Source: an uncultured Comamonas sp. (GTDB lineage: Bacteria; Pseudomonadota; Gammaproteobacteria; Burkholderiales; Burkholderiaceae_C). Taken from it: a stretch of DNA of 64,000 nucleotides. The DNA is taken from contig CABIIJ010000037.1 of assembly GCA_902175065.1 (NCBI GenBank), positions 1 to 64,000 on the forward strand, written 5' to 3'. Below the pieces are notes generated by a model, which searched no databases, was not told the origin of the DNA, and saw only the letters and a list, made by a program, of their open reading frames with translations. Made by a program: the position numbers and the translations under genes. Positions 1 to 64,000 of the stretch are shown one piece after another. How positions within the stretch are numbered: the first letter of the stretch is position 1; every line of letters begins with the position of its first letter.

Positions 1-145
1 CAAGGAAATGGTCATGCCTGGCGACAACGTGTCGATCACCGTGAAGCTGATTGCGCCGATTGCTATGGAAGAAGGCCTGCGCTTTGCTATCCGCGAGGGT
101 GGCCGCACTGTGGGCGCTGGCGTGGTTGCCAAGGTTATTGCCTGA
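1..145 (+). CDS. tuf: Elongation factor Tu, C-terminal end (partial)
   Basis: The frame beginning at base 2 reads the last 47 residues of EF-Tu domain III, including [20 protein letters not shown] and the terminal [16 protein letters not shown]-Tu is the GTPase that delivers aminoacyl-tRNA to the ribosome. The gene starts outside the window. The stop codon is only 11 bases before tRNA-Trp, and the tuf-trpT-secE order is the usual one in beta-proteobacteria, so the tRNA is probably co-transcribed with tuf. Confidence 0.98.
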
Positions 146-156
146 TTTCAGGGTTT

Positions 157-232
157 AGGGGTATAGCTCAATTGGCAGAGCGTCGGTCTCCAAAACCGAA
201 GGTTGTAGGTTCGATTCCTACTGCCCCTGCCA
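157..232 (+). tRNA. trpT: tRNA-Trp (anticodon CCA)
   Basis: A 76-base cloverleaf with encoded CCA end. The acceptor arm AGGGGTA pairs with TGCCCCT, the D arm is GCTC..GAGC, and the anticodon loop CTCCAAA carries CCA. It sits between tuf and secE. Confidence 0.97.
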
Positions 233-254
233 CCACTTAAGTGGTAAGTACTCC

Positions 255-278
255 AAGCCCGCCCCACTCGGCGGGCTT
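255..278 (+). terminator. GC-rich stem-loop after tRNA-Trp
   Basis: AAGCCCGCC and GGCGGGCTT form a perfect 9-bp stem with a 6-base loop. The bases that follow (CGGTGTCTATA) are not a T run, so it is either a weak terminator or a 3' processing or attenuation structure before secE. Confidence 0.5.
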
Positions 279-320
279 CGGTGTCTATAGGCTGCGTGAA
301 TGCGGCTGCAAAAGTTAAAT

Positions 321-704
321 ATGGCTACATCGCAAGTTGAAACAGTAAGCTCCGGCGCAGATAAAGCAAAGCTGGCCGCTGCCATTCTTTTGGTGGTTGC
401 GGCTATTGCTGGTTTCTATACCCTTTCCAAGCAAGGTGCCTTGGTGCAGTGGGGGGCGCTTTTGGTTGGGGTGGCCGCTGCGGTTGCAGTGTTCCTGATT
501 TCCGAACCTGGAAAACAGCTGGTTGGCTTTTCCAAAGATTCGGTAAAAGAAGTCAAGAAGGTTGTTTGGCCGACACGCAAAGAGAGTGTGCAGATGACAC
601 TCTACGTTTTTGCGTTTGCCGTGGTCATGGCGCTATTTTTGTGGCTGACAGATAAAACGCTGGAATGGGTCTTGTACGACCTGGTCCTGGGATGGAGAGG
701 CTAA
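321..704 (+). CDS. secE: Preprotein translocase subunit SecE
   Basis: SecE is the small essential clamp subunit of the SecYEG protein channel in the inner membrane. The 127-aa product shows two hydrophobic helices in the first half (about residues 18-38 and 42-60), the conserved amphipathic region [13 protein letters not shown], and a last transmembrane helix near residues 92-112. This three-helix form is usual in proteobacteria. An in-frame ATG at 300 would add seven residues; I chose 321 because MATSQVE matches the typical family start, although no good ribosome binding site precedes either. The stop overlaps the start of nusG (TAATG). Confidence 0.95.
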
Positions 705-1285
705 TGTCGGATGTAATTCAAGAGCCCCAAGAGGTCGGTGCCCCGGCGAATCCGGATATGCGCTGGTACATCGTCCATGCCTACTCTGGGATGGAAAAAG
801 CCGTTGAGCGTAATATCACCGAACGGATTACGCGGGCCGGTATGCAGGACAAGTTTGGCCGCATCCTGGTGCCTACCGAAGAAGTCGTCGAGATGCGCAA
901 CGGCAAGCGCAAAACGACAGAGCGCCGTTTGTTTCCGGGCTACGTTTTTGTTGAAATGGTCATGGATGACGATACTTGGCACTTGGTCAAGCACACCAGC
1001 AAGGTGACTGGCTTTGTCGGTGGTGCCAAGAATCGTCCGGCACCGATCTCGGAAGCAGAGATTCAAAAAATCGTTGACCAGGTACAGGAAGGCTCGGACA
1101 AGCCTCGCCACAAAATCGAATTCATGGTTGGGGAACTGGTGCGTGTCAAGGAAGGACCGTTCACCGACTTCAATGGCACTGTCGAGGAAGTCAATTACGA
1201 GAAGAGCCGTTTGCGCGTTTCGGTGGCGATCTTTGGCCGTTCCACCCCTGTCGAGCTTGAATTTGCCCAGGTGGAAAAAACCTGA
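704..1285 (+). CDS. nusG: Transcription termination/antitermination factor NusG
   Basis: NusG binds RNA polymerase at the clamp, raises processivity, and links it to Rho and to the leading ribosome. The 193-aa product has the NGN domain (starting [20 protein letters not shown], with [10 protein letters not shown]) and a C-terminal KOW domain ([20 protein letters not shown]). The start at 704 uses the A of the secE TAATG junction and is preceded by GGAGAGG at 694-700. The longer frame from 665 would run through secE and is not needed. secE and nusG form one translationally coupled unit. Confidence 0.97.
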
Positions 1286-1439
1286 CTTTCGGATCTTCTG
1301 CGTTAAATGAGCTTTGTTGGATCATTTGGCGTTGTTGGTTTGCACGTATTTCGGACTTGCGTGTTGAAAAAAAAGTCCTCACCCCGGGGAGCTTCTGGTG
1401 CACAGTGCGCCGGGGCGTTAACCCGTAAGGAGCTTTAAT
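1286..1439 (+). promoter_or_regulatory. nusG-rplK intergenic leader with hairpin
   Basis: This 154-base gap contains a GC-rich inverted repeat, CCCCGG at 1382-1387 with CCGGGG at 1410-1415, and a clear Shine-Dalgarno AAGGAG at 1427-1432 for rplK. It is where an L11-operon promoter and the L1 autoregulatory leader would be expected. I could not pick a confident -35/-10 pair. Confidence 0.4.
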
Positions 1440-1871
1440 ATGGCGAAAAAAATCGTCGGCTTCATCAAGCTGCAAGTGCCAGCTGGTAAGGCCAATCCCT
1501 CTCCTCCGATCGGTCCTGCGCTGGGTCAGCGCGGTCTGAACATCATGGAATTCTGCAAGGCGTTCAACGCCCAGACGCAGGGTGTCGAACCCGGTCTGCC
1601 GCTGCCTGTGGTGATCACTGCCTTTGCGGATAAAAGCTTTACCTTCGTCATCAAGTCGCCCCCGGCTGCTGTGCTGATCAAGAAGGCTGCCAAGCTGGAC
1701 AAAGGTTCGGCCAATCCCTTGAAGGTCAAGGTTGGCAAGGTGACCCGTGAGCAACTGGAAGAAATTGCCAAGACCAAGCTCAAGGACATGACTGCTGCCG
1801 ACATGGATGCTGCCGTGCGCACGCTGGCAGGCTCGGCTCGTTCGATGGGCGTGATTGTGGAGGGTGTGTGA
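1440..1871 (+). CDS. rplK: 50S ribosomal protein L11
   Basis: L11 forms the GTPase-associated centre of the large subunit with 23S rRNA. The 143-aa length is standard. The N-terminal domain has [20 protein letters not shown] and the C-terminal RNA-binding domain ends [20 protein letters not shown]. It has a good ribosome binding site (AAGGAG) and is separated from rplA by one base, so the two are surely co-transcribed. Confidence 0.98.
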
Positions 1872-1872
1872 C

Positions 1873-2568
1873 ATGGCCAAATTGACCAAAAAGCAAAAAG
1901 CCCTCCAGGGTAAAGTGGATGCAACCCGTCTGTATCCCTTCGCCGAAGCCGTGGCTTTGGTGAAAGAAGCTGCTACCGCCAAGTTCGATGAGTCCATTGA
2001 CGTGGCCGTGCAACTGGGTGTGGATTCGCGCAAGTCGGATCAAGTCGTGCGTGGCGCTGTGGTGCTGCCCAACGGCACGGGCAAAACCACCCGTGTTGCC
2101 GTGTTCGCACAGGGCGCCAAGGCCGAAGAGGCCAAGGCCGCTGGTGCCGATATCGTTGGCATGGATGAGCTGGCAGCCATGGTCAAGGCTGGCGACATGC
2201 CTTTCGACGTGGTGATCGCTGCCCCCGATGCCATGCGCGTGGTCGGTACCCTGGGCCAGATCCTCGGCCCCCGTGGCCTGATGCCCAACCCCAAGGTGGG
2301 TACGGTGACGCCGGATGTGGCAACTGCAGTGAAAAACGCCAAGGCGGGTCAAGTGCAGTTCCGCGTGGACAAGGCTGGTATCGTGCACAGCACCATTGGC
2401 CGTCGTTCGTTTGATGATGCCAAGCTGCAGGGCAACCTGGTGGCGTTGATCGAAGCGCTGAACAAGGCAAAACCCGCAACCAGCAAAGGTTTGTACCTGC
2501 GCAAGGTGGCCCTTTCCTCCACCATGGGGGTGGGTGTTCGCGTGGATGCCCAGACCATCGCAGCGTAA
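1873..2568 (+). CDS. rplA: 50S ribosomal protein L1
   Basis: L1 builds the mobile L1 stalk that assists exit of deacylated tRNA, and in many bacteria represses its own operon by binding the mRNA leader. The 231-aa product contains the family signature [20 protein letters not shown] and [12 protein letters not shown] start at 1873 ([11 protein letters not shown]) because GGAGGG in the end of rplK lies just upstream; the in-frame codon at 1855 lies inside rplK and is less likely. Confidence 0.97.
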
Positions 2569-2570
2569 TT

Positions 2571-2579
2571 TGCTAGAAT
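2571..2579 (+). promoter_or_regulatory. Extended -10 promoter for rplJL
   Basis: TGCTAGAAT just after the rplA stop is an extended -10 element (TG-N-TAGAAT). No good -35 hexamer lies 16-18 bases upstream, which is tolerable for an extended -10 promoter. It would start a roughly 230-base leader before rplJ. Confidence 0.5.
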
Positions 2580-2585
2580 TCTCGG

Positions 2586-2810
2586 TTCTCTGAAAAGAGG
2601 GCTGAGTGTGGTGGGCTGCGCACGGGCTTTTCGTCGGTGTGCAGGCCATCCAAGACCGCTGGTGTGCCGGGGCAATCCGGCACTTAATGTTTGCGCCAGC
2701 GTAGATGGCGAACCCGCTGCAGATGGAATTTTCCTTCCACAGTTGGTCGCTGCAAACCCAAGAGCGCGTATGGACGATTTTTCGGAAATACGCATACGAA
2801 GGAGTAGACC
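2586..2810 (+). promoter_or_regulatory. rplJ 5' leader (L10-type regulatory leader)
   Basis: About 225 non-coding bases lie between rplA and rplJ. Leaders here in proteobacteria fold so that the L10(L7/L12)4 complex can bind and repress translation. Visible pairings include TGCCGGGG..CCGGCA near 2666-2682 and other short stems, ending in the ribosome binding site AAGGAG at 2799-2804. The assignment as an L10 leader rests on position and length, not on a folded model. A short open frame inside (2608-2814) looks fortuitous. Confidence 0.55.
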
Positions 2811-3317
2811 TTGAGTCTGAATCGCAGTGAGAAAGAAGCGGTCATCAATGAAGTGACCAGCCTCGCCGCTAAAGCTCAAACGCTTGTGATCGCGGAATAC
2901 CGCGGCATCACGGTCGCCGATATGACCAAACTGCGTGCCGATGCCCGCAGCAAGGGTGTGAGCCTGAGCGTGTTGAAAAACACCCTGGCCCGCCGTGCTG
3001 TGGCTGGCAGCCAGTTTGACGTGGTGGCCGAGCAGATGACCGGTCCGCTGGTCTATGGCTTCTCTGAAGACGCAGTGGCTGCCGCCAAGGTGGTGGCCGA
3101 CTTCGCGAAAACCAACGACAAGCTGGTGATTCGCGGCGGTGCGTTTGCAGGCAAGGCCCTGGACGTCAATGGCGTGAAAGAGCTGGCAAACATCCCCTCC
3201 AAAGACGTGCTGCTGGCGCAACTGTGCGGCCTGCTCATGTCCCCCATCTCCCGCACCGCTGTGGTGCTGGGCGCTTTGGCGGCCAAAAAGGGCGAAGGCG
3301 AAACGGCTGCTGCTTAA
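2811..3317 (+). CDS. rplJ: 50S ribosomal protein L10 (TTG start)
   Basis: L10 anchors L7/L12 dimers at the base of the ribosomal stalk. The 168-aa product reads [15 protein letters not shown], then the conserved [20 protein letters not shown] and [10 protein letters not shown]. The start codon is TTG: no ATG fits the conserved N-terminus, and AAGGAG lies six bases upstream. A rare start codon may tune L10 to L7/L12 output. The C-terminus ([15 protein letters not shown]) is the flexible L7/L12-binding tail. Confidence 0.96.
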
Positions 3318-3363
3318 AAGGCGCAGCGCAACTTATACCGACACTATTTGTTAGGAAATCAAA

Positions 3364-3741
3364 ATGGCATTCGATAAAGACGCATTCTTGACCGCCCTGG
3401 ACGGCATGACCGTTCTGGAACTGAACGACCTGGTCAAGGCAATTGAAGAGAAATTTGGCGTGAGCGCTGCCGCCATGGCCGCTCCTGCTGCTGCCGGCGC
3501 TGGTGCTGGCGCTGCTGCCGCTGAAGAGAAGACCGAGTTCGACGTTGTGCTGCAAGAAGCCGGCGCCAACAAAGTGGCCGTGATTAAAGCCGTGCGCGAA
3601 ATCACCGGCCTGGGCCTGAAGGAAGCCAAAGACCTGGTCGATGGTGCTCCCAAGACCGTGAAGGAAGCCGCTCCCAAGGCTGACGCCGAAGCCGCTGTGA
3701 AGAAGCTGGTGGAAGCCGGTGCCAAGGCTGAACTCAAGTAA
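3364..3741 (+). CDS. rplL: 50S ribosomal protein L7/L12
   Basis: L7/L12 is the multicopy stalk protein that recruits translational GTPases. The 125-aa product has the N-terminal dimerisation region ([20 protein letters not shown]), an alanine-rich hinge (residues about 37-60), and the globular C-terminal domain with [20 protein letters not shown] and [12 protein letters not shown]. It follows rplJ by 46 bases and is followed by a hairpin that probably sets the rplL:rpoB ratio. Confidence 0.98.
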
Positions 3742-3758
3742 TTGAGGTCTTTCTCCTG

Positions 3759-3789
3759 AGGCTGGAGTGCCCGCAAGGGCCTCCAGCCT
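3759..3789 (+). terminator. rplL-rpoB attenuator hairpin
   Basis: AGGCTGGAG-T-GCCC-GCAA-GGGC-CTCCAGCCT folds into a 13-bp stem with one bulged T and a GCAA tetraloop. It is followed by TTGGTG rather than a long T run, so it is likely a partial terminator or RNase III-type processing site. This fits the classical attenuator between rplL and rpoB that reduces polymerase synthesis relative to ribosomal stalk protein. The remaining 230 bases up to rpoB hold no other clear signal. Confidence 0.7.
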
Positions 3790-4021
3790 TTGGTGCCTGT
3801 GCAGTTTGCGTTAGAGCACACCAGAAAAACCAGCGTGCTGGGTTTTCTCGTGTCTTCTGACAACCCGACAGCAGAAGATACCTTGGCTCGGGCGATGTGC
3901 AATGCATCGCCGTCCGCCATTGGTTGGTAGTGGCCAACCGCCAAGCCGGCAAAAGTAGCGTCCACTTTTGCCGGGCAGTGTCGCCCTAGACCCAGGACTC
4001 ATGTCTTTGCCCGGAGATCTC

Positions 4022-8134
<4,113 letters not shown>

Positions 8135-8151
8135 GTTTTTATTGAAAAGAT

Positions 8152-8232
8152 GAGCGTTTTCCGCTGATAAACAAACGATTTGCGATAGAAATCTATCGCA
8201 AATCGTCATGAATCAAGCGGTAGCAACTATAG
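8152..8232 (+). repeat. Dispersed palindromic element, copy 1 (between rpoB and rpoC)
   Basis: The outer arms GAGCGTTTTCCGCT and AGCGGTAGCAACTAT enclose a perfect 14-bp inverted repeat, ACGATTTGCGATAG / CTATCGCAAATCGT (8175-8188 and 8193-8206), with a 4-base loop. It is AT-rich against a GC-rich background. Related copies lie at 12564, 27096, 43351 and 52089. Within the rpoBC transcript it would form a strong hairpin. Confidence 0.85.
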
Positions 8233-8256
8233 TTTTTGAAAGAGGGAAAGAGTTCT

Positions 8257-12468
<4,212 letters not shown>

Positions 12469-12488
12469 GGCTGCTTGCAGCTTCGGGC

Positions 12489-12530
12489 ACCCCCGGCGGG
12501 CATCAGGCTTGCCGGGGGTGTTTGTGTTTA
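12489..12530 (+). terminator. Rho-independent terminator of the rpoBC operon
   Basis: CACCCCCGGC (12489-12498) pairs with GCCGGGGGTG (12511-12520) and is followed by TTTGTGTTT. Ten base pairs of mostly GC and a U-rich tail make a good terminator 20 bases after the rpoC stop. Confidence 0.9.
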
Positions 12531-12563
12531 TGGGCTGCCGAAGCTCGAAACTATCAAATAAGG

Positions 12564-12642
12564 TGCATCTTCCGTAGATGATTAAAGGGTTTCAGGTGTG
12601 AATGATTCTGAAATCCTTTATTTATCAGTGGCAGAAGCTATT
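12564..12642 (+). repeat. Dispersed palindromic element, copy 2 (upstream of rsmB)
   Basis: GATTAAAGGGTTTCAG (12580-12595) faces CTGAAATCCTTTATTTATC (12608-12626), and the right arm continues AGTGGCAGAAGCTAT, which matches the AGCGGTAGAAGCTAT arm of the 52089 copy. The right end lies only about ten bases before the rsmB start, so the element supplies rsmB's immediate 5' region. Confidence 0.7.
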
Positions 12643-12650
12643 TTTTATTC

Positions 12651-13985
12651 ATGACTTCTTCTTCCTCCACCCCTCCCAAGGGGCTGCCCCTGCACCAGCA
12701 ACTGCTGCTGGTGGCCCAGGCGCTGCAACAGGTGCAGGCCGGGCAATCGACCACCACGGTGCTGGAGCAAACCGCCCCGGCGGCCCGTGCCGGGGTGCAG
12801 GCGCTGCTGTTCCAGGTGCTGCGCTCCCTGGGGCGGGCGCAGGCGCTGCGGGCGCAACTGGCTCCCAAGGCGCCCGCAGGCAAGGTCGATGCGCTGCTGT
12901 GCACGGCCTTGGCGCTGCTGTGGGATGCGGCGCAGGCGCCGTACACCGCCTTCACCCTGGTCAACCAGACCGTGCAGGCCGCCCGCGTGGGGGGGCTGGA
13001 ACGCCAGGCCGGCTTCATCAACGCCTGCCTGCGCCGCTTTCTGCGCGAGCAGGATGCCCTGATTGCCGCCACCGATGCCGATGCGCAAGCCCGCTACAAC
13101 CACCCCCATTGGTGGATCAGGAAATTGCAGGAGCAGTACCCGCAGCAGTGGCAACAAATCTTGGCCGCCAACAACCGCCATGCACCCATGGCCCTGCGGG
13201 TACAGCTACAAAAAATAAGCCAGGCCGATTATTTGGCGCTGCTCACACAGGCCGGGATTGGCGCCCATCCCTTTGGCCGGCAAGGCATCGAGCTGCACCA
13301 GCCGCTGCCGGTGCAGGCGCTGCCGGGGTTTGCGCAGGGGCTGGTGTCGGTGCAGGACGGCGCCGCCCAACTGGCCGCACCCCTGCTGCTGCAGGACTGG
13401 CAGGTGCCTGCCGGGGCCAGCATCGTGGATGCCTGCGCCGCCCCGGGCGGTAAAACGGCGCATCTGCTGGAGCTGCTGCCCCCCGGGCAGGCCCAGGTGC
13501 TGGCGCTGGAGGTGGACGCCCAGCGCAGCCAGCGCATCCACCAGACGCTGGACCGGCTTGGCCTGTCCGCCCAGGTGATCGTGGCCGATGCGGCGGAGCC
13601 GACCCGGTGGCTGCCCCGGCCGGGGATGCAGTTCGATGCCATCCTGCTGGATGCGCCTTGCTCTGCCTCCGGCATCGTGCGCCGCCATCCCGACGTGCGC
13701 TGGCTGCGCCGCGAGCGCGACATTGCGCAACTGGCCGCCATCCAGGCGCGGCTGCTGGATGTGCTCTGGCCCTTGCTCAAACCCGGGGGCCGGATGGTGT
13801 ATTGCACCTGCTCGGTGTTCCATGAAGAGGGGCAGGGGCAAATCCAGGCGTTTGTTGCACGCAACAAAACGGTCGATTGGCAGCCTTCTGCAGGGCATTT
13901 GCTGCCCGGTGCGGATGCCGTGGCGGACAATCCGGCCGGTGACCATGATGGATTCTTCTACGCCCTGCTGCATAAAAAAGCCTAG
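12651..13985 (+). CDS. rsmB: 16S rRNA (cytosine-967-C5)-methyltransferase RsmB
   Basis: RsmB (Sun/Fmu) uses S-adenosylmethionine to make m5C967 of 16S rRNA. The 444-aa product has an N-terminal NusB-like RNA-binding domain (residues about 15-150) and a Rossmann methyltransferase domain with the SAM motif VDACAAPGGKTAHLLEL. Motif IV LDAPCSASGIVRRHPDVRW holds Cys337 and motif VI YCTCSVF holds Cys387, the two cysteines of the catalytic mechanism. The C-terminus DGFFYALLHKK is typical. The next gene overlaps its last bases in another frame. Confidence 0.94.
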   Translation: MTSSSSTPPKGLPLHQQLLLVAQALQQVQAGQSTTTVLEQTAPAARAGVQALLFQVLRSLGRAQALRAQLAPKAPAGKVDALLCTALALLWDAAQAPYTAFTLVNQTVQAARVGGLERQAGFINACLRRFLREQDALIAATDADAQARYNHPHWWIRKLQEQYPQQWQQILAANNRHAPMALRVQLQKISQADYLALLTQAGIGAHPFGRQGIELHQPLPVQALPGFAQGLVSVQDGAAQLAAPLLLQDWQVPAGASIVDACAAPGGKTAHLLELLPPGQAQVLALEVDAQRSQRIHQTLDRLGLSAQVIVADAAEPTRWLPRPGMQFDAILLDAPCSASGIVRRHPDVRWLRRERDIAQLAAIQARLLDVLWPLLKPGGRMVYCTCSVFHEEGQGQIQAFVARNKTVDWQPSAGHLLPGADAVADNPAGDHDGFFYALLHKKA

Positions 13986-14664
13986 CGCCAGCTTCGCCCA
14001 CCAACCCCACCGCCGCCGCCTGCTGGTGGCGCTGGGCTGTTGCAGCGTGGGTGCTCTGGCGGCCTGGACGCCCCTGGCGCAGGCAGCGTCGGGGGGGGAA
14101 GCCGCCGATGCCCCTGCCGCCGCGCAGGAGGCCACCACCGCCCTGCGTCTGGACGGCGGCATCCTCCTGCAGCAGGAGTCGGGGGATTTGCTGCTCAGTA
14201 CCGACGTGCAGTGGCAACTGCCCGTGGCCGTCGAGCAGGCCCTGCGCAAAGGGGTGGCGGTGCACTTCATCGCCGATGTGCGCCTGCTGCGCAAACGCTG
14301 GTACTGGAGCAACCAGTCCCTGCTGGCCGCCACGCGCTATTACCGCCTGAGCTACCAGACCCTGACCCATCGCTGGCGCCTGCACCAGGGCAGCCAGCCG
14401 TTCAATAGCCTGGGGTTGCGGGCGGAGGCGCTGGGCAGCTCGTATGCCAGCCTGGAGGACGCCGTGCAGGCGCTGCAGCACTGGGTGCGCTGGCGCATCG
14501 GGGAGCGGCAGAGCTTGCCTGCGCAAGGGCCGGTGGCGCTGCAACTGCGCTTTCGCATCGACCTGTCCCAATTGCCCAAGCCCCTGCAAATCGGGGTTTT
14601 CGGGCGTTCCGACTGGAACTTGCTGGTGCAGCAGGAACAGTCCTTTGCCCTGGAACAGTTGTGA
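13948..14664 (+). CDS. DUF4390 family exported protein
   Basis: This 238-aa product has a twin-arginine-like or Sec-type leader with RRRLLVALGCCSVGALAAW and ends the leader near AQA (about residue 45). The mature part has LDGGILLQQ, WQLPVAVEQALRKGVAVHF, and KRWYWSNQSLLAATRYYRLS, which I recognise as the DUF4390 pattern found before ntrY in beta-proteobacteria. Function is unknown; the position suggests a role with the NtrY kinase. It overlaps rsmB by 38 bases. Start choice is uncertain (ATG at 13945 or 13948; no strong ribosome binding site). Its stop overlaps the GTG start of ntrY. Confidence 0.8.
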   Translation: MDSSTPCCIKKPSASFAHQPHRRRLLVALGCCSVGALAAWTPLAQAASGGEAADAPAAAQEATTALRLDGGILLQQESGDLLLSTDVQWQLPVAVEQALRKGVAVHFIADVRLLRKRWYWSNQSLLAATRYYRLSYQTLTHRWRLHQGSQPFNSLGLRAEALGSSYASLEDAVQALQHWVRWRIGERQSLPAQGPVALQLRFRIDLSQLPKPLQIGVFGRSDWNLLVQQEQSFALEQL

Positions 14665-16976
14665 CCGAAACGCAGCAGCACGACGAGCGCCGGGCCCAGC
14701 GGCTGCGCCAATCCGCCCGCTGGATTCTGGGCATCGGCTCTGCCGTGATGGCTGCACTGGGGCTGGTGTTGCTTTTTTTGCTGACCCTGGCGACCAATAA
14801 CCGGCAGCTCTACGAGGACTATTACGTCTGGCTGTTCGGGCTGAACGTGCTGGTTGCCGGCCTGCTGTTTGCCGTGCTGCTGTGGATGGCGATGCGGTTG
14901 CTGCTGCGCTGGCGCCAGCGCAAGTTCGGCAGCCGCCTGCTGCTCAAGCTGGCCACGATCTTTGCCCTGGTGGGGGTGTTGCCGGGGGCGCTGATTTACG
15001 TCGTGTCCTACCAGTTCGTCTCCCGCTCCATCGAAAGCTGGTTCGACATCAAGGTCGAAGGGGCGCTCACCGCCGGGGTGAACCTGGCCAGCGTCACCCT
15101 GGATGCCATGGCCAACGACATGGCCAACAACACCCGCAACGCCAGCGCCCAACTCGCCGATGTCTCGGATGCTGGCGCAGGCTTGGTGCTGGAGCGGATG
15201 CGTGACCAGCTCGGCGCTTCCGATCTGGTGCTCTGGAACAGTGCCGGGGTGGCCGTGGCCACGGCGGGCGCGTCGCTGCTGGATCTGGCCCCGGAGCGCC
15301 CCAGTGCCCAGGTGCTGCGCACCCTGCGGGCCAGCCAGCGCCCGGTCACCACCATAGAAGGCCTGGATGACGACTTCGGCGTCGGGGGCGCCGTCGATCT
15401 CAGCCAGGTGCGGGTGCGCATCCTGGCCACCGTGCCGAGTGCCCGCCTGGGCCTGCTGGCGGACAACCGCTTCTTGCAAGCCACCATTGCCTTGCCCGCC
15501 CCGCTGGTCAGCAACGCCCTGGCCGTGCAGGAAGCCCACCGCGAATACCAGGAGCGCTCCCTGGCCCGCCAGGGCCTGCGGCGCATGTATATCGGCACCC
15601 TGACTTTGAGCCTGTTCCTGGCCGTGTTTGGCGCCGTGCTGCTGGCAGTATTGTTCGGCAACCATCTGGCCCAGCCCTTGCTGCTGCTGGCCCAGGGCGT
15701 GCGGGACGTGGCCCGGGGCGACTTGACGCCCAAGGCCGTTTCCCTGGCGCGGGACGAAGTCGGCGGGCTGACCCGCTCTTTTGCGCTCATGACGCAGCAG
15801 CTCCTGGAAGCGCGTACGGCCGTCGATCGCGGGGTGGAGGAAATCCAGGCCGCCCGTACCAATCTACAGACCATTCTGGACAACCTGACGGCCGGGGTGC
15901 TGGTGCTGGATGCCCAGTGGCGAATCGTCATCGCCAACCCCGGCGCGGCCCATATCCTGCGCTGCGACCTGCCTGCCCATTGCGGGCAGGAACTGGGGCG
16001 GATTCCCGCCCTGGCCAGTTTCGCCGCCATGGTCGAGGAGCAGTTTGCCCAGTTCCTGGAAGCCCGCCAGGCGGGCGTCAGCCATCCGCGCTGGCAGCAG
16101 GTGTCCGAATTCCTGACCCAGCCGCTGCAGGCCGAGGCGGCTGGCGAGGTGCCGCAGGACAAAATCACCCTGGTCGTGCGCGGGGCGCTGCTGCCCCACG
16201 ACCAGCGCCTGGTGGTGTTTGACGATATTTCCGAAATCGTTTCGGCCCAGCGCTCCAAGGCCTGGGCCGAAGTGGCGCGGCGTGTGGCGCATGAAATCAA
16301 GAATCCCCTGACCCCGATTCAACTCTCGGCGGAACGGCTGGCACTGAAGCTGGCCGGCAAGCTCCCGCCGACGGAAGAAGCGCTCCTGCACAGATCGGTC
16401 AGGACCATCGTCGATCAGGTCGCCGCCATGCTGCGGCTGGTCAATGAATTTCGCGACTATGCCCGCCTGCCGCCGGCCCAGTTGCAACCGGTGGATGTCA
16501 ACGCCCTGGTGCAGGATGTCTTGCAGCTCTATAAGGAGGAGGGGGTCTTGGTGCCGGTGCAGCAGGAGCTGGATGCGCAATGCCCGCCGATCGCCGCCGA
16601 TGCCCAGCAACTGCGCCAGGTACTGCACAACCTGGTGCAAAACGCCCAGGATGCCAGCCTGCAGCGTGCCCAAACCGAGGGACAGGCGCCCACCCCCGTC
16701 GTTCTCAGCACCCACTGGAACGCGGCCACGCGCCGGGTGCGCATCACGGTCGCCGATGGCGGTTGCGGCTTTCCCGAGGGGCTGCTGCAACGTGCCTTCG
16801 AGCCTTATGTCACGACCAAACCCAAAGGCACCGGACTGGGGCTGGCCGTCGTGAAAAAAATCGCCGACGAGCACGGCGCCCGCATCGATTTATCCAACCG
16901 CATCGAAAAGGGTGTCGTGCAAGGGGCACAAGTGTCGCTATCATTTGCCCTTGATCAGGGTCCAGGGCAGCCGTGA
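14661..16976 (+). CDS. ntrY: NtrY-like sensor histidine kinase (GTG start)
   Basis: A 771-aa inner-membrane kinase. Three hydrophobic helices lie in residues about 20-113, a periplasmic region follows, then a fourth helix near 308-330, a HAMP linker (NHLAQPLLLLAQGVRDVARG), a PAS-like segment (TILDNLTAGVLVLDAQWRIV), the HisKA box VARRVAHEIKNPLTPIQLSA with His544, and the HATPase (N box LVQNAQDA, G boxes DGGCGFPEG and GTGLGLAVV). It starts with GTG overlapping the DUF4390 stop. It is expected to phosphorylate the response regulator encoded 41 bases downstream. The input signal is not visible; NtrY/NtrX systems elsewhere act in nitrogen or redox control. Confidence 0.9.
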   Translation: MTETQQHDERRAQRLRQSARWILGIGSAVMAALGLVLLFLLTLATNNRQLYEDYYVWLFGLNVLVAGLLFAVLLWMAMRLLLRWRQRKFGSRLLLKLATIFALVGVLPGALIYVVSYQFVSRSIESWFDIKVEGALTAGVNLASVTLDAMANDMANNTRNASAQLADVSDAGAGLVLERMRDQLGASDLVLWNSAGVAVATAGASLLDLAPERPSAQVLRTLRASQRPVTTIEGLDDDFGVGGAVDLSQVRVRILATVPSARLGLLADNRFLQATIALPAPLVSNALAVQEAHREYQERSLARQGLRRMYIGTLTLSLFLAVFGAVLLAVLFGNHLAQPLLLLAQGVRDVARGDLTPKAVSLARDEVGGLTRSFALMTQQLLEARTAVDRGVEEIQAARTNLQTILDNLTAGVLVLDAQWRIVIANPGAAHILRCDLPAHCGQELGRIPALASFAAMVEEQFAQFLEARQAGVSHPRWQQVSEFLTQPLQAEAAGEVPQDKITLVVRGALLPHDQRLVVFDDISEIVSAQRSKAWAEVARRVAHEIKNPLTPIQLSAERLALKLAGKLPPTEEALLHRSVRTIVDQVAAMLRLVNEFRDYARLPPAQLQPVDVNALVQDVLQLYKEEGVLVPVQQELDAQCPPIAADAQQLRQVLHNLVQNAQDASLQRAQTEGQAPTPVVLSTHWNAATRRVRITVADGGCGFPEGLLQRAFEPYVTTKPKGTGLGLAVVKKIADEHGARIDLSNRIEKGVVQGAQVSLSFALDQGPGQP

Positions 16977-17017
16977 GAGGGCGGCTGCCCGCGTGCGACA
17001 ACTATTTTCTTAGAGAC

Positions 17018-17680
17018 ATGGCAAACATACTGGTGGTAGACGATGAGCTCGGCATCCGAGACTTGTTACTGGAAATATTGAACGACGAAGGCCACAGCGT
17101 GGACGTGGCCGAGAACGCAACACAGGCACGTGCCGCGCGGGCCTCCCATCTGTATGACCTGGTGCTGCTGGATATCTGGATGCCGGATACCGATGGCGTA
17201 TCGCTCCTGAAGGAATGGGCCTCGTCCGGGCTGCTGACCATGCCTGTCATCATGATGAGCGGTCATGCCACCATCGAAACTGCCGTCGAGGCCACCCGCA
17301 TCGGCGCCCACTCCTTTCTGGAAAAGCCCATTACCCTGCAAAAACTGCTCAAAGCCGTCGAACAGGGGCTCGCCAGCCGTACCCAGGCCGCTTCCCGCGT
17401 CGCGGGCGGGAATCCTTCTCAGGGGCTCGTCAAGGGCGTCGGCGAAGAGTTCTCAGGCAGCTTCACGGAAGTGCAACTCCATGCGCATCAGGGGTTTGAC
17501 CTGGATCGCCCCCTGCGCGAGGCCCGCGATGGATTTGAACGGGCCTATTTCGAGTTTCATCTGGCCCGCGAGGGCGGATCCATGACCCGGGTGGCAGAAA
17601 AGACGGGTCTGGAACGAACCCATCTGTACCGGAAACTGCGGCAACTGGGGGTAGATCTGGGACGCGGGCGTAAAAATTAA
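17018..17680 (+). CDS. Receiver-Fis response regulator (NtrX-like, no AAA+ domain)
   Basis: The 220-aa product starts MANILVVDDELGIRD, has the phospho-acceptor Asp52 in LVLLDIWMPDTDG, the acidic pair Asp8-Asp9, and the LEKP lysine. The C-terminus MTRVAEKTGLERTHLYRKLR is a Fis-type helix-turn-helix as in NtrX. The central sigma54-interacting AAA+ ATPase (about 240 residues, GAFTGA loop) is absent, so it cannot activate sigma54 promoters in the classical way. The two ends are joined by about 85 residues that I do not recognise. I start at 17018; the frame stays open back to 16973. Confidence 0.88.
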   Translation: MANILVVDDELGIRDLLLEILNDEGHSVDVAENATQARAARASHLYDLVLLDIWMPDTDGVSLLKEWASSGLLTMPVIMMSGHATIETAVEATRIGAHSFLEKPITLQKLLKAVEQGLASRTQAASRVAGGNPSQGLVKGVGEEFSGSFTEVQLHAHQGFDLDRPLREARDGFERAYFEFHLAREGGSMTRVAEKTGLERTHLYRKLRQLGVDLGRGRKN

Positions 17681-17720
17681 AAAAATTCTGCTTTTTGAGA
17701 AAAAAGTAAAAAATCTGACC

Positions 17721-17726
17721 TAGAAT
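17721..17726 (+). promoter_or_regulatory. Possible -10 element for tRNA-Phe
   Basis: TAGAAT lies 31 bases before tRNA-Phe in an AT-rich stretch. The best -35 candidate (TTGAGA at 17695-17700) is 20 bases away, longer than ideal, so the call is weak. Confidence 0.4.
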
Positions 17727-17757
17727 ACCAGCTTCATCACAAGCGCAAGCTTGTCTT

Positions 17758-17833
17758 GGCCCGGTAGCTCAGTTGGTAGAGCAGCGGATTGAAAATCCGC
17801 GTGTCGGCGGTTCGATCCCGTCCCAGGCCACCA
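17758..17833 (+). tRNA. pheT: tRNA-Phe (anticodon GAA)
   Basis: A 76-base cloverleaf with encoded CCA. The anticodon stem-loop is GCGGA-TTGAAAA-TCCGC. The acceptor arm GGCCCGG faces CCAGGCC, which leaves a C-A mismatch at pair 5:68, where most beta-proteobacterial tRNA-Phe genes have CCGGGCC. The rest of the molecule is regular. Confidence 0.95.
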
Positions 17834-17843
17834 GATTTGGATT

Positions 17844-17880
17844 AAAAGCCCTGTTGTTCTCAATGCAGCAGGGCTTTTTG
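17844..17880 (+). terminator. Rho-independent terminator after tRNA-Phe
   Basis: AAAAGCCCTG (17844-17853) pairs with CAGGGCTTTT (17869-17878), extended by TTG/CAG pairing toward the loop and followed by TTG. It separates tRNA-Phe from the rplN operon. Confidence 0.85.
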
Positions 17881-17905
17881 CTTTGATGTGCAAGATGGTG
17901 GTGAC

Positions 17906-17934
17906 TTGACAAGCAAAGTGTTAATCGCCACAAT
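17906..17934 (+). promoter_or_regulatory. Promoter of the rplN operon
   Basis: TTGACA at 17906-17911, a perfect -35, is followed after 17 bases by CACAAT (17929-17934), a 4/6 match to the -10 box. This would start a leader of about 160 bases before rplN. The leader (17942-18100) has no open frame I would call and could hold translational control structures. Confidence 0.65.
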
Positions 17935-18100
17935 AGCGGGCTTCGCATCTAAAGTGTGAAGAAGTATCTGCCCAGCGGGAAGTCTTTCAGAATGGTCTGA
18001 GAGATGGACGACGGGCCCAAGACTGACCGGCTGCCAAGTTCAGCCCTTGAGAAGACTCTGGGGCTGTTCGTAACTGCTGGAGCAAGTTGGGAATATTGAA

Positions 18101-18469
18101 ATGATCCAAACAGAATCTCGGTTAGAGGTTGCCGATAACACCGGCGCGAAGTCTGTCCAGTGCATCAAGGTGCTGGGCGGTTCTCATCGTCGCTATGCCA
18201 GTGTTGGTGACATCATCAAGGTGAGCATCAAGGAAGCCGCTCCGCGTGGTCGCGTCAAAAAAGGTGACGTGTACAGCGCTGTAGTGGTTCGTACCGCCAA
18301 GGGAATCCGTCGCGCAGACGGCTCTCTGGTCAAGTTCGACTCCAATGCCGCCGTGCTGTTGAATGCCAAGCTGGAGCCCATCGGTACCCGTATTTTTGGC
18401 CCCGTGACACGTGAACTGCGTACCGAAAAGTTCATGAAGATCGTGTCTCTGGCACCTGAAGTTCTCTAA
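18101..18469 (+). CDS. rplN: 50S ribosomal protein L14
   Basis: L14 sits at the subunit interface (bridge B8). The 122-aa product is full length, beginning [19 protein letters not shown], with [19 protein letters not shown] and ending [14 protein letters not shown]. It is the first gene of this operon here: rpsJ to rpsQ, which usually precede it, are not in the window, and tRNA-Phe with its terminator and a new promoter lie upstream. Confidence 0.98.
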
Positions 18470-18479
18470 AGGAAACACC

Positions 18480-18800
18480 ATGAACAAGATTCGCAAAGGC
18501 GACGAAGTCATCGTGTTGACCGGTCGTGACAAAGGTAAGCGTGGCGTTGTGAGCCTGCGCAAGGATGAGTCCCGCGTCGTCGTGGAAGGCATCAACCTGG
18601 TGAAGAAACACGTCAAACCCAACCCTATGAAGGGCACCAACGGCGGCATCGTGGAGAAGGCCATGCCTATCCACCAGTCCAACGTGGCGATCTTCAACGC
18701 AGCTACGGGTAAGGCCGACCGCGTGGGCATCAAGGTGAACGCCGACGGCACACGTGTTCGCGTGTTCAAGTCCAGTGGCGCTGAAATCAAGGCAGCCTAA
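18480..18800 (+). CDS. rplX: 50S ribosomal protein L24
   Basis: L24 is an assembly-initiator protein near the peptide exit. The 106-aa product has the KOW motif ([19 protein letters not shown]) and the [20 protein letters not shown] region. It follows rplN by ten bases with AAAGGAAAC as ribosome binding site. Confidence 0.98.
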
Positions 18801-18810
18801 GGAGCAACAC

Positions 18811-19350
18811 ATGGCACGACTGCAAAAACTCTATCGCGAAAAAATCGCGGCTGAACTGAAAGAAAAGTTCGGCTACACCTCCGCTATGGAAGTGCCCCGT
18901 CTGAGCAAGATCACCCTGAACATGGGTGTTGGCGAAGCCGTGGCCGACAAGAAGGTGCTGGACCACGCCGTGGCTGACCTGACCAAGATTGCTGGTCAAA
19001 AGCCCGTAGTGACCAAGGCCAAGAAAGCCATCGCCGGTTTCAAAATCCGTGAAGGCCAGGCCATTGGCTGCATGGTGACCCTGCGTGGCGTTCAGATGTA
19101 CGAATTCCTGGACCGTTTCGTCACCGTGGCCCTGCCCCGCGTGCGTGACTTCCGTGGTATCTCCGGCCGTTCGTTCGATGGTCGCGGCAACTACAACGTT
19201 GGCGTCAAAGAACAGATCATCTTCCCTGAAATCGAATACGACAAGGTGGATGCTCTGCGTGGTCTGAACATCAGCATCACGACGACGGCGAAGACGGACG
19301 ATGAGTGCAAGGCACTGCTCTCCGCATTCAAATTCCCCTTCAAGAACTGA
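18811..19350 (+). CDS. rplE: 50S ribosomal protein L5
   Basis: L5 binds 5S rRNA in the central protuberance. The 179-aa product begins [20 protein letters not shown] and has [19 protein letters not shown]-like region [20 protein letters not shown], and [18 protein letters not shown]. The frame is open upstream into rplX, but 18811 is chosen for its AAGGAG six bases ahead and the conserved N-terminus. Confidence 0.98.
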
Positions 19351-19358
19351 GGTGGCGC

Positions 19359-19664
19359 ATGGCTAAGAAAGCACTGATCGAGCGCGAACTCAAGCGCGAA
19401 AAACTGGCTGCCAAATACGCTGCCAAATACGCAGAACTGAAGGCAACCGCTGGCGACGCCAAGCGTAGCGACGAAGAGCGTGACGCAGCCCGCCTGGCTC
19501 TGCAAAAACTGCCCCGCAACGCCAATCCGACGCGTCAGCGTGCACGTTGCGAAATCACGGGTCGTCCCCGTGGCACTTTCCGTCAATTCGGTCTGGGTCG
19601 CATCAAGATTCGTGAACTGGCCTTTGCTGGTGACATCCCCGGTGTTACCAAAGCCAGCTGGTAA
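19359..19664 (+). CDS. rpsN: 30S ribosomal protein S14 (zinc-independent form)
   Basis: S14 assembles into the head of the small subunit. The 101-aa length and the lack of a CxxC pair show the C-minus, zinc-free type. [20 protein letters not shown] and the terminal GVTKASW are diagnostic. The start at 19359 follows GAGGTGG; the open frame further upstream belongs to rplE sequence. Confidence 0.97.
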
Positions 19665-19682
19665 GCAAGTAGGAGAAATAAG

Positions 19683-20078
19683 ATGAGCATGAGTGATCCT
19701 ATCGCCGACTTGCTGACCCGCATCCGCAACGCCCAAATGGTGTCGAAAGCCACTGTGGTAGCCCCCGCTTCCAAAGTGAAGGTGGCCATTGCCCAGGTGC
19801 TGAAGGATGAAGGCTATATCGACGGTTTTGAAGTCAAGACCGATGAAGGCAAATCTGAACTGGTGATTAGCCTGAAGTACTACGCCGGTCGCCCTGTGAT
19901 CGAGCGTATCGAGCGCGTCAGCCGTCCCGGCCTGCGCGTGTACAAAGGCCGTCACGCAATCCCTCAGGTCATGAACGGCCTGGGCGTGGCCATTGTTACC
20001 ACCCCCAAGGGCGTGATGACAGATCGCAAGGCACGTGCTACCGGCGTCGGTGGCGAAGTGCTGTGCTATGTGGCCTAA
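19683..20078 (+). CDS. rpsH: 30S ribosomal protein S8
   Basis: S8 binds the central domain of 16S rRNA and in many bacteria represses the spc operon by binding the rplE region of the mRNA. The 131-aa product reads [18 protein letters not shown] and ends [13 protein letters not shown]. The second Met (19689) is a possible start; AGGAGA upstream fits 19683 better. Confidence 0.98.
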
Positions 20079-20103
20079 CGAGCATTGAAGGAGTAATACT
20101 GAA

Positions 20104-20637
20104 ATGTCTCGCGTAGCAAAAGCAAATATCGCCATTCCCGCTGGTGTGGAAGTGGCTCTGAGCGCTGGCTCCATCAAGGTCAAAGGCAAGGGCGGTGATC
20201 TGACCCTGGCCGTGCATCCCTTGGTGAATATCAGCAACAACGACGGCAAGCTGTCCTTTGTGCCCGCTAACGATTCCCGTGATGCGGATGCCCTGGCAGG
20301 GACTTTCCGTCAGTTGGTCAACAACATGGTCAAGGGTGTTACGGAAGGCTTCGAGAAGAAGCTGACCCTGATCGGTGTGGGCTTCAAGGCCGCTGCCTCT
20401 GGCAGCAAACTCAATCTGAACGTGGGTTTTTCGCACCCTGTTGATTTCGAGATGCCTGCCGGCATTACCGTGGCCTGCCCTTCGCCGACTGAAATCGTGA
20501 TCAAGGGTGCAGATCGTCAGGTGGTTGGTCAATTGGCTGCCGATATCCGTGCTGTTCGTCCTCCCGAGCCTTACAAGGGCAAGGGCATCCGTTACACGGG
20601 TGAGAAGGTCACGATCAAAGAGACCAAGAAGAAGTAA
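20104..20637 (+). CDS. rplF: 50S ribosomal protein L6
   Basis: L6 lies near the sarcin-ricin loop. The 177-aa product has the duplicated fold with [34 protein letters not shown], and the C-terminal signature [16 protein letters not shown]. It follows rpsH by 25 bases with AAGGAG. Confidence 0.98.
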
Positions 20638-20648
20638 GGAGCTGCATG

Positions 20649-21014
20649 ATGTTGAACAAAAAAGAACAGCGTCTGCGCCGTGCTCGCCAAACCCGCATCC
20701 GTATTGCCCAGCAAGGGGTTGCACGTTTGAGCGTCAATCGTACCAATACGCATATTTACGCTTGCGTTGTCTCCGGCTGCGGCACCAAGGTGCTGGCTTC
20801 GGCCTCTACCGTTGAGGCCGAAGTGCGTACCCAACTGGGTGCGGCTGGCAAAGGTGGCAACGTGGCTGCTGCAACCCTGATCGGCAAGCGCATTGCCGAA
20901 AAGGCCAAGGCTGCTGGCGTCGAGAAGGTGGCGTTTGATCGTGCTGGTTTTGCATTCCATGGCCGTGTCAAGGCCCTGGCAGAAGCCGCGCGTGAAGCCG
21001 GCCTGCAGTTCTAA
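20649..21014 (+). CDS. rplR: 50S ribosomal protein L18
   Basis: L18 binds 5S rRNA together with L5. The 121-aa product begins [20 protein letters not shown], contains [18 protein letters not shown] and ends [10 protein letters not shown]. Two adjacent ATG codons exist (20646 and 20649); the second gives better spacing (seven bases) from AAGGAG. Confidence 0.97.
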
Positions 21015-21029
21015 GCGGAGCAGATAGAA

Positions 21030-21548
21030 ATGGCAAAATTTTCCCCTAAAGTGCAAGACGAAGGTCGTGACGACGGTCTGCGCGAAAAGATGATCGCGGT
21101 GAATCGCGTCACCAAGGTCGTCAAAGGCGGTCGTATCCTCGGCTTCGCTGCGTTGACCGTGGTTGGTGACGGTGATGGCCGTGTCGGCATGGGCAAAGGC
21201 AAGTCCAAGGAAGTGCCTGCTGCCGTGCAAAAAGGTATGGAAGAGTCGCGTCGCAACCTGGTGAAAGTGTCTTTGAAAGACGGCACTATTCACCACAGCG
21301 TGACCGGCCATCACGGCGCAGCCCGCGTGGAGTTGCATCCCGCTCCCAAGGGTACTGGCATCATCGCCGGTGGCCCGATGCGTGCCGTTTTCGAGGTGGT
21401 CGGTATTACCGACATCGTGGCCAAGAGCCATGGCACTTCGAACCCCTACAACATGGTGCGTGCTACTTTTGACGCACTGAAGAACGGCAACACACCGGCT
21501 GAAATTGCTGCCAAGCGCGGCAAGTCGGTCGAAGACCTGTTCGCTTGA
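21030..21548 (+). CDS. rpsE: 30S ribosomal protein S5
   Basis: S5 contributes to decoding fidelity and mRNA unwinding. The 172-aa product has the dsRBD-like N-terminal domain ([20 protein letters not shown]) and the C-terminal domain with [20 protein letters not shown]. The loop region where spectinomycin resistance mutations occur (KVVKGGR) looks normal. Confidence 0.98.
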
Positions 21549-21561
21549 TTGGAGTGGCGGA

Positions 21562-21744
21562 ATGTCTACACAACAAACCATCAAGGTTCAGCTGGTTCGT
21601 AGCCCTATTGGCACCAAAGAGTCGCACCGTGCGACTGTTCGTGGCCTGGGCCTGCGCAAGCTCAATAGCGTCAGTGAATTGCAGGACACCCCTGCAGTGC
21701 GCGGCATGATCAACAAAATCGCCTATTTGGTGAAGGTTCTGTAA
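21562..21744 (+). CDS. rpmD: 50S ribosomal protein L30
   Basis: A 60-aa ribosomal protein of standard length: [20 protein letters not shown], then [15 protein letters not shown] and the terminal IAYLVKVL. The start at 21562 lies after TGGAGTGG; the longer frame from 21505 overlaps rpsE and is rejected. Confidence 0.97.
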
Positions 21745-21754
21745 AGGATTGATG

Positions 21755-22186
21755 ATGGAACTCAATAGCATCAAACCCGCAGAAGGCGCCAAACACGCTA
21801 AACGCCGTGTCGGTCGTGGTATCGGCTCGGGTCTGGGCAAAACCGCTGGCCGTGGCCACAAGGGTCAGAAATCGCGTTCGGGGGGCTACCACAAGGTGGG
21901 CTTCGAAGGCGGTCAAATGCCTTTGCAGCGTCGCTTGCCGAAGCGTGGCTTCAAGTCGGCTTCCCTCAAGTTCAATGCCGAGGTGACTCTGCGTGCGCTT
22001 GAACAGCTCGGCGCAGCCGAAGTGGATGTGGCGACTCTGAAGCAAGCCGGCTTGGTACCGGCCTTGGCCCAGGTGGTCAAGGTTATCAAGCGTGGCGAAA
22101 TCACCAAGGCTGTGAAGCTGTCTGGTATCGGTGCAACCGCCGGCGCCAAGGCTGCTATCGAAGCCGCAGGCGGCGCTGTCGCCTGA
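21755..22186 (+). CDS. rplO: 50S ribosomal protein L15
   Basis: L15 is a late-assembly large-subunit protein. The 143-aa product starts [20 protein letters not shown], followed by [20 protein letters not shown] and [20 protein letters not shown] at 21749 and ATG at 21752 are also in frame; 21755 matches the family start and has AAGGA six bases upstream. Confidence 0.97.
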
Positions 22187-22207
22187 TATCACTGAAAGAA
22201 GGCATCC

Positions 22208-23527
22208 GTGGCTACTAGCGCAGCTCAAATGGCAAAAACCGATAAGTTTGGCGACTTGCGTCGTCGTTTGGTTTTTCTGTTGCTGGCGCTGGTCGTATAC
22301 CGCATCGGGGCGCATATCCCCGTGCCGGGCATCGACCCAGCGCAGTTGCAGCAGCTGTTCAATGGCCAGCAGGGCATTCTCAACCTGTTCAACATGTTCT
22401 CGGGTGGGGCGCTGGAGCGCTTCACAGTGTTTGCTTTGGGGATCATGCCGTACATCTCGGCGTCGATCATCATGCAGCTCATGACCTATGTGGTGCCGAT
22501 GTTTGAGCAGCTCAAGAAAGAGGGTGAGGCGGGTCGTCGCAAGGTGACCCAATACACTCGCTATGGCACTTTGGGCCTGGCACTCTTTCAGTCGTTGGGG
22601 ATTGCGGTTGCTCTGGAAAGTCAGCAGGGATTGGTACTCGCTCCGGGATTCGGCTTTCGCATGACAGCGGTGGTCAGTCTGACGGCGGGGACCATGTTCC
22701 TGATGTGGCTGGGCGAGCAGATCACGGAACGTGGTCTGGGTAACGGTATTTCCATCCTGATCTTTGCTGGTATCGCCGCAGGCCTGCCCAGTTCGATCGG
22801 TGGATTGCTGGAGCTGGTTCGCACTGGCGCAATGGGCATTCCAGCCGCCATCTTCATTGTTCTTGTTGTGGCTGCAGTGACGTACTTCGTCGTGTTTGTC
22901 GAACGGGGACAACGCAAGATTTTGGTGAATTACGCACGCCGCCAGGTGGGTAACAAGGTCTATGGTGGGCAGTCTTCGCACTTGCCGCTGAAGCTCAATA
23001 TGGCAGGGGTGATCCCGCCGATCTTTGCTTCCTCCATCATCCTGTTGCCCGCCACGGCGGTGAACTGGTTCAGTGGTTCCGGTGAAAGCTGGTTGTCGCG
23101 CACGCTGAAGGACATTGCAAGCACGTTGACCCCTGGTCAACCGATTTACGTGATGTTCTACGCCGCCGCCATCATCTTTTTCTGCTTCTTCTATACGGCA
23201 CTCGTGTTCAACAGCCGCGAGACCGCCGATAATCTGAAGAAGAGCGGTGCCTTCATTCCCGGGATCCGTCCTGGGGACAATACGGCCCGCTACATTGACA
23301 AGATTCTTGTGCGTTTGACCCTGGCTGGTGCGGTGTACATCACCTTTGTGTGCCTGCTGCCGGAGTTCCTGATCCTGAAGTACAACGTACCGTTCTATTT
23401 CGGGGGGACGTCGCTGCTGATTATCGTGGTAGTGACGATGGACTTCATGGCCCAAGTGCAGAACTACATGATGAGCCAGCAGTACGAATCCTTGCTGAAG
23501 AAGGCCAACTTTAAAACGGCTCTTTAA
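22208..23527 (+). CDS. secY: Preprotein translocase subunit SecY (GTG start)
   Basis: SecY is the channel-forming subunit that partners SecE (321-704). The 439-aa product has about ten transmembrane helices, the first near residues 20-40 ([20 protein letters not shown]), the plug/lateral gate region [10 protein letters not shown], and the conserved cytoplasmic loop VEQGQRKI-like [15 protein letters not shown]. It uses a GTG start, preceded by GAAAGAAGG. It follows rplO in the usual order. Confidence 0.97.
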
Positions 23528-23534
23528 GAGAGTC

Positions 23535-23565
23535 CCTCTTGCGCTTGTTGAACAGGTGCAAGAGG
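23535..23565 (+). promoter_or_regulatory. Hairpin between secY and rpmJ
   Basis: CCTCTTGC (23535-23542) pairs with GCAAGAGG (23558-23565) and inner CTTGTT/AACAGG pairing extends the stem. There is no T tract, so it is more likely an mRNA processing or stability element than a terminator. The rest of the 139-base gap has no gene; infA is not present here. Confidence 0.5.
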
Positions 23566-23666
23566 CCATGAACAGAGATAGATGAGAGCTGACACCACTT
23601 CCAGACGGGCAGACTTATGGCCCCGATAGAAGTGCTGTGCCGGATGTAAAGTTTTAGGAGAAAGAA

Positions 23667-23780
23667 ATGAAAGTTTCGGCTTCGGTCAAAAAAATCTGCC
23701 GTAACTGCAAGATCATTCGCCGCCACGGTGTGGTGCGGGTGATTTGCACGGATCAGCGCCATAAGCAGCGCCAAGGTTGA
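23667..23780 (+). CDS. rpmJ: 50S ribosomal protein L36
   Basis: A 37-aa protein reading [20 protein letters not shown], then [17 protein letters not shown]. The zinc ligands Cys11, Cys14, Cys27 and His32 are all present, so this is the zinc-binding C-plus form. AGGAGA lies seven bases upstream. Too short for a usual open-frame cutoff but unmistakable in sequence and position (secY-rpmJ-rpsM). Confidence 0.97.
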
Positions 23781-23803
23781 TTTAAAGGTATCAGAGGACA
23801 TAT

Positions 23804-24169
23804 ATGGCTCGTATAGCTGGCATTAACATCCCGCCGCACAAGCACGCTGAGATCGGCCTGACTGCTATTTATGGCATCGGTCGTCCCACAGCCCGCAAAA
23901 TCTGCGAAGCATGCGGTATCGAATACTCCAAGAAAGTCAAGGACTTGACGGACGCCGATCTGGAAAAGATCCGTGACCAGCTCAATGGCATGACTTTGGA
24001 AGGCGACCTGCGTCGTGAAACGACCATGAACATCAAGCGTTTGATGGACATCGGTTGCTATCGCGGCTTCCGTCATCGTCGTGGTCTGCCCATGCGCGGT
24101 CAGCGCACTCGCACCAATGCACGTACCCGCAAAGGTCCGCGCAAAGGCGCCGTGACCCTGAAGAAATAA
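23804..24169 (+). CDS. rpsM: 30S ribosomal protein S13
   Basis: S13 contacts P-site tRNA and forms intersubunit bridges. The 121-aa product begins [20 protein letters not shown] and has the [16 protein letters not shown] helix-hairpin-helix and the basic tail [20 protein letters not shown]. First of the rpsM-rpsK-rpsD-rpoA-rplQ group. Confidence 0.98.
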
Positions 24170-24187
24170 GATTGAGAGTTACTGACT

Positions 24188-24589
24188 ATGGCTAAGTCTC
24201 CCAACAACGCAGCAGCCCGCGTCCGCAAGAAGGTTCGCAAGAACATCTCTGACGGTATCGCCCACGTGCATGCGTCGTTCAACAACACCATCATCACCAT
24301 CACTGACCGCCAGGGCAATGCTCTGTCGTGGGCCTCTTCGGGCGGTCAGGGCTTCAAGGGCTCGCGTAAATCCACCCCGTTTGCTGCCCAGGTAGCATCC
24401 GAAGTGGCTGGCCGCGCCGCCATGGAGCAAGGTATCAAGAATCTGGAAGTCGAAATCAAAGGTCCCGGCCCCGGCCGTGAATCTTCGGTTCGTGCTCTGG
24501 GTGCTCTGGGTATCCGTATCACGTCGATTGCCGACGTGACGCCGGTTCCCCACAACGGCTGCCGCCCCCAAAAGCGTCGTCGTATCTAA
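24188..24589 (+). CDS. rpsK: 30S ribosomal protein S11
   Basis: S11 lines the mRNA exit platform. The 133-aa product has [36 protein letters not shown]-like [20 protein letters not shown], and the terminal [12 protein letters not shown]. Spaced 18 bases from rpsM. Confidence 0.98.
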
Positions 24590-24606
24590 AATTTTGTAAG
24601 CCCACC

Positions 24607-24656
24607 GCCGCCCCGTTTGCTTTGCAACGTGGGCGGCTCCCGCGTTTCAGACGCGG
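24607..24656 (+). promoter_or_regulatory. Two tandem hairpins in the rpsK-rpsD gap
   Basis: GCCGCCC (24607-24613) pairs with GGGCGGC (24631-24637), extended by CGTT/AACG; directly after it CCGCGT (24640-24645) pairs with ACGCGG (24651-24656). Both lie just before rpsD, which encodes S4, the classical autoregulator of this operon. A role in S4 feedback is an inference from position only. Confidence 0.5.
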
Positions 24657-24677
24657 CAGTTAAACAAAGGAACACAA

Positions 24678-25301
24678 GTGGCACGTTATATCGGCCCCAA
24701 GGCCAAACTCTCCCGCCGTGAAGGCACCGATCTGTTTCTGAAGAGCGCTCGCCGCTCGATCGCCGACAAGGCAAAGTTTGACACCAAGCCTGGTCAGCAT
24801 GGCCGTACTTCCGGTCAGCGCACTTCCGACTACGGTCTGCAACTGCGCGAAAAGCAGAAGGTCAAGCGCATGTACGGCGTGCTGGAAAAACAATTCCGCC
24901 GTTACTTCGAAGAGGCAGACCGCCGCCGTGGCAACACCGGTGCCAACCTGCTGGGCCTGTTGGAAACCCGCCTGGACAACGTGGTGTACCGCATGGGGTT
25001 CGGTTCCACCCGCGCCGAAGCCCGCCAGTTGGTGTCGCACAAGGCGATCACTGTGAATGGCCAGTGCGTGAACATCCCTTCCTACTTGGTGAAGACCGGC
25101 GATCTGGTTGCTGTGCGCGAAAAATCCAAGAAGCAGGCTCGCATCGTTGAAGCCCTGCAACTGGCCGCACAAGTGGGCTTCCCTGCATGGGTTGAAGTCA
25201 GCCAGGACAAGGTGGAAGGCACTTTCAAACAAGTGCCTGATCGCGATCAGTTTGGTGCCGATATCAACGAATCGCTGATTGTCGAGTTGTACTCGCGCTA
25301 A
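24678..25301 (+). CDS. rpsD: 30S ribosomal protein S4 (GTG start)
   Basis: S4 nucleates 16S 5'-domain folding and typically represses its own operon. The 207-aa product starts [20 protein letters not shown], has the S4 RNA-binding domain ([40 protein letters not shown]). No N-terminal CxxC zinc knuckle is present, so this is the C-minus form. Start codon GTG, with AAAGGAACA upstream. Confidence 0.97.
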
Positions 25302-25333
25302 TTTCGCGGGTTGATTCTTCGCCTAATCCTGTT

Positions 25334-25361
25334 CCCAAGCCGTAAGACATGGCGGCTTGGG
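25334..25361 (+). promoter_or_regulatory. Hairpin in the rpsD-rpoA gap
   Basis: CCCAAGCCG (25334-25342) and CGGCTTGGG (25353-25361) form a perfect 9-bp stem with a 10-base loop. No T tract follows, so read-through into rpoA is expected. A second weaker GC-rich stem follows before the rpoA ribosome binding site. Confidence 0.55.
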
Positions 25362-25416
25362 TGCTTCACCAGCCTTACCGGTGTAACGAGCCGGGGGTAT
25401 TGAGAGGAAGTTTTGC

Positions 25417-26418
25417 ATGCAAACAAATCTGCTGAAACCCAAGACGATCAATGTTGAGCAGCTGGGCGCAAACCGAGCCAAAGTCACGCTGGAGCCTTTC
25501 GAGCGTGGTTATGGTCACACCCTGGGCAACGCCTTGCGCCGCGTGTTGCTGTCGTCCATGGTGGGTTATGCGGCAACGGAAGTGACGATTGCAGGCGTGT
25601 TGCATGAATACTCGTCCATCGATGGGGTGCAAGAGGATGTGGTGAACATTCTTCTGAACCTCAAGGGTGTGGTGTTCAAGCTGCAAGGCCGTGACGAGGT
25701 GACGCTGAGTCTGCGCAAAGACGGCGAAGGGGTGGTTACGGCACGTGACATCCAGACGCCGCACGACGTGGAAATCATCAATCCCGATCACGTGATTGCC
25801 ACCTTGTCGCAAGGTGCCAAGCTGGACATGCAGATCAAAGTGGAAACGGGTCGGGGCTATGTTCCCGGGAACATGCGCCGTTTTGGTGACGAGCCGAACA
25901 AATCCATTGGCCGTATCGTTCTGGACGCTTCGTTCTCGCCTGTGCGTCGTGTCAGCTACGCTGTCGAGAATGCCCGCGTCGAACAGCGTACGGACCTGGA
26001 CAAGCTGGTTCTGGAAATCGAAACCAACGGTGCCATCAACGCAGAAGATGCCGTGCGTGCTTCGGCCAAGATTTTGGTGGAACAACTGGCCGTGTTTGCG
26101 CAGCTGGATGGCGAGTTTGCCGATGGCAGCTTGTTGCTCCAGGCCGGTAGCAGCCGTGCCAGCGCCCAGACCTTCGATCCGATCCTGCTGCGTCCTGTCG
26201 ACGAACTGGAATTGACCGTGCGTTCGGCCAACTGCCTGAAAGCGGAAAACATCTACTACATCGGCGACCTGATCCAGCGTACGGAAAACGAGTTGCTCAA
26301 GACCCCGAACCTGGGGCGCAAGTCGCTCAACGAAATCAAGGAAGTGCTGGCTTCGCGCGGCCTGACCCTGGGCATGAAGCTGGAGAACTGGCCTCCTGCC
26401 GGTCTGGAAAAGCGCTAA
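25417..26418 (+). CDS. rpoA: DNA-directed RNA polymerase subunit alpha
   Basis: RpoA dimerises to scaffold polymerase assembly; its C-terminal domain contacts UP elements and activators. The 333-aa product has the N-terminal domain ([20 protein letters not shown]) and the alpha-CTD ([40 protein letters not shown]). Length and residues are typical for beta-proteobacteria. Confidence 0.98.
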
Positions 26419-26433
26419 TTCGTCTTCTTTGAC

Positions 26434-26439
26434 TATAAT
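26434..26439 (+). promoter_or_regulatory. TATAAT box immediately before a hairpin
   Basis: A perfect TATAAT lies 15 bases after the rpoA stop and four bases before the stem of the next hairpin. No clear -35 is present. If used, transcription would begin inside the 5' arm of that hairpin. Confidence 0.4.
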
Positions 26440-26442
26440 GCG

Positions 26443-26484
26443 CGGTTCCCTGCCCCCTTCTGTGGGAGGCAGGGAACCGTTTTT
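26443..26484 (+). terminator. Terminator/attenuator between rpoA and rplQ
   Basis: CGGTTCCCTGCC (26443-26454) pairs perfectly with GGCAGGGAACCG (26468-26479), with further CCC/GGG pairing in the loop and GTTTTTACC after it. It is one of the strongest terminator-like structures in the window, yet rplQ lies 65 bases downstream, so it probably attenuates rather than fully ends the operon. Confidence 0.75.
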
Positions 26485-26548
26485 ACCCTGTGCACTGGGC
26501 AGTACCTGATACGGCTATCCAGTTAAATAATCTGAAAAGGAAAGCACC

Positions 26549-26938
26549 ATGCGTCACGGCAACGGCCTGCGTAAACTGAACCGCACTTCTGCACACCGCA
26601 AAGCGATGCTGCAAAACATGATGAACTCGCTCATCGAGCACGAAGCCATCAAGACCACCGTGCCCAAGGCCAAGGAACTGCGCCGCGTGATCGAGCCCAT
26701 GATCACCCTGGCCAAGGTGGACACCGTCGCCAACCGCCGCCTGGCATTCGACCGCCTGCGTGACCGCGACAGCGTGACCAAGCTGTTCAACGTGCTCGGC
26801 CCGCGCAACGCCCAGCGTCCCGGTGGCTACACCCGCATCCTGAAAATGGGCTTCCGCGTGGGCGACAACGCCCCGATGGCCTATGTAGAGCTGGTGGAAC
26901 GTGCAGAAGAAGCTGCTGCCGAGCAAGCAGCTGAATAA
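26549..26938 (+). CDS. rplQ: 50S ribosomal protein L17
   Basis: L17 surrounds the exit tunnel rim. The 129-aa product begins [20 protein letters not shown] and has [20 protein letters not shown] and [29 protein letters not shown] precedes the start. Last protein gene of the run, followed by tRNA-fMet. Confidence 0.98.
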
Positions 26939-26943
26939 TCGGT

Positions 26944-26949
26944 TATAAT
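26944..26949 (+). promoter_or_regulatory. -10 element for initiator tRNA
   Basis: TATAAT ends ten bases before the tRNA 5' end, the right place for a tRNA promoter. It overlaps the end of the rplQ transcript; the -35 position (about 26921-26926, GAGCAA) is a poor match. Confidence 0.5.
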
Positions 26950-26959
26950 AAACGCTTAT

Positions 26960-27036
<77 letters not shown>

Positions 27037-27039
27037 GAT

Positions 27040-27073
27040 AAAAAGGCCTGTGCATTGCACAGGCCTTTTTTTA
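27040..27073 (+). terminator. Rho-independent terminator after tRNA-fMet
   Basis: AAAAAGGCCTGTGC pairs perfectly with GCACAGGCCTTTTT around an ATT loop, with a T tract to 27072. Clear end of the rplN-rplQ/tRNA transcription unit. Its A/T flanks make it bidirectional in principle. Confidence 0.93.
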
Positions 27074-27095
27074 TACCGTTTTTTCATTAAAAAAG

Positions 27096-27173
27096 GAGCG
27101 TTTTCCACTTGCTAGACATTGATTTTAGAGCCTTTTCATGCTGAAAATTAGTAGTCTTCTGTGGTAATAGCTC
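27096..27173 (+). repeat. Dispersed palindromic element, copy 3 (upstream of cysI)
   Basis: The left arm GAGCGTTTTCCACTT matches copy 1 (GAGCGTTTTCCGCTG), and the right arm ends GTGGTAATAGCT. Internally GATTTTAG faces CTGAAAATT imperfectly. More diverged than copies 1, 4 and 5. It lies in the 250-base AT-rich gap before cysI. Confidence 0.65.
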
Positions 27174-27187
27174 TCTTTTTTATTTGT

Positions 27188-27205
27188 TATAACTATAAAG
27201 TTATA
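27188..27205 (+). promoter_or_regulatory. AT-rich operator-like palindrome upstream of cysI
   Basis: TATAACT-ATAA-AGTTATA is a perfect 7-bp inverted repeat with a 4-base spacer, about 80 bases before cysI. Its symmetry contains the T-N11-A pattern of LysR-family sites, so CysB or a Cbl-like protein is a candidate binder. This is an inference; the site is not tested and no sure -10/-35 is visible. Confidence 0.45.
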
Positions 27206-27286
27206 TATGAAGGATTAAATAGTATTTTGTATTTATAAAGAAGCCTCTTACAGTGGCGCCCTGCGTTCAATCGCCAGAGCATCACC

Positions 27287-29071
27287 ATGTACCAATACAC
27301 AGAATTCGATCAACAGTTTGTCCGGCTTCGTGCCCAGCAATTTCGTGACCAGTTAGAGCGCTGGGAGCGCGGTGAGATGACGGATGAGCAATTGCTGCCG
27401 CTGCGCCTGCAAAATGGCTGGTACATCCAGCGCTACGCCCCCATGGCGCGTATTGCGGTGCCGTATGGCGAAGTCAGCAGCGCCCAGTTGCGGATGCTGG
27501 CCCGCATTGCCCGCGAGTACGACCAGCCGGATCCTGAACTGTTTGCCCACGCCCAGGCCACGCAAAATGCCCTGGAAGCTTCCCAGCCCGGGGCCACCTT
27601 GCCTGCGCCGCCGTTGCGTTATGGCTACGGCCACTTCACCACGCGCACCAATTGCCAGTTCAACTGGATTCCCTTGAGCAAAGCCGCCGACGTGATGGAG
27701 CTGCTGGCCAGCGTGCAGATGCACGGCATCCAGACCAGCGGTAACGACATCCGCAACATCAACTGCGATGCCTGGGAGGGGATTGCCGAGGACGGTGTGG
27801 TCGATTGCCGCCCGTTTGCCGAAATTACCCGCCAGTGGAGTTCGCTGCACCCCGAATTCAGCTACCTGCCGCGCAAATTCAAGATCTCGTTCAACGGTGC
27901 GGTGGAAGACCGTGCGGCCACCGGCTGGTACGACATTGGCCTGCTGGGGGTGAAAAACGCTGCCGGCGAGGTCGGCTTTACCGTCAAGGTGGGCGGCGGC
28001 ATGGGGCGTACCCCCGTGGTGGGCAGCGTGGTGCGCGAATTTCTGCCCTGGAACCAGTTGCTCAACTACATCGAAGCCATCGTGCGTGTCTACAACAGCT
28101 ACGGGCGGCGTGACAACAAGTGGAAGGCCCGCATCAAGATGCTGGTCAAGGCCGAAGGCCAGGCATTCATCGATGCGGTGGAGAAGGAATTCCAGGCCAT
28201 CGTCGAGCTGGATGGCGCACCGCACACCATCACCCAGGCCGAGTTCGACCGGGTCAGCCGCCACTTCGTCGTGCCTGCGCTGACCCCGGCAAACCTGCCG
28301 ACGACCACCGATACCGGCGGCGAGCAATACCAGCGCTGGCTGACGCACAACGTGCGCGGCCACAAGCTGCCGGGGATGAGAACCGTCACCCTGTCGTTCA
28401 AGCGCCCCGGTTTTGCCCCCGGGGATGCGGATGCAGCCACGATGGAAGCCCTGGCCCAGCTGGCCGAGCAGTTCAGCGCCGGCGAAGCCCGCCTGACGCA
28501 CGAGCAGAACCTGCTGCTGCCCTGGGTGTTTGAAAGCGATCTGCCCGCCCTGTACCAGGTGGCCGAGGCGCTTGGCCTGGCCACGCCCAATATCGGGCTG
28601 CTGACCGACATGATTGCCTGCCCGGGCGGTGACTTCTGCTCGCTGGCCAACGCCCGCTCGCTGCACATTGCGGCGCACATCACCCAGCGCTACCAGGACC
28701 TGGACGAGTTGCTGGACATCGGCCCCATCGATCTGCACATGAGCGGCTGCATCAACAGCTGCGGCCACCACCACAGCGGGCACATCGGCATCCTGGGCGT
28801 GGACAAGGATGGCAAGGAGTGGTACCAGATCACCCTGGGCGGGGCCGATGGCAGCAGTCTGTCCGGCCCGGCCATTGGCGGCAAGGTGGTTGGCCCCGCG
28901 TTCTGTGCCGCCGAGGTGCCCGACGTGATCGAGGCACTGTTGCGCACCTACCGCGCCTTGCGCCAGCCCGGCGAGCAGTTCATCGACGCGCTGCGCCGCA
29001 TTGGCCACGATCCGTTCAAGCAGGCGGCCAACGCCGCCCGCCATCCCCGTGTAGAAGCTGCTGCCATTTGA
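27287..29071 (+). CDS. cysI: Sulfite/nitrite reductase hemoprotein, sulfite reductase beta type
   Basis: Catalyses the six-electron reduction of sulfite to sulfide on a coupled sirohaem-[4Fe-4S] centre. The 594-aa product has two ferredoxin-like half domains (FTTRTNCQFNWIPL early) and the cluster ligands CPGGDFC (Cys445, Cys451) and CINSC (Cys488, Cys492, followed by GHHHSGHIG). No CysJ flavoprotein gene is nearby, so electrons may come from ferredoxin or an unlinked reductase. It leads the cysI-DUF934-cysH-cysD-cysN operon, which makes sulfite rather than nitrite the likely substrate. Confidence 0.92.
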   Translation: MYQYTEFDQQFVRLRAQQFRDQLERWERGEMTDEQLLPLRLQNGWYIQRYAPMARIAVPYGEVSSAQLRMLARIAREYDQPDPELFAHAQATQNALEASQPGATLPAPPLRYGYGHFTTRTNCQFNWIPLSKAADVMELLASVQMHGIQTSGNDIRNINCDAWEGIAEDGVVDCRPFAEITRQWSSLHPEFSYLPRKFKISFNGAVEDRAATGWYDIGLLGVKNAAGEVGFTVKVGGGMGRTPVVGSVVREFLPWNQLLNYIEAIVRVYNSYGRRDNKWKARIKMLVKAEGQAFIDAVEKEFQAIVELDGAPHTITQAEFDRVSRHFVVPALTPANLPTTTDTGGEQYQRWLTHNVRGHKLPGMRTVTLSFKRPGFAPGDADAATMEALAQLAEQFSAGEARLTHEQNLLLPWVFESDLPALYQVAEALGLATPNIGLLTDMIACPGGDFCSLANARSLHIAAHITQRYQDLDELLDIGPIDLHMSGCINSCGHHHSGHIGILGVDKDGKEWYQITLGGADGSSLSGPAIGGKVVGPAFCAAEVPDVIEALLRTYRALRQPGEQFIDALRRIGHDPFKQAANAARHPRVEAAAI

Positions 29072-29093
29072 ACCGAATCAAGGAGTTTTTACT

Positions 29094-29501
29094 ATGAAAA
29101 TCATTGCACATGGCGCTGGCGTGGAAAGCCTGAATGCGCAAAAACTCTTGGAAGTTGCGAATGATGTCGAAGTGGCTGACCTGGTGGCCAGCGGCGCTCT
29201 GGAGGGGGTGGACCTGGTGGTGCTGCACTTTCCCAAATTCACCGATGGCCGCGCCTACTCCCAGGCCACGCTGCTGCACCGGCGCTATCGCTTCCAGGGC
29301 AGCATCTGCGCCACGGGCGACGTGCTGATCGACCAGCTGGTGCACATGCACCGCAGCGGTTTTACCCATGCCGTCCTGGCCGAAGGGGTGAATGCCGATG
29401 CCGCGCAGCGCCAGTTCGACCGCTTTACTGCCTTCTACCAGGGTGACGTGCTGGAGCAGCGCCCCCTGTTTGCCCGTCTGGCGGCTCAGGAGGTCGCATG
29501 A
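29094..29501 (+). CDS. DUF934 family protein of sulfate assimilation
   Basis: A 135-aa protein with LVVLHFPKFTDGRAYSQATL, LHRRYRFQGSICATGDVLID and DQLVHMHRSGFTHAVL, the DUF934 pattern. Such genes sit between sulfite reductase and cysH in many proteobacteria and are annotated as putative oxidoreductase partners of sulfite reductase, but a reaction has not been shown to my knowledge. Its stop overlaps the cysH start (ATGA), implying translational coupling. AAGGAG precedes its start. Confidence 0.88.
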   Translation: MKIIAHGAGVESLNAQKLLEVANDVEVADLVASGALEGVDLVVLHFPKFTDGRAYSQATLLHRRYRFQGSICATGDVLIDQLVHMHRSGFTHAVLAEGVNADAAQRQFDRFTAFYQGDVLEQRPLFARLAAQEVA

Positions 29502-30130
29502 ACGCCTTGCACACTACCGATCTCGCCCGCATCAACGCCGACCTGGGCCATGACGCGCCCGCATTGGTGCGCTGGGCCACTGGCCTGGGGCTGCGCTCGA
29601 TCGTGACGACCAACTTCCGCCCGTTTGAAGCCGTCATCCTGCACATGGTCGCCCAGGCGCAGCCCGACGTGCCGGTGATCTGGATGGACAACGGTTACAA
29701 CACCGAAGCCACCTACCGCTTTGCCGACGAAGTCACCCGGCAACTGGGGCTGAACCTGAAAATCTACCTGCCGCTGCGCACCCGTGCCCACCGCGAAGCA
29801 GTGGATGGCCCCGTCCCCGCGCTGGACGATCCGGGCCACGCTGCCTTCACGCAGGAGGTCAAACTCGAACCCTTCGCCCGCGCCTTGCGCGAGACGGCAC
29901 CCCAGGTCTGGTTCACCGCGCTGCGGGCCACCGACAGCGCCGTGCGTGCCCAGATGGAGCCGGTCAGCATCAACCCGGACGGCCTCGTCAAAGTCGCCCC
30001 GCTGCTGCACTGGTCGTCCAAGGACTTGTACGACTACTGCCAGCAGCACGGCCTGCCCAACAACTTTGACTACGTAGACCCCACCAAGGGCGAAGACCAG
30101 CGCGAATGCGGTTTGCACCTGCAACACTGA
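29498..30130 (+). CDS. cysH: Phosphoadenylyl-/adenylyl-sulfate reductase family (CysH)
   Basis: Reduces PAPS or APS to sulfite with thioredoxin. The 210-aa product has a PP-loop-like fold (VTTNFRPFEAVILHMV, VPVIWMDNGYNTEATYRF) and ends KGEDQRECGLHLQH, where Cys204 is the catalytic cysteine. The two CC pairs that ligate [4Fe-4S] in APS reductases are missing; the only other cysteine is in YDYCQQ. By cofactor it looks PAPS-type, yet no cysC kinase is in the cluster and CysN has no kinase domain. The substrate is thus open. Confidence 0.87.
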   Translation: MNALHTTDLARINADLGHDAPALVRWATGLGLRSIVTTNFRPFEAVILHMVAQAQPDVPVIWMDNGYNTEATYRFADEVTRQLGLNLKIYLPLRTRAHREAVDGPVPALDDPGHAAFTQEVKLEPFARALRETAPQVWFTALRATDSAVRAQMEPVSINPDGLVKVAPLLHWSSKDLYDYCQQHGLPNNFDYVDPTKGEDQRECGLHLQH

Positions 30131-30133
30131 AAC

Positions 30134-30180
30134 AATAGCTGCAAGCGCTTTACTGGTAAGTGTTAGAGCCTGATTTTATG
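30134..30180 (+). repeat. Dispersed repeat, type B (cysH-cysD gap)
   Basis: The stretch beginning AATAGCTGCAAGCGCTTTAC and ending TTAGAGCCTGATTTTAT closely matches the reverse complement of 60211-60256. Both share ATAGCT, a GC-poor middle with GTAAG/ATAAG, and GAGCCTG-TTTT. Here it fills the gap before cysD and supplies alternative start codons (GTG 30160, ATG 30178). Confidence 0.7.
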
Positions 30181-30189
30181 AGGAAAACA

Positions 30190-31122
30190 ATGAATGCCCC
30201 GCTGTCTCCCGATCTGCTGACGGCCGTCAGCAACCGCCATCTGGATGCCCTGGAGGAAGAAACCATCTTCATCCTGCGCGAAGTGGCCGCCGCTTTCGAG
30301 CGTCCCGCCCTGCTGTTTTCGGGCGGCAAGGATTCGCTGGTCATGCTCAAGTGCGCGGAAAAAGCCTTTGGCGCGGGCCGCCTGCCGTTTCCGCTGTTGA
30401 TGATCGACACCGGCCACAACTTCCCGGAAATGCTGGCTTACCGTGACCAACGCGCCCAGGAACTGGGGGCCGAGCTGATCGTGCGCAGCGTCGAGGACAG
30501 CATGGCCCGGGGTACCGTGCGCCTGTCGCACCCCGACGAGCCGCGCAACCCGCACCAGGCCGTCACGCTGCTGGAGGCGATCGAGGAATTTCGCTTCGAC
30601 GCCCTCATCGGCGGCGCCCGCCGCGACGAGGAAAAAGCCCGCGCCAAGGAGCGCATCTTCAGCCACCGCGACAGCTTCGGCCAGTGGCAGCCCAAGGCCC
30701 AGCGCCCCGAGCTGTGGACGCTGTTCAACACCCGCATTGCGCCGGGCGAGCATTTCCGCGTCTTCCCCATCAGCAACTGGACGGAGCTGGACGTGTGGCA
30801 ATACATTGCCCGCGAAAACGTCGGCCTGCCGCCGCTGTACTACGCGCACCAGCGCCAGGTGATCGAGCGCCGGGGCCTGCTGGTGCCCGTCTCGCCCCTG
30901 ACCCCGCCCAAGGACGGCGAGCAGGTGCAGACCCGCACCGTGCGCTTTCGCACCCTGGGCGACATCACCTGCACCTGCCCCGTGGAAAGCAGCGCCGCCA
31001 CCCCGGCGGAGATCGTGCTGGAAACCTTGAGCGTGCAGGTCAGCGAACGCGGCGCCACGCGCATGGACGACAAGACCAGCGACGCCTCGATGGAAAAACG
31101 CAAGAAAGAGGGCTACTTCTAA
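30190..31122 (+). CDS. cysD: Sulfate adenylyltransferase subunit 2 (CysD)
   Basis: CysD with CysN makes APS from ATP and sulfate. The 310-aa product has the PP-loop SGGKDS (ALLFSGGKDSLVMLKCAEKA), PLLMIDTGHNFPEML, GGARRDEEKARAKER and the C-terminal EKRKKEGYF. I start at 30190 (MNAPLSPDLL) because TGAGGA lies five bases before it; earlier in-frame starts fall in a dispersed repeat. It abuts cysN directly. Confidence 0.95.
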   Translation: MNAPLSPDLLTAVSNRHLDALEEETIFILREVAAAFERPALLFSGGKDSLVMLKCAEKAFGAGRLPFPLLMIDTGHNFPEMLAYRDQRAQELGAELIVRSVEDSMARGTVRLSHPDEPRNPHQAVTLLEAIEEFRFDALIGGARRDEEKARAKERIFSHRDSFGQWQPKAQRPELWTLFNTRIAPGEHFRVFPISNWTELDVWQYIARENVGLPPLYYAHQRQVIERRGLLVPVSPLTPPKDGEQVQTRTVRFRTLGDITCTCPVESSAATPAEIVLETLSVQVSERGATRMDDKTSDASMEKRKKEGYF

Positions 31123-32481
31123 ATGACGACGATCGCCAACACCCCGGAACAGGCGGGCCTGAACGTGCCAAAAGACGAAAATTTTTCTGCCCTGCGCTTT
31201 ATTACCTGCGGCAGCGTGGACGACGGGAAAAGCACCCTGATCGGCCGCCTCCTGGTCGATAGCCGCAGCGTGCTGCAAGACCAGGTGGCCGGTGTCACCA
31301 AAGGCGGGGAGGTGGATCTGGCGCAGCTCACCGACGGCCTGGCCTCCGAGCGCGAGCAGGGCATCACCATTGACGTGGCCTGGCGTTACTTTGCCACCGA
31401 CCAGCGCAAATTCATCATTGGCGACGCCCCCGGCCACGAGCAGTACACGCGCAACATGGTCACGGCCGCCTCGCAGGCCGATGCCGCCATCGTGCTGGTC
31501 GATGCCACCAAGCTGGACTGGGCCAACCCGGGGTTGCCGTTGCTGGCACAAACCCGCCGCCACAGCCTGCTGGTGCAATTGCTGCGCGTGCCTGCGCTGG
31601 TGTTTGCCGTGAACAAGCTCGATGCCGTGGCCGACCCGGTGCTGGCCTTCGCGCACATCCAGGGGGCGCTGCAAAAATTCGCCCAGGAAGCGGGCATTGC
31701 CGTGGCCGCCACCGTTCCCATCTCCGCCCTGCTGGGCTGGAACGTGGTGACCCCGCACGAAGGCTGGTGCAACTACCAGGGCCCCAGCCTGTTGCAAATT
31801 TTGGCCAACCTGCCCGTGACTCCGGCGGATACCCATCTGCCCCTGGCCTTCCCGGTGCAGTGGGTGGAAAAATTCTCCTCGTCTGCCGACACCAGCCAGG
31901 GCCGGCGCATCTTCTGGGGGCGCGTGGCCGCCGGGCAGGTGCAGCCGGGCCAGCAGGTGCAGGTCTTCCCCAGCGGGCAACTGGCGACCGTGGCCCAGGT
32001 ACTCACCCACACCCGCCAGCCCCAGGCCGTGGCTGCGGGCCTGAGTGCCGGTGTGGTGCTCGACCGCGAGGTGGACGTCTCGCGTGGCGACTGGCTGCTG
32101 CCTGCCCCGGAAGCGGCCCCCGTGGCCGAAGACGACTTTGACGCCCCCGCGGCCATCAGCCCCTGGCCCGCCAGCAAGCAACTGACCGCCACCGTGGCCT
32201 GGATGGACGACGAGCCTTTGGTCATTGGCCGCGTCTACTGGGCGCTGCACGGCCACCGCTGGGTCAAGGCCAAGGTGCAGCAAGTGCTGTTCAGCCTGGA
32301 CGTGCATACCCTGGCGCAGCAGGACGCCACCCAGCTCGCGCCCAACGCCATCGGCCAGGTGCAACTGCTGCTCCAGGAAGCCGTGCCTGCCGCGCCCTTT
32401 GCCCAGGCGCGGGTGCTTGGCTCGCTCATCCTGGTGGATACCGCCAGCCACAAGACTGCCGGGGCGGTGCTGGTGCAATAA
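31123..32481 (+). CDS. cysN: Sulfate adenylyltransferase subunit 1, GTPase (CysN)
   Basis: A translation-factor-like GTPase that drives APS formation. The 452-aa product has G1 GSVDDGKSTLIGRLL, G3 DAPGHEQYTRN and G4 NKLD. It begins immediately after the cysD stop. The length shows a stand-alone CysN: the CysC APS-kinase domain fused in many bacteria is absent. It converges with the LysR gene only 11 bases downstream, and no terminator is visible between them. Confidence 0.95.
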   Translation: MTTIANTPEQAGLNVPKDENFSALRFITCGSVDDGKSTLIGRLLVDSRSVLQDQVAGVTKGGEVDLAQLTDGLASEREQGITIDVAWRYFATDQRKFIIGDAPGHEQYTRNMVTAASQADAAIVLVDATKLDWANPGLPLLAQTRRHSLLVQLLRVPALVFAVNKLDAVADPVLAFAHIQGALQKFAQEAGIAVAATVPISALLGWNVVTPHEGWCNYQGPSLLQILANLPVTPADTHLPLAFPVQWVEKFSSSADTSQGRRIFWGRVAAGQVQPGQQVQVFPSGQLATVAQVLTHTRQPQAVAAGLSAGVVLDREVDVSRGDWLLPAPEAAPVAEDDFDAPAAISPWPASKQLTATVAWMDDEPLVIGRVYWALHGHRWVKAKVQQVLFSLDVHTLAQQDATQLAPNAIGQVQLLLQEAVPAAPFAQARVLGSLILVDTASHKTAGAVLVQ

Positions 32482-32492
32482 GCCGGTTCACG

Positions 32493-33395
32493 CTAGCCCT
32501 TTTCCCCATACGCGTGACAAGCCTGCACGAAGGCTGCCAGTGCGGCCGTCAGGGTGTGGGCCGGGCGTTGCAATAAAGAGAAATCACGCCGCAGGGGCGG
32601 CAGGGGGCTGGGCAGGACGACCAGTTCGCCCCGGTTCAGCCAGGGCTGCACCAGGACACGGGACAGGCAGCCAATGCCCAGCCCCAGCGCGGCGCAGCGG
32701 GCAATGGCTTCCGAGCTGCCCAGGGTCGAGCAGGTGGCGGGCCACTCCTGCAGCAGCGGCAACAGGCTGTGTTCCAGCACCTCGCGCGTGCCTGAACCGG
32801 GTTCGCGCAGCAGCCAGTGGGCCTGGCGCAGCGCGGCAATATCGCAACGGCTTTGCGTCCAGCGTGAGCCTGGGCGGGCGACGAGCAGCAGCTCGTCCCG
32901 GTACCACGGCTGGCGCTGTAGCGCCGGGGTGCGGCAAGGCCCTTCGGTCAGGCCCAGGTCGACCTCCAGCGCCAGCACCGCGTGCTCTACCTGTTCGCTA
33001 TTGCCAATGCGCAGATCCACGCTGATGTGCGGGTGGGTGGCTGTCAGGCGGGCCAGCACCAGGGGCAGGACATGGTTGCCGATGGTGCTGCTGGCGGCCA
33101 GGTGCAGGCGCACCGGCTGGGTGCTGGTACCGGCGGCACCGACGCTCAGGGCCAGATGCTGGGCCTGCTCCAGCAGGCTGCGGGCCTGTGGCAGCAGGGT
33201 GCGGCCCGTGGCGTTCAGCACCAGGGCGCGGCCCTGGCGCTCGAACAGCGTGGTGCCCAGTACGCGTTCGAGCTGCTGCAGCGCCGCACTGGTCGCCGAT
33301 TGGGACAGCCCCAGCGCCCCGGCTGCTGCCACGGTGGAACCATGGCGCACCACGGCGGTAAACACTTCCATCTGGCGCAGCGTCATGGGCAGCAT
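32493..33395 (-). CDS. LysR-family transcriptional regulator (YeiE-like)
   Basis: A 300-aa regulator with an N-terminal winged helix (MTLRQMEVFTAVVRHGSTVA, LSQSATSAALQQLERVLGTT) and a co-inducer domain (about residues 90-290). It is transcribed away from the adjacent YeiH-type transporter gene with an 87-base shared control region, as in yeiE-yeiH pairs, so it most likely controls that exporter, possibly in response to sulfur oxyanions. Start at 33395 or three codons later (33386). Confidence 0.85.
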   Translation of the reverse strand: MLPMTLRQMEVFTAVVRHGSTVAAAGALGLSQSATSAALQQLERVLGTTLFERQGRALVLNATGRTLLPQARSLLEQAQHLALSVGAAGTSTQPVRLHLAASSTIGNHVLPLVLARLTATHPHISVDLRIGNSEQVEHAVLALEVDLGLTEGPCRTPALQRQPWYRDELLLVARPGSRWTQSRCDIAALRQAHWLLREPGSGTREVLEHSLLPLLQEWPATCSTLGSSEAIARCAALGLGIGCLSRVLVQPWLNRGELVVLPSPLPPLRRDFSLLQRPAHTLTAALAAFVQACHAYGEKG

Positions 33396-33430
33396 GGCAC
33401 ATCCTATCTATCGATTTTTTAGTTAAGCGC

Positions 33431-33447
33431 AACGTAAATTATTCGTT
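33431..33447 (+). promoter_or_regulatory. Candidate LysR operator between the divergent genes
   Basis: AACGTAAATTATTCGTT is an AT-rich inverted repeat (AACG..CGTT) midway between the LysR gene and the transporter, the expected location for a LysR-type site that also autoregulates. The TATCGATTTTTTAG stretch at 33409-33422 may contain promoter elements. Confidence 0.45.
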
Positions 33448-33482
33448 ATACAAGCGCGGGTCGTATCCCTACAGTCGCGCCC

Positions 33483-34514
33483 ATGCAAATTGTGACTGGA
33501 TTGGGATCTCGGGCCGTACCGGGGCTGGTATTGACCGGGGCGGGTGCCCTGCTGTGCATGTTTCTGGAGCGCCTGCCGCTGCTGCAAGCCTGGAGCCTGG
33601 GGGCGCTGACCCTGGCGATCGGCCTGGGCATGGTGCTGGGGCATGTGCCGTGGCTGCAAGGCGCGGGCGCGGCCCGCTGGGCGGCCGGGGTGCAACTGGC
33701 CAAAGGGCCGGTGTTGCGGGCCGGTATCGTGCTCTACGGCCTGCGCTTGAGCGTGCAGGACATCGCCGCCCTGGGCTGGGGCGCTGTAGCGCTGGATGTG
33801 TTCATCCTGACCAGCACCGTGGCGCTGGCCTGGGCGCTGGGGCGCTACGTGTTGAAGCTGGACCCGCGCAGCGCCTTGCTCATTGGTGCGGGCAGTGCCA
33901 TTTGCGGTGCGGCGGCCGTGCTGGCGACCGCCCCGGTGGCCCAGGCGCGGGAGCGCGATGTGGGCGTGGCCGTGGCGACGGTGGTGGTGTTTGGCACGTT
34001 GGCGATGTTTCTGTACCCCTGGCTGGCCGGTGTGCTGTGGCCTGGAACGGCGCACACCAGCCCCGGTTATGGCGTGTACGTGGGCGCAACCGTGCACGAA
34101 GTGGCGCAGGTGGTGGTGGCTGCCAGCGCCGTAGGGGGGCAGGCCGCGCATACCGCGGTGATTACCAAGATGCTGCGCGTGCTGCTGCTGGCCCCGTTTT
34201 TACTCATCCTGTCGTGGTGGCTGGGGCGTGGTGCCCAGGCGGATGGGGAGCGTGGACGTATCACCGTCCCCTGGTTTGCTGTGGGGTTTGTCGCAGTAGT
34301 GTTCCTGCATCCTGGCCTGCCGGCGCAACTGGTGCGCCTGGGGGTGTTGCTGGATCAGGGGCTGCTGGCCATGGCCATGCTGGCTTTGGGGATGGGCATC
34401 CAGTGGCAGGCGTTGCGCCGTGCCGGGGCCAGGCCCTTGTGGCTGGCGGGGGCGTTGTGGCTGTGGTTGCTGGGCGCTGGTGCCGTGCTGACGCGCTGGG
34501 GGTGGCCTGCGTAA
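33483..34514 (+). CDS. YeiH family putative sulfate exporter
   Basis: A 343-aa integral membrane protein with about ten hydrophobic segments. AIGLGMVLGHVPW, GIVLYGLRLSVQDIAALGW, SALLIGAGSAICGAAAVLAT and GYGVYVGATVHEVAQVVVAA are hallmarks of the YeiH/UPF0324 family, often annotated as sulfate exporters. Direct proof of substrate is limited, but the position after the sulfate-reduction operon and beside a LysR gene supports a sulfur-anion role. Confidence 0.85.
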   Translation: MQIVTGLGSRAVPGLVLTGAGALLCMFLERLPLLQAWSLGALTLAIGLGMVLGHVPWLQGAGAARWAAGVQLAKGPVLRAGIVLYGLRLSVQDIAALGWGAVALDVFILTSTVALAWALGRYVLKLDPRSALLIGAGSAICGAAAVLATAPVAQARERDVGVAVATVVVFGTLAMFLYPWLAGVLWPGTAHTSPGYGVYVGATVHEVAQVVVAASAVGGQAAHTAVITKMLRVLLLAPFLLILSWWLGRGAQADGERGRITVPWFAVGFVAVVFLHPGLPAQLVRLGVLLDQGLLAMAMLALGMGIQWQALRRAGARPLWLAGALWLWLLGAGAVLTRWGWPA

Positions 34515-34573
34515 GCAGTCGCACATTCGCCGGGCGGGGGATAGGGACGACAGGGAAGGCCTGCATACAATAG

Positions 34574-34594
34574 GAATGAGAATGTATATCATTC
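34574..34594 (+). promoter_or_regulatory. Fur box before sigma factor gene 1
   Basis: GAATGAGAATGTATATCATTC contains the 7-1-7 Fur pattern TGAGAAT-G-TATATCA and a perfect outer inverted repeat GAATGA/TCATTC. It lies 41 bases before the fecI-like start, so iron-replete cells should repress the whole signalling module. Confidence 0.75.
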
Positions 34595-34634
34595 GTTGCA
34601 TTTTTATTCCCCGACACCTTGCCTTTTGCGCACC

Positions 34635-35162
34635 ATGCCTGCTGCCGAAACCGTTACCTATCGCGAAGTCGCCACCCTCTACGCCGACCACCACGGCTGG
34701 CTGCAAGGCTGGCTGCGCCGCCGGATCGGCCATGCCGGGGATGCGGCAGACCTGGCGCAGGACACCTTTGTGCGCCTGCTCGATGCCCCCGACGAGACGC
34801 CCGAGAAGCAGGCCAACTGGCAACTGCGCGAACCGCGTGCCTATCTCACGCTGATCGCCAAACGGCTCGTGGCCAATCTGTACCGGCGCCGCTCCCTGGA
34901 GCAGGCCTACCTGGAGGCCTTGGGCCAGATGTCCGAGCCCATGGCGCCATCGCCCGAGGAACGGGCCATCCTGCTGGAAACACTGCAGGAAGTGGACGCC
35001 GTCCTGGATGGACTCAAGCCCCTGGTGCGGGCGGCCTTTCTGCTGGCGCAGCTCGAAGGACTGGGCTATGCCGAGATCGCTGCGCGTCAGGCCTTGAGCG
35101 AACGCACCGTCAAGCGCTACATGGCGCAGGCCATGGCCCGCTGCATTGTGCTGCTGCCATGA
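34635..35162 (+). CDS. FecI-family ECF sigma factor 1
   Basis: A 175-aa iron-starvation sigma factor. Region 2 is DHHGWLQGWLRRRIGHAGDA with DLAQDTFVRLL; region 4 is the helix-turn-helix LGYAEIAARQALSERTVKRY. The start at 34635 (MPAAETVTYRE) is preferred; a TTG at 34596 is in frame but lies on the Fur box side. It overlaps the anti-sigma gene by four bases (ATGA), the usual fecI-fecR coupling. It is a close paralogue of the second sigma factor at 38838. Confidence 0.92.
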   Translation: MPAAETVTYREVATLYADHHGWLQGWLRRRIGHAGDAADLAQDTFVRLLDAPDETPEKQANWQLREPRAYLTLIAKRLVANLYRRRSLEQAYLEALGQMSEPMAPSPEERAILLETLQEVDAVLDGLKPLVRAAFLLAQLEGLGYAEIAARQALSERTVKRYMAQAMARCIVLLP

Positions 35163-36151
35163 GCACGGCGCATCGAACCTCCGCCGCAGCGGGCGGCACC
35201 GCCATCAGCGAAAAAGTGGCGCTGCAGGCTGCCGAATGGTTTTTCCTGCTGCAGGACGGTAAGGTCAGCGCCCAGGACCATCAGCGTTGCCAACGCTGGC
35301 GTGCGGCCCACCCTGCGCATGAAGCCGCCTGGCAGAAGGCGCAGCAGGTTGGGCAGCGGTTTGCGCAATTGCCGCCATCGCTGGCGCTGACCACGCTGAA
35401 CCGCCCGGCAGCGCAGCGCCGGGCTGCCGCCCAGGCCCTGGCCGTATTGCTGCTGGCGGCACCTGCCGGGTGGCTGGCCTGGCGCCAAGCGGGGGGCATC
35501 GACCTATGGGCCGACTACCGCAGTGCCACGGGAGAGCGCCGCGAGGTCGTTCTGGCCGATGGCAGCAGTGTCCAGCTGGATACGGCCAGCGCCATCGATG
35601 TCCATTTCGATAGCGAGTTGCGCTTGATCCGCCTGTGCCATGGCGCGATTCATGTGCAGACGGCGGCCGATCCGCAGCCCGCGTATCGCCCCTTCGTGGT
35701 GGCCACGGAGCAAGGCCGGCTGCGTGCGTTGGGCACGCGCTTTACCGTGCGCCAGGACGGCGGCTTCACCCGTGTGGCCGTATTCGAAGGTGCGGTGGAA
35801 ATGCGCCCGGCAGACAGCGCGGCCCCGGCACAGGTGCTCCAGGCGGGCCAGCAGGCGCAGATGGGCGAGCGCGAAATCAGCGCCATCGAAGCCGTGCCGC
35901 CCCATGCCGATGGCTGGACGCGCGGCGTGCTGCAGGTGCGCAATATGCGCCTGGATGATTTTGCGGCGGAGCTGGCACGCTACCGCCCCGGCATCGTGCG
36001 CTGCGATCCTGCCGTGGCCGGGCTGCGCATCTCGGGCGCATTCCAGTTGCGCGACACCACCCCCGTGCTGGACAGCCTGCCCCAGGTGCTGCCCGTCGCC
36101 GTGCGGTACCGCACGCGCTACTGGGCCACGCTGACCGCGCCGGGTGATTGA
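35159..36151 (+). CDS. FecR-family anti-sigma factor 1
   Basis: A 330-aa inner-membrane signal transducer. Cytoplasmic DUF4880 anti-sigma domain (residues about 20-65, AAEWFFLLQDGKVSAQDHQR), one transmembrane helix (about 92-107, ALAVLLLAAPAGWLAW), then the periplasmic FecR domain (REVVLADGSSVQLDTASAID, RLRALGTRFTVRQDG) and a C-terminal segment that would contact the receptor's STN domain. It passes the 'siderophore bound' signal from the receptor at 36255 to sigma factor 1. Confidence 0.92.
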   Translation: MSTAHRTSAAAGGTAISEKVALQAAEWFFLLQDGKVSAQDHQRCQRWRAAHPAHEAAWQKAQQVGQRFAQLPPSLALTTLNRPAAQRRAAAQALAVLLLAAPAGWLAWRQAGGIDLWADYRSATGERREVVLADGSSVQLDTASAIDVHFDSELRLIRLCHGAIHVQTAADPQPAYRPFVVATEQGRLRALGTRFTVRQDGGFTRVAVFEGAVEMRPADSAAPAQVLQAGQQAQMGEREISAIEAVPPHADGWTRGVLQVRNMRLDDFAAELARYRPGIVRCDPAVAGLRISGAFQLRDTTPVLDSLPQVLPVAVRYRTRYWATLTAPGD

Positions 36152-36183
36152 AAAAATTTTTGCGTACCGGCTCCAAAAAACTG
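36150..36183 (+). promoter_or_regulatory. Candidate ECF-sigma promoter of TonB receptor 1
   Basis: Immediately after the fecR stop lies GAAAAAATTTTTGCGTACC, followed by CCAAAAAACTGTCCC. A nearly identical AT tract (TAAAAATTTTTTCGCC) sits at the same place after the second fecR gene (40314). Because receptor genes of such modules are transcribed by their own sigma factor, this shared tract is a candidate -35 region. No -10 can be assigned with confidence. Confidence 0.4.
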
Positions 36184-36254
36184 TCCCTTTTCCCGATCTG
36201 GCGTGTGAAGCCTTGGAAACCTTGATTCACACACCTTTCAGGAGCAATACATCC

Positions 36255-38753
36255 ATGGGCCGATATTCATCCCTGTCCGCAACATCCCTGCCTTCGCGCC
36301 GCGTGCTGGCGCTGGCGGTGCGCAGTGCGCTTCTGGTCATGGCCTGCTCGGCAGTGCCGAGCCAGGCGCAGACTGCCGCAGCCGCGCCTGCAGCGGCGCA
36401 GGCCGAAGCGGCCCGCAGCTACCAGATCGCGGCCGGCGCGTTGGATGAGGCGCTGGCCAGCTTTGCCGCCAGCGCCGGCGTCAGCATCACCATGCCGCCC
36501 GTGCTGGTGCAGGGCCGGACGACGCCCGGATTGCAGGGACGCCATACGGTGCGCGGCGGCTTTGCCCGCTTGTTGGAGGGATCGGGGCTGGAGGCGGTGG
36601 GCGGCAGTGGTGGCGTCTATACCCTGCGTGCTGCTGCCGTGCCAGCGGCCAGCCCGGTAGGGCAGGGGGTCGCCTTGGGCGAGGTGCGCGTCACCGCCGA
36701 GGCGGATCGTGGTGGCACCACCGAAGGCACGGGCAGTTACACCACGCGCAGTATGAGCACGGCCACGGGGCTCAACCTGTCGATGCGCGAAACGCCGCAG
36801 TCGGTCAGCGTGCTCTCGCGCCAGCAGATCGAGGATTTGGGGCTGACGACGCTGGATGACGCGGTGCAGAACGTTACCGGGCTAGTGATGCAGAAGGGCT
36901 ACTACGTCGGCGATTCCGGCAGCTTCTTCGCCCGTGGCTTTGCAGTCTCGAACATCCTGCTTGATGGCCTGCCTACCACCACTGGCGCCAACGGCACCTT
37001 CAATGCGGACAACGATTCGCTCGATATCTATGACCGCGTGGAAGTGGTGCGCGGGGCCACGGGCCTGACCACGGGTGCGGGCACGCCTTCTGCAGCGATC
37101 AATCTTGTGCGCAAGCGCCCCACCGCCGAGCGCCAGGGCGGCGTGACCCTGAGCGCGGGTAGCTGGAACAATTACCGTGCCGCCGTGGATGCCAGCGGCC
37201 CGTTGAACGAAGCAGGCACGCTGCGCGGTCGGGCGGTGGTGACGGTGCAGGACAGCAAGCACTTCTACGACGTGGCGCATGACCGCAGCCAACAGCTCTA
37301 CGGCATTCTGGAGGCCGACCTGGGCCCGGCCACCGTGGCAGCGCTGGGCTACCACTACCGCAATGTGGACAGCCAGGGCCGATTAGCTGCACTGCCGTCC
37401 CAGGCGGACGGCAGCTTCTATCCAGGGCTGGATCGTTCCACCAACCTTGGCAACGACTTCGACTACTGGAAACAGACCGATCAGACCGTCTTTGCCGATG
37501 TGACCCATCAGTTTGCCAATGGCTGGAAGGCCAAGGCCGCGGTGGCATGGAAAAGGCCAGAACAGGACATTCTTTTTTCCGGATTTGGACGCACGGCTGG
37601 CGTTTTGCGCCAGAACACGCAAGGCTACCGTCTCGACAACATGCAGGACAGCTATGACTTCTCGCTCAATGGCCCCTTCTCGCTGTTGGGCCGCACCCAT
37701 GAACTGCTCCTGGGTGCCAGCTATCGCAAACGTGCCAACAAGAACTGGGGTGGATGGGCTGCCTATAGCTGGACGGCCGGTGCACCTGCAGTCGATCCCT
37801 ATGCCTGGGATTCGTCCAGCGTGAGCCAGCCCGCGATCGACATGGATTTGTGGAAGCAGATCAACGCGGTGCGCCAGAAGAGCGTGTACGCGGCCACGCG
37901 GCTGCAGTTGGCCGACCCGCTGAAACTCATACTGGGCATGCGTGTGAACTGGTATGACCACGACCAACAATCCGGGGCAGGCAAAAACTACGCCGTGGAT
38001 CACGAACTGACCCCCTACGCGGGGCTAGTCTATGCGCTGAACGACAACCATTCGGCCTATGCCAGCTGGACGGAAATCTTTGAGCCGCAGAACAGCTACG
38101 ACAGGAGCGGAGACCTGCTTGCTCCCATCACCGGAACCAACTACGAGGCTGGAATCAAGGGCGAATACTTCGGCGGCCGTCTCAATGCCAGCCTGGCTAC
38201 CTTTCTCGTTCGGCAGGAGAACCGTGCTGTGGACGACCTGGACGGCCCCAACCCCTGCCCAGGCAGCACCAGTGGCTATTGCCGACGTGCCGCCGGCGAG
38301 GTGGAAAGCAAGGGCTTCGAACTGGAAGTGGGTGGTGCGCTGACACCTGACTGGCAGATCATGGCGGGGTACACCTACGTGAAGACCCGGTACACCAAGG
38401 ATTCTGTTGCCGCGAATGTCGGCAAGCCCTACGACACTAAATTGCCCAAGCATCAGCTCAAGCTATCCACCAGCTACCGCATGTCTGGGGATCTGCAGCG
38501 TTGGCGTGTGGGTGGTAGCGTGCAGGTGCAAAGTCGCATGTATACCGAGGGCACGGGTTACAGGATTGCGCAGGGCGGCTACGCGGTCGTCGGCCTGAAT
38601 GCGTCCTATGCCATCAACCCTCAGACAGAGCTGCGTATCAACGTCAACAATGTGTTCGACCGGCACTACTACCAGAACGTCGGTTGGCTGACAGGTGGCA
38701 ACGTTTTCGGCGCACCGCGCAACGTGCTGCTGACGGCGCATTACAGGTTCTGA
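36255..38753 (+). CDS. TonB-dependent siderophore receptor 1 with STN signalling domain
   Basis: An 832-aa outer-membrane transporter. Signal peptide residues about 1-40 (ending SQAQ), STN domain about 52-115 (YQIAAGALDEALASFAASAG), plug domain about 165-290 (MRETPQSVSVLSRQQIEDLG, DIYDRVEVVRGATGLTTGAG) and a 22-strand-type barrel ending in the aromatic residue of LTAHYRF. The STN domain contacts FecR 1. The ligand is unknown; the plug and TVR-x(n)-NLVRKRPT motif are of the ferric-pyoverdine/ferrioxamine/coprogen receptor family. I start at 36255, after AGGAGC, not at the longer frame from 36144. Confidence 0.92.
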   Translation: MGRYSSLSATSLPSRRVLALAVRSALLVMACSAVPSQAQTAAAAPAAAQAEAARSYQIAAGALDEALASFAASAGVSITMPPVLVQGRTTPGLQGRHTVRGGFARLLEGSGLEAVGGSGGVYTLRAAAVPAASPVGQGVALGEVRVTAEADRGGTTEGTGSYTTRSMSTATGLNLSMRETPQSVSVLSRQQIEDLGLTTLDDAVQNVTGLVMQKGYYVGDSGSFFARGFAVSNILLDGLPTTTGANGTFNADNDSLDIYDRVEVVRGATGLTTGAGTPSAAINLVRKRPTAERQGGVTLSAGSWNNYRAAVDASGPLNEAGTLRGRAVVTVQDSKHFYDVAHDRSQQLYGILEADLGPATVAALGYHYRNVDSQGRLAALPSQADGSFYPGLDRSTNLGNDFDYWKQTDQTVFADVTHQFANGWKAKAAVAWKRPEQDILFSGFGRTAGVLRQNTQGYRLDNMQDSYDFSLNGPFSLLGRTHELLLGASYRKRANKNWGGWAAYSWTAGAPAVDPYAWDSSSVSQPAIDMDLWKQINAVRQKSVYAATRLQLADPLKLILGMRVNWYDHDQQSGAGKNYAVDHELTPYAGLVYALNDNHSAYASWTEIFEPQNSYDRSGDLLAPITGTNYEAGIKGEYFGGRLNASLATFLVRQENRAVDDLDGPNPCPGSTSGYCRRAAGEVESKGFELEVGGALTPDWQIMAGYTYVKTRYTKDSVAANVGKPYDTKLPKHQLKLSTSYRMSGDLQRWRVGGSVQVQSRMYTEGTGYRIAQGGYAVVGLNASYAINPQTELRINVNNVFDRHYYQNVGWLTGGNVFGAPRNVLLTAHYRF

Positions 38754-38772
38754 TTACAGTGCTGTCGCTGGT

Positions 38773-38800
38773 TATAATTGAATAGGAATTGTTCTTGTTT
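38773..38800 (+). promoter_or_regulatory. Promoter and Fur-like site before sigma factor gene 2
   Basis: TATAAT at 38773-38778 is followed by TGAATAGGAATTGTTCTTG, a degenerate Fur-like inverted repeat (GAAT..ATTGTTC). The similar GATTCTTGTTTGC sequence precedes the third module (41955). Weaker than the Fur box of module 1. Confidence 0.5.
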
Positions 38801-38837
38801 GATTGCGGGCGCCCGGTTCCGCAAAATCGGGCCCTTC

Positions 38838-39347
38838 ATGCCTTCTTCTACTTGTCCCTCGTCCCGCGAAATCGCCACCCTCTACACCGAACACCACGGC
38901 TGGCTGCAGGGCTGGCTGCGCAGGAAGGTGGGCAATGCCTTCGATGCGGCCGACCTGGCGCAGGACACCTTCGTGCGCATTCTGGGGGCGCGTGATCCGC
39001 AGGCCATCGAAACGCCCCGTGCCTACCTCACCACGGTAGCGAAGGGCGTACTGGTCAACTGGTGCCGCCGTCAGGCCCTGGAGCGGGCCTACCTGGAGGC
39101 GCTGGCCCAACTGCCCGAACCCGAGGCTCCCTCGCCCGAGCAGCGGGCCGTGGTGCTTGAGACCCTGCACGAGATCGACGCCATGCTGGATGCCCTGCCG
39201 CCGCTGGCGCGGCGTGCCTTTTTGCTCTCGCAACTGGACGGGATGAAGTACGAGGACATCGCCCGGCAGCTCGGCGTGTCCCTCACCAGCGTCAAGCGCT
39301 ACATGGCCCAGGCCTTCCGCCAGTGCCTGGCCCTGATGGGCGAATGA
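38838..39347 (+). CDS. FecI-family ECF sigma factor 2
   Basis: A 169-aa sigma factor, paralogous to the one at 34635 (EHHGWLQGWLRRKVGNAFDA, DLAQDTFVRIL in region 2; YEDIARQLGVSLTSVKRYMA in region 4). The start at 38838 (MPSSTCPSSREIATLYT) is chosen over an in-frame TTG at 38778 that overlaps the promoter. The stop overlaps the next gene by four bases. Its receptor partner downstream is broken, so its present role is uncertain. Confidence 0.9.
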   Translation: MPSSTCPSSREIATLYTEHHGWLQGWLRRKVGNAFDAADLAQDTFVRILGARDPQAIETPRAYLTTVAKGVLVNWCRRQALERAYLEALAQLPEPEAPSPEQRAVVLETLHEIDAMLDALPPLARRAFLLSQLDGMKYEDIARQLGVSLTSVKRYMAQAFRQCLALMGE

Positions 39348-40315
39348 CCGTGCCCCCGCACCTGCTCGACGAAGCGGCCGACTGGCTGATGCGCCTGCAC
39401 AGCGGCGGCATGACCGCCGCCGAACACGCCGACCTTGAGCGCTGGCGCCAGACCAGCCCCGAGCACGCCCGCGCCTGGGGGCGGGCGGAACAGCTCATGG
39501 GCAAGCTCGGCGGCCTGCCCGCTGCCCTGGCCATGCCGACGCTGGGGCGGGCAGAACGTCGCACCCCGCCCGCCCGTCGCACTGCCATCGCCCGGCTGGC
39601 CGCGCTGCTGGCCGTCGGGCCTGCCGCCTGGCTGGGCTGGGAACTGGCGCAACACCAAGGCTGGACAGCCGATTTACGCACTGCCCAGGGCGAGCAGCGC
39701 AGCCTCACCCTGGCCGATGGCAGCCACCTGCTGCTGGATGCCGGTGCAGCTGTTGATGTCATGTTTGATAGCTATCAGCGCTTGTTGTACCTGCGTAAAG
39801 GGGCAATTTCTTTACAAACTGCACCAGACCCTGGCGGTACCCATCGGCCCTTGCTGGTCGAGACGGCGCTGGGGCGGCTGCGTGCGTTGGGCACGCGGTT
39901 TACCGTGCGGCTTGCCGATGACGCGCAGTCGCTGCTGCTGGCCGTGACCGAGGGCGCGGTGGAAGTCACTCCGCGCAGCGCCATGCTGCCTGTCGCCGTG
40001 GTGGCTGCCGGGCGGCAGATCGTTCTGACGGGGCAGGGCGTCGGGCCGCAACAGCCCGTGGCATCCCAGGCCCAGGCCTGGGTGCATGGCATGTTGATGG
40101 CCGACGCCATGCCGCTGGCCGAGGTTTGTGCCCAGTTGGCCCGCTACCGGCCCGGCGTGCTGCGCTGTGCGCCGGAGGTGGCGCAGCGCAAAGTCTCCGG
40201 TGCCTACCCGCTGGGAGATACCGACCAGGCGCTGTCCATGCTGGCCGAGACCTATGCGCTGCAGGTCAGCCGCCGCTGGGGCGGCTACTGGGTCATGGTC
40301 GAAGCCCGGCAGTAA
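39344..40315 (+). CDS. FecR-family anti-sigma factor 2
   Basis: A 323-aa protein with the DUF4880 domain (residues about 8-50, LDEAADWLMRLHSGGMTAAE), a transmembrane helix (about 81-100), the FecR periplasmic domain (RSLTLADGSHLLLDAGAAVD, RLRALGTRFTVRLAD) and a conserved C-terminus. It looks fully intact. Codons at 39767-39812 lie in an AT-rich stretch resembling the type B dispersed repeat but keep the family's residues. Its cognate receptor is a pseudogene. Confidence 0.9.
   Translation: MTVPPHLLDEAADWLMRLHSGGMTAAEHADLERWRQTSPEHARAWGRAEQLMGKLGGLPAALAMPTLGRAERRTPPARRTAIARLAALLAVGPAAWLGWELAQHQGWTADLRTAQGEQRSLTLADGSHLLLDAGAAVDVMFDSYQRLLYLRKGAISLQTAPDPGGTHRPLLVETALGRLRALGTRFTVRLADDAQSLLLAVTEGAVEVTPRSAMLPVAVVAAGRQIVLTGQGVGPQQPVASQAQAWVHGMLMADAMPLAEVCAQLARYRPGVLRCAPEVAQRKVSGAYPLGDTDQALSMLAETYALQVSRRWGGYWVMVEARQ
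39767..39812 (+). repeat. Type B repeat-like stretch inside fecR 2
   Basis: GATAGCTATCAGCGCTTGTT followed by GTAAAGGGGCAATTTC resembles the type B repeats (ATAGCT, AGCGCTT, then a GGC/GAGCC-ATTT block) at 30134 and 60211. It reads in frame as DSYQRLLYLRKGAIS, which aligns with DSELRLIRLCHGAIH of FecR 1, so it may be coincidental or gene-converted. Confidence 0.35.
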
Positions 40316-40409
40316 AAATTTTTTCGCCAAGGGTGGCACTTTTTGGCAAATGGCTTGGCAAGGCTGGTGAAGCCATTCGTTTTCCATCTTTCCAAAGGTT
40401 CACCTCTTT

Positions 40410-41745
40410 ATGCCTGCTTTACCGGCCTTGCCTTCTGTTTCTTCTTCTCGGCGCCCCGTTGCCCATGCGGCACGCCTTGCCTTGCTGGGCTGGGCGCTGG
40501 CAGGCGTGCCTGCCGCGTTTGCGGCTGATGCACTGCCTGTTCAGGCTGCCCCGTCCGTCCAGACCTATCAGATCGCCCCTGGCCCGCTGGGCCGGGCGCT
40601 GGCCGAGGTGGCATCCTCGGTAGGCATGGCGCTGGCGTTCGACCCGGCGCTTACGGACGGGCGGCAAAGCCCGGCCCTCGTGGGTAGCTACACGCCGCGC
40701 GAAGCCCTGCAGCGGCTGCTCGTCGGCAGCGGCCTGCAACTGGTGCAAAGCGCCGACGGGCGCTACCTGTTGCAAAAACTGCCCGCGCTGCCGCGTGAAA
40801 GCGCCACTTTGGGCGAAGTGCGCGTAACGGCCAGAGCCGTAAGCGGCGGCACCACCGAGGGCACGGGCAGCTACACCACCAGCAGCACCAGCACCGCCAC
40901 CCGGCTGCCGCTCACGCAGCGGGAAACACCGCAGTCCGTCACCGTCATCACCCGCCAGCAGATGGACGACCAGGGCCTGACCGGCGTCGCGGACGCGCTC
41001 CGGCAGGCGCCCGGCATCACGGTCAACCGCGACAACACCGAGGGCTACAGCTTCTATGCCCGGGGCTTCCAGGTCGAGAACTTCCAGTTCGATGGCGTGC
41101 CCAGCCTGTCCACGGCCGGCGGCAACGTGCGCGACAACTACAGCATCACCGACGCTGCCATCTACGACCGCGTGGAAATCCTCAAGGGCGCGACGGGCCT
41201 CGTGAATGGCGCGGGCTACCCGTCGGGCGTCGTCAACCTCGTGCGCAAGCGCCCCACGGCCGACTTCCAGGGCCACCCGCTGCTACACGGAGGGCGCCAA
41301 GGTGCGCAACCGCGGCATCGACCTGGAGGTCACGGGCTCGCCCGCACCAGGCTGGAACGTTGCCGCCAGCTTCACCTTCAGCGATCCGGAGTACGTGGCC
41401 GGCCCGAATGCGGGCAAGGACTACGATACCACTCTGCCGCGCAAGGTCTTCAAGCTGTCCACCGACTACCGCCTGCCCGGTGGACGGTGGCGCGTGGGAG
41501 GTGGCGTGCAGGCCCAGAGCGCCATGTTCCACAACGGCAACGGCTTTCACATCCGGCAGGGCGGCTACACGTTGCTGAACCTGCATGCGGGCTACGAGTT
41601 CAACAGCCACCTGCGGTTGCAGTTGAACGTGCGCAACGCGCTGGACAAGCATTACTACCAGACCATCCCGACCAACAACAACTATGGCGGCGTCTTCGTC
41701 GGCACGCCGCGCAGCTTTGCGCTGACCTTGCGCTACGACTATTGA
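40410..41745 (+). pseudogene. TonB-dependent siderophore receptor 2, internal deletion and frameshift
   Basis: The 5' part (40410 to about 41275) encodes a signal peptide, STN domain (YQIAPGPLGRALAEVASSVG) and plug (QRETPQSVTVITRQQMDDQG, YDRVEILKGATGLVNGAGYP), ending VRKRPTADFQG. The 3' part (about 41281-41745) continues in a different frame with GIDLEVTGSPAPGWNVAASF and the last barrel strands (LNVRNALDKHYYQTIPTNNN, ending ALTLRYDY). Compared with receptor 3, about 380 codons of the barrel are missing between them. The upstream frame runs out of register to 41873. A functional transporter cannot be made, though a secreted STN-plug fragment might be. Confidence 0.88.
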
Positions 41746-41945
41746 ACGGAGGTCTTCTTCGCTGCCCGCCTGGCCGTCGCCTCCGCTACCTTGCCGCGCA
41801 GGAAGAGCGGCAGCGATTGCCTGGCACTGCCATGTTGATCATTTTGCGCATTGCCTCCCGTTGCGCACATTGAAACTCCTCCCGGTGGCGAATGCGAACC
41901 AGAGTCCTGGCTGGATACCGTCCGAACCACCGGGTACATCCAGGG

Positions 41946-41976
41946 TATTGAAATGATTCTTGTTTGCAGAGTTATC
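41946..41976 (+). promoter_or_regulatory. Fur-like/promoter region before the fused sigma/anti-sigma gene
   Basis: ATTGAAATGATTCTTGTTTGC shares GATTCTTGTTTGC-like sequence with the region before sigma factor 2, and TATCAT at 41973 could be a -10 with TTGAAA at 41947 as -35 (20-base spacing, poor). Suggests iron control. The preceding 200 bases hold no gene; TGCGCA repeats at 41846 and 41863 are minor. Confidence 0.4.
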
Positions 41977-41986
41977 ATGCCGCCCC

Positions 41987-43339
41987 ATGGAACTATCCGC
42001 TGCCTTCACCCGCTCTCTGCTGTCGGGCTTCGACCGCGCCTATGCCGACCTGCTGCGCGTGGCGACGCGCAGCACCGGCTCCCGCGACGAGGCGGGCGAT
42101 CTCGTTCATGACACCTGGTTGCGGCTGGCCGAACATGCGCAGGGCGCTGCGGATGAACCGCCCGGCCAAGACGCCGTGAGCGCTGCACCGCGTGATGCCA
42201 CGGCCTACCTGGCCGCGATGGCGCAGAACCTAGCACTGGATGCGCACCGCCGCCGCCAGCGCCAGGGGCGCTACCTGGGCGCCGAGGCCGTGCGCGAGCA
42301 ACTCGCGCCCAGCCATGCCCCGGACGTGGCCGATACCGTCATGTACCGGCAGGCGCTGGCTGCGCTGGAGGCGGCCCTGGCCGCGTTGCCCGAGCGCTGC
42401 CGTGCAGTCTTCGTGGCGCACCGCGTGCAGGGAGAAAGGCAGTCCGATATCGCTGCCCGCCTGGGCGTGTCGCTGAACACCGTGGAGCGCGACCTGATGC
42501 AGGCCAATGACTGCATCGAGGATGCCTTGCACCGCTGGCGCGGCAACAGCCTGGCCAGCGTGCGGCGCACGGGCCGCCGCCGCAGCCTGGGCACCTTGCT
42601 GGGGCTGGCCGGAATGGGCCTGGGTGCCAGCGTGGGCTGGCAGCAGTGGCAGTGGTACCGCCACAGCCATGTGCAGTGGCAGGCGAGCTGGAGCAGCCCG
42701 CACGGGCGCCAGGTGCGCCATGCGCTGCCCGATGGCTCCAGCCTTTGGCTGGATGCCCTCAGCAGCGCCGAACTGCAGTATTTCGCCACGCGGCGTACGG
42801 TGCAGTTGGCGCAGGGGGCCGCCTTCTTCGCGGTGGCGCGGGACGAAGACCGGCCCTTCACCGTGCAGGCTGCCGGTCTGCGGGTGACGGTGCTGGGCAC
42901 GCGCTTTGGCGTGGAGATCACGCCCCGGCCCGATGGCGGGGCCGCGCAGGTCAGCGTGCAGGTGGAATCGGGCCGCGTGCGCGTGGAGCGCGATGCGGAC
43001 GGCGCGGGCGCAGCCTTTGCGCACGAGCTGGCGGCCGGGCAGGGCCTGCAATGGCGCAGCGGCCAGGAGGCGCCGCAACTGCTGGCGCAGGAGACGGCAG
43101 CCCCGTGGCGCCATGGCGAGCTGGTGTTTGCCGATGCCACGCTGGGCGAGGCGCTGCAGCGGCTGTCGCGCTACACGCCGTTCGTGCTGCGCAGCACGCC
43201 GGACGTGGCCGACCTGCCGCTGAGTGGCCGCGTGCGCATCGCCCAGGCCCAGGCCTGGATCCGGGCGCTGCCCCAGGCCCTGCCGGTGCAGGTTCGTCCG
43301 CAGGCGGATGGCGGTCTGCTGGTGGCCGCGATTCCTTGA
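41987..43339 (+). CDS. ECF sigma factor-FecR anti-sigma fusion protein (IutY-like)
   Basis: One continuous 450-aa frame joins two proteins that are normally separate. Residues 1-185 are a FecI-type sigma factor (region 2 DEAGDLVHDTWLRLAEH; region 4 ERQSDIAARLGVSLNTVERD). A basic linker (RRTGRRRS) leads to one transmembrane helix (about 201-218), then a periplasmic FecR domain (RHALPDGSSLWLDALSSAEL, LRVTVLGTRFGVEITP) and the C-terminal receptor-contact segment. The separate cytoplasmic anti-sigma domain (DUF4880) is missing. This matches the plan of Pseudomonas putida IutY, whose sigma part is freed by proteolysis. Partner receptor: 43536. Confidence 0.88.
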   Translation: MELSAAFTRSLLSGFDRAYADLLRVATRSTGSRDEAGDLVHDTWLRLAEHAQGAADEPPGQDAVSAAPRDATAYLAAMAQNLALDAHRRRQRQGRYLGAEAVREQLAPSHAPDVADTVMYRQALAALEAALAALPERCRAVFVAHRVQGERQSDIAARLGVSLNTVERDLMQANDCIEDALHRWRGNSLASVRRTGRRRSLGTLLGLAGMGLGASVGWQQWQWYRHSHVQWQASWSSPHGRQVRHALPDGSSLWLDALSSAELQYFATRRTVQLAQGAAFFAVARDEDRPFTVQAAGLRVTVLGTRFGVEITPRPDGGAAQVSVQVESGRVRVERDADGAGAAFAHELAAGQGLQWRSGQEAPQLLAQETAAPWRHGELVFADATLGEALQRLSRYTPFVLRSTPDVADLPLSGRVRIAQAQAWIRALPQALPVQVRPQADGGLLVAAIP

Positions 43340-43350
43340 AAAAGGAATTG

Positions 43351-43430
43351 ATAGCTTTTTTCCGCTCTGTTTAATTGAATTTCAAATAGAAAAATGTCTG
43401 AAATTAAATTAAACAGAGCGGGAAAAGCTC
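43351..43430 (+). repeat. Dispersed palindromic element, copy 4 (long hairpin)
   Basis: AGCTTTTTTCCGCTCTGTTT (from 43353) continues ...AATTGAATTTCA and faces TGAAATTAAATTAAACAGAG and CGGGAAAAGCT (to 43429). The arms are about 31 bases long with one indel and two mismatches around a 14-base AT-rich loop. The best palindrome of the family; located between the fused sigma gene and its receptor, where it could terminate, protect or insulate. Confidence 0.85.
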
Positions 43431-43535
43431 ATGTATTCATAGCTCGCAAACTTTTTTTCAGGGTTGGGCAGCAGGCAGACGTCCAGACAGTGATCCCGAT
43501 GGATTGACCTCATCACTGACGCAAAGGACGACCTC

Positions 43536-45923
43536 ATGCTTCCGCTCTTTTCCCGCTTCCGTCGCACGCCGCTGGCCCAGGCCGCGCTGTGCCTGGGTCT
43601 GGCCCTGCCGCTGCCGGCCGCCCTGGCCCAGGCAGGCGGCCCGGCACCGACGGCACGTTTCGACATTGCCGCACAGCCGCTGGCCGGTGCGCTGGATCAG
43701 TTTGCCCGCCAGGCCGGGCTGCAGTTGGTGTTCCAGCCCGGTCTGGCCGCGCAGCGCCAGGCACCCGCCGTGCATGGCGAGCTGCCGCTGCGCCAGGCGC
43801 TGGACGTGCTGCTGGAGGGCAGCGGCCTGTACGGCCAGATGCGGGATGGCACGCTGACCGTGCAGCAGTCCGCGTCTGGCGAGGCAATGTTGGGCGAGGT
43901 CAGGGTGGTGTCGAACCAGCTTGGTGAAATCACCGAGGGCACGGGCAGCTACACGCCCGGCACCATCGCCACTGCCACGCGGCTGGTGCTCACGCCGCGC
44001 GAGACGCCGCAGTCGATCAGCGTGGTCACGCGCCAGGAGATGGACGACTTCAATCTCACCTCGATCGACCGCGTGATGGAACACACGCCGGGCGTGAGTA
44101 TCGTCACCTATGACAGCGAGCGCACCCAGTACTACGCACGCGGCTTTGCGATCCAGAACTTCCAGTACGACGGCATTCCGATGCTGCGTGACTCGGCCTA
44201 TTCGGCCGGGCACACCCTGACCGACATGGCGATCTACGACCGTGTGGAGGTGCTCAAGGGCGCCACCGGCCTGTTGACGGGCAGCGGCGATCCGGGTGCG
44301 ACGATCAACCTGATCCGCAAGAAACCCACGCGAGAATTCCAGGGCAGCGCCTCGCTGGGCATCGGTTCGTGGCAGAACTACCGCACCCAACTGGATTTCA
44401 GCGGCGCTCTCAACGAAAGCGGCAGCGTGCGCGGCCGGGCCGTGGTTGCCTATCAGGACAGGCAATCGCACCTGGACCACTACCAGCGCAAGACCGGTGT
44501 GCTCTACGGCATTGTCGAAGCCGACCTGACGCCCGCCACGCTGCTGACCGTGGGCGCCGACTGGCAGGACAACGACCCCAAGGGCAGCACCTGGGGCGGC
44601 ATTCCGATCTACGACGCCAACGGCAACTTCAACACCATGCCACGCTCGTTCAACAACGGCGCACGCTGGAGCGGCTGGAACCAGTATTCGCGCACCGTGT
44701 TCGCCACGCTGGAACATGCCTTCGACAACGAATGGGTGGCCAAGCTGCAGTTGAACCACCAGATCAACGGCTACGATGCGAAGCTGTCGGCTGCCGCCAG
44801 CGGCAACCCCGATCCGGTCACCGGCGCCGGCGTGCGCCTCTGGGGCCCGACCTGGTACGACGGCAAGACCACCAGCGACGCCATGGACGTCTACGCCAGC
44901 GGGCCGTTCACGCTGCTCGGACGCAGGCACGAGCTCGTGCTGGGCGGCAGCATCTCCAAGCGGCAGTGGGAAAGCGATACCTTGCGGCAGCCTGGCTATG
45001 ACCAGAACGTGGCCGACTACTACGCCTGGAACGGCGATATTCCCTACCCGACTTGGCAGCATTCCGGCCATTACGGCGAGACCACCCGCGAAAGCGGCCT
45101 GTACGCCGCCGCCCGCCTGAACCTCCATGACAACCTGAAGTTGATCGCCGGCAGCCGCGTGCTCAACTACGAGGACGACGAGTTCAAGAAAACCGGTGTC
45201 GCCGTTCCCTACCTGGGCGTGGTGGTCGACCTGAACCCGCAGCTCTCGGCCTATGCTAGCTACACCACGATCTACAAGCCCCAGTCGGCGCAGACCGTCG
45301 AAGGCAGGACTCTCGACCCGCTGGAGGGCCAGAACAAGGAGATCGGCCTCAAGGGCGCCTTCCTGGGCGGCCGCCTGAACACCAGCATCGCCTACTTCCA
45401 GCTCGACCAGGACAACTACCCGGAATACACCAGCGAGCAGACCCCCACCGGCGGCACCGCTGCCCGCGCCATCCAGGGCGTCAAGACCAAGGGCTACGAG
45501 CTGGAACTGTCCGGGCAACTGACTCCGCAATGGCAGGTGCACGCCGGCTTCAGCCACAAGATCTCCCGCCAGCAGGGCGTGAAGGTGGCCACGCTGACAC
45601 CGGAGAACGTCTTCACGCTCTACGCCAGCTACAAACCCGCTGCGCTGCCGGGCCTGACGCTGGGCGGCGGCGCACGCTGGCAGGACAAGACCTGGGGCGC
45701 GGTCACCGACCTGGTGAACCCGGGTTCGGAAGTCGATGCCGTGTCCAAGGCCTACTGGCTGTTCGACGCCTCGGCCCGCTACCAGTTCAACAAGCACCTG
45801 TCGGCCACGCTGACGGTCAACAACCTGCTGGACAAGAAGTACTACACCATCTTCAACTGGTACAGCACCTACACCTGGGGCGAGCCGCGCAGTGTGAACG
45901 TCAGCCTGACCTACAAGTTCTGA
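43536..45923 (+). CDS. TonB-dependent siderophore receptor 3 with STN signalling domain
   Basis: A 795-aa outer-membrane receptor. Signal peptide about 1-33 (ending ALAQA), STN domain about 42-105 (FDIAAQPLAGALDQFARQAG), plug about 145-265 (TPRETPQSISVVTRQEMDDF, YDRVEVLKGATGLLTGSGDP), barrel ending VSLTYKF with a terminal Phe. It has the full signalling architecture and should activate the fused sigma/anti-sigma protein just upstream. Start at 43536 after AAGGA. Ligand unknown: a ferric hydroxamate or mixed siderophore of the FpvA/FiuA/FoxA group is likely. Confidence 0.92.
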   Translation: MLPLFSRFRRTPLAQAALCLGLALPLPAALAQAGGPAPTARFDIAAQPLAGALDQFARQAGLQLVFQPGLAAQRQAPAVHGELPLRQALDVLLEGSGLYGQMRDGTLTVQQSASGEAMLGEVRVVSNQLGEITEGTGSYTPGTIATATRLVLTPRETPQSISVVTRQEMDDFNLTSIDRVMEHTPGVSIVTYDSERTQYYARGFAIQNFQYDGIPMLRDSAYSAGHTLTDMAIYDRVEVLKGATGLLTGSGDPGATINLIRKKPTREFQGSASLGIGSWQNYRTQLDFSGALNESGSVRGRAVVAYQDRQSHLDHYQRKTGVLYGIVEADLTPATLLTVGADWQDNDPKGSTWGGIPIYDANGNFNTMPRSFNNGARWSGWNQYSRTVFATLEHAFDNEWVAKLQLNHQINGYDAKLSAAASGNPDPVTGAGVRLWGPTWYDGKTTSDAMDVYASGPFTLLGRRHELVLGGSISKRQWESDTLRQPGYDQNVADYYAWNGDIPYPTWQHSGHYGETTRESGLYAAARLNLHDNLKLIAGSRVLNYEDDEFKKTGVAVPYLGVVVDLNPQLSAYASYTTIYKPQSAQTVEGRTLDPLEGQNKEIGLKGAFLGGRLNTSIAYFQLDQDNYPEYTSEQTPTGGTAARAIQGVKTKGYELELSGQLTPQWQVHAGFSHKISRQQGVKVATLTPENVFTLYASYKPAALPGLTLGGGARWQDKTWGAVTDLVNPGSEVDAVSKAYWLFDASARYQFNKHLSATLTVNNLLDKKYYTIFNWYSTYTWGEPRSVNVSLTYKF

Positions 45924-46050
45924 GCGCTTGCTGCCGATGGCGGAAAAAAAAGTGGCCCTTTTTTCGTTTTCGTTTGTCATAGAGGGGAGAGGGCCGTTTT
46001 TTGCGGCCTTTCGCCCCATGTCTTCCTGACCGTCCTTCCCCCCCTGTCCT

Positions 46051-46353
46051 ATGTCCAGTACCCCAGCCGCCCGCTCCGGGCCTTCCCTGTTGTCCCGCGT
46101 GCTGGCTGCCCTGCTGGGCGGCTATGCCTTCACCTGGGGCTTTATTGCCCTGGGTACGGCGGGCCTGTTCGCCCTGGGGCTGGAGTTTCACGATGCCGAG
46201 CACCTGAGCGCCATGCTCGGCGTGCTCTTGTATTTGGCAGTGTTCCTGTGGGCCATTGCCGCCGGCAGCTTGCGCCGGGTGTGGGCCGTGCTGGCGGGCG
46301 GCGGGGCGCTGATGGCCCTGGTCGCCTCGCTGGTGCAGTGGGGGCTGGTGTGA
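46051..46353 (+). CDS. DUF3649 family membrane protein (iron-uptake associated)
   Basis: A 100-aa protein with three hydrophobic helices (VLAALLGGYAFTWGFIALGT, AMLGVLLYLAVFLWAIAAGS, VWAVLAGGGALMALVASLVQ). It matches the DUF3649 type that accompanies PepSY and DUF3325 genes near siderophore receptors. No catalytic motif is visible; probably an accessory to the PepSY membrane protein downstream. Confidence 0.75.
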   Translation: MSSTPAARSGPSLLSRVLAALLGGYAFTWGFIALGTAGLFALGLEFHDAEHLSAMLGVLLYLAVFLWAIAAGSLRRVWAVLAGGGALMALVASLVQWGLV

Positions 46354-46397
46354 CGCGGCTGACCTGGCTTCAGAATCCTTGATGGAGAAAAAAACGG

Positions 46398-48089
46398 ATG
46401 TTCCCCTCCTTCCGCCACGCGATGACGTGGCTGCATACCTGGTTCGGCCTGACCCTGGGCTTCGTGCTCATGGCGGCGTTCTTCTTCGGGGCGCTATCGG
46501 TGTTCGACCGCGAGATCGACCGCTGGGCGATTCCCGAGTCGCGCTTTGCGCCGCAGCCCATGCCGTCGTTCGACCGGTTGCTGCGCCCGGTGTTCGAGGA
46601 CATGCAGCCGAGCCAGCAGAGCCTGGATTTCATGCGCGACAAGGTCAATGGCCCGCTGCCTGAGCGCTTCGACACCGTGCGCCGCTGGGGTGCCTACACC
46701 ACGCACCGCGACCCGGTGCTGGGCCTGTTCGCGGGCTACGAGGTGCCCAACGCCAAGGATCCGGAGCAGGGCGCCTGGGGCAACCGCACCATCGACCCGC
46801 GCAGCGGTGCCGCGCTGCCGGATGACCGGCTGAAGATCGGCAGCCAGTTCTTCTACCCGCTGCACTACAGCCTGAACCTGCATTGGGCAAACCTGGGCAC
46901 CTGGATCGTGGGCCTGGCCGGGCTGGTGATGCTGGCGGCGCTGGTCAGCGGCGTGGTCATGCACCGCAAGATCTTCCGCGAGTTCTTCACCTTCCGCCCG
47001 AAGAAGGCCACGCAGCGCAGCACGCTCGACCTGCACAACATGACCGGCGTGCTGGCGCTGCCGTTTCACTTCTTCTTCGCCTTTACCGGGGTGGTGATTT
47101 TTGCGGGTATCTACTTCCCGGTGTCGCATACCCAGCTGGAGCCGCTGCACGAACTGCACGAGCAGATGGAGGCGCAGGAAACCGGCCTGCCGCACGACCG
47201 TGCGGGCGTGGCCGCGCCGCTGGCCTCGGTGGACGCCATGATGGCCGAGGCGCAGCGCCGCTGGGCCGCCAGGGACATGGCGGGCGAGGTGGGCTTCCTC
47301 GCCGTGCAGCATGTGGGCGATGCCAACGGCTACGTCAGCATCTACCGCGCCGGCACCGACCGCATCGCGCTGGTGGGCGACGGCATCCACTTCAAGGCCA
47401 GCACCGGCGAGGTGCTGCGCGAAGACCCACCGCCCACCGTGGTGGACAGCGTCAACACCTTCCTGACCGGCCTGCACCTGCAGCACTTCCGCCACTGGCT
47501 GCTGCGCTGGCTGTACGTGCTGGGCGGGCTGATGGGCTGCGTGTGCATCGCCACGGGCTTTGTCTTCTTCGTCGAAAAGCGCAAGAAGCAGCACGCCAGG
47601 CAGGGCAGCCAGGGGGCGCGGGTGGTGGATGCGCTGGCGGTGACGACTGTCACCGGCATGGTGCTGGCCACGCTGGCCATCCTCGTCGCCAACCGGCTCT
47701 TGCCGGAAACCTTGCCTGCCAGCTGGCCGCCGGCCTTGCAGCATCGGGGCGACGTGGAGCAGTGGCTGTTCTGGGCCGCCTGGGCGCTGGCCATGGCGCA
47801 CGCCTTTTGGCGCAGCGCCCCGGTGGCCCAGGGGGGACGCAATCCGGCCTGGCGCGAGCAGTGCGGTGCCATTGCCGTGCTGGCGGTGCTGGCCGTGGGC
47901 CTGAACTGGCTGACCACGGGCGATCATTTGCTCAGGACGGTGTTCACCGCGCCCTATTCGCCCTATTGGCCGGTGGCGGGGGTCGACCTGGCCCTGTTGG
48001 CCACCGCAGCCGCTGCTGCATGGGCCGCGCGGCGGCTGGGGCAGCGCACCGCCGCCCCGGTGCGGAGCGTGGAGGTGGCCCATGCGTGA
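46398..48089 (+). CDS. PepSY-associated transmembrane protein (putative ferric-siderophore reductase)
   Basis: A 563-aa inner-membrane protein. It opens with WLHTWFGLTLGFVLMAAFFF, has the PepSY_TM helices with conserved histidines (FYPLHYSLNLHW, LDLHNMTGVLALPFHFFFAF) and several C-terminal helices. Proteins of this type near TonB receptors are thought to bind haem b and reduce ferric siderophores in the periplasm; that function is inferred from family and context. The stop overlaps the next start by eight bases. Confidence 0.82.
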   Translation: MFPSFRHAMTWLHTWFGLTLGFVLMAAFFFGALSVFDREIDRWAIPESRFAPQPMPSFDRLLRPVFEDMQPSQQSLDFMRDKVNGPLPERFDTVRRWGAYTTHRDPVLGLFAGYEVPNAKDPEQGAWGNRTIDPRSGAALPDDRLKIGSQFFYPLHYSLNLHWANLGTWIVGLAGLVMLAALVSGVVMHRKIFREFFTFRPKKATQRSTLDLHNMTGVLALPFHFFFAFTGVVIFAGIYFPVSHTQLEPLHELHEQMEAQETGLPHDRAGVAAPLASVDAMMAEAQRRWAARDMAGEVGFLAVQHVGDANGYVSIYRAGTDRIALVGDGIHFKASTGEVLREDPPPTVVDSVNTFLTGLHLQHFRHWLLRWLYVLGGLMGCVCIATGFVFFVEKRKKQHARQGSQGARVVDALAVTTVTGMVLATLAILVANRLLPETLPASWPPALQHRGDVEQWLFWAAWALAMAHAFWRSAPVAQGGRNPAWREQCGAIAVLAVLAVGLNWLTTGDHLLRTVFTAPYSPYWPVAGVDLALLATAAAAAWAARRLGQRTAAPVRSVEVAHA

Positions 48090-48393
48090 TGCGGTATTGC
48101 TGACGGCGGCGCTGCTGGCCTGTACGGCAGGCATGGGCTGGCTGGCGCTGGCCATGGAAGAACATTGGTCAACGGTGCGGGGTGCTGCCCCCAGCCGTGC
48201 CCAGGCGCTGCGCCTGCGGGTGCTGGGCACGGCGGGCCTGCTGGCCGGGCTGGCGTTGTGCCTGCAGGCCGACCATGCCTCGATGGCCGTGCTGGTGTGG
48301 GTGATGGCGCTGGCCGCTGCTGCCCTGGCCATTGCCCAGGCCCTGACCTGGCGGCCCCGCTGGCTGCGGGTGCTGGCCTGGGTGGCGGGATGA
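48082..48393 (+). CDS. DUF3325 family membrane protein
   Basis: A 103-aa protein with three hydrophobic segments (LLTAALLACTAGMGWLALAM, LGTAGLLAGLALCLQADHAS, VLVWVMALAAAALAIAQAL). It matches DUF3325, which regularly follows PepSY genes in iron-uptake clusters. Translation is coupled to the PepSY gene by overlap. No biochemical function is known to me. Confidence 0.75.
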   Translation: MRDAVLLTAALLACTAGMGWLALAMEEHWSTVRGAAPSRAQALRLRVLGTAGLLAGLALCLQADHASMAVLVWVMALAAAALAIAQALTWRPRWLRVLAWVAG

Positions 48394-48427
48394 GGTGGGC
48401 CGTGACCCCGGACGGGAAGGCCAGCCA

Positions 48428-49597
48428 ATGAAGGGTGGAAAACGCAAGGGCGCGGCGGCAGTGGCCGCTGGCGTCGCCGTGGTCGTGGCGGTTCTGGCCG
48501 GGACGGCGCTGTGGCAGCAGGCCCGGCCCACCGTGGCCTACCAGACCGAGGCCGTGGCCCGCACGGACGTCGAGGCCACGGTCACCGCCATCGGCACGCT
48601 GCAGCCGCTCAGTTACGTGGATGTGGGCGCCCAGGTTTCGGGCCAGATCGTGCGCCTGGCGGTGGCGCCGGGCGACCCGGTGGCCAAGGGGGATTTGCTG
48701 GTCGAGATCGACCCCAGCGTGCAACGCGCGGCGGTGGATGCCGGGCGTGCGTCGCTGGCGGGGCTGCGTGCCCAACTGGCCGAGCAGCAGGCCCAGGCCC
48801 GGCTGGCCGGGCAGCAACTGGCCCGCCAGCAGGCACTGATCCTGCACCGGGCCACGCCCGAGGAAGCCGTGCAGACCGCGCAGGCCAACCATGCCGTGGC
48901 CCTGGCCCGCATGGCCCACCTCAAGGCCCAGATCGACCAGACCCAGGCCACGCTCCAGGCCGACGAGGCCCGCCTGGGCTATACGCGCATCTATGCGCCC
49001 ATGACCGGCACGGTGGTGGCGGTGGAGGCCCGCGCCGGGCAGACGCTGAACGCGGCCTACCAGACGCCCAACGTCCTGCGCATTGCCGACCTGTCGGCCA
49101 TGACGGTCTGGACCGAGGTGTCCGAGGCCGACGTGCGCCGCGTCAGGCCCGGCATGGCGGTCTACTTCACCACGCTGGGCGGTGCGGGCCAGGCCCGGCC
49201 CCGGCGCTGGCACAGCACGGTGCGCCAGGTGCTGCCCGCGCCGGCCGCCAGCCCGGCGGGCGCCGTTCCGGCCACCAAAACGGTGGTCTACACGGTGCTG
49301 TTCGACGTGGACAACGCCGATGAGGAACTCATGCCGCAGATGACCGCCCAGGTGGTGTTCGTCACGGATCGGGCAGCGCAGGCGCTGGCCGTGCCGCTGG
49401 CTGCGGTGCAGGAAGACGGCAGCGCAGGCCCGCAGGTGCGCGTGCTGGATGCGCGGGGCCAGGCCCGGCCCCACCGGGTGGCGCTGGGCGTGCGCAGCCG
49501 CCACCAGGTGCAGGTGCTGGACGGCCTGGCCGAGGGCGAGCGCGTGGTGGTCGGGGAGACCGCCCAGGCGGGCGGCCTGCGGTGGCTGCAATGGTGA
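48428..49597 (+). CDS. MacA/PvdR-like periplasmic adaptor of an ABC efflux pump
   Basis: A 389-aa membrane-fusion protein. N-terminal anchor helix (about 8-28), biotinyl-lipoyl halves (VGAQVSGQIVRLAVAPGDPV, KGDLLVEIDPS), a long alpha-helical hairpin rich in Ala/Gln (about 95-185), and TRIYAPMTGTVVAVEARAGQ. It pairs with the MacB-type ABC protein that overlaps its end. In this iron island a siderophore-export or recycling role like PvdRT is plausible but unproven. The start at 48428 (MKGGKRKG) is preferred to 48395. Confidence 0.87.
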   Translation: MKGGKRKGAAAVAAGVAVVVAVLAGTALWQQARPTVAYQTEAVARTDVEATVTAIGTLQPLSYVDVGAQVSGQIVRLAVAPGDPVAKGDLLVEIDPSVQRAAVDAGRASLAGLRAQLAEQQAQARLAGQQLARQQALILHRATPEEAVQTAQANHAVALARMAHLKAQIDQTQATLQADEARLGYTRIYAPMTGTVVAVEARAGQTLNAAYQTPNVLRIADLSAMTVWTEVSEADVRRVRPGMAVYFTTLGGAGQARPRRWHSTVRQVLPAPAASPAGAVPATKTVVYTVLFDVDNADEELMPQMTAQVVFVTDRAAQALAVPLAAVQEDGSAGPQVRVLDARGQARPHRVALGVRSRHQVQVLDGLAEGERVVVGETAQAGGLRWLQW

Positions 49598-51582
49598 GCG
49601 GGGGCGGGAGCACGCCGCCGCCGGATGCGCTGATTTCCCTGCGCGGCATTCGCAAGCACTACGGCGGCGACAGCGGGCAGCCTGCCGTGACGGTGCTGCA
49701 CGGCATCGACCTGGACATCCGCGCCGGGGAATTCGTGGCGGTGGTCGGCAGCTCTGGCTCGGGCAAGTCCACGCTCATGAACATCCTGGGCTGCTTGGAC
49801 CGGCCCAGCGCGGGCAGCTACCGCTTTCAGGGCCAGGACGTGGCGCAACTGGATGCCGATGCGCTGGCCTGGCTGCGGCGCGAGGCCTTTGGCTTCGTGT
49901 TCCAGGGCTATCACCTGATTGCCAGCGAAAGCGCGAGCGAGAACGTGCAGATGCCTGCCATCTACGCCGGCCTGCCCAGGGACGAGCGCGTGCGCCGCTC
50001 CCGGGCCTTGCTGCAGCGCCTGGGGCTGGGCGAACGCCTGGACAACCGGCCCCACCAGCTTTCGGGCGGGCAGCAGCAGCGCGTCTCCATTGCGCGGGCG
50101 CTGATGAACGGCGGCCACATCATCCTGGCCGACGAACCCACGGGCGCCCTGGATTCGCACAGCGGCGCCGAGGTGATGGCGCTGCTGCGCGAGCTGGCCG
50201 GGGCCGGCCACACCATCATCCTCATCACCCACGACCGGGCCGTGGCGGCCCAGGCGCAGCGGGTGATTGAAATCCGTGACGGGCGCATTCTGGGCGACAG
50301 CGGCGGCCAGGCCGTGCCGCCGGTGGCGGCCCGTTCCCTGCCGGTGCTGGCGCAGGCGCACGCTGCTGGCGGGGCGGCGGCCACGCCCTGGCTGGCGGAG
50401 CTGGCCGAGGCCGCCCGCAGCGCCTGGCGCGGGATGCGCCTGAACCGCGTGCGCACCAGCCTGACGCTGCTGGGCATCGTCATCGGGGTGGTGTCGGTCA
50501 TCGTCATGCTGGCCATCGGCGAAGGGGCGCGGCGCAAGGTGGTCGAGCAGATGGGCACCATGGGCACGGCCATCCTGTATGTCGGCAGCCAGCCGCCCGC
50601 CACCGGCGGGCCTGCCGGGCAGATCACCGAGGAAGACCTGGCGGCACTGCGCGAACTGCCCGAGATCCGGCGCGTCATGCCCGTCATCGGCGACCCCATT
50701 ACCGTGCGCTACGGCAGCGCCGACAAGCAGGTGTACGTGTTTGCTGCCAGCCGGGAGATGCCGCTGGTCCACCACTGGCCGGTGGCGCAGGGCCGCTACT
50801 ACACCGAGGCCGAGGATCGCACCCTGGCGCCGCTGGTGGTGCTGGGCGCCAAGGCGCGGCGCCACTTCTTTCCCGATACGCCCCACCCGCTGGGGCAGCA
50901 GCTCATCATCGGCAGCTCGGCCTTCGAGGTCATCGGCGTGATGAGCGAGCGCGGCGCCGATTCCGGGGCGCAGGACTATGACGACATGGTGTTCATCCCC
51001 TACCAGTCCGGGCGTGCCCGCGTCTACCAGGCGCAGACCCAGCCGGACTATGTGGTCATCGAGGCGGTCGCCTCCGGCGTGGTTCATGCCGCCGAGCAGG
51101 CCCTGCGCCGCACCCTGCTGGCCCGCCACGGCGGGCGCGAGGACTTCGGCATCGGCAACGCCGCCGCCCGCATCCAGGCCGAAGCGGCCACGCGCCAGAG
51201 CATGGCGGTGATGCTGGGCCTGATCGCGGCGGTTTCGCTGGTGGTCGGCGGCATCGGCGTGATGAACGTGATGCTGATGACGGTGCGCGAACGCACGCGC
51301 GAGATCGGCATCCGCATGGCCGTGGGCGCCCGCCAGAGCGACATCCTGCGCCAGTTCCTGACCGAGGCCGGGCTGGTCACCCTGGTCGGCGGCTCGGTCG
51401 GGGTGGCGGCGGGGCTGGCCGTGGGCGCGGTGCTCATCGCCGCAGGCGTGCCGGTGGTGTTCTCGGTGCGGGCCATGCTGGGCGCCTTTGCCTGCGCCGT
51501 GGCCACGGGGCTGGTGTTCGGCTACATGCCGGCCAGGACGGCGGCGCGGCTCGACCCGGTGCGTGCGCTGGCGGGGGAATGA
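49591..51582 (+). CDS. MacB/PvdT-like ABC transporter, ATPase-permease fusion
   Basis: A 663-aa protein with an N-terminal ATPase (Walker A GSSGSGKST, Q-loop FVFQGYHLI, signature LSGGQQQR, Walker B ILADEPTGALD) and the MacB permease: one helix near residue 290 (LTLLGIVIGVVSVIVMLAIG), a large periplasmic domain and three C-terminal helices ending RLDPVRALAGE. It overlaps the adaptor by seven bases. A TolC-type outer-membrane gene, present in PvdRT-OpmQ loci, is not adjacent. Confidence 0.9.
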   Translation: MVSGGGSTPPPDALISLRGIRKHYGGDSGQPAVTVLHGIDLDIRAGEFVAVVGSSGSGKSTLMNILGCLDRPSAGSYRFQGQDVAQLDADALAWLRREAFGFVFQGYHLIASESASENVQMPAIYAGLPRDERVRRSRALLQRLGLGERLDNRPHQLSGGQQQRVSIARALMNGGHIILADEPTGALDSHSGAEVMALLRELAGAGHTIILITHDRAVAAQAQRVIEIRDGRILGDSGGQAVPPVAARSLPVLAQAHAAGGAAATPWLAELAEAARSAWRGMRLNRVRTSLTLLGIVIGVVSVIVMLAIGEGARRKVVEQMGTMGTAILYVGSQPPATGGPAGQITEEDLAALRELPEIRRVMPVIGDPITVRYGSADKQVYVFAASREMPLVHHWPVAQGRYYTEAEDRTLAPLVVLGAKARRHFFPDTPHPLGQQLIIGSSAFEVIGVMSERGADSGAQDYDDMVFIPYQSGRARVYQAQTQPDYVVIEAVASGVVHAAEQALRRTLLARHGGREDFGIGNAAARIQAEAATRQSMAVMLGLIAAVSLVVGGIGVMNVMLMTVRERTREIGIRMAVGARQSDILRQFLTEAGLVTLVGGSVGVAAGLAVGAVLIAAGVPVVFSVRAMLGAFACAVATGLVFGYMPARTAARLDPVRALAGE

Positions 51583-51668
51583 CGCGGGCGCATGTGCCGC
51601 GCTCTGCCCCGGTGCGGTGCGGGCTTTACTGTGATTTTGGCCATGACTTTTACCGTGACAATCACGCC

Positions 51669-52082
51669 ATGCCTGCTGCCACCCTACCTGCCCCCACCAC
51701 CATCATCCTGTTTGCCCACGGTTCGCGCGACCCGCGCTGGGCGCAGACGCTCGACCACCTGCAGATTGCGCTGGAGCAGCAGGCCGCCGCCCAGGGCCGC
51801 GCCTGCGTGGTGCGCCAGGCGTTTCTGGAATTGATGGAACCGCGCCTGCCCCAGGTACTGGCCGAACTGGGCGCACAGGGGGCGGCAGCGGTGGCGGTGC
51901 TGCCGGTGTTCTGGTCGGAAGGCGGGCATGTGCTGCGTGATTTGCCGGCCCTGATCGCCCAGGCGCAGCAGCAGTTCCCCGGCCTGCAGGTGCAGACCTG
52001 GCCGGTGCTGTCGCGCTGGCCGGGGTTGCTCGACTGGCTGGCCGGACAGGCCCTGGCGCAGCTTGTGCCGTCGGAATCATAA
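51669..52082 (+). CDS. cbiX: CbiX/SirB-type sirohydrochlorin chelatase
   Basis: A 137-aa single-domain chelatase with the family motif FAHGSRDPRW, the CbiX-like VAVLPVFWSEGGHVLRDLP and an RQAFLELMEP segment. It inserts Co or Fe into sirohydrochlorin; with a sirohaem-dependent sulfite reductase at 27287 and an iron island around it, iron insertion for sirohaem is as likely as cobalt insertion. The start at 51669 (MPAATLPAPTT) is chosen; the frame is open from 51579. Confidence 0.8.
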   Translation: MPAATLPAPTTIILFAHGSRDPRWAQTLDHLQIALEQQAAAQGRACVVRQAFLELMEPRLPQVLAELGAQGAAAVAVLPVFWSEGGHVLRDLPALIAQAQQQFPGLQVQTWPVLSRWPGLLDWLAGQALAQLVPSES

Positions 52083-52088
52083 AAACAG

Positions 52089-52168
52089 GAGCTTTTTCCG
52101 CTGATATATGAACGATTTCAGATTGTTTTGTATCTGAAATTCAATATATTAAAGCGGTAGAAGCTATC
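52089..52168 (+). repeat. Dispersed palindromic element, copy 5 (upstream of putA)
   Basis: GAGCTTTTTCCGCTGATATA begins the left arm and AAAGCGGTAGAAGCTATC ends the right arm; GATTTCAGA (52114-52122) faces TCTGAAATTC around TTGTTTTGTA. Same family as copies 1-4. First half of the 413-base cbiX-putA gap. Confidence 0.85.
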
Positions 52169-52271
52169 AAAATCAATTATCCAAAGGCGCCTGGATGATT
52201 TTGCAGGGAATCTAGGGTTTTCCCTGTAATTTAAAAGGTGCTACCTCTGCGACATTTCGAGACCTTCTAGG

Positions 52272-52318
52272 GTTGCACCTAGGAACCTGTCCACGCTCTT
52301 TTCATGGCGCCCGTTGCA
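52272..52318 (+). promoter_or_regulatory. Two GTTGCA motifs: candidate PutA operators
   Basis: GTTGCA occurs at 52272-52277 and 52313-52318. In E. coli the ribbon-helix-helix domain of PutA recognises GTTGCA in the put control region. The putA gene here encodes such a domain, so these are candidate autoregulatory sites. The second lies at the inner edge of an inverted-repeat arm. Confidence 0.45.
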
Positions 52319-52461
52319 AGCAACCCTTCGGGCAAGGCAGCAAAAAACCGCACTCGTCGTTGCGCACCTTGACCAGGCCACCAGCCTGGCCTGCGGCACG
52401 CGCCTGGATTGCGGCTTTTTGCCGCCTGGCGGGCACCATGAAAAGAGCATGAACAGGTTCT
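52281..52461 (+). repeat. 181-bp long inverted repeat (MITE-like) before putA
   Basis: The left end AGGAACCTGTCCACGCTCTT continues TTCATGGCGCCCG; the right end is CGGGCACCATGAAAAGAGCA then TGAACAGGTTCT. The arms match over about 32 bases with four or five differences. Inner parts also pair (GGCAGCAAAAAACCGCA with TGCGGCTTTTTGCCGCC), so the whole unit can fold into one long hairpin with a GC-rich tip. No transposase and no clear target duplication are visible. It ends 35 bases before putA. Confidence 0.75.
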
Positions 52462-52495
52462 GAGTGCGCTCTTTACTATTTCGAGGTTGTTCGTT

Positions 52496-55400
52496 ATGTC
52501 CACCACCATTGGTATCAAAGTTGATGAAGCGCTGCGCGAGCGCATCCGCACGGCTGCCCAGAATCTTGGGCGCACCCCGCACTGGCTGCTCAAGCAGGCC
52601 GTCGTCCAGTATGTCGATGCCCTGGAGCGCGGCCTGCCCAGCATCCGCCTGCTGGGCACCGATGCCATGCCGGGAGACGAGGGTGTCGAGGAGGAGCAAC
52701 CCTCTGCCGGGCAAGAGGTGCAACCTTTCCTGCACTTCGCCCAGTCCATCCTGCCGCAGACACCGCTGCGGGCCGCCATTACCGCCGCCTGGCACCGGCC
52801 CGAGACCGAGTGCCTGCCCGCCCTGCTGCCCCTGGCGCGGGCCAGCGATGCCGAGCAGGCGGGCAAGATCCACACCCTGGCTGCCAAGCTGGTGCAGGGG
52901 CTGCGCGATGCCCCGGTGACCAGCGGCGTGGCTGCGCTGGTGCAGGAGTTCTCGCTCTCCAGCCAGGAGGGCGTGGCGCTGATGTGCCTGGCCGAAGCGC
53001 TGCTGCGCATCCCCGACAAGGCGACGCGCGATGCGCTGATCCGCGACAAGATCAGCCATGGCGACTGGAAGGCGCACGTCGGGCGCTCGCAGTCGATGTT
53101 CGTCAATGCCGCCGCCTGGGGGTTGGTGCTGACCGGCAAGCTGACCAGTACGAACAGTGAAAAAAATCTTTCGTCGGCGCTGACCCGCGTCATCGGCAAG
53201 GGCGGCGAGCCGCTCATCCGCCAGGGTGTGAACCACGCCATGAAGCTGATGGGCGAGCAGTTCGTCACCGGCCAGAACATTGCCGAGGCGCTGGCCAACA
53301 GCCGCAAGTTCGAGGCCCAGGGCTTCCGCTACAGCTACGACATGCTGGGCGAGGCCGCCACCACCGAGGCGGACGCCCAGCGCTACCTGCGCGACTACGA
53401 GCAGGCCATCCACGCCATCGGCGCGGCCTCGGCCGGGCGGGGCATTTTCGAAGGGCCGGGCATCTCGATCAAGCTCTCGGCCCTGCACCCGCGCTACAGC
53501 CGCGCCCAGTACGACCGCGTGATGGGCGAGCTGCTGCCGCGCGTGCTGCATCTGGCCGAGCTGGCCAAGCAGTACGACATCGGCATGAACATCGACGCCG
53601 AGGAAGCCGACCGCCTGGAGCTGTCCCTGGACCTGATGGAAGCGCTGTGCGCCGCGCCTTCGCTCAAGGGCTGGAGCGGCATCGGCTTCGTCGTGCAGGC
53701 CTACCAGAAGCGCTGCCCGCACGTCATCGACTACCTGATCGACCTGGCCCGCCGCAGCCGCCGCCGCCTGATGGTGCGGCTGGTCAAGGGCGCGTACTGG
53801 GACAGCGAGATCAAACGCGCCCAGCTCGACGGCCTGGCGGGTTACCCCGTCTACACCCGCAAGGTGTATACCGATGTGAGCTACCTGGCCTGCGCCCGCA
53901 AGCTGCTGGAGGTGCCGGACGCCATCTACCCGCAGTTCGCCACGCACAACGCGCAGACCCTGGCCAGCATCTACCAGCTGGCGACCAGCGTGGGCGGCAG
54001 CTATTACAGCGGCCAGTACGAATTCCAGTGCCTGCACGGCATGGGCGAGCCGCTGTACGCCCAGGTCACCGGTGCCATCGCCGACGGCAAGCTGGCCCGC
54101 CCCTGCCGCGTGTACGCCCCGGTGGGCAACCATGAAACCCTGCTGGCCTACCTGGTGCGCCGCCTGCTGGAGAACGGTGCCAACACCTCGTTCGTGAACC
54201 GCATTGGCGACCCGGACGTGCCGGTGGCCGAGCTGGTGGCCGACCCGGTGGAGGAGGTCATGCAGATTGCCAGCCAGGATGGCCGCCTGGGCGCACCGCA
54301 CCCGAAAATCCCGCTGCCCGCCAACCTGCTGGCCCAGGGGCCGCAAGGCCGGGCCAACTCGCGCGGGGTGAATCTGGCGCACGAGCAGCAACTGGCCTCC
54401 CTGGCCGCCGCACTCTTGAACAGCACCACGCAGCACTGGCTGGCCGCCCCGGCGGACGTGCCCCTGCCCGCCGACCCGGCGCAGGCCGAAGGCTGGGCGG
54501 CAATGCGCAATCCGGCCGAGCTGTCCGACACCGTGGGCTGGGTGCGCGAAGCCAGCGCTGCCGATGCCCAGGCGGCCGCCGAACGCGCCGCCCGTGCCGC
54601 GCCCATCTGGGCGGGCACCCCGCCCGCTGCCCGTGGCGACGTGCTGCAACGCGCGGCCGATCTGCTGGAGCAGCGCAGCCAGGTGCTGATGGGCCTGATC
54701 GTGCGCGAAGCGGGCAAGACGCTGCCCAACGCCGTGGCGGAAATCCGCGAGGCCGTGGACTTCCTGCGCTACTACGGCGCCCTGGTGGCTGACCAGTTCG
54801 ACAATGCCCGCGAACGCCCCCTGGGGGTGGTTCTGGCGATCAGCCCGTGGAACTTCCCGCTGGCCATCTTCTGCGGCCAGGTGGCCGCCGCCCTGGCCGC
54901 AGGCAACACCGTGCTGGCCAAGCCGGCCGAGCAGACGCCGCTGACCGCCGCCGCCATGGTCGCCATCCTGCATGAAGCCGGGGTGCCGCGCGATGCGCTG
55001 CAATTCGTCCCCGGCCAGGGCGAAACCGTGGGCGCAACCCTGGTGGCACATCCGCAGGTGGCGGGGGTGATGTTCACCGGCTCCACCGAGGTGGCCCGCA
55101 TCATTGCCAGGCAACTGGCCCGGCGCCTGTCGCCCGGCGGCCAGCCGATTCCGCTGATTGCCGAAACCGGCGGGCAGAACGCCATGATCGTCGACTCCTC
55201 CGCCCTGGCCGAGCAGGTGGTGGGCGACGTGCTGACCTCGGCCTTCGACTCGGCAGGCCAGCGCTGCTCGGCCCTGCGCCTGTTGTGCGTGCAGGAAGAC
55301 GTGGCCGAGCGCCAGCTCACCATGCTGCGCGAAGCCCTGCAGGAATGGAGCCTGGGCAACCCCGACCGCCAGAGCACCGACGTCGGCCCCGTGATCGACG

Positions 55401-56479
55401 AAGAAGCCCGCGCCCAGATCGAGGCGCACATCCAGCAGATGCAGGAGGCGGGCCAGAAAGTCACCCGCGTGCAGCGTGCCGACGGCCCGCTGAACGGCCA
55501 CTTCGTCGCCCCGGCCATCATCGAGATCGACAGCGCCCGGCGCCTGACCCGCGAGGTCTTCGGCCCGGTGCTGCACGTCATCCGCTTCCAGCGCGACCAG
55601 CTCGATGCCCTGGTGGACGACATCAACGCCACCGGCTACGGCCTGACCTTCGGCGTGCACAGCCGCATCGACGAAACCATCGACCGCCTGACCCGCCGCA
55701 TCCAGGCCGGCAACGTGTACGTGAACCGCAACGTGGTCGGCGCCGTGGTCGGCGTGCAGCCCTTTGGCGGCATGGGCCTGTCCGGCACCGGCCCCAAGGC
55801 GGGCGGGCCGCTGTACCTGTACCGCCTGGTGCAGGGCCAGCCCAACGTGGCCCTGGCTGCATTGCCCCGGGTGGAGCACGGCACTGCCGCGCCGCAACTG
55901 CTGGCCAGCCTGCAGACGGCGGTGATTGCCGGGGTGGAACAGTCGGGGCGCCTGTGCGCCGAGGCGCTGGCCGCCTCGCGCCTGGGCACCAGCCTGCTGC
56001 TCACCGGCCCGACCGGGGAGAGCAACCGCTACCGCCTGCTGCCGCGCGGCGCCGTCTGGGCCTTGCCGCGCACGCCGCTGGGCCTGATGCACCAGGTGGC
56101 CGCCGCCCTGGCCACCGGCAACCCCTGCCATGTGGTGCTGCCCGCGCAGGACAACGGCTGCGCCGCCGCCTGGCACGCCCTGCGGGCGGCTGCCGGCGAT
56201 GCCGGTACGGCCTGGCTGCACAGCGCCGACAGCGCCAGCCTGGAGGATGCCGCCGCCCCCCTGAGCGCCTTGCTGTTCGAGGGCGATGGCGATGCCCTGG
56301 TGACCATCACCACCCAGGTGGCGGCGCGTGCCGGCGCCATCGTGCGCATCGAGAGCCGCAGCAGCGAAGCGCTGCACGCCGGGCAAGGCTATGACCTGGC
56401 CGCCCTGCTGCATGAACAGTCCATCAGCACCAACACGGCAGCAGCGGGCGGCAATGCCCAGCTGATGACCATGGCCTGA
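52496..56479 (+). CDS. putA: Trifunctional proline utilisation protein PutA
   Basis: Oxidises proline to glutamate and represses its own gene. The 1327-aa product has an N-terminal ribbon-helix-helix (residues 1-47, TTIGIKVDEALRERIRTAAQ), the FAD proline dehydrogenase barrel (ISIKLSALHPRY, MVRLVKGAYWDSEIKRAQ, YPQFATHNAQT), the P5C dehydrogenase (ISPWNFPLAIF, GSTEVARII, catalytic Cys924 in GQRCSALR) and a C-terminal domain as in long PutA proteins. The start at 52496 follows CGAGG; an in-frame TTG three codons earlier is rejected. putP follows after 31 bases. Confidence 0.95.
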   Translation: MSTTIGIKVDEALRERIRTAAQNLGRTPHWLLKQAVVQYVDALERGLPSIRLLGTDAMPGDEGVEEEQPSAGQEVQPFLHFAQSILPQTPLRAAITAAWHRPETECLPALLPLARASDAEQAGKIHTLAAKLVQGLRDAPVTSGVAALVQEFSLSSQEGVALMCLAEALLRIPDKATRDALIRDKISHGDWKAHVGRSQSMFVNAAAWGLVLTGKLTSTNSEKNLSSALTRVIGKGGEPLIRQGVNHAMKLMGEQFVTGQNIAEALANSRKFEAQGFRYSYDMLGEAATTEADAQRYLRDYEQAIHAIGAASAGRGIFEGPGISIKLSALHPRYSRAQYDRVMGELLPRVLHLAELAKQYDIGMNIDAEEADRLELSLDLMEALCAAPSLKGWSGIGFVVQAYQKRCPHVIDYLIDLARRSRRRLMVRLVKGAYWDSEIKRAQLDGLAGYPVYTRKVYTDVSYLACARKLLEVPDAIYPQFATHNAQTLASIYQLATSVGGSYYSGQYEFQCLHGMGEPLYAQVTGAIADGKLARPCRVYAPVGNHETLLAYLVRRLLENGANTSFVNRIGDPDVPVAELVADPVEEVMQIASQDGRLGAPHPKIPLPANLLAQGPQGRANSRGVNLAHEQQLASLAAALLNSTTQHWLAAPADVPLPADPAQAEGWAAMRNPAELSDTVGWVREASAADAQAAAERAARAAPIWAGTPPAARGDVLQRAADLLEQRSQVLMGLIVREAGKTLPNAVAEIREAVDFLRYYGALVADQFDNARERPLGVVLAISPWNFPLAIFCGQVAAALAAGNTVLAKPAEQTPLTAAAMVAILHEAGVPRDALQFVPGQGETVGATLVAHPQVAGVMFTGSTEVARIIARQLARRLSPGGQPIPLIAETGGQNAMIVDSSALAEQVVGDVLTSAFDSAGQRCSALRLLCVQEDVAERQLTMLREALQEWSLGNPDRQSTDVGPVIDEEARAQIEAHIQQMQEAGQKVTRVQRADGPLNGHFVAPAIIEIDSARRLTREVFGPVLHVIRFQRDQLDALVDDINATGYGLTFGVHSRIDETIDRLTRRIQAGNVYVNRNVVGAVVGVQPFGGMGLSGTGPKAGGPLYLYRLVQGQPNVALAALPRVEHGTAAPQLLASLQTAVIAGVEQSGRLCAEALAASRLGTSLLLTGPTGESNRYRLLPRGAVWALPRTPLGLMHQVAAALATGNPCHVVLPAQDNGCAAAWHALRAAAGDAGTAWLHSADSASLEDAAAPLSALLFEGDGDALVTITTQVAARAGAIVRIESRSSEALHAGQGYDLAALLHEQSISTNTAAAGGNAQLMTMA

Positions 56480-56510
56480 ACCCCATCCCAAGCAAAGGAA
56501 AAAGACAACC

Positions 56511-57992
56511 GTGTCCGGTAATTTCTACACCTACATCGCCTTGGCGCTGTATTTCGGCCTCATGCTGTTGATCGGCTATCTGGCGTTTCTCAAAACCAGC
56601 GACCACGAGGGCTACATGCTGGCCGGGCGAGGCCTGCCGCCCTGGGTGGCGGCACTCAGTGCGGGCGCTTCGGACATGTCGGGCTGGCTCATCATGGGCC
56701 TGCCCGGGGCCATCTACACCACCGGCCTGATCGAAGGCTGGATCGCCGTGGGCCTGTTCATCGGCGCCTACCTGAACTGGCGGCTGGTGGCGCCCCGGCT
56801 GCGGGCCTACACCGAAGTGTCCAAAAACTCCATCACGCTGCCCAGCTTCTTCGAGAACCGCCTGCGCGACAACACGCGCCTGCTGCGCAGCGTCTCCAGC
56901 ATCATCATCCTGGTGTTCTTCACGCTGTATTGCTCCTCGGGCATGGTGGCGGGCGGCAAGTTCTTTGAAAGCGCCTTCGGCGGCGACTACATGACGGGCC
57001 TGCTGCTGGTGACGGCAGTGACGCTGGTCTACACGCTGTTCGGCGGCTTTCTGGGCGCTTCGCTGACCGACGTGGTGCAGGGCCTGATGATGGTGGTGGC
57101 GCTGATCGTGGTGCCTGCCGTGGCGATTTTCGCCGTGGGCGGCATGGGGGAGACCGCCAGCCTCGTCTCCACGGTGGGCGCGGGCAATCTGTCGCTGATC
57201 GGCGCGGGCAAGATGACGGCGGGCGCGGCGGCGCTGGTCATCATTTCGGGCCTGGCCTGGGGGCTGGGCTACTTCGGCCAGCCGCACATCGTCGTGCGCT
57301 TCATGGCCCTGCGCACGCCGCAAGAGGCCGCCAGCGCCCGCCGCATCGGCGCAAGCTGGCAGTTCCTGTCGCTGGGCGGCGCGGTGTGCAGCGGCTTGAT
57401 CGGCATTGCTTATTTCAGCAAGTTCGGCAATGCCCCGGCCGATGCCGAAACCGTGGTGCTGCTGCTGTCGCAGGTGCTGCTGCATCCGCTGGTCGCGGGC
57501 TTTGTGCTGGCCGCCGTGCTGGCCGCCATCATGAGCACGCTGTCCAGCCAGTTGCTGGTGTGTTCTTCTGCCCTGGTGGAAGACATGTACCTTGCTGCAC
57601 GCAAGACGGCGCCCAGCCAGCGCACGCTGATGCTGCTGGGCCGCGCCGGGGTGCTGGCCGTGACCGTGGTCGCGGCGGTGCTGGCGGCCAACCCCAGCGA
57701 CACCATCCTGGGCCTGGTGGCCTTTGCCTGGGCCGGGTTCGGCGCATCCTTCGGCCCGCTGGTGCTGCTCAGCCTGTACTGGCGCAAGCTGACCAACGTG
57801 GGTGCGTTGGCCGGCATGGTGGCCGGCTCCGTCATGGTGTTCGTGTGGAAGCGCCTGGATACCGGCATTTACGAGCTGCTGCCCGCCTTCATCGTCAGCA
57901 TGGTGGTGATGGTGCTGGTCAGCCTTGTCACCTACAAGCGCAACGAGGAGATCGAACGGGAGTTCGAGCAGACCTGCAAGGCCGTGGCCTGA
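56511..57992 (+). CDS. putP: Sodium/proline symporter PutP (GTG start)
   Basis: Imports proline with sodium for PutA. The 493-aa protein has about 13 transmembrane helices of the sodium:solute symporter fold. ALSAGASDMSGWLIMGLPGA and SLTDVVQGLMMVVALI are characteristic, as is AIMSTLSSQLLVCSSALVED. It starts with GTG and is co-directional with putA (31-base gap), unlike the divergent putA-putP of enterics; a terminator follows. Confidence 0.95.
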   Translation: MSGNFYTYIALALYFGLMLLIGYLAFLKTSDHEGYMLAGRGLPPWVAALSAGASDMSGWLIMGLPGAIYTTGLIEGWIAVGLFIGAYLNWRLVAPRLRAYTEVSKNSITLPSFFENRLRDNTRLLRSVSSIIILVFFTLYCSSGMVAGGKFFESAFGGDYMTGLLLVTAVTLVYTLFGGFLGASLTDVVQGLMMVVALIVVPAVAIFAVGGMGETASLVSTVGAGNLSLIGAGKMTAGAAALVIISGLAWGLGYFGQPHIVVRFMALRTPQEAASARRIGASWQFLSLGGAVCSGLIGIAYFSKFGNAPADAETVVLLLSQVLLHPLVAGFVLAAVLAAIMSTLSSQLLVCSSALVEDMYLAARKTAPSQRTLMLLGRAGVLAVTVVAAVLAANPSDTILGLVAFAWAGFGASFGPLVLLSLYWRKLTNVGALAGMVAGSVMVFVWKRLDTGIYELLPAFIVSMVVMVLVSLVTYKRNEEIEREFEQTCKAVA

Positions 57993-58015
57993 GCGCTGGA
58001 CGCTGGATGAAAGGC

Positions 58016-58047
58016 AATGCCCAGGGCTTCGGCCCTGGGCATTTTTT
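58016..58047 (+). terminator. Rho-independent terminator of putAP
   Basis: AATGCCCAGGGC-TTCG-GCCCTGGGCATT is a perfect 12-bp stem with a stable TTCG tetraloop and is followed by TTTT. It lies 24 bases after the putP stop. Confidence 0.93.
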
Positions 58048-58146
58048 CAAGTTCGGGTGCCTTGTGCCGATAGGGATAGGTAAACCAAGCGCCTGCCTTC
58101 CTGCTGCCCGGTTCCCCCGGTCTCCCGGTCTCATGACCCACTATCC

Positions 58147-59595
58147 ATGACCAGCCTGCTCATCACTCCATCTGTCCTTGCCCCCGCCCTGGCCTCTGCC
58201 GCCGTGACTGCGCGTGCGCAAGCTGCCGGCGAAAGAAACACCGCTGCGCCGCAGCCTGCGACACCTTCGACGGTGCTGGAGATCTCCAGCGTCAAAGCCA
58301 TGCCGGTGTACACCATGCCGACCTCCAGCGGGCCGGCTTGGGCGACCGAATCCCGGGACGCCATCAGCGCCCGCATGGAGAGCAACCGCAGCCTGGGCAG
58401 TCTGGGCGGCCAGTGGGGCAAGCTCGGCGGGATGTTGCTCGCGCACGTGTCCGGCGGCGGTGCCAGCTACCGCCAGACCCTGTTGTCGCGCCCGGATGCC
58501 ACGCGCGACCTGGATATCCAGATGGAAGGCGTGCGCTTTGGCGCGGCCACGGCCAGCCTGGAGATCACCACCCGCTCGGGCCAGAAGGTGCAACTGCTCA
58601 TTGCCGTCAACAGCAGCCCCCAGGGCAATCCGGGGCTGCATGTGCAGATTGAGAGCAGCGGCCCCCTGAGCGATGCCGAGCGCAAGGCGCTGGCGTCGCT
58701 GTCCGAAGGGCTGGACCGTGCCCTGTCCGGCCTGGGCCAGGAAGGCAACCCGAAGATCGACCTGTCCGGCCTGATGGACTACGACCGCAAGGCATTCGCC
58801 AGCCTCGATCTTTCCGTCGGCGTGCCCGAAGGCAGCAACACCCGCCTGCAAGCGCTGCACCTGCGCCTGGACGACAAGCGCCAGTCGCTGGAACTGAAAA
58901 CCGCTACGGGCGGGAATGTCGCCATCCATCTGAACCCGGCCACCACCCTGGTCAGCGCCAACCCCGCGCAAAGGCAGGACGCCCTGAACCAGCACCTGCA
59001 AAACATCAATGCCGCCGCCCAGCGCAGCCGGGCGGATGCCGACCTGGTGGCGCTGTTCACCAGCAGTTTCACGCAGATGCACGGGATGCCTGCTTCCGCC
59101 GTGGTGCAGACGCTGATGCCCGCTGCCCTGGGCCAGCAGGTTGCCCCCTTGCTCAGTGGCCTGGCCGATTTCGAGGCCAGCTTCAGCGGCGACTTCCAGC
59201 GCGCCAACCGCTGGGGCGTACTGACGGAGCAAGGCCATACCGACTACCGCATCGGCCAGCGCACCGACAGCCGCTACCGCGCCGACACCGGCAGCCTGGC
59301 GCTGGAGCAGACCGTCCACACCGCGCTGGACGGCCACATCGCCAAAGCCCTGCTGCCCGAGGGCGCGTTGGACATGCCCAATGGCAATTACGAACTGCAC
59401 ACGCTCCAGGACCGGCAGACCACCCGTACCCGTATTGCCGCCGAGGACGATGTGCTCACCCAGGCCGTGCAAATGCACGATGCGCAGCAGTCGCTGACGG
59501 TGCAGAGATTTGTTGAAAACCGCCTGCAGGAACAGTACCAGCGCCCGCACCGGGAGCAGTGGGTGAAGCAGCTGCTGGATACGGCCAGGAACTGA
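58147..59595 (+). CDS. Hypothetical protein, 482 aa
   Basis: I do not recognise this protein. It has no transmembrane helix and no convincing signal peptide. The first 45 residues are Ala/Thr-rich and probably disordered; the middle (residues about 120-290) alternates beta-rich pieces (LDIQMEGVRFGAATASLEIT, KVQLLIAVNSS) with a helix (LSDAERKALASLSEGLDRAL); the C-terminus is Gln-rich and helical (SLTVQRFVENRLQEQYQRPH). Codon use is typical of the genome. It stands alone between the putAP terminator and the convergent oxidase operon, with no strong ribosome binding site. Confidence 0.75.
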   Translation: MTSLLITPSVLAPALASAAVTARAQAAGERNTAAPQPATPSTVLEISSVKAMPVYTMPTSSGPAWATESRDAISARMESNRSLGSLGGQWGKLGGMLLAHVSGGGASYRQTLLSRPDATRDLDIQMEGVRFGAATASLEITTRSGQKVQLLIAVNSSPQGNPGLHVQIESSGPLSDAERKALASLSEGLDRALSGLGQEGNPKIDLSGLMDYDRKAFASLDLSVGVPEGSNTRLQALHLRLDDKRQSLELKTATGGNVAIHLNPATTLVSANPAQRQDALNQHLQNINAAAQRSRADADLVALFTSSFTQMHGMPASAVVQTLMPAALGQQVAPLLSGLADFEASFSGDFQRANRWGVLTEQGHTDYRIGQRTDSRYRADTGSLALEQTVHTALDGHIAKALLPEGALDMPNGNYELHTLQDRQTTRTRIAAEDDVLTQAVQMHDAQQSLTVQRFVENRLQEQYQRPHREQWVKQLLDTARN

Positions 59596-59617
59596 ATATC
59601 TAACGCACCGAACGCAT

Positions 59618-60277
59618 CTAACGCGCCTGGCCCAGCGCCCGGGCTTCGCGTCGGGTCATGTCCCAGGCCACGCGGGCCAGCCAGGCCACGGCCAGGGCGC
59701 TGCTGATGCCGACCAGCCACTGGCCCAGGCGGATCTGGTCGTCCTGCAGATAGGCGTTGCACAGGCGCAAGGGGCTGTCGATGTAGAGCAGCCCGACGAT
59801 GGCCGTCATGCCCAGGAGGTTGCCCAGAAAAAAAAATTGCAGCACCGCCCCGGCAGGCCGCCAGGACAGGGCCAGCCCCGCCCCGGCCAGCAGCAGGGCG
59901 CTGCATTTGGCCGCTTCCACTTCCGGGCGCAGCAGGGCCAGGTCGAGCACGCGCGGCACCATCAGCACGGCCAGTACGGTGGCGCACAGCACCAGCCCGG
60001 CGATGCCGTGCTGGTTCCAGCGGGCCAGCCCGGCGCGTGCCCGTGGCATGGCCAGCACCAGGGCTTGCGCCAGGGCCGCACCGGCGGCCAGCAGCAGGGG
60101 AAATTGCAGCACCATGTGCCGCCACATGCTGGCTTCCAGCCAGGGGCGCAGCCCCAGGGCCAGGAGCAGGCAGAGGCTGCCCAGGCCGAGGAGGATGGCC
60201 GCTTTTTTTGATGAAAACAGGCTCAACCCCTTATACAGCAAGTGCTGCAAGCTATGAAAAACAGCAATCGGCTTCAT
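59618..60277 (-). CDS. Small integral membrane protein of the oxidase operon
   Basis: A 219-aa protein with about six hydrophobic helices (AAILLGLGSLCLLLALGL, VLQFPLLLAAGAALAQALVL, GLVLCATVLAVLMVPRVLDL, GNLLGMTAIVGLLYID). It overlaps the SCO gene stop by four bases and is the last gene of the oxidase operon, so an assembly or accessory role in oxidase biogenesis is likely. I do not recognise a family. Its residues 7-22 are encoded by a dispersed repeat, so the true start could be further in. Confidence 0.75.
   Translation of the reverse strand: MKPIAVFHSLQHLLYKGLSLFSSKKAAILLGLGSLCLLLALGLRPWLEASMWRHMVLQFPLLLAAGAALAQALVLAMPRARAGLARWNQHGIAGLVLCATVLAVLMVPRVLDLALLRPEVEAAKCSALLLAGAGLALSWRPAGAVLQFFFLGNLLGMTAIVGLLYIDSPLRLCNAYLQDDQIRLGQWLVGISSALAVAWLARVAWDMTRREARALGQAR
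60211..60256 (-). repeat. Dispersed repeat, type B (inside the start of the membrane protein gene)
   Basis: On the minus strand CATAGCTTGCAGCACTTGCT continues ...AGGGGTTGAGCCTGTTTTCAT, matching AATAGCTGCAAGCGCTTTAC...AGAGCCTGATTTTAT at 30134. It lies in frame within the first codons of the adjacent gene. Confidence 0.7.
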
Positions 60278-60939
60278 GCGGCCCCCGGCTGCGCCGTGGC
60301 CGCTGGCGCTGGCGGTGCGGCGGGCTGCTGCGCCAGGTGGCGGGCGTAGTTCAGCGCCAGTTCCTGCTCGGCCAGGTCGAAGATGCGCACCATGCGCCCC
60401 TGGGTATCGAAGATGAGCAGGGCGGCGTTGTGCTCATAGTCGCCCATGCCGTCGGGGATGACGACCACGCCCAGGCTGCGCAGCAGCGCGGCCTGCTGCT
60501 GGCGGTCGGCCACGCGGGCAAAGCGCCAGCGCCGGGCCTCGGCCCCCATGGTCTGGGCGTAGCGGGCGAGGATGGCCGGGTTGTCGTAGGCGCCGTCAAA
60601 GCTGATGGACAGCAGTTGCACGCCAGCGTCACCTTGCTGCTGTAATTGCGCCTGCATCTCGCCGAAGCTGCCGCCCAGGCTCAGGCACACGGTTTTGCAG
60701 CGGGTGTAGAAGAAGTCGGCAATGGTGACCTGGCCGCTGGCGGCCAGCAGGTCGGGCAGGGCCGTGGGGGCGATGCCGGGGCCGTCCACCACGACGGCGG
60801 GTAGGGGCAGGGGGCGCAGCGCTACTTCCAGGCGGCGGGCGCCTTCGTCCGTCCAGACCTGGAAGTCGTGCGTCAGCCACGCGACGGCGCCGTAGCCGCC
60901 CAGCAGCAGGGCCAGACTCAACAACGCGGTGCGCAACAT
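60274..60939 (-). CDS. SCO1/SenC family copper chaperone
   Basis: A 221-aa thioredoxin-fold protein with an N-terminal membrane anchor (about residues 3-24). The copper-binding CxxxC is in FFYTRCKTVCLSLGG and the conserved distal histidine is in GDYEHNAALLIFD. SCO proteins deliver copper to or reduce cysteines of terminal oxidases. Here it follows the oxidase structural genes; since cbb3-type enzymes have only CuB, it probably serves CuB insertion. Confidence 0.9.
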   Translation of the reverse strand: MLRTALLSLALLLGGYGAVAWLTHDFQVWTDEGARRLEVALRPLPLPAVVVDGPGIAPTALPDLLAASGQVTIADFFYTRCKTVCLSLGGSFGEMQAQLQQQGDAGVQLLSISFDGAYDNPAILARYAQTMGAEARRWRFARVADRQQQAALLRSLGVVVIPDGMGDYEHNAALLIFDTQGRMVRIFDLAEQELALNYARHLAQQPAAPPAPAATAQPGAA

Positions 60940-60970
60940 GGCAGAAACCTGTTTTTGATAGCTGTTGCCG

Positions 60971-61579
60971 CTATTTCAGCAAGGCTTTCAATGCCTCACC
61001 GCCTTCAAATGGCGCTGTACGTGCGCTGCCAGCTTCTCTTTCGGTAGCAACGAGGTCGGTGGCAATCGCCTCGGCCTGATTGCCCCAGGTGCTGCGGATG
61101 TGGGTGAGCACGGCGGCGATCTCGGCGTCGGACAGTTGCGGGAAGGGCGGCATCATGCCCGCATAGGTCTGGCCCTTGACCGCGATCTCGCCGACGATGC
61201 CGTGCAGCAGGATGTTGGCCAGCACCTTCGGTTCGCCCACCACCCATTCGGAGCCGGCCAGCGGCGGGAAGACGCCGGGCAGCCCTTCGCCGTTGGCCTG
61301 GTGGCAGGCGGCGCAGTTGGCGGCAAAGACGGCGGCGCCATCGATCGCCCCGCCTGCGCCGCCCGCTGCGGCCTGGGTGCCGGGGCGCAGGTCGGCCAGG
61401 GAGCGCATGTCGCCCAGGTCGGTGCGTTCGATGGGCGGATTGACCAGCAGGTAGACGATGCCGAAAAGCACCATCCCCACGGCGATCAGGGCGACCAGCC
61501 AGGGCATGGGGCGGATGGATTCTTCCGGGTCGGCGTGCTCGCGCAGTTCCTGCGGCTGGATTTTGAGTTTGTCAGGCAT
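60971..61579 (-). CDS. Membrane-anchored mono-haem cytochrome c (CcoP-like)
   Basis: A 202-aa protein with one N-terminal transmembrane helix (about residues 26-47, PWLVALIAVGMVLFGIVYLL) and a single CAACH haem c motif with a downstream Met ligand candidate in YAGMMPPFPQLSDAEIAAV. GGAGGA seven bases upstream fixes the start at 61579; the frame is open to 61603. By position it replaces CcoP, but true CcoP has two haems. Confidence 0.88.
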   Translation of the reverse strand: MPDKLKIQPQELREHADPEESIRPMPWLVALIAVGMVLFGIVYLLVNPPIERTDLGDMRSLADLRPGTQAAAGGAGGAIDGAAVFAANCAACHQANGEGLPGVFPPLAGSEWVVGEPKVLANILLHGIVGEIAVKGQTYAGMMPPFPQLSDAEIAAVLTHIRSTWGNQAEAIATDLVATEREAGSARTAPFEGGEALKALLK

Positions 61580-61599
61580 GGTGGTTTCCTCCGGCGGCG

Positions 61600-62199
61600 T
61601 CACTGCGCAGCGCCTTCAGGCTCGGGCGGCAGGACGGGGTAGTTGCGCTTGAGGCTTTGCAGGTATTGCACCAGGTCCAGCGCCTCGGGCGTGGCGACGA
61701 CGACCTGGCCCTCGGGGCTATGGCCGGGCGGCAGCTTGACCTGCACTTCCCCGGCGTCGGCCTGCGCCTTGACTTCAAACAGGTAGGGGTAGGACGGCAT
61801 GATGGAACCCGGCACATAGGCACGCGGCTGGTACAGGTGGCCCAGGTGCCAGTCCTGGCTGGGCTGGCGCACGCCGATGTTCATCAGGTCGGGGCCGGTG
61901 CGCATGCTGCCCAGCAGATGGGGCTTGTCGTAGACGTAATCGGCCGGCACCGTGGCGCGGCCCCAGCCGCGTTCGGCGTCCGGGCCGAAGTTCTTGTCGC
62001 GCGGCTGCTGCGAGTGGCAGTAGACGCAGCCGTTGGCGATGTAGCTGTTGCGCCCGCGCAGCTCGGCGCTGGTGTAGGGCTTGAGCCCTTCCGGGGCCTG
62101 GATGTCGCGCACCTGGACGTAGGGCAGCACGACCAGCGCGGCAGTGGCCACGGCCAGGGTGGCCAGGGCGCCCGAGGCGAGTTTGACTTCACTTTCCAT
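61600..62199 (-). CDS. cbb3-type oxidase subunit II-like mono-haem cytochrome c (CcoO-like)
   Basis: A 199-aa protein starting MESEVKLASGALATLAVATA with one transmembrane helix, then RGRNSYIANGCVYCHSQQPR (haem motif CVYCH), and conserved YDKPHLLGSMRTGPDLMNIG and MPSYPYLFE, typical of CcoO/FixO. The start overlaps the end of the subunit I gene by 11 bases. It passes electrons from the cytochrome c subunit to subunit I. Confidence 0.9.
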   Translation of the reverse strand: MESEVKLASGALATLAVATAALVVLPYVQVRDIQAPEGLKPYTSAELRGRNSYIANGCVYCHSQQPRDKNFGPDAERGWGRATVPADYVYDKPHLLGSMRTGPDLMNIGVRQPSQDWHLGHLYQPRAYVPGSIMPSYPYLFEVKAQADAGEVQVKLPPGHSPEGQVVVATPEALDLVQYLQSLKRNYPVLPPEPEGAAQ

Positions 62200-63874
62200 G
62201 ACGAACCTCCAGGGCGGCAGCAGCGGTGGCAGGGTCGCCCCACAGGGCCGGGCCGGTGCGCTGCGATTTTGTGTTGAGGAGCAGGGCCAGCAGGTGGCCG
62301 GCAAACACCAGGTGGCTGGTCACCATCAGGGCGCCGCCCACGCTGCGCCATTGCAGGTAGGGCAGGGTCACGGCCACGGAATCCATGAACGGCCTGGCCG
62401 CATCGAGCATGTAGGTGCCTTGCAGCCAGCCGCCGATCGTCAGGAAGACGAAATAGATCATCGCCCCGCCTGCGGCCAGCCAGAAATGCACGGCAATCAG
62501 GCGCGGATACGGCCATTCGCGGTGCAGCACGCGCGGCAGCATGAAGTAGATGGCGCCGAACAGCACCATGGTGACGAAGGCGTAGGCCCCCAGGTGGGCG
62601 TGCGCCACGGTGAAGTGGGTGAAGTGGGCCACCTGGTTCACGGCCCGCAGCGCCTCGAACGAGCCTTGCAGCGAGGACAGCATGTACATCACCGCGCCGA
62701 ACACCATGAAGCGCAGCGTCGGCGAGTATTTGACCAGGTGCACCCGCCCGCGAATGGTGCTGGCCATGTTGATGGTGAAGGCCAGCACGGGCACGATCAT
62801 CATCATGCTCTGCACGATGGACAGGGTGACCATCCAGCCCGGCACCGGCCCGCCCACCAGGTGGTGGCCGCCGACCTGGCCGTAGAAGAAGGCCAGCGTC
62901 CAGAAGCCCAGGATGGACAGGTTGTACGAGCGCACGGGCCGTCCGATCACCTTGGGCAGGAAGTAGTAGATGATGCCCACACTCACCGGCGTGAACCACA
63001 GGCCCAGCACGTTGTGGCCGTACCACCAGTTCATCGTCGCCTGCTGCACGCCGTAGTGCACGCCGGGCAGCTTGCCGATGGTGAACAGCAGGATGATCCA
63101 CAGCAGGGCCGCCAGGTGGTACCAGCTGGTGACGTACAGGTGTTTGGCCGTGCGGTGGCGCACGGTGTTGAACACGTTCACGGCAATCAGCACCAGGCCC
63201 AGGCCGACGAAGATGCCGATCTGCCAGGGGATTTCCAGGTACTCCATCCCTGCCGTCCAGCCGATGCCGATGGCGCCGATGCCGCTGGCCACGCCGATGT
63301 TCAGGAAGATGGCGCCCAGCACGATCCACGGCGCTCCGCGCAAGGGGGTGCGCATCAGGCGCGGCGTCAGCCAGACGATGGCGGCCAGGGCGGCATTGGT
63401 GATCCAGCCGTAGAACACGGCCGTCAGGTGCATGGTGCGCATCCGGCCAAAGGTCTGCCATGCCTCGGCCACCAGCCAGTCGGGCATGTGCAGCTTCAGC
63501 GATGCCGTCAGCCCGGCCAGCGACCCCAGCACCAGCCACAGACAGGCAAACACGATCAGCAGCAGCACCGGCCAGCGTGAGGATTCGTCGGCCTGCATCC
63601 GCTGCTCGCGGGTGAAGTCGGTATCCGGCTCGTTCTGCCAGCGCTCGTCCGGCGTTCTGGCGTTGGTGGCATTGATCGCCTTTTGCAGACGCTCGCGGTC
63701 GTGCGTGGTCAGCGTCGGGTCGTCGGCCTGGCCGATTTCGCCGGGCGTGAAAATCGCCGATGCGGCGCCGGGGTTCTCCACCAGCAGGCCCTTGCGCATC
63801 GACCACATGAAGGCAAACAAGCCTATGAGGGAGAGCAGAAAGGCCGCCAGCAAGCTCAGGACAGTGCTGTTCAT
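62189..63874 (-). CDS. cbb3-like haem-copper oxidase subunit I with CcoS-like N-terminal extension
   Basis: A 561-aa catalytic subunit. Residues about 101-545 form the CcoN-like twelve-helix core with low-spin haem ligands His149 (RTMHLTAVFYGW) and His425 or His427 (VAHAHLGA), and CuB/high-spin site His287 (WWYGHNVLGL) and His337-His338 (GGHHLVGG). Residues 1-50 hold an extra helix (LLSLIGLFAFMWSMRKGLL) and NPGAASAIF, resembling the small assembly protein CcoS. About 85 residues longer than ordinary CcoN. First gene of the operon in the window. Confidence 0.88.
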   Translation of the reverse strand: MNSTVLSLLAAFLLSLIGLFAFMWSMRKGLLVENPGAASAIFTPGEIGQADDPTLTTHDRERLQKAINATNARTPDERWQNEPDTDFTREQRMQADESSRWPVLLLIVFACLWLVLGSLAGLTASLKLHMPDWLVAEAWQTFGRMRTMHLTAVFYGWITNAALAAIVWLTPRLMRTPLRGAPWIVLGAIFLNIGVASGIGAIGIGWTAGMEYLEIPWQIGIFVGLGLVLIAVNVFNTVRHRTAKHLYVTSWYHLAALLWIILLFTIGKLPGVHYGVQQATMNWWYGHNVLGLWFTPVSVGIIYYFLPKVIGRPVRSYNLSILGFWTLAFFYGQVGGHHLVGGPVPGWMVTLSIVQSMMMIVPVLAFTINMASTIRGRVHLVKYSPTLRFMVFGAVMYMLSSLQGSFEALRAVNQVAHFTHFTVAHAHLGAYAFVTMVLFGAIYFMLPRVLHREWPYPRLIAVHFWLAAGGAMIYFVFLTIGGWLQGTYMLDAARPFMDSVAVTLPYLQWRSVGGALMVTSHLVFAGHLLALLLNTKSQRTGPALWGDPATAAAALEVRHGK

Positions 63875-64000
63875 GTCAGGCTCCAGGGTTTCTTTTTTTG
63901 CACCCGGGGCGGGTGCTTTCTGGGCCGATTGGATGCCTGTTGGGCCGTCCTGTCAGAAGGGGTTGGGCCTTCTGGCGCTAGCATCATGGTTAATAACGAG
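63875..64000 (-). promoter_or_regulatory. Upstream region of the oxidase operon
   Basis: No gene is seen in these 126 bases. GCACCC (63900-63905) and GGGTGC (63911-63916) form a short hairpin. No FNR/ANR box (TTGAT-N4-ATCAA) is recognisable, although such control would be expected for a cbb3-like oxidase; it may lie beyond the window edge. CCTGGAGCC-type sequence near 63880 may include a ribosome binding site. Confidence 0.35.

Follow-up and report, generated by a model that had tools for sequence, protein, structure and literature searches.

Is an ECF sigma factor that is made in one chain with a membrane-anchored FecR domain in Comamonas the counterpart of IutY from Pseudomonas putida, or is it a switch of separate origin with parts of its own? 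The question is raised by a locus in a 64,000-nucleotide stretch of DNA from an uncultured Comamonas sp. (hereafter the window, meaning the whole stretch that was analysed). In the available parts of two publications, IutY is called unique (PMC5411451) and is the only characterised hybrid (PMC8999054). We found no literature description of the Comamonas-type hybrid family; the supplement of the ECF reclassification may list such fusions. The hybrid gene and its parts, with the evidence for each, are as follows.

41987..43339, + strand: hybrid of ECF sigma factor and FecR in one protein of 450 aa (open frame, Pfam, relatives)
42035..42142, + strand: Sigma70_r2 match, residues 17-52 (Pfam)
42359..42505, + strand: Sigma70_r4_2 match, residues 125-173 (Pfam)
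42575..42583, + strand: arginines 197-199 directly before the helix, Tat-like (alignment)
42593..42667, + strand: membrane helix, residues 203-227 (AlphaFold2, hydropathy)
42695..42982, + strand: FecR domain PF04773, residues 237-332 (Pfam; Foldseek match to PupR)
42896..42901, + strand: Gly304-Thr305 pair, the self-cleavage position in FecR-type proteins such as FoxR (alignment; mechanism from the available parts of PMC9249621 and PMC11637429)

Translation gives 450 codons and a stop without interruption at 41987-43339, as the preliminary description had stated. The ATG at 41987 is also the start in related loci, and a TTG 27 bases upstream is a possible alternative. The Sigma70_r2, Sigma70_r4_2 and FecR matches each exceed the Pfam cut-off, the FecR match with 57.3 bits against a gathering score of 24; the Sigma70_r2 match is short (residues 17-52) and low-scoring (32.4 bits). 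Among NCBIfam models, only the superfamily TIGR02937 is over the cut-off, and the best other model, PRK07037, is below it. The AlphaFold2 model (mean pLDDT 86.0, pTM 0.56) consists of sigma helices, a linker at residues 191-206 with pLDDT below 50, the helix at 203-227, and a periplasmic part that is mostly beta. Foldseek relates this periplasmic part to the periplasmic domain of PupR (6ovk, E 1.0e-16) and also to BDI_1681 structures, and the N-terminal part to ECF sigma factors. The linker between the sigma part and the helix is basic, and hydropathy likewise indicates the helix, with a helix-like stretch in 63 of 63 Comamonas-type hybrids. The order described earlier, from sigma regions 2 and 4 through a basic linker and one membrane helix to a periplasmic FecR domain, is one on which Pfam, hydropathy, AlphaFold2 and Foldseek agree. 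The absence of a DUF4880 domain was also confirmed, as Pfam gives no match to it in the window hybrid; there is none in 12 aligned hybrids, and it is not among the best 25 of 52 Pfam families listed for 40 hybrids. Both sigma regions are matched by Pfam in 40 of 40 hybrids, R197 and R198 are invariant among 40 aligned hybrids, and so is the Gly304-Thr305 pair (40/40). Compared with the related locus L037, the two halves are under purifying selection (sigma half: dS 0.39, dN 0.065, dN/dS ~0.17; FecR half: dS 0.30, dN 0.063). The Comamonas hybrid is an ECF sigma factor and a membrane FecR domain in one chain, an architecture of the IutY type, and the locus is real, conserved and functional-looking.

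Relatives were gathered in one genome scan with two short patterns, which returned at least 56 hybrid loci (L037-L092). The fusion is intact in one open frame in 53 of these 56 among the matches listed, and the remaining matches listed in the same scan (L093-L115) are split pairs. The hosts of the hybrids are mostly Comamonadaceae and also include Azoarcus, Thauera, Pseudothauera, Paucibacter and Methylibium; one locus, L074, is labelled Pantoea, and the label may be wrong. Since the genome searches scored no more than the first 5 to 27 candidates in each genome, their counts are lower bounds: full-length hybrids (at least 287 bits) occur in at least 16 of 37 same-genus genomes in a protein search of 61 genomes, and strong profile matches in at least 21 of 250 sampled genomes of the bacterial family and at least 4 of 300 sampled genomes of the order, the latter all Comamonas-type hybrids. 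In 24 further genomes of the order within the 61-genome search, no full-length hybrid was found among the candidates scored. A tethered sigma factor had been presented as a rare design, which does not fit its occurrence in at least 16 of 37 genomes of one genus and at least 53 loci of one scan. Three hybrid copies have a broken reading frame, in a Variovorax MAG (L049), in Delftia tsuruhatensis (L075) and in an Acidovorax record (L083), and the hybrid of L082 is without roughly its first 43 residues. L075 and L083 were considered as unfused intermediates and rejected, because their frame breaks fall inside or across the sigma part and they look like broken copies.

The hybrid lies among genes of similar signalling systems.

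34596..35162, + strand: separate FecI-type sigma factor, module 1 (Pfam, NCBIfam)
35159..36151, + strand: separate DUF4880-FecR anti-sigma protein, module 1 (Pfam)
36228..38753, + strand: TonB-dependent receptor with STN, module 1, start uncertain
38778..39347, + strand: separate FecI-type sigma factor, module 2 (Pfam, NCBIfam)
39344..40315, + strand: separate DUF4880-FecR anti-sigma protein, module 2 (Pfam)
40410..41745, + strand: decayed TonB receptor, module 2, its N-terminal half and a C-terminal fragment lying in different frames
43536..45923, + strand: TonB-dependent siderophore receptor carrying an STN signalling domain, the likely partner of the hybrid (Pfam)
46051..46353, + strand: small open reading frame, 100 aa, without a Pfam match at E <= 0.001
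46398..48089, + strand: PepSY_TM membrane protein, downstream of the receptor

The two neighbouring modules indeed keep the sigma and DUF4880-FecR genes separate and overlapping, by ATGA at 35159-35162 (module 1) and 39344-39347 (module 2), and split and fused designs coexist within 8.8 kb. The receptor of module 2 has decayed, so its split pair has no intact receptor beside it; this receptor is about 1.1 kb shorter than the one in the same position in L037. Only 75-177 bases separate the end of a preceding split module, receptor included, from the hybrid frame in L037, L038, L039, L041 and L042, and no split module was seen before the hybrid in L040, the sixth of the six nearest loci. With a split module adjoining the hybrid in five of six, the side-by-side arrangement is kept. 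The direct comparison with split paralogues that had been expected from it is weaker than hoped, since the sigma factors of the two neighbouring modules are of a different FecI-type subfamily (NCBIfam PRK12528, 198.9 and 224.0 bits versus 39.7 for the hybrid) and fall in another clade of the tree described below (100/100). Both neighbouring split modules were also rejected as a hybrid, or a recent split ancestor of the hybrid, inside the window, since they fall in that other clade.

On the other side of the hybrid, 55 of 56 hybrid loci among the matches listed have a TonB receptor gene downstream in the same orientation. The exception, L089 (Vandammella animalimorsus), has a hybrid with no receptor match in the 6 kb downstream. 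The receptor next to the hybrid in the window, the one in which the STN domain was checked by Pfam, does have this domain. Its best models are FauA and FhuE, both below the cut-off.

The origin of the fusion was addressed with a tree of 50 rows, including 15 Comamonas-type hybrids, and AU tests of constrained clades. The 15 hybrids form one clade (99/97), and its sister is formed by the split pairs L004 and L097 (97/95), the former elsewhere in the window's genome (contig C76) and the latter in an Azoarcus MAG. These are the nearest non-fused relatives found; they have separate sigma and DUF4880-FecR genes and stand on long branches apart from the Comamonas-type hybrids. L004, a 451-aa open frame, had been a candidate second hybrid and proved to be a split pair. 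A 374-aa protein in a Pseudomonas-group genome (L151:3635-4756) matches IutY in length and carries each of the five residues named for IutY in the available part of PMC5411451 (D210, R231, F251, V253, W301), and on this length and these residues we take it as IutY; an RhtA-like receptor lies downstream. At least 13 full-length IutY orthologues (L151 and 12 others) occur in 298 genomes, and IutY with its split kin makes up a third group in the tree (100/100). A third hybrid of 421 aa, in the Pseudomonas-group genome G070 (L152:4064-5329, the same locus as L130), has the split pairs L098 and L107 as its sister group (100/99). A clade of Comamonas-type hybrids and IutY is rejected (p-AU 1e-87), as are clades of the Comamonas type and the third hybrid (1e-80), of IutY and the third hybrid (4e-9), and of all three hybrid groups (0.0025). 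The kinship with IutY suggested at the outset is thus not upheld, and the hybrid groups with neither IutY nor the neighbouring sigma factors. Judged by this tree and these tests, the Comamonas-type hybrid seems to have arisen independently of IutY.

The split kin of IutY in other species bear DUF4880 and reach up to 83% identity in the sigma factor and 70% in FecR. In the set L153-L182, split pairs are nested among the IutY hybrids in the best tree, but monophyly of the IutY hybrids is not rejected either (AU p 0.30), so either fusion or fission may have occurred there. DUF4880 was found in 8 of 8 nearest split FecR proteins scanned (E <0.01), with L098 and L107 below the cut-off. Because the nearest split FecR proteins have this domain, three fusions, each with loss of the tail, make a simpler history than a single fusion with later splits in which the tail was regained; the tree alone is compatible with gain and with loss.

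IutY and the Comamonas hybrid are alike in joining a cytoplasmic ECF sigma factor, a single helix and a periplasmic FecR domain in one chain without DUF4880, and in both cases a receptor gene adjoins. They differ in length (374 versus 450 aa) and have ~27% identity over it. The Gly-Thr pair is present in 69 of 69 Comamonas-type hybrids, in the third hybrid (1/1) and in 76 of 81 other split FecR proteins, whereas it occurs in neither the IutY hybrids (0/13) nor the split kin of IutY (0/17). Two arginines within 15 residues before the helix core are found in all 63 Comamonas-type hybrids, compared with 0/13 for IutY and 0/1 for the third hybrid. Twin arginines also precede the helix in 83 of 100 split FecR proteins, and a stricter RRx-hydrophobic motif occurs in 53 of 63 Comamonas-type hybrids and 65 of 100 split FecR proteins. 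FecR is known as a Tat substrate, for which a twin-arginine motif before a modest hydrophobic helix is expected; with RR in 63 of 63 and TatC in the window's genome, the Comamonas-type hybrids may be exported in this way. The receptor beside IutY is RhtA-like, while the Comamonas receptor is best matched by FauA and FhuE at scores under the cut-offs. The third hybrid has the same architecture as the Comamonas type, a receptor downstream, a PepSY gene nearby and the Gly-Thr pair, but is sister to L098/L107 and without RR before the helix. FecI/FecR, FoxI/FoxR and PupI/PupR share with the hybrid the periplasmic FecR fold, the Gly-Thr pair and an STN receptor; they differ in being two proteins, with a sigma-binding DUF4880 tail on FecR.

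Prc sets the families further apart. Prc was detected by PF11818, the C-terminal family of Prc/Tsp, for which the E. coli control was positive. It was found in none of 25 same-genus genomes (the window's own and 24 others), in 1 of 41 relatives overall and in none of 46 genomes of the Comamonas-type hybrid family searched, versus 13 of 13 IutY genomes and 14 of 14 Pseudomonas hybrid genomes. The window's genome does encode RseP (over the cut-off), TatC and one CtpA-type C-terminal-processing protease, which is 486 aa long and contains S41 and PDZ domains. Of the activation by Prc and RseP that had been assumed from IutY, the RseP part is consistent with the gene content, but the Prc part is not. 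While a single studied protein has already shown this architecture, the Comamonas type stands apart by its separate origin and by three differing parts (Gly-Thr, RR and the non-detection of Prc).

According to the available portions of PMC5411451, IutY needs Prc and RseP, truncation of its periplasmic part renders it constitutively active in an RseP-dependent manner, and RseP cleaves FoxR and FiuR without need for Prc. Self-cleavage of FoxR takes place between Gly and Thr in the parts of PMC9249621 and PMC11637429 available to us. The latter also has the receptor signalling domain shielding FoxR and IutY from proteolysis, and assigns CtpA in P. aeruginosa to the receptor and not to FoxR, so that CtpA as site-1 protease is not to be taken for granted.

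Three elements in the non-coding DNA on either side of the hybrid gene bear on its control.

41944..41962, + strand: Fur-box-like site upstream of the hybrid gene, with one base fewer than its counterpart in the related loci L037-L042
43362..43421, + strand: terminator-like hairpin between the hybrid and receptor genes, with 15-bp perfect arms at 43362-43376 and 43407-43421
43457..43482, + strand: promoter-like element TTCAGGG-N16-CGT upstream of the receptor gene, which the sigma part may recognise

The first site was scored against the Fur consensus. It reaches 14-15/19 in L037-L042 versus 11/19 in the window, where it is damaged, and of 60 upstream stretches 28 score at least 13/19. This scoring is a hint, since shuffles (mean 9.9, maximum 13) were made from just one shorter piece of the window. 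The hairpin is very stable (z -8.7) and has no second copy in the 64-kb window at up to 3 mismatches. As it separates the hybrid from the receptor, the receptor should have its own promoter. TTCAGG[GA]-N14-17-CGT occurs in 23 of 57 hybrid-receptor intergenic stretches, against a mean of 0.15 and a maximum of 1 in 100 shuffles, a count from the same stretches that yielded the motif, some of them near-copies, with 34 of the 57 lacking it. The hit at 43457 is the only one in the window, and with 0.78 expected by chance in 64 kb, the weight of the motif rests on its recurrence at the same place.

We hypothesize that the hybrid serves a TonB-dependent receptor, probably one for siderophores, as a cell-surface-signalling switch in a single chain, and consider the mechanism as a whole likely. 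Architecture, conservation, separate origin, receptor linkage, the genes for RseP, TatC and a CtpA-type protease, and the non-detection of Prc are results of this analysis; what we infer is the topology, the self-cleavage step, the order in which proteases act, use of the promoter, control by Fur and the signal. The sigma part (residues 1-185) would be inactive because helix 203-227 anchors it to the inner membrane, with the FecR part in the periplasm. There the protein would probably cut itself at Gly304-Thr305, its halves remaining together, and the signalling domain of the adjoining receptor would shield the C-terminal half. Once the receptor is loaded, a periplasmic protease distinct from Prc, with the CtpA-type S41 protease as one candidate, would remove this half, and RseP would then cut within the helix. 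The freed sigma part may turn on the receptor gene from the TTCAGG-N15/16-CGT promoter, and the hybrid gene is probably under Fur. Since Gly-Thr is kept in hosts without Prc, a FoxR-like first step is expected in an IutY-like one-chain protein. Against the proposal, the lack of Prc characterises the whole lineage, split systems included, and the twin arginines, common in split FecR proteins as well, could be plain positive-inside charges. The intergenic stretches that lack the promoter motif, the damaged Fur-like site of the window and the missing receptor match at L089 also count against it.

A broader reading is offered more tentatively, as one that we regard as possible and somewhat doubtful. 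At least three sigma-FecR fusions would have occurred, each dropping DUF4880, so that tethering alone could replace the tail; the Comamonas type would be the oldest and most widespread, and its built-in Gly-Thr first cut and Tat export of a folded periplasmic part from an internal signal would make it a Prc-free switch. A wide, separately evolved hybrid family in another order than IutY, together with a third case, raises the question of whether the tail is needed once the sigma factor is tethered, given repeated fusion and repeated loss of DUF4880. A family that bears Gly-Thr and lacks Prc sets two routes to the first cut apart. What fusion costs and what it gains can be tested on sister pairs of fused and split systems (IutY with split kin of up to 83% identity; L152 with L098/L107).

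Several other explanations have to be weighed against the proposed switch. The hybrid could be a plain IutY orthologue with an aerobactin-type receptor, activated by Prc and then RseP as in P. putida, which would agree with the shared architecture, the ~27% identity, the adjoining receptor and the presence of RseP. We consider this very unlikely, because the test rejecting a common clade with IutY (p-AU 1e-87) is joined by the Pseudomonas split pairs that are IutY's nearest kin (<=83% sigma, <=70% FecR identity), by the lack of PF11818 in the hybrid-family genomes searched, by the differing Gly-Thr and RR, and by a receptor closest to FauA/FhuE (below cut-offs) and not RhtA. The preliminary description had cautioned that a stop codon might have been lost between the sigma and FecR parts; such a loss could be an artefact of assembly or a recent mutation of the strain. 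An intact fusion at 53 of 56 loci, spread over many species (among the matches listed), the absence of a DUF4880 remnant and purifying selection on both halves speak so strongly against such an event that we give it almost no credence, even beside split neighbouring modules and a decayed receptor.

It is also conceivable, if unlikely, that the sigma factor is released without regulated proteolysis or is active at the membrane, the tether being incidental and control residing in the linker or the receptor. Without a separate anti-sigma domain nothing visible occludes the sigma surfaces, the linker is predicted to be flexible in the AlphaFold2 model, and the cytosolic sigma domain of IutY is itself tightly membrane-associated in the available text of PMC5411451. 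The same text, however, has all membrane-anchored IutY variants dependent on RseP, and the helix, FecR fold and Gly-Thr pair are conserved in Comamonas-type hybrids, which favours the proteolytic switch. A degenerate regulator, with a dead sigma part in a protein that merely buffers the receptor, appears quite improbable: the short region 2 match (17-52; 32.4 bits) and the damaged Fur-like site of the window would be in keeping with decay, but region 2 and region 4 matches are found in 40 of 40 hybrids, the sigma half has a dN/dS of ~0.17 relative to L037, and the promoter-like site before the receptor is kept.
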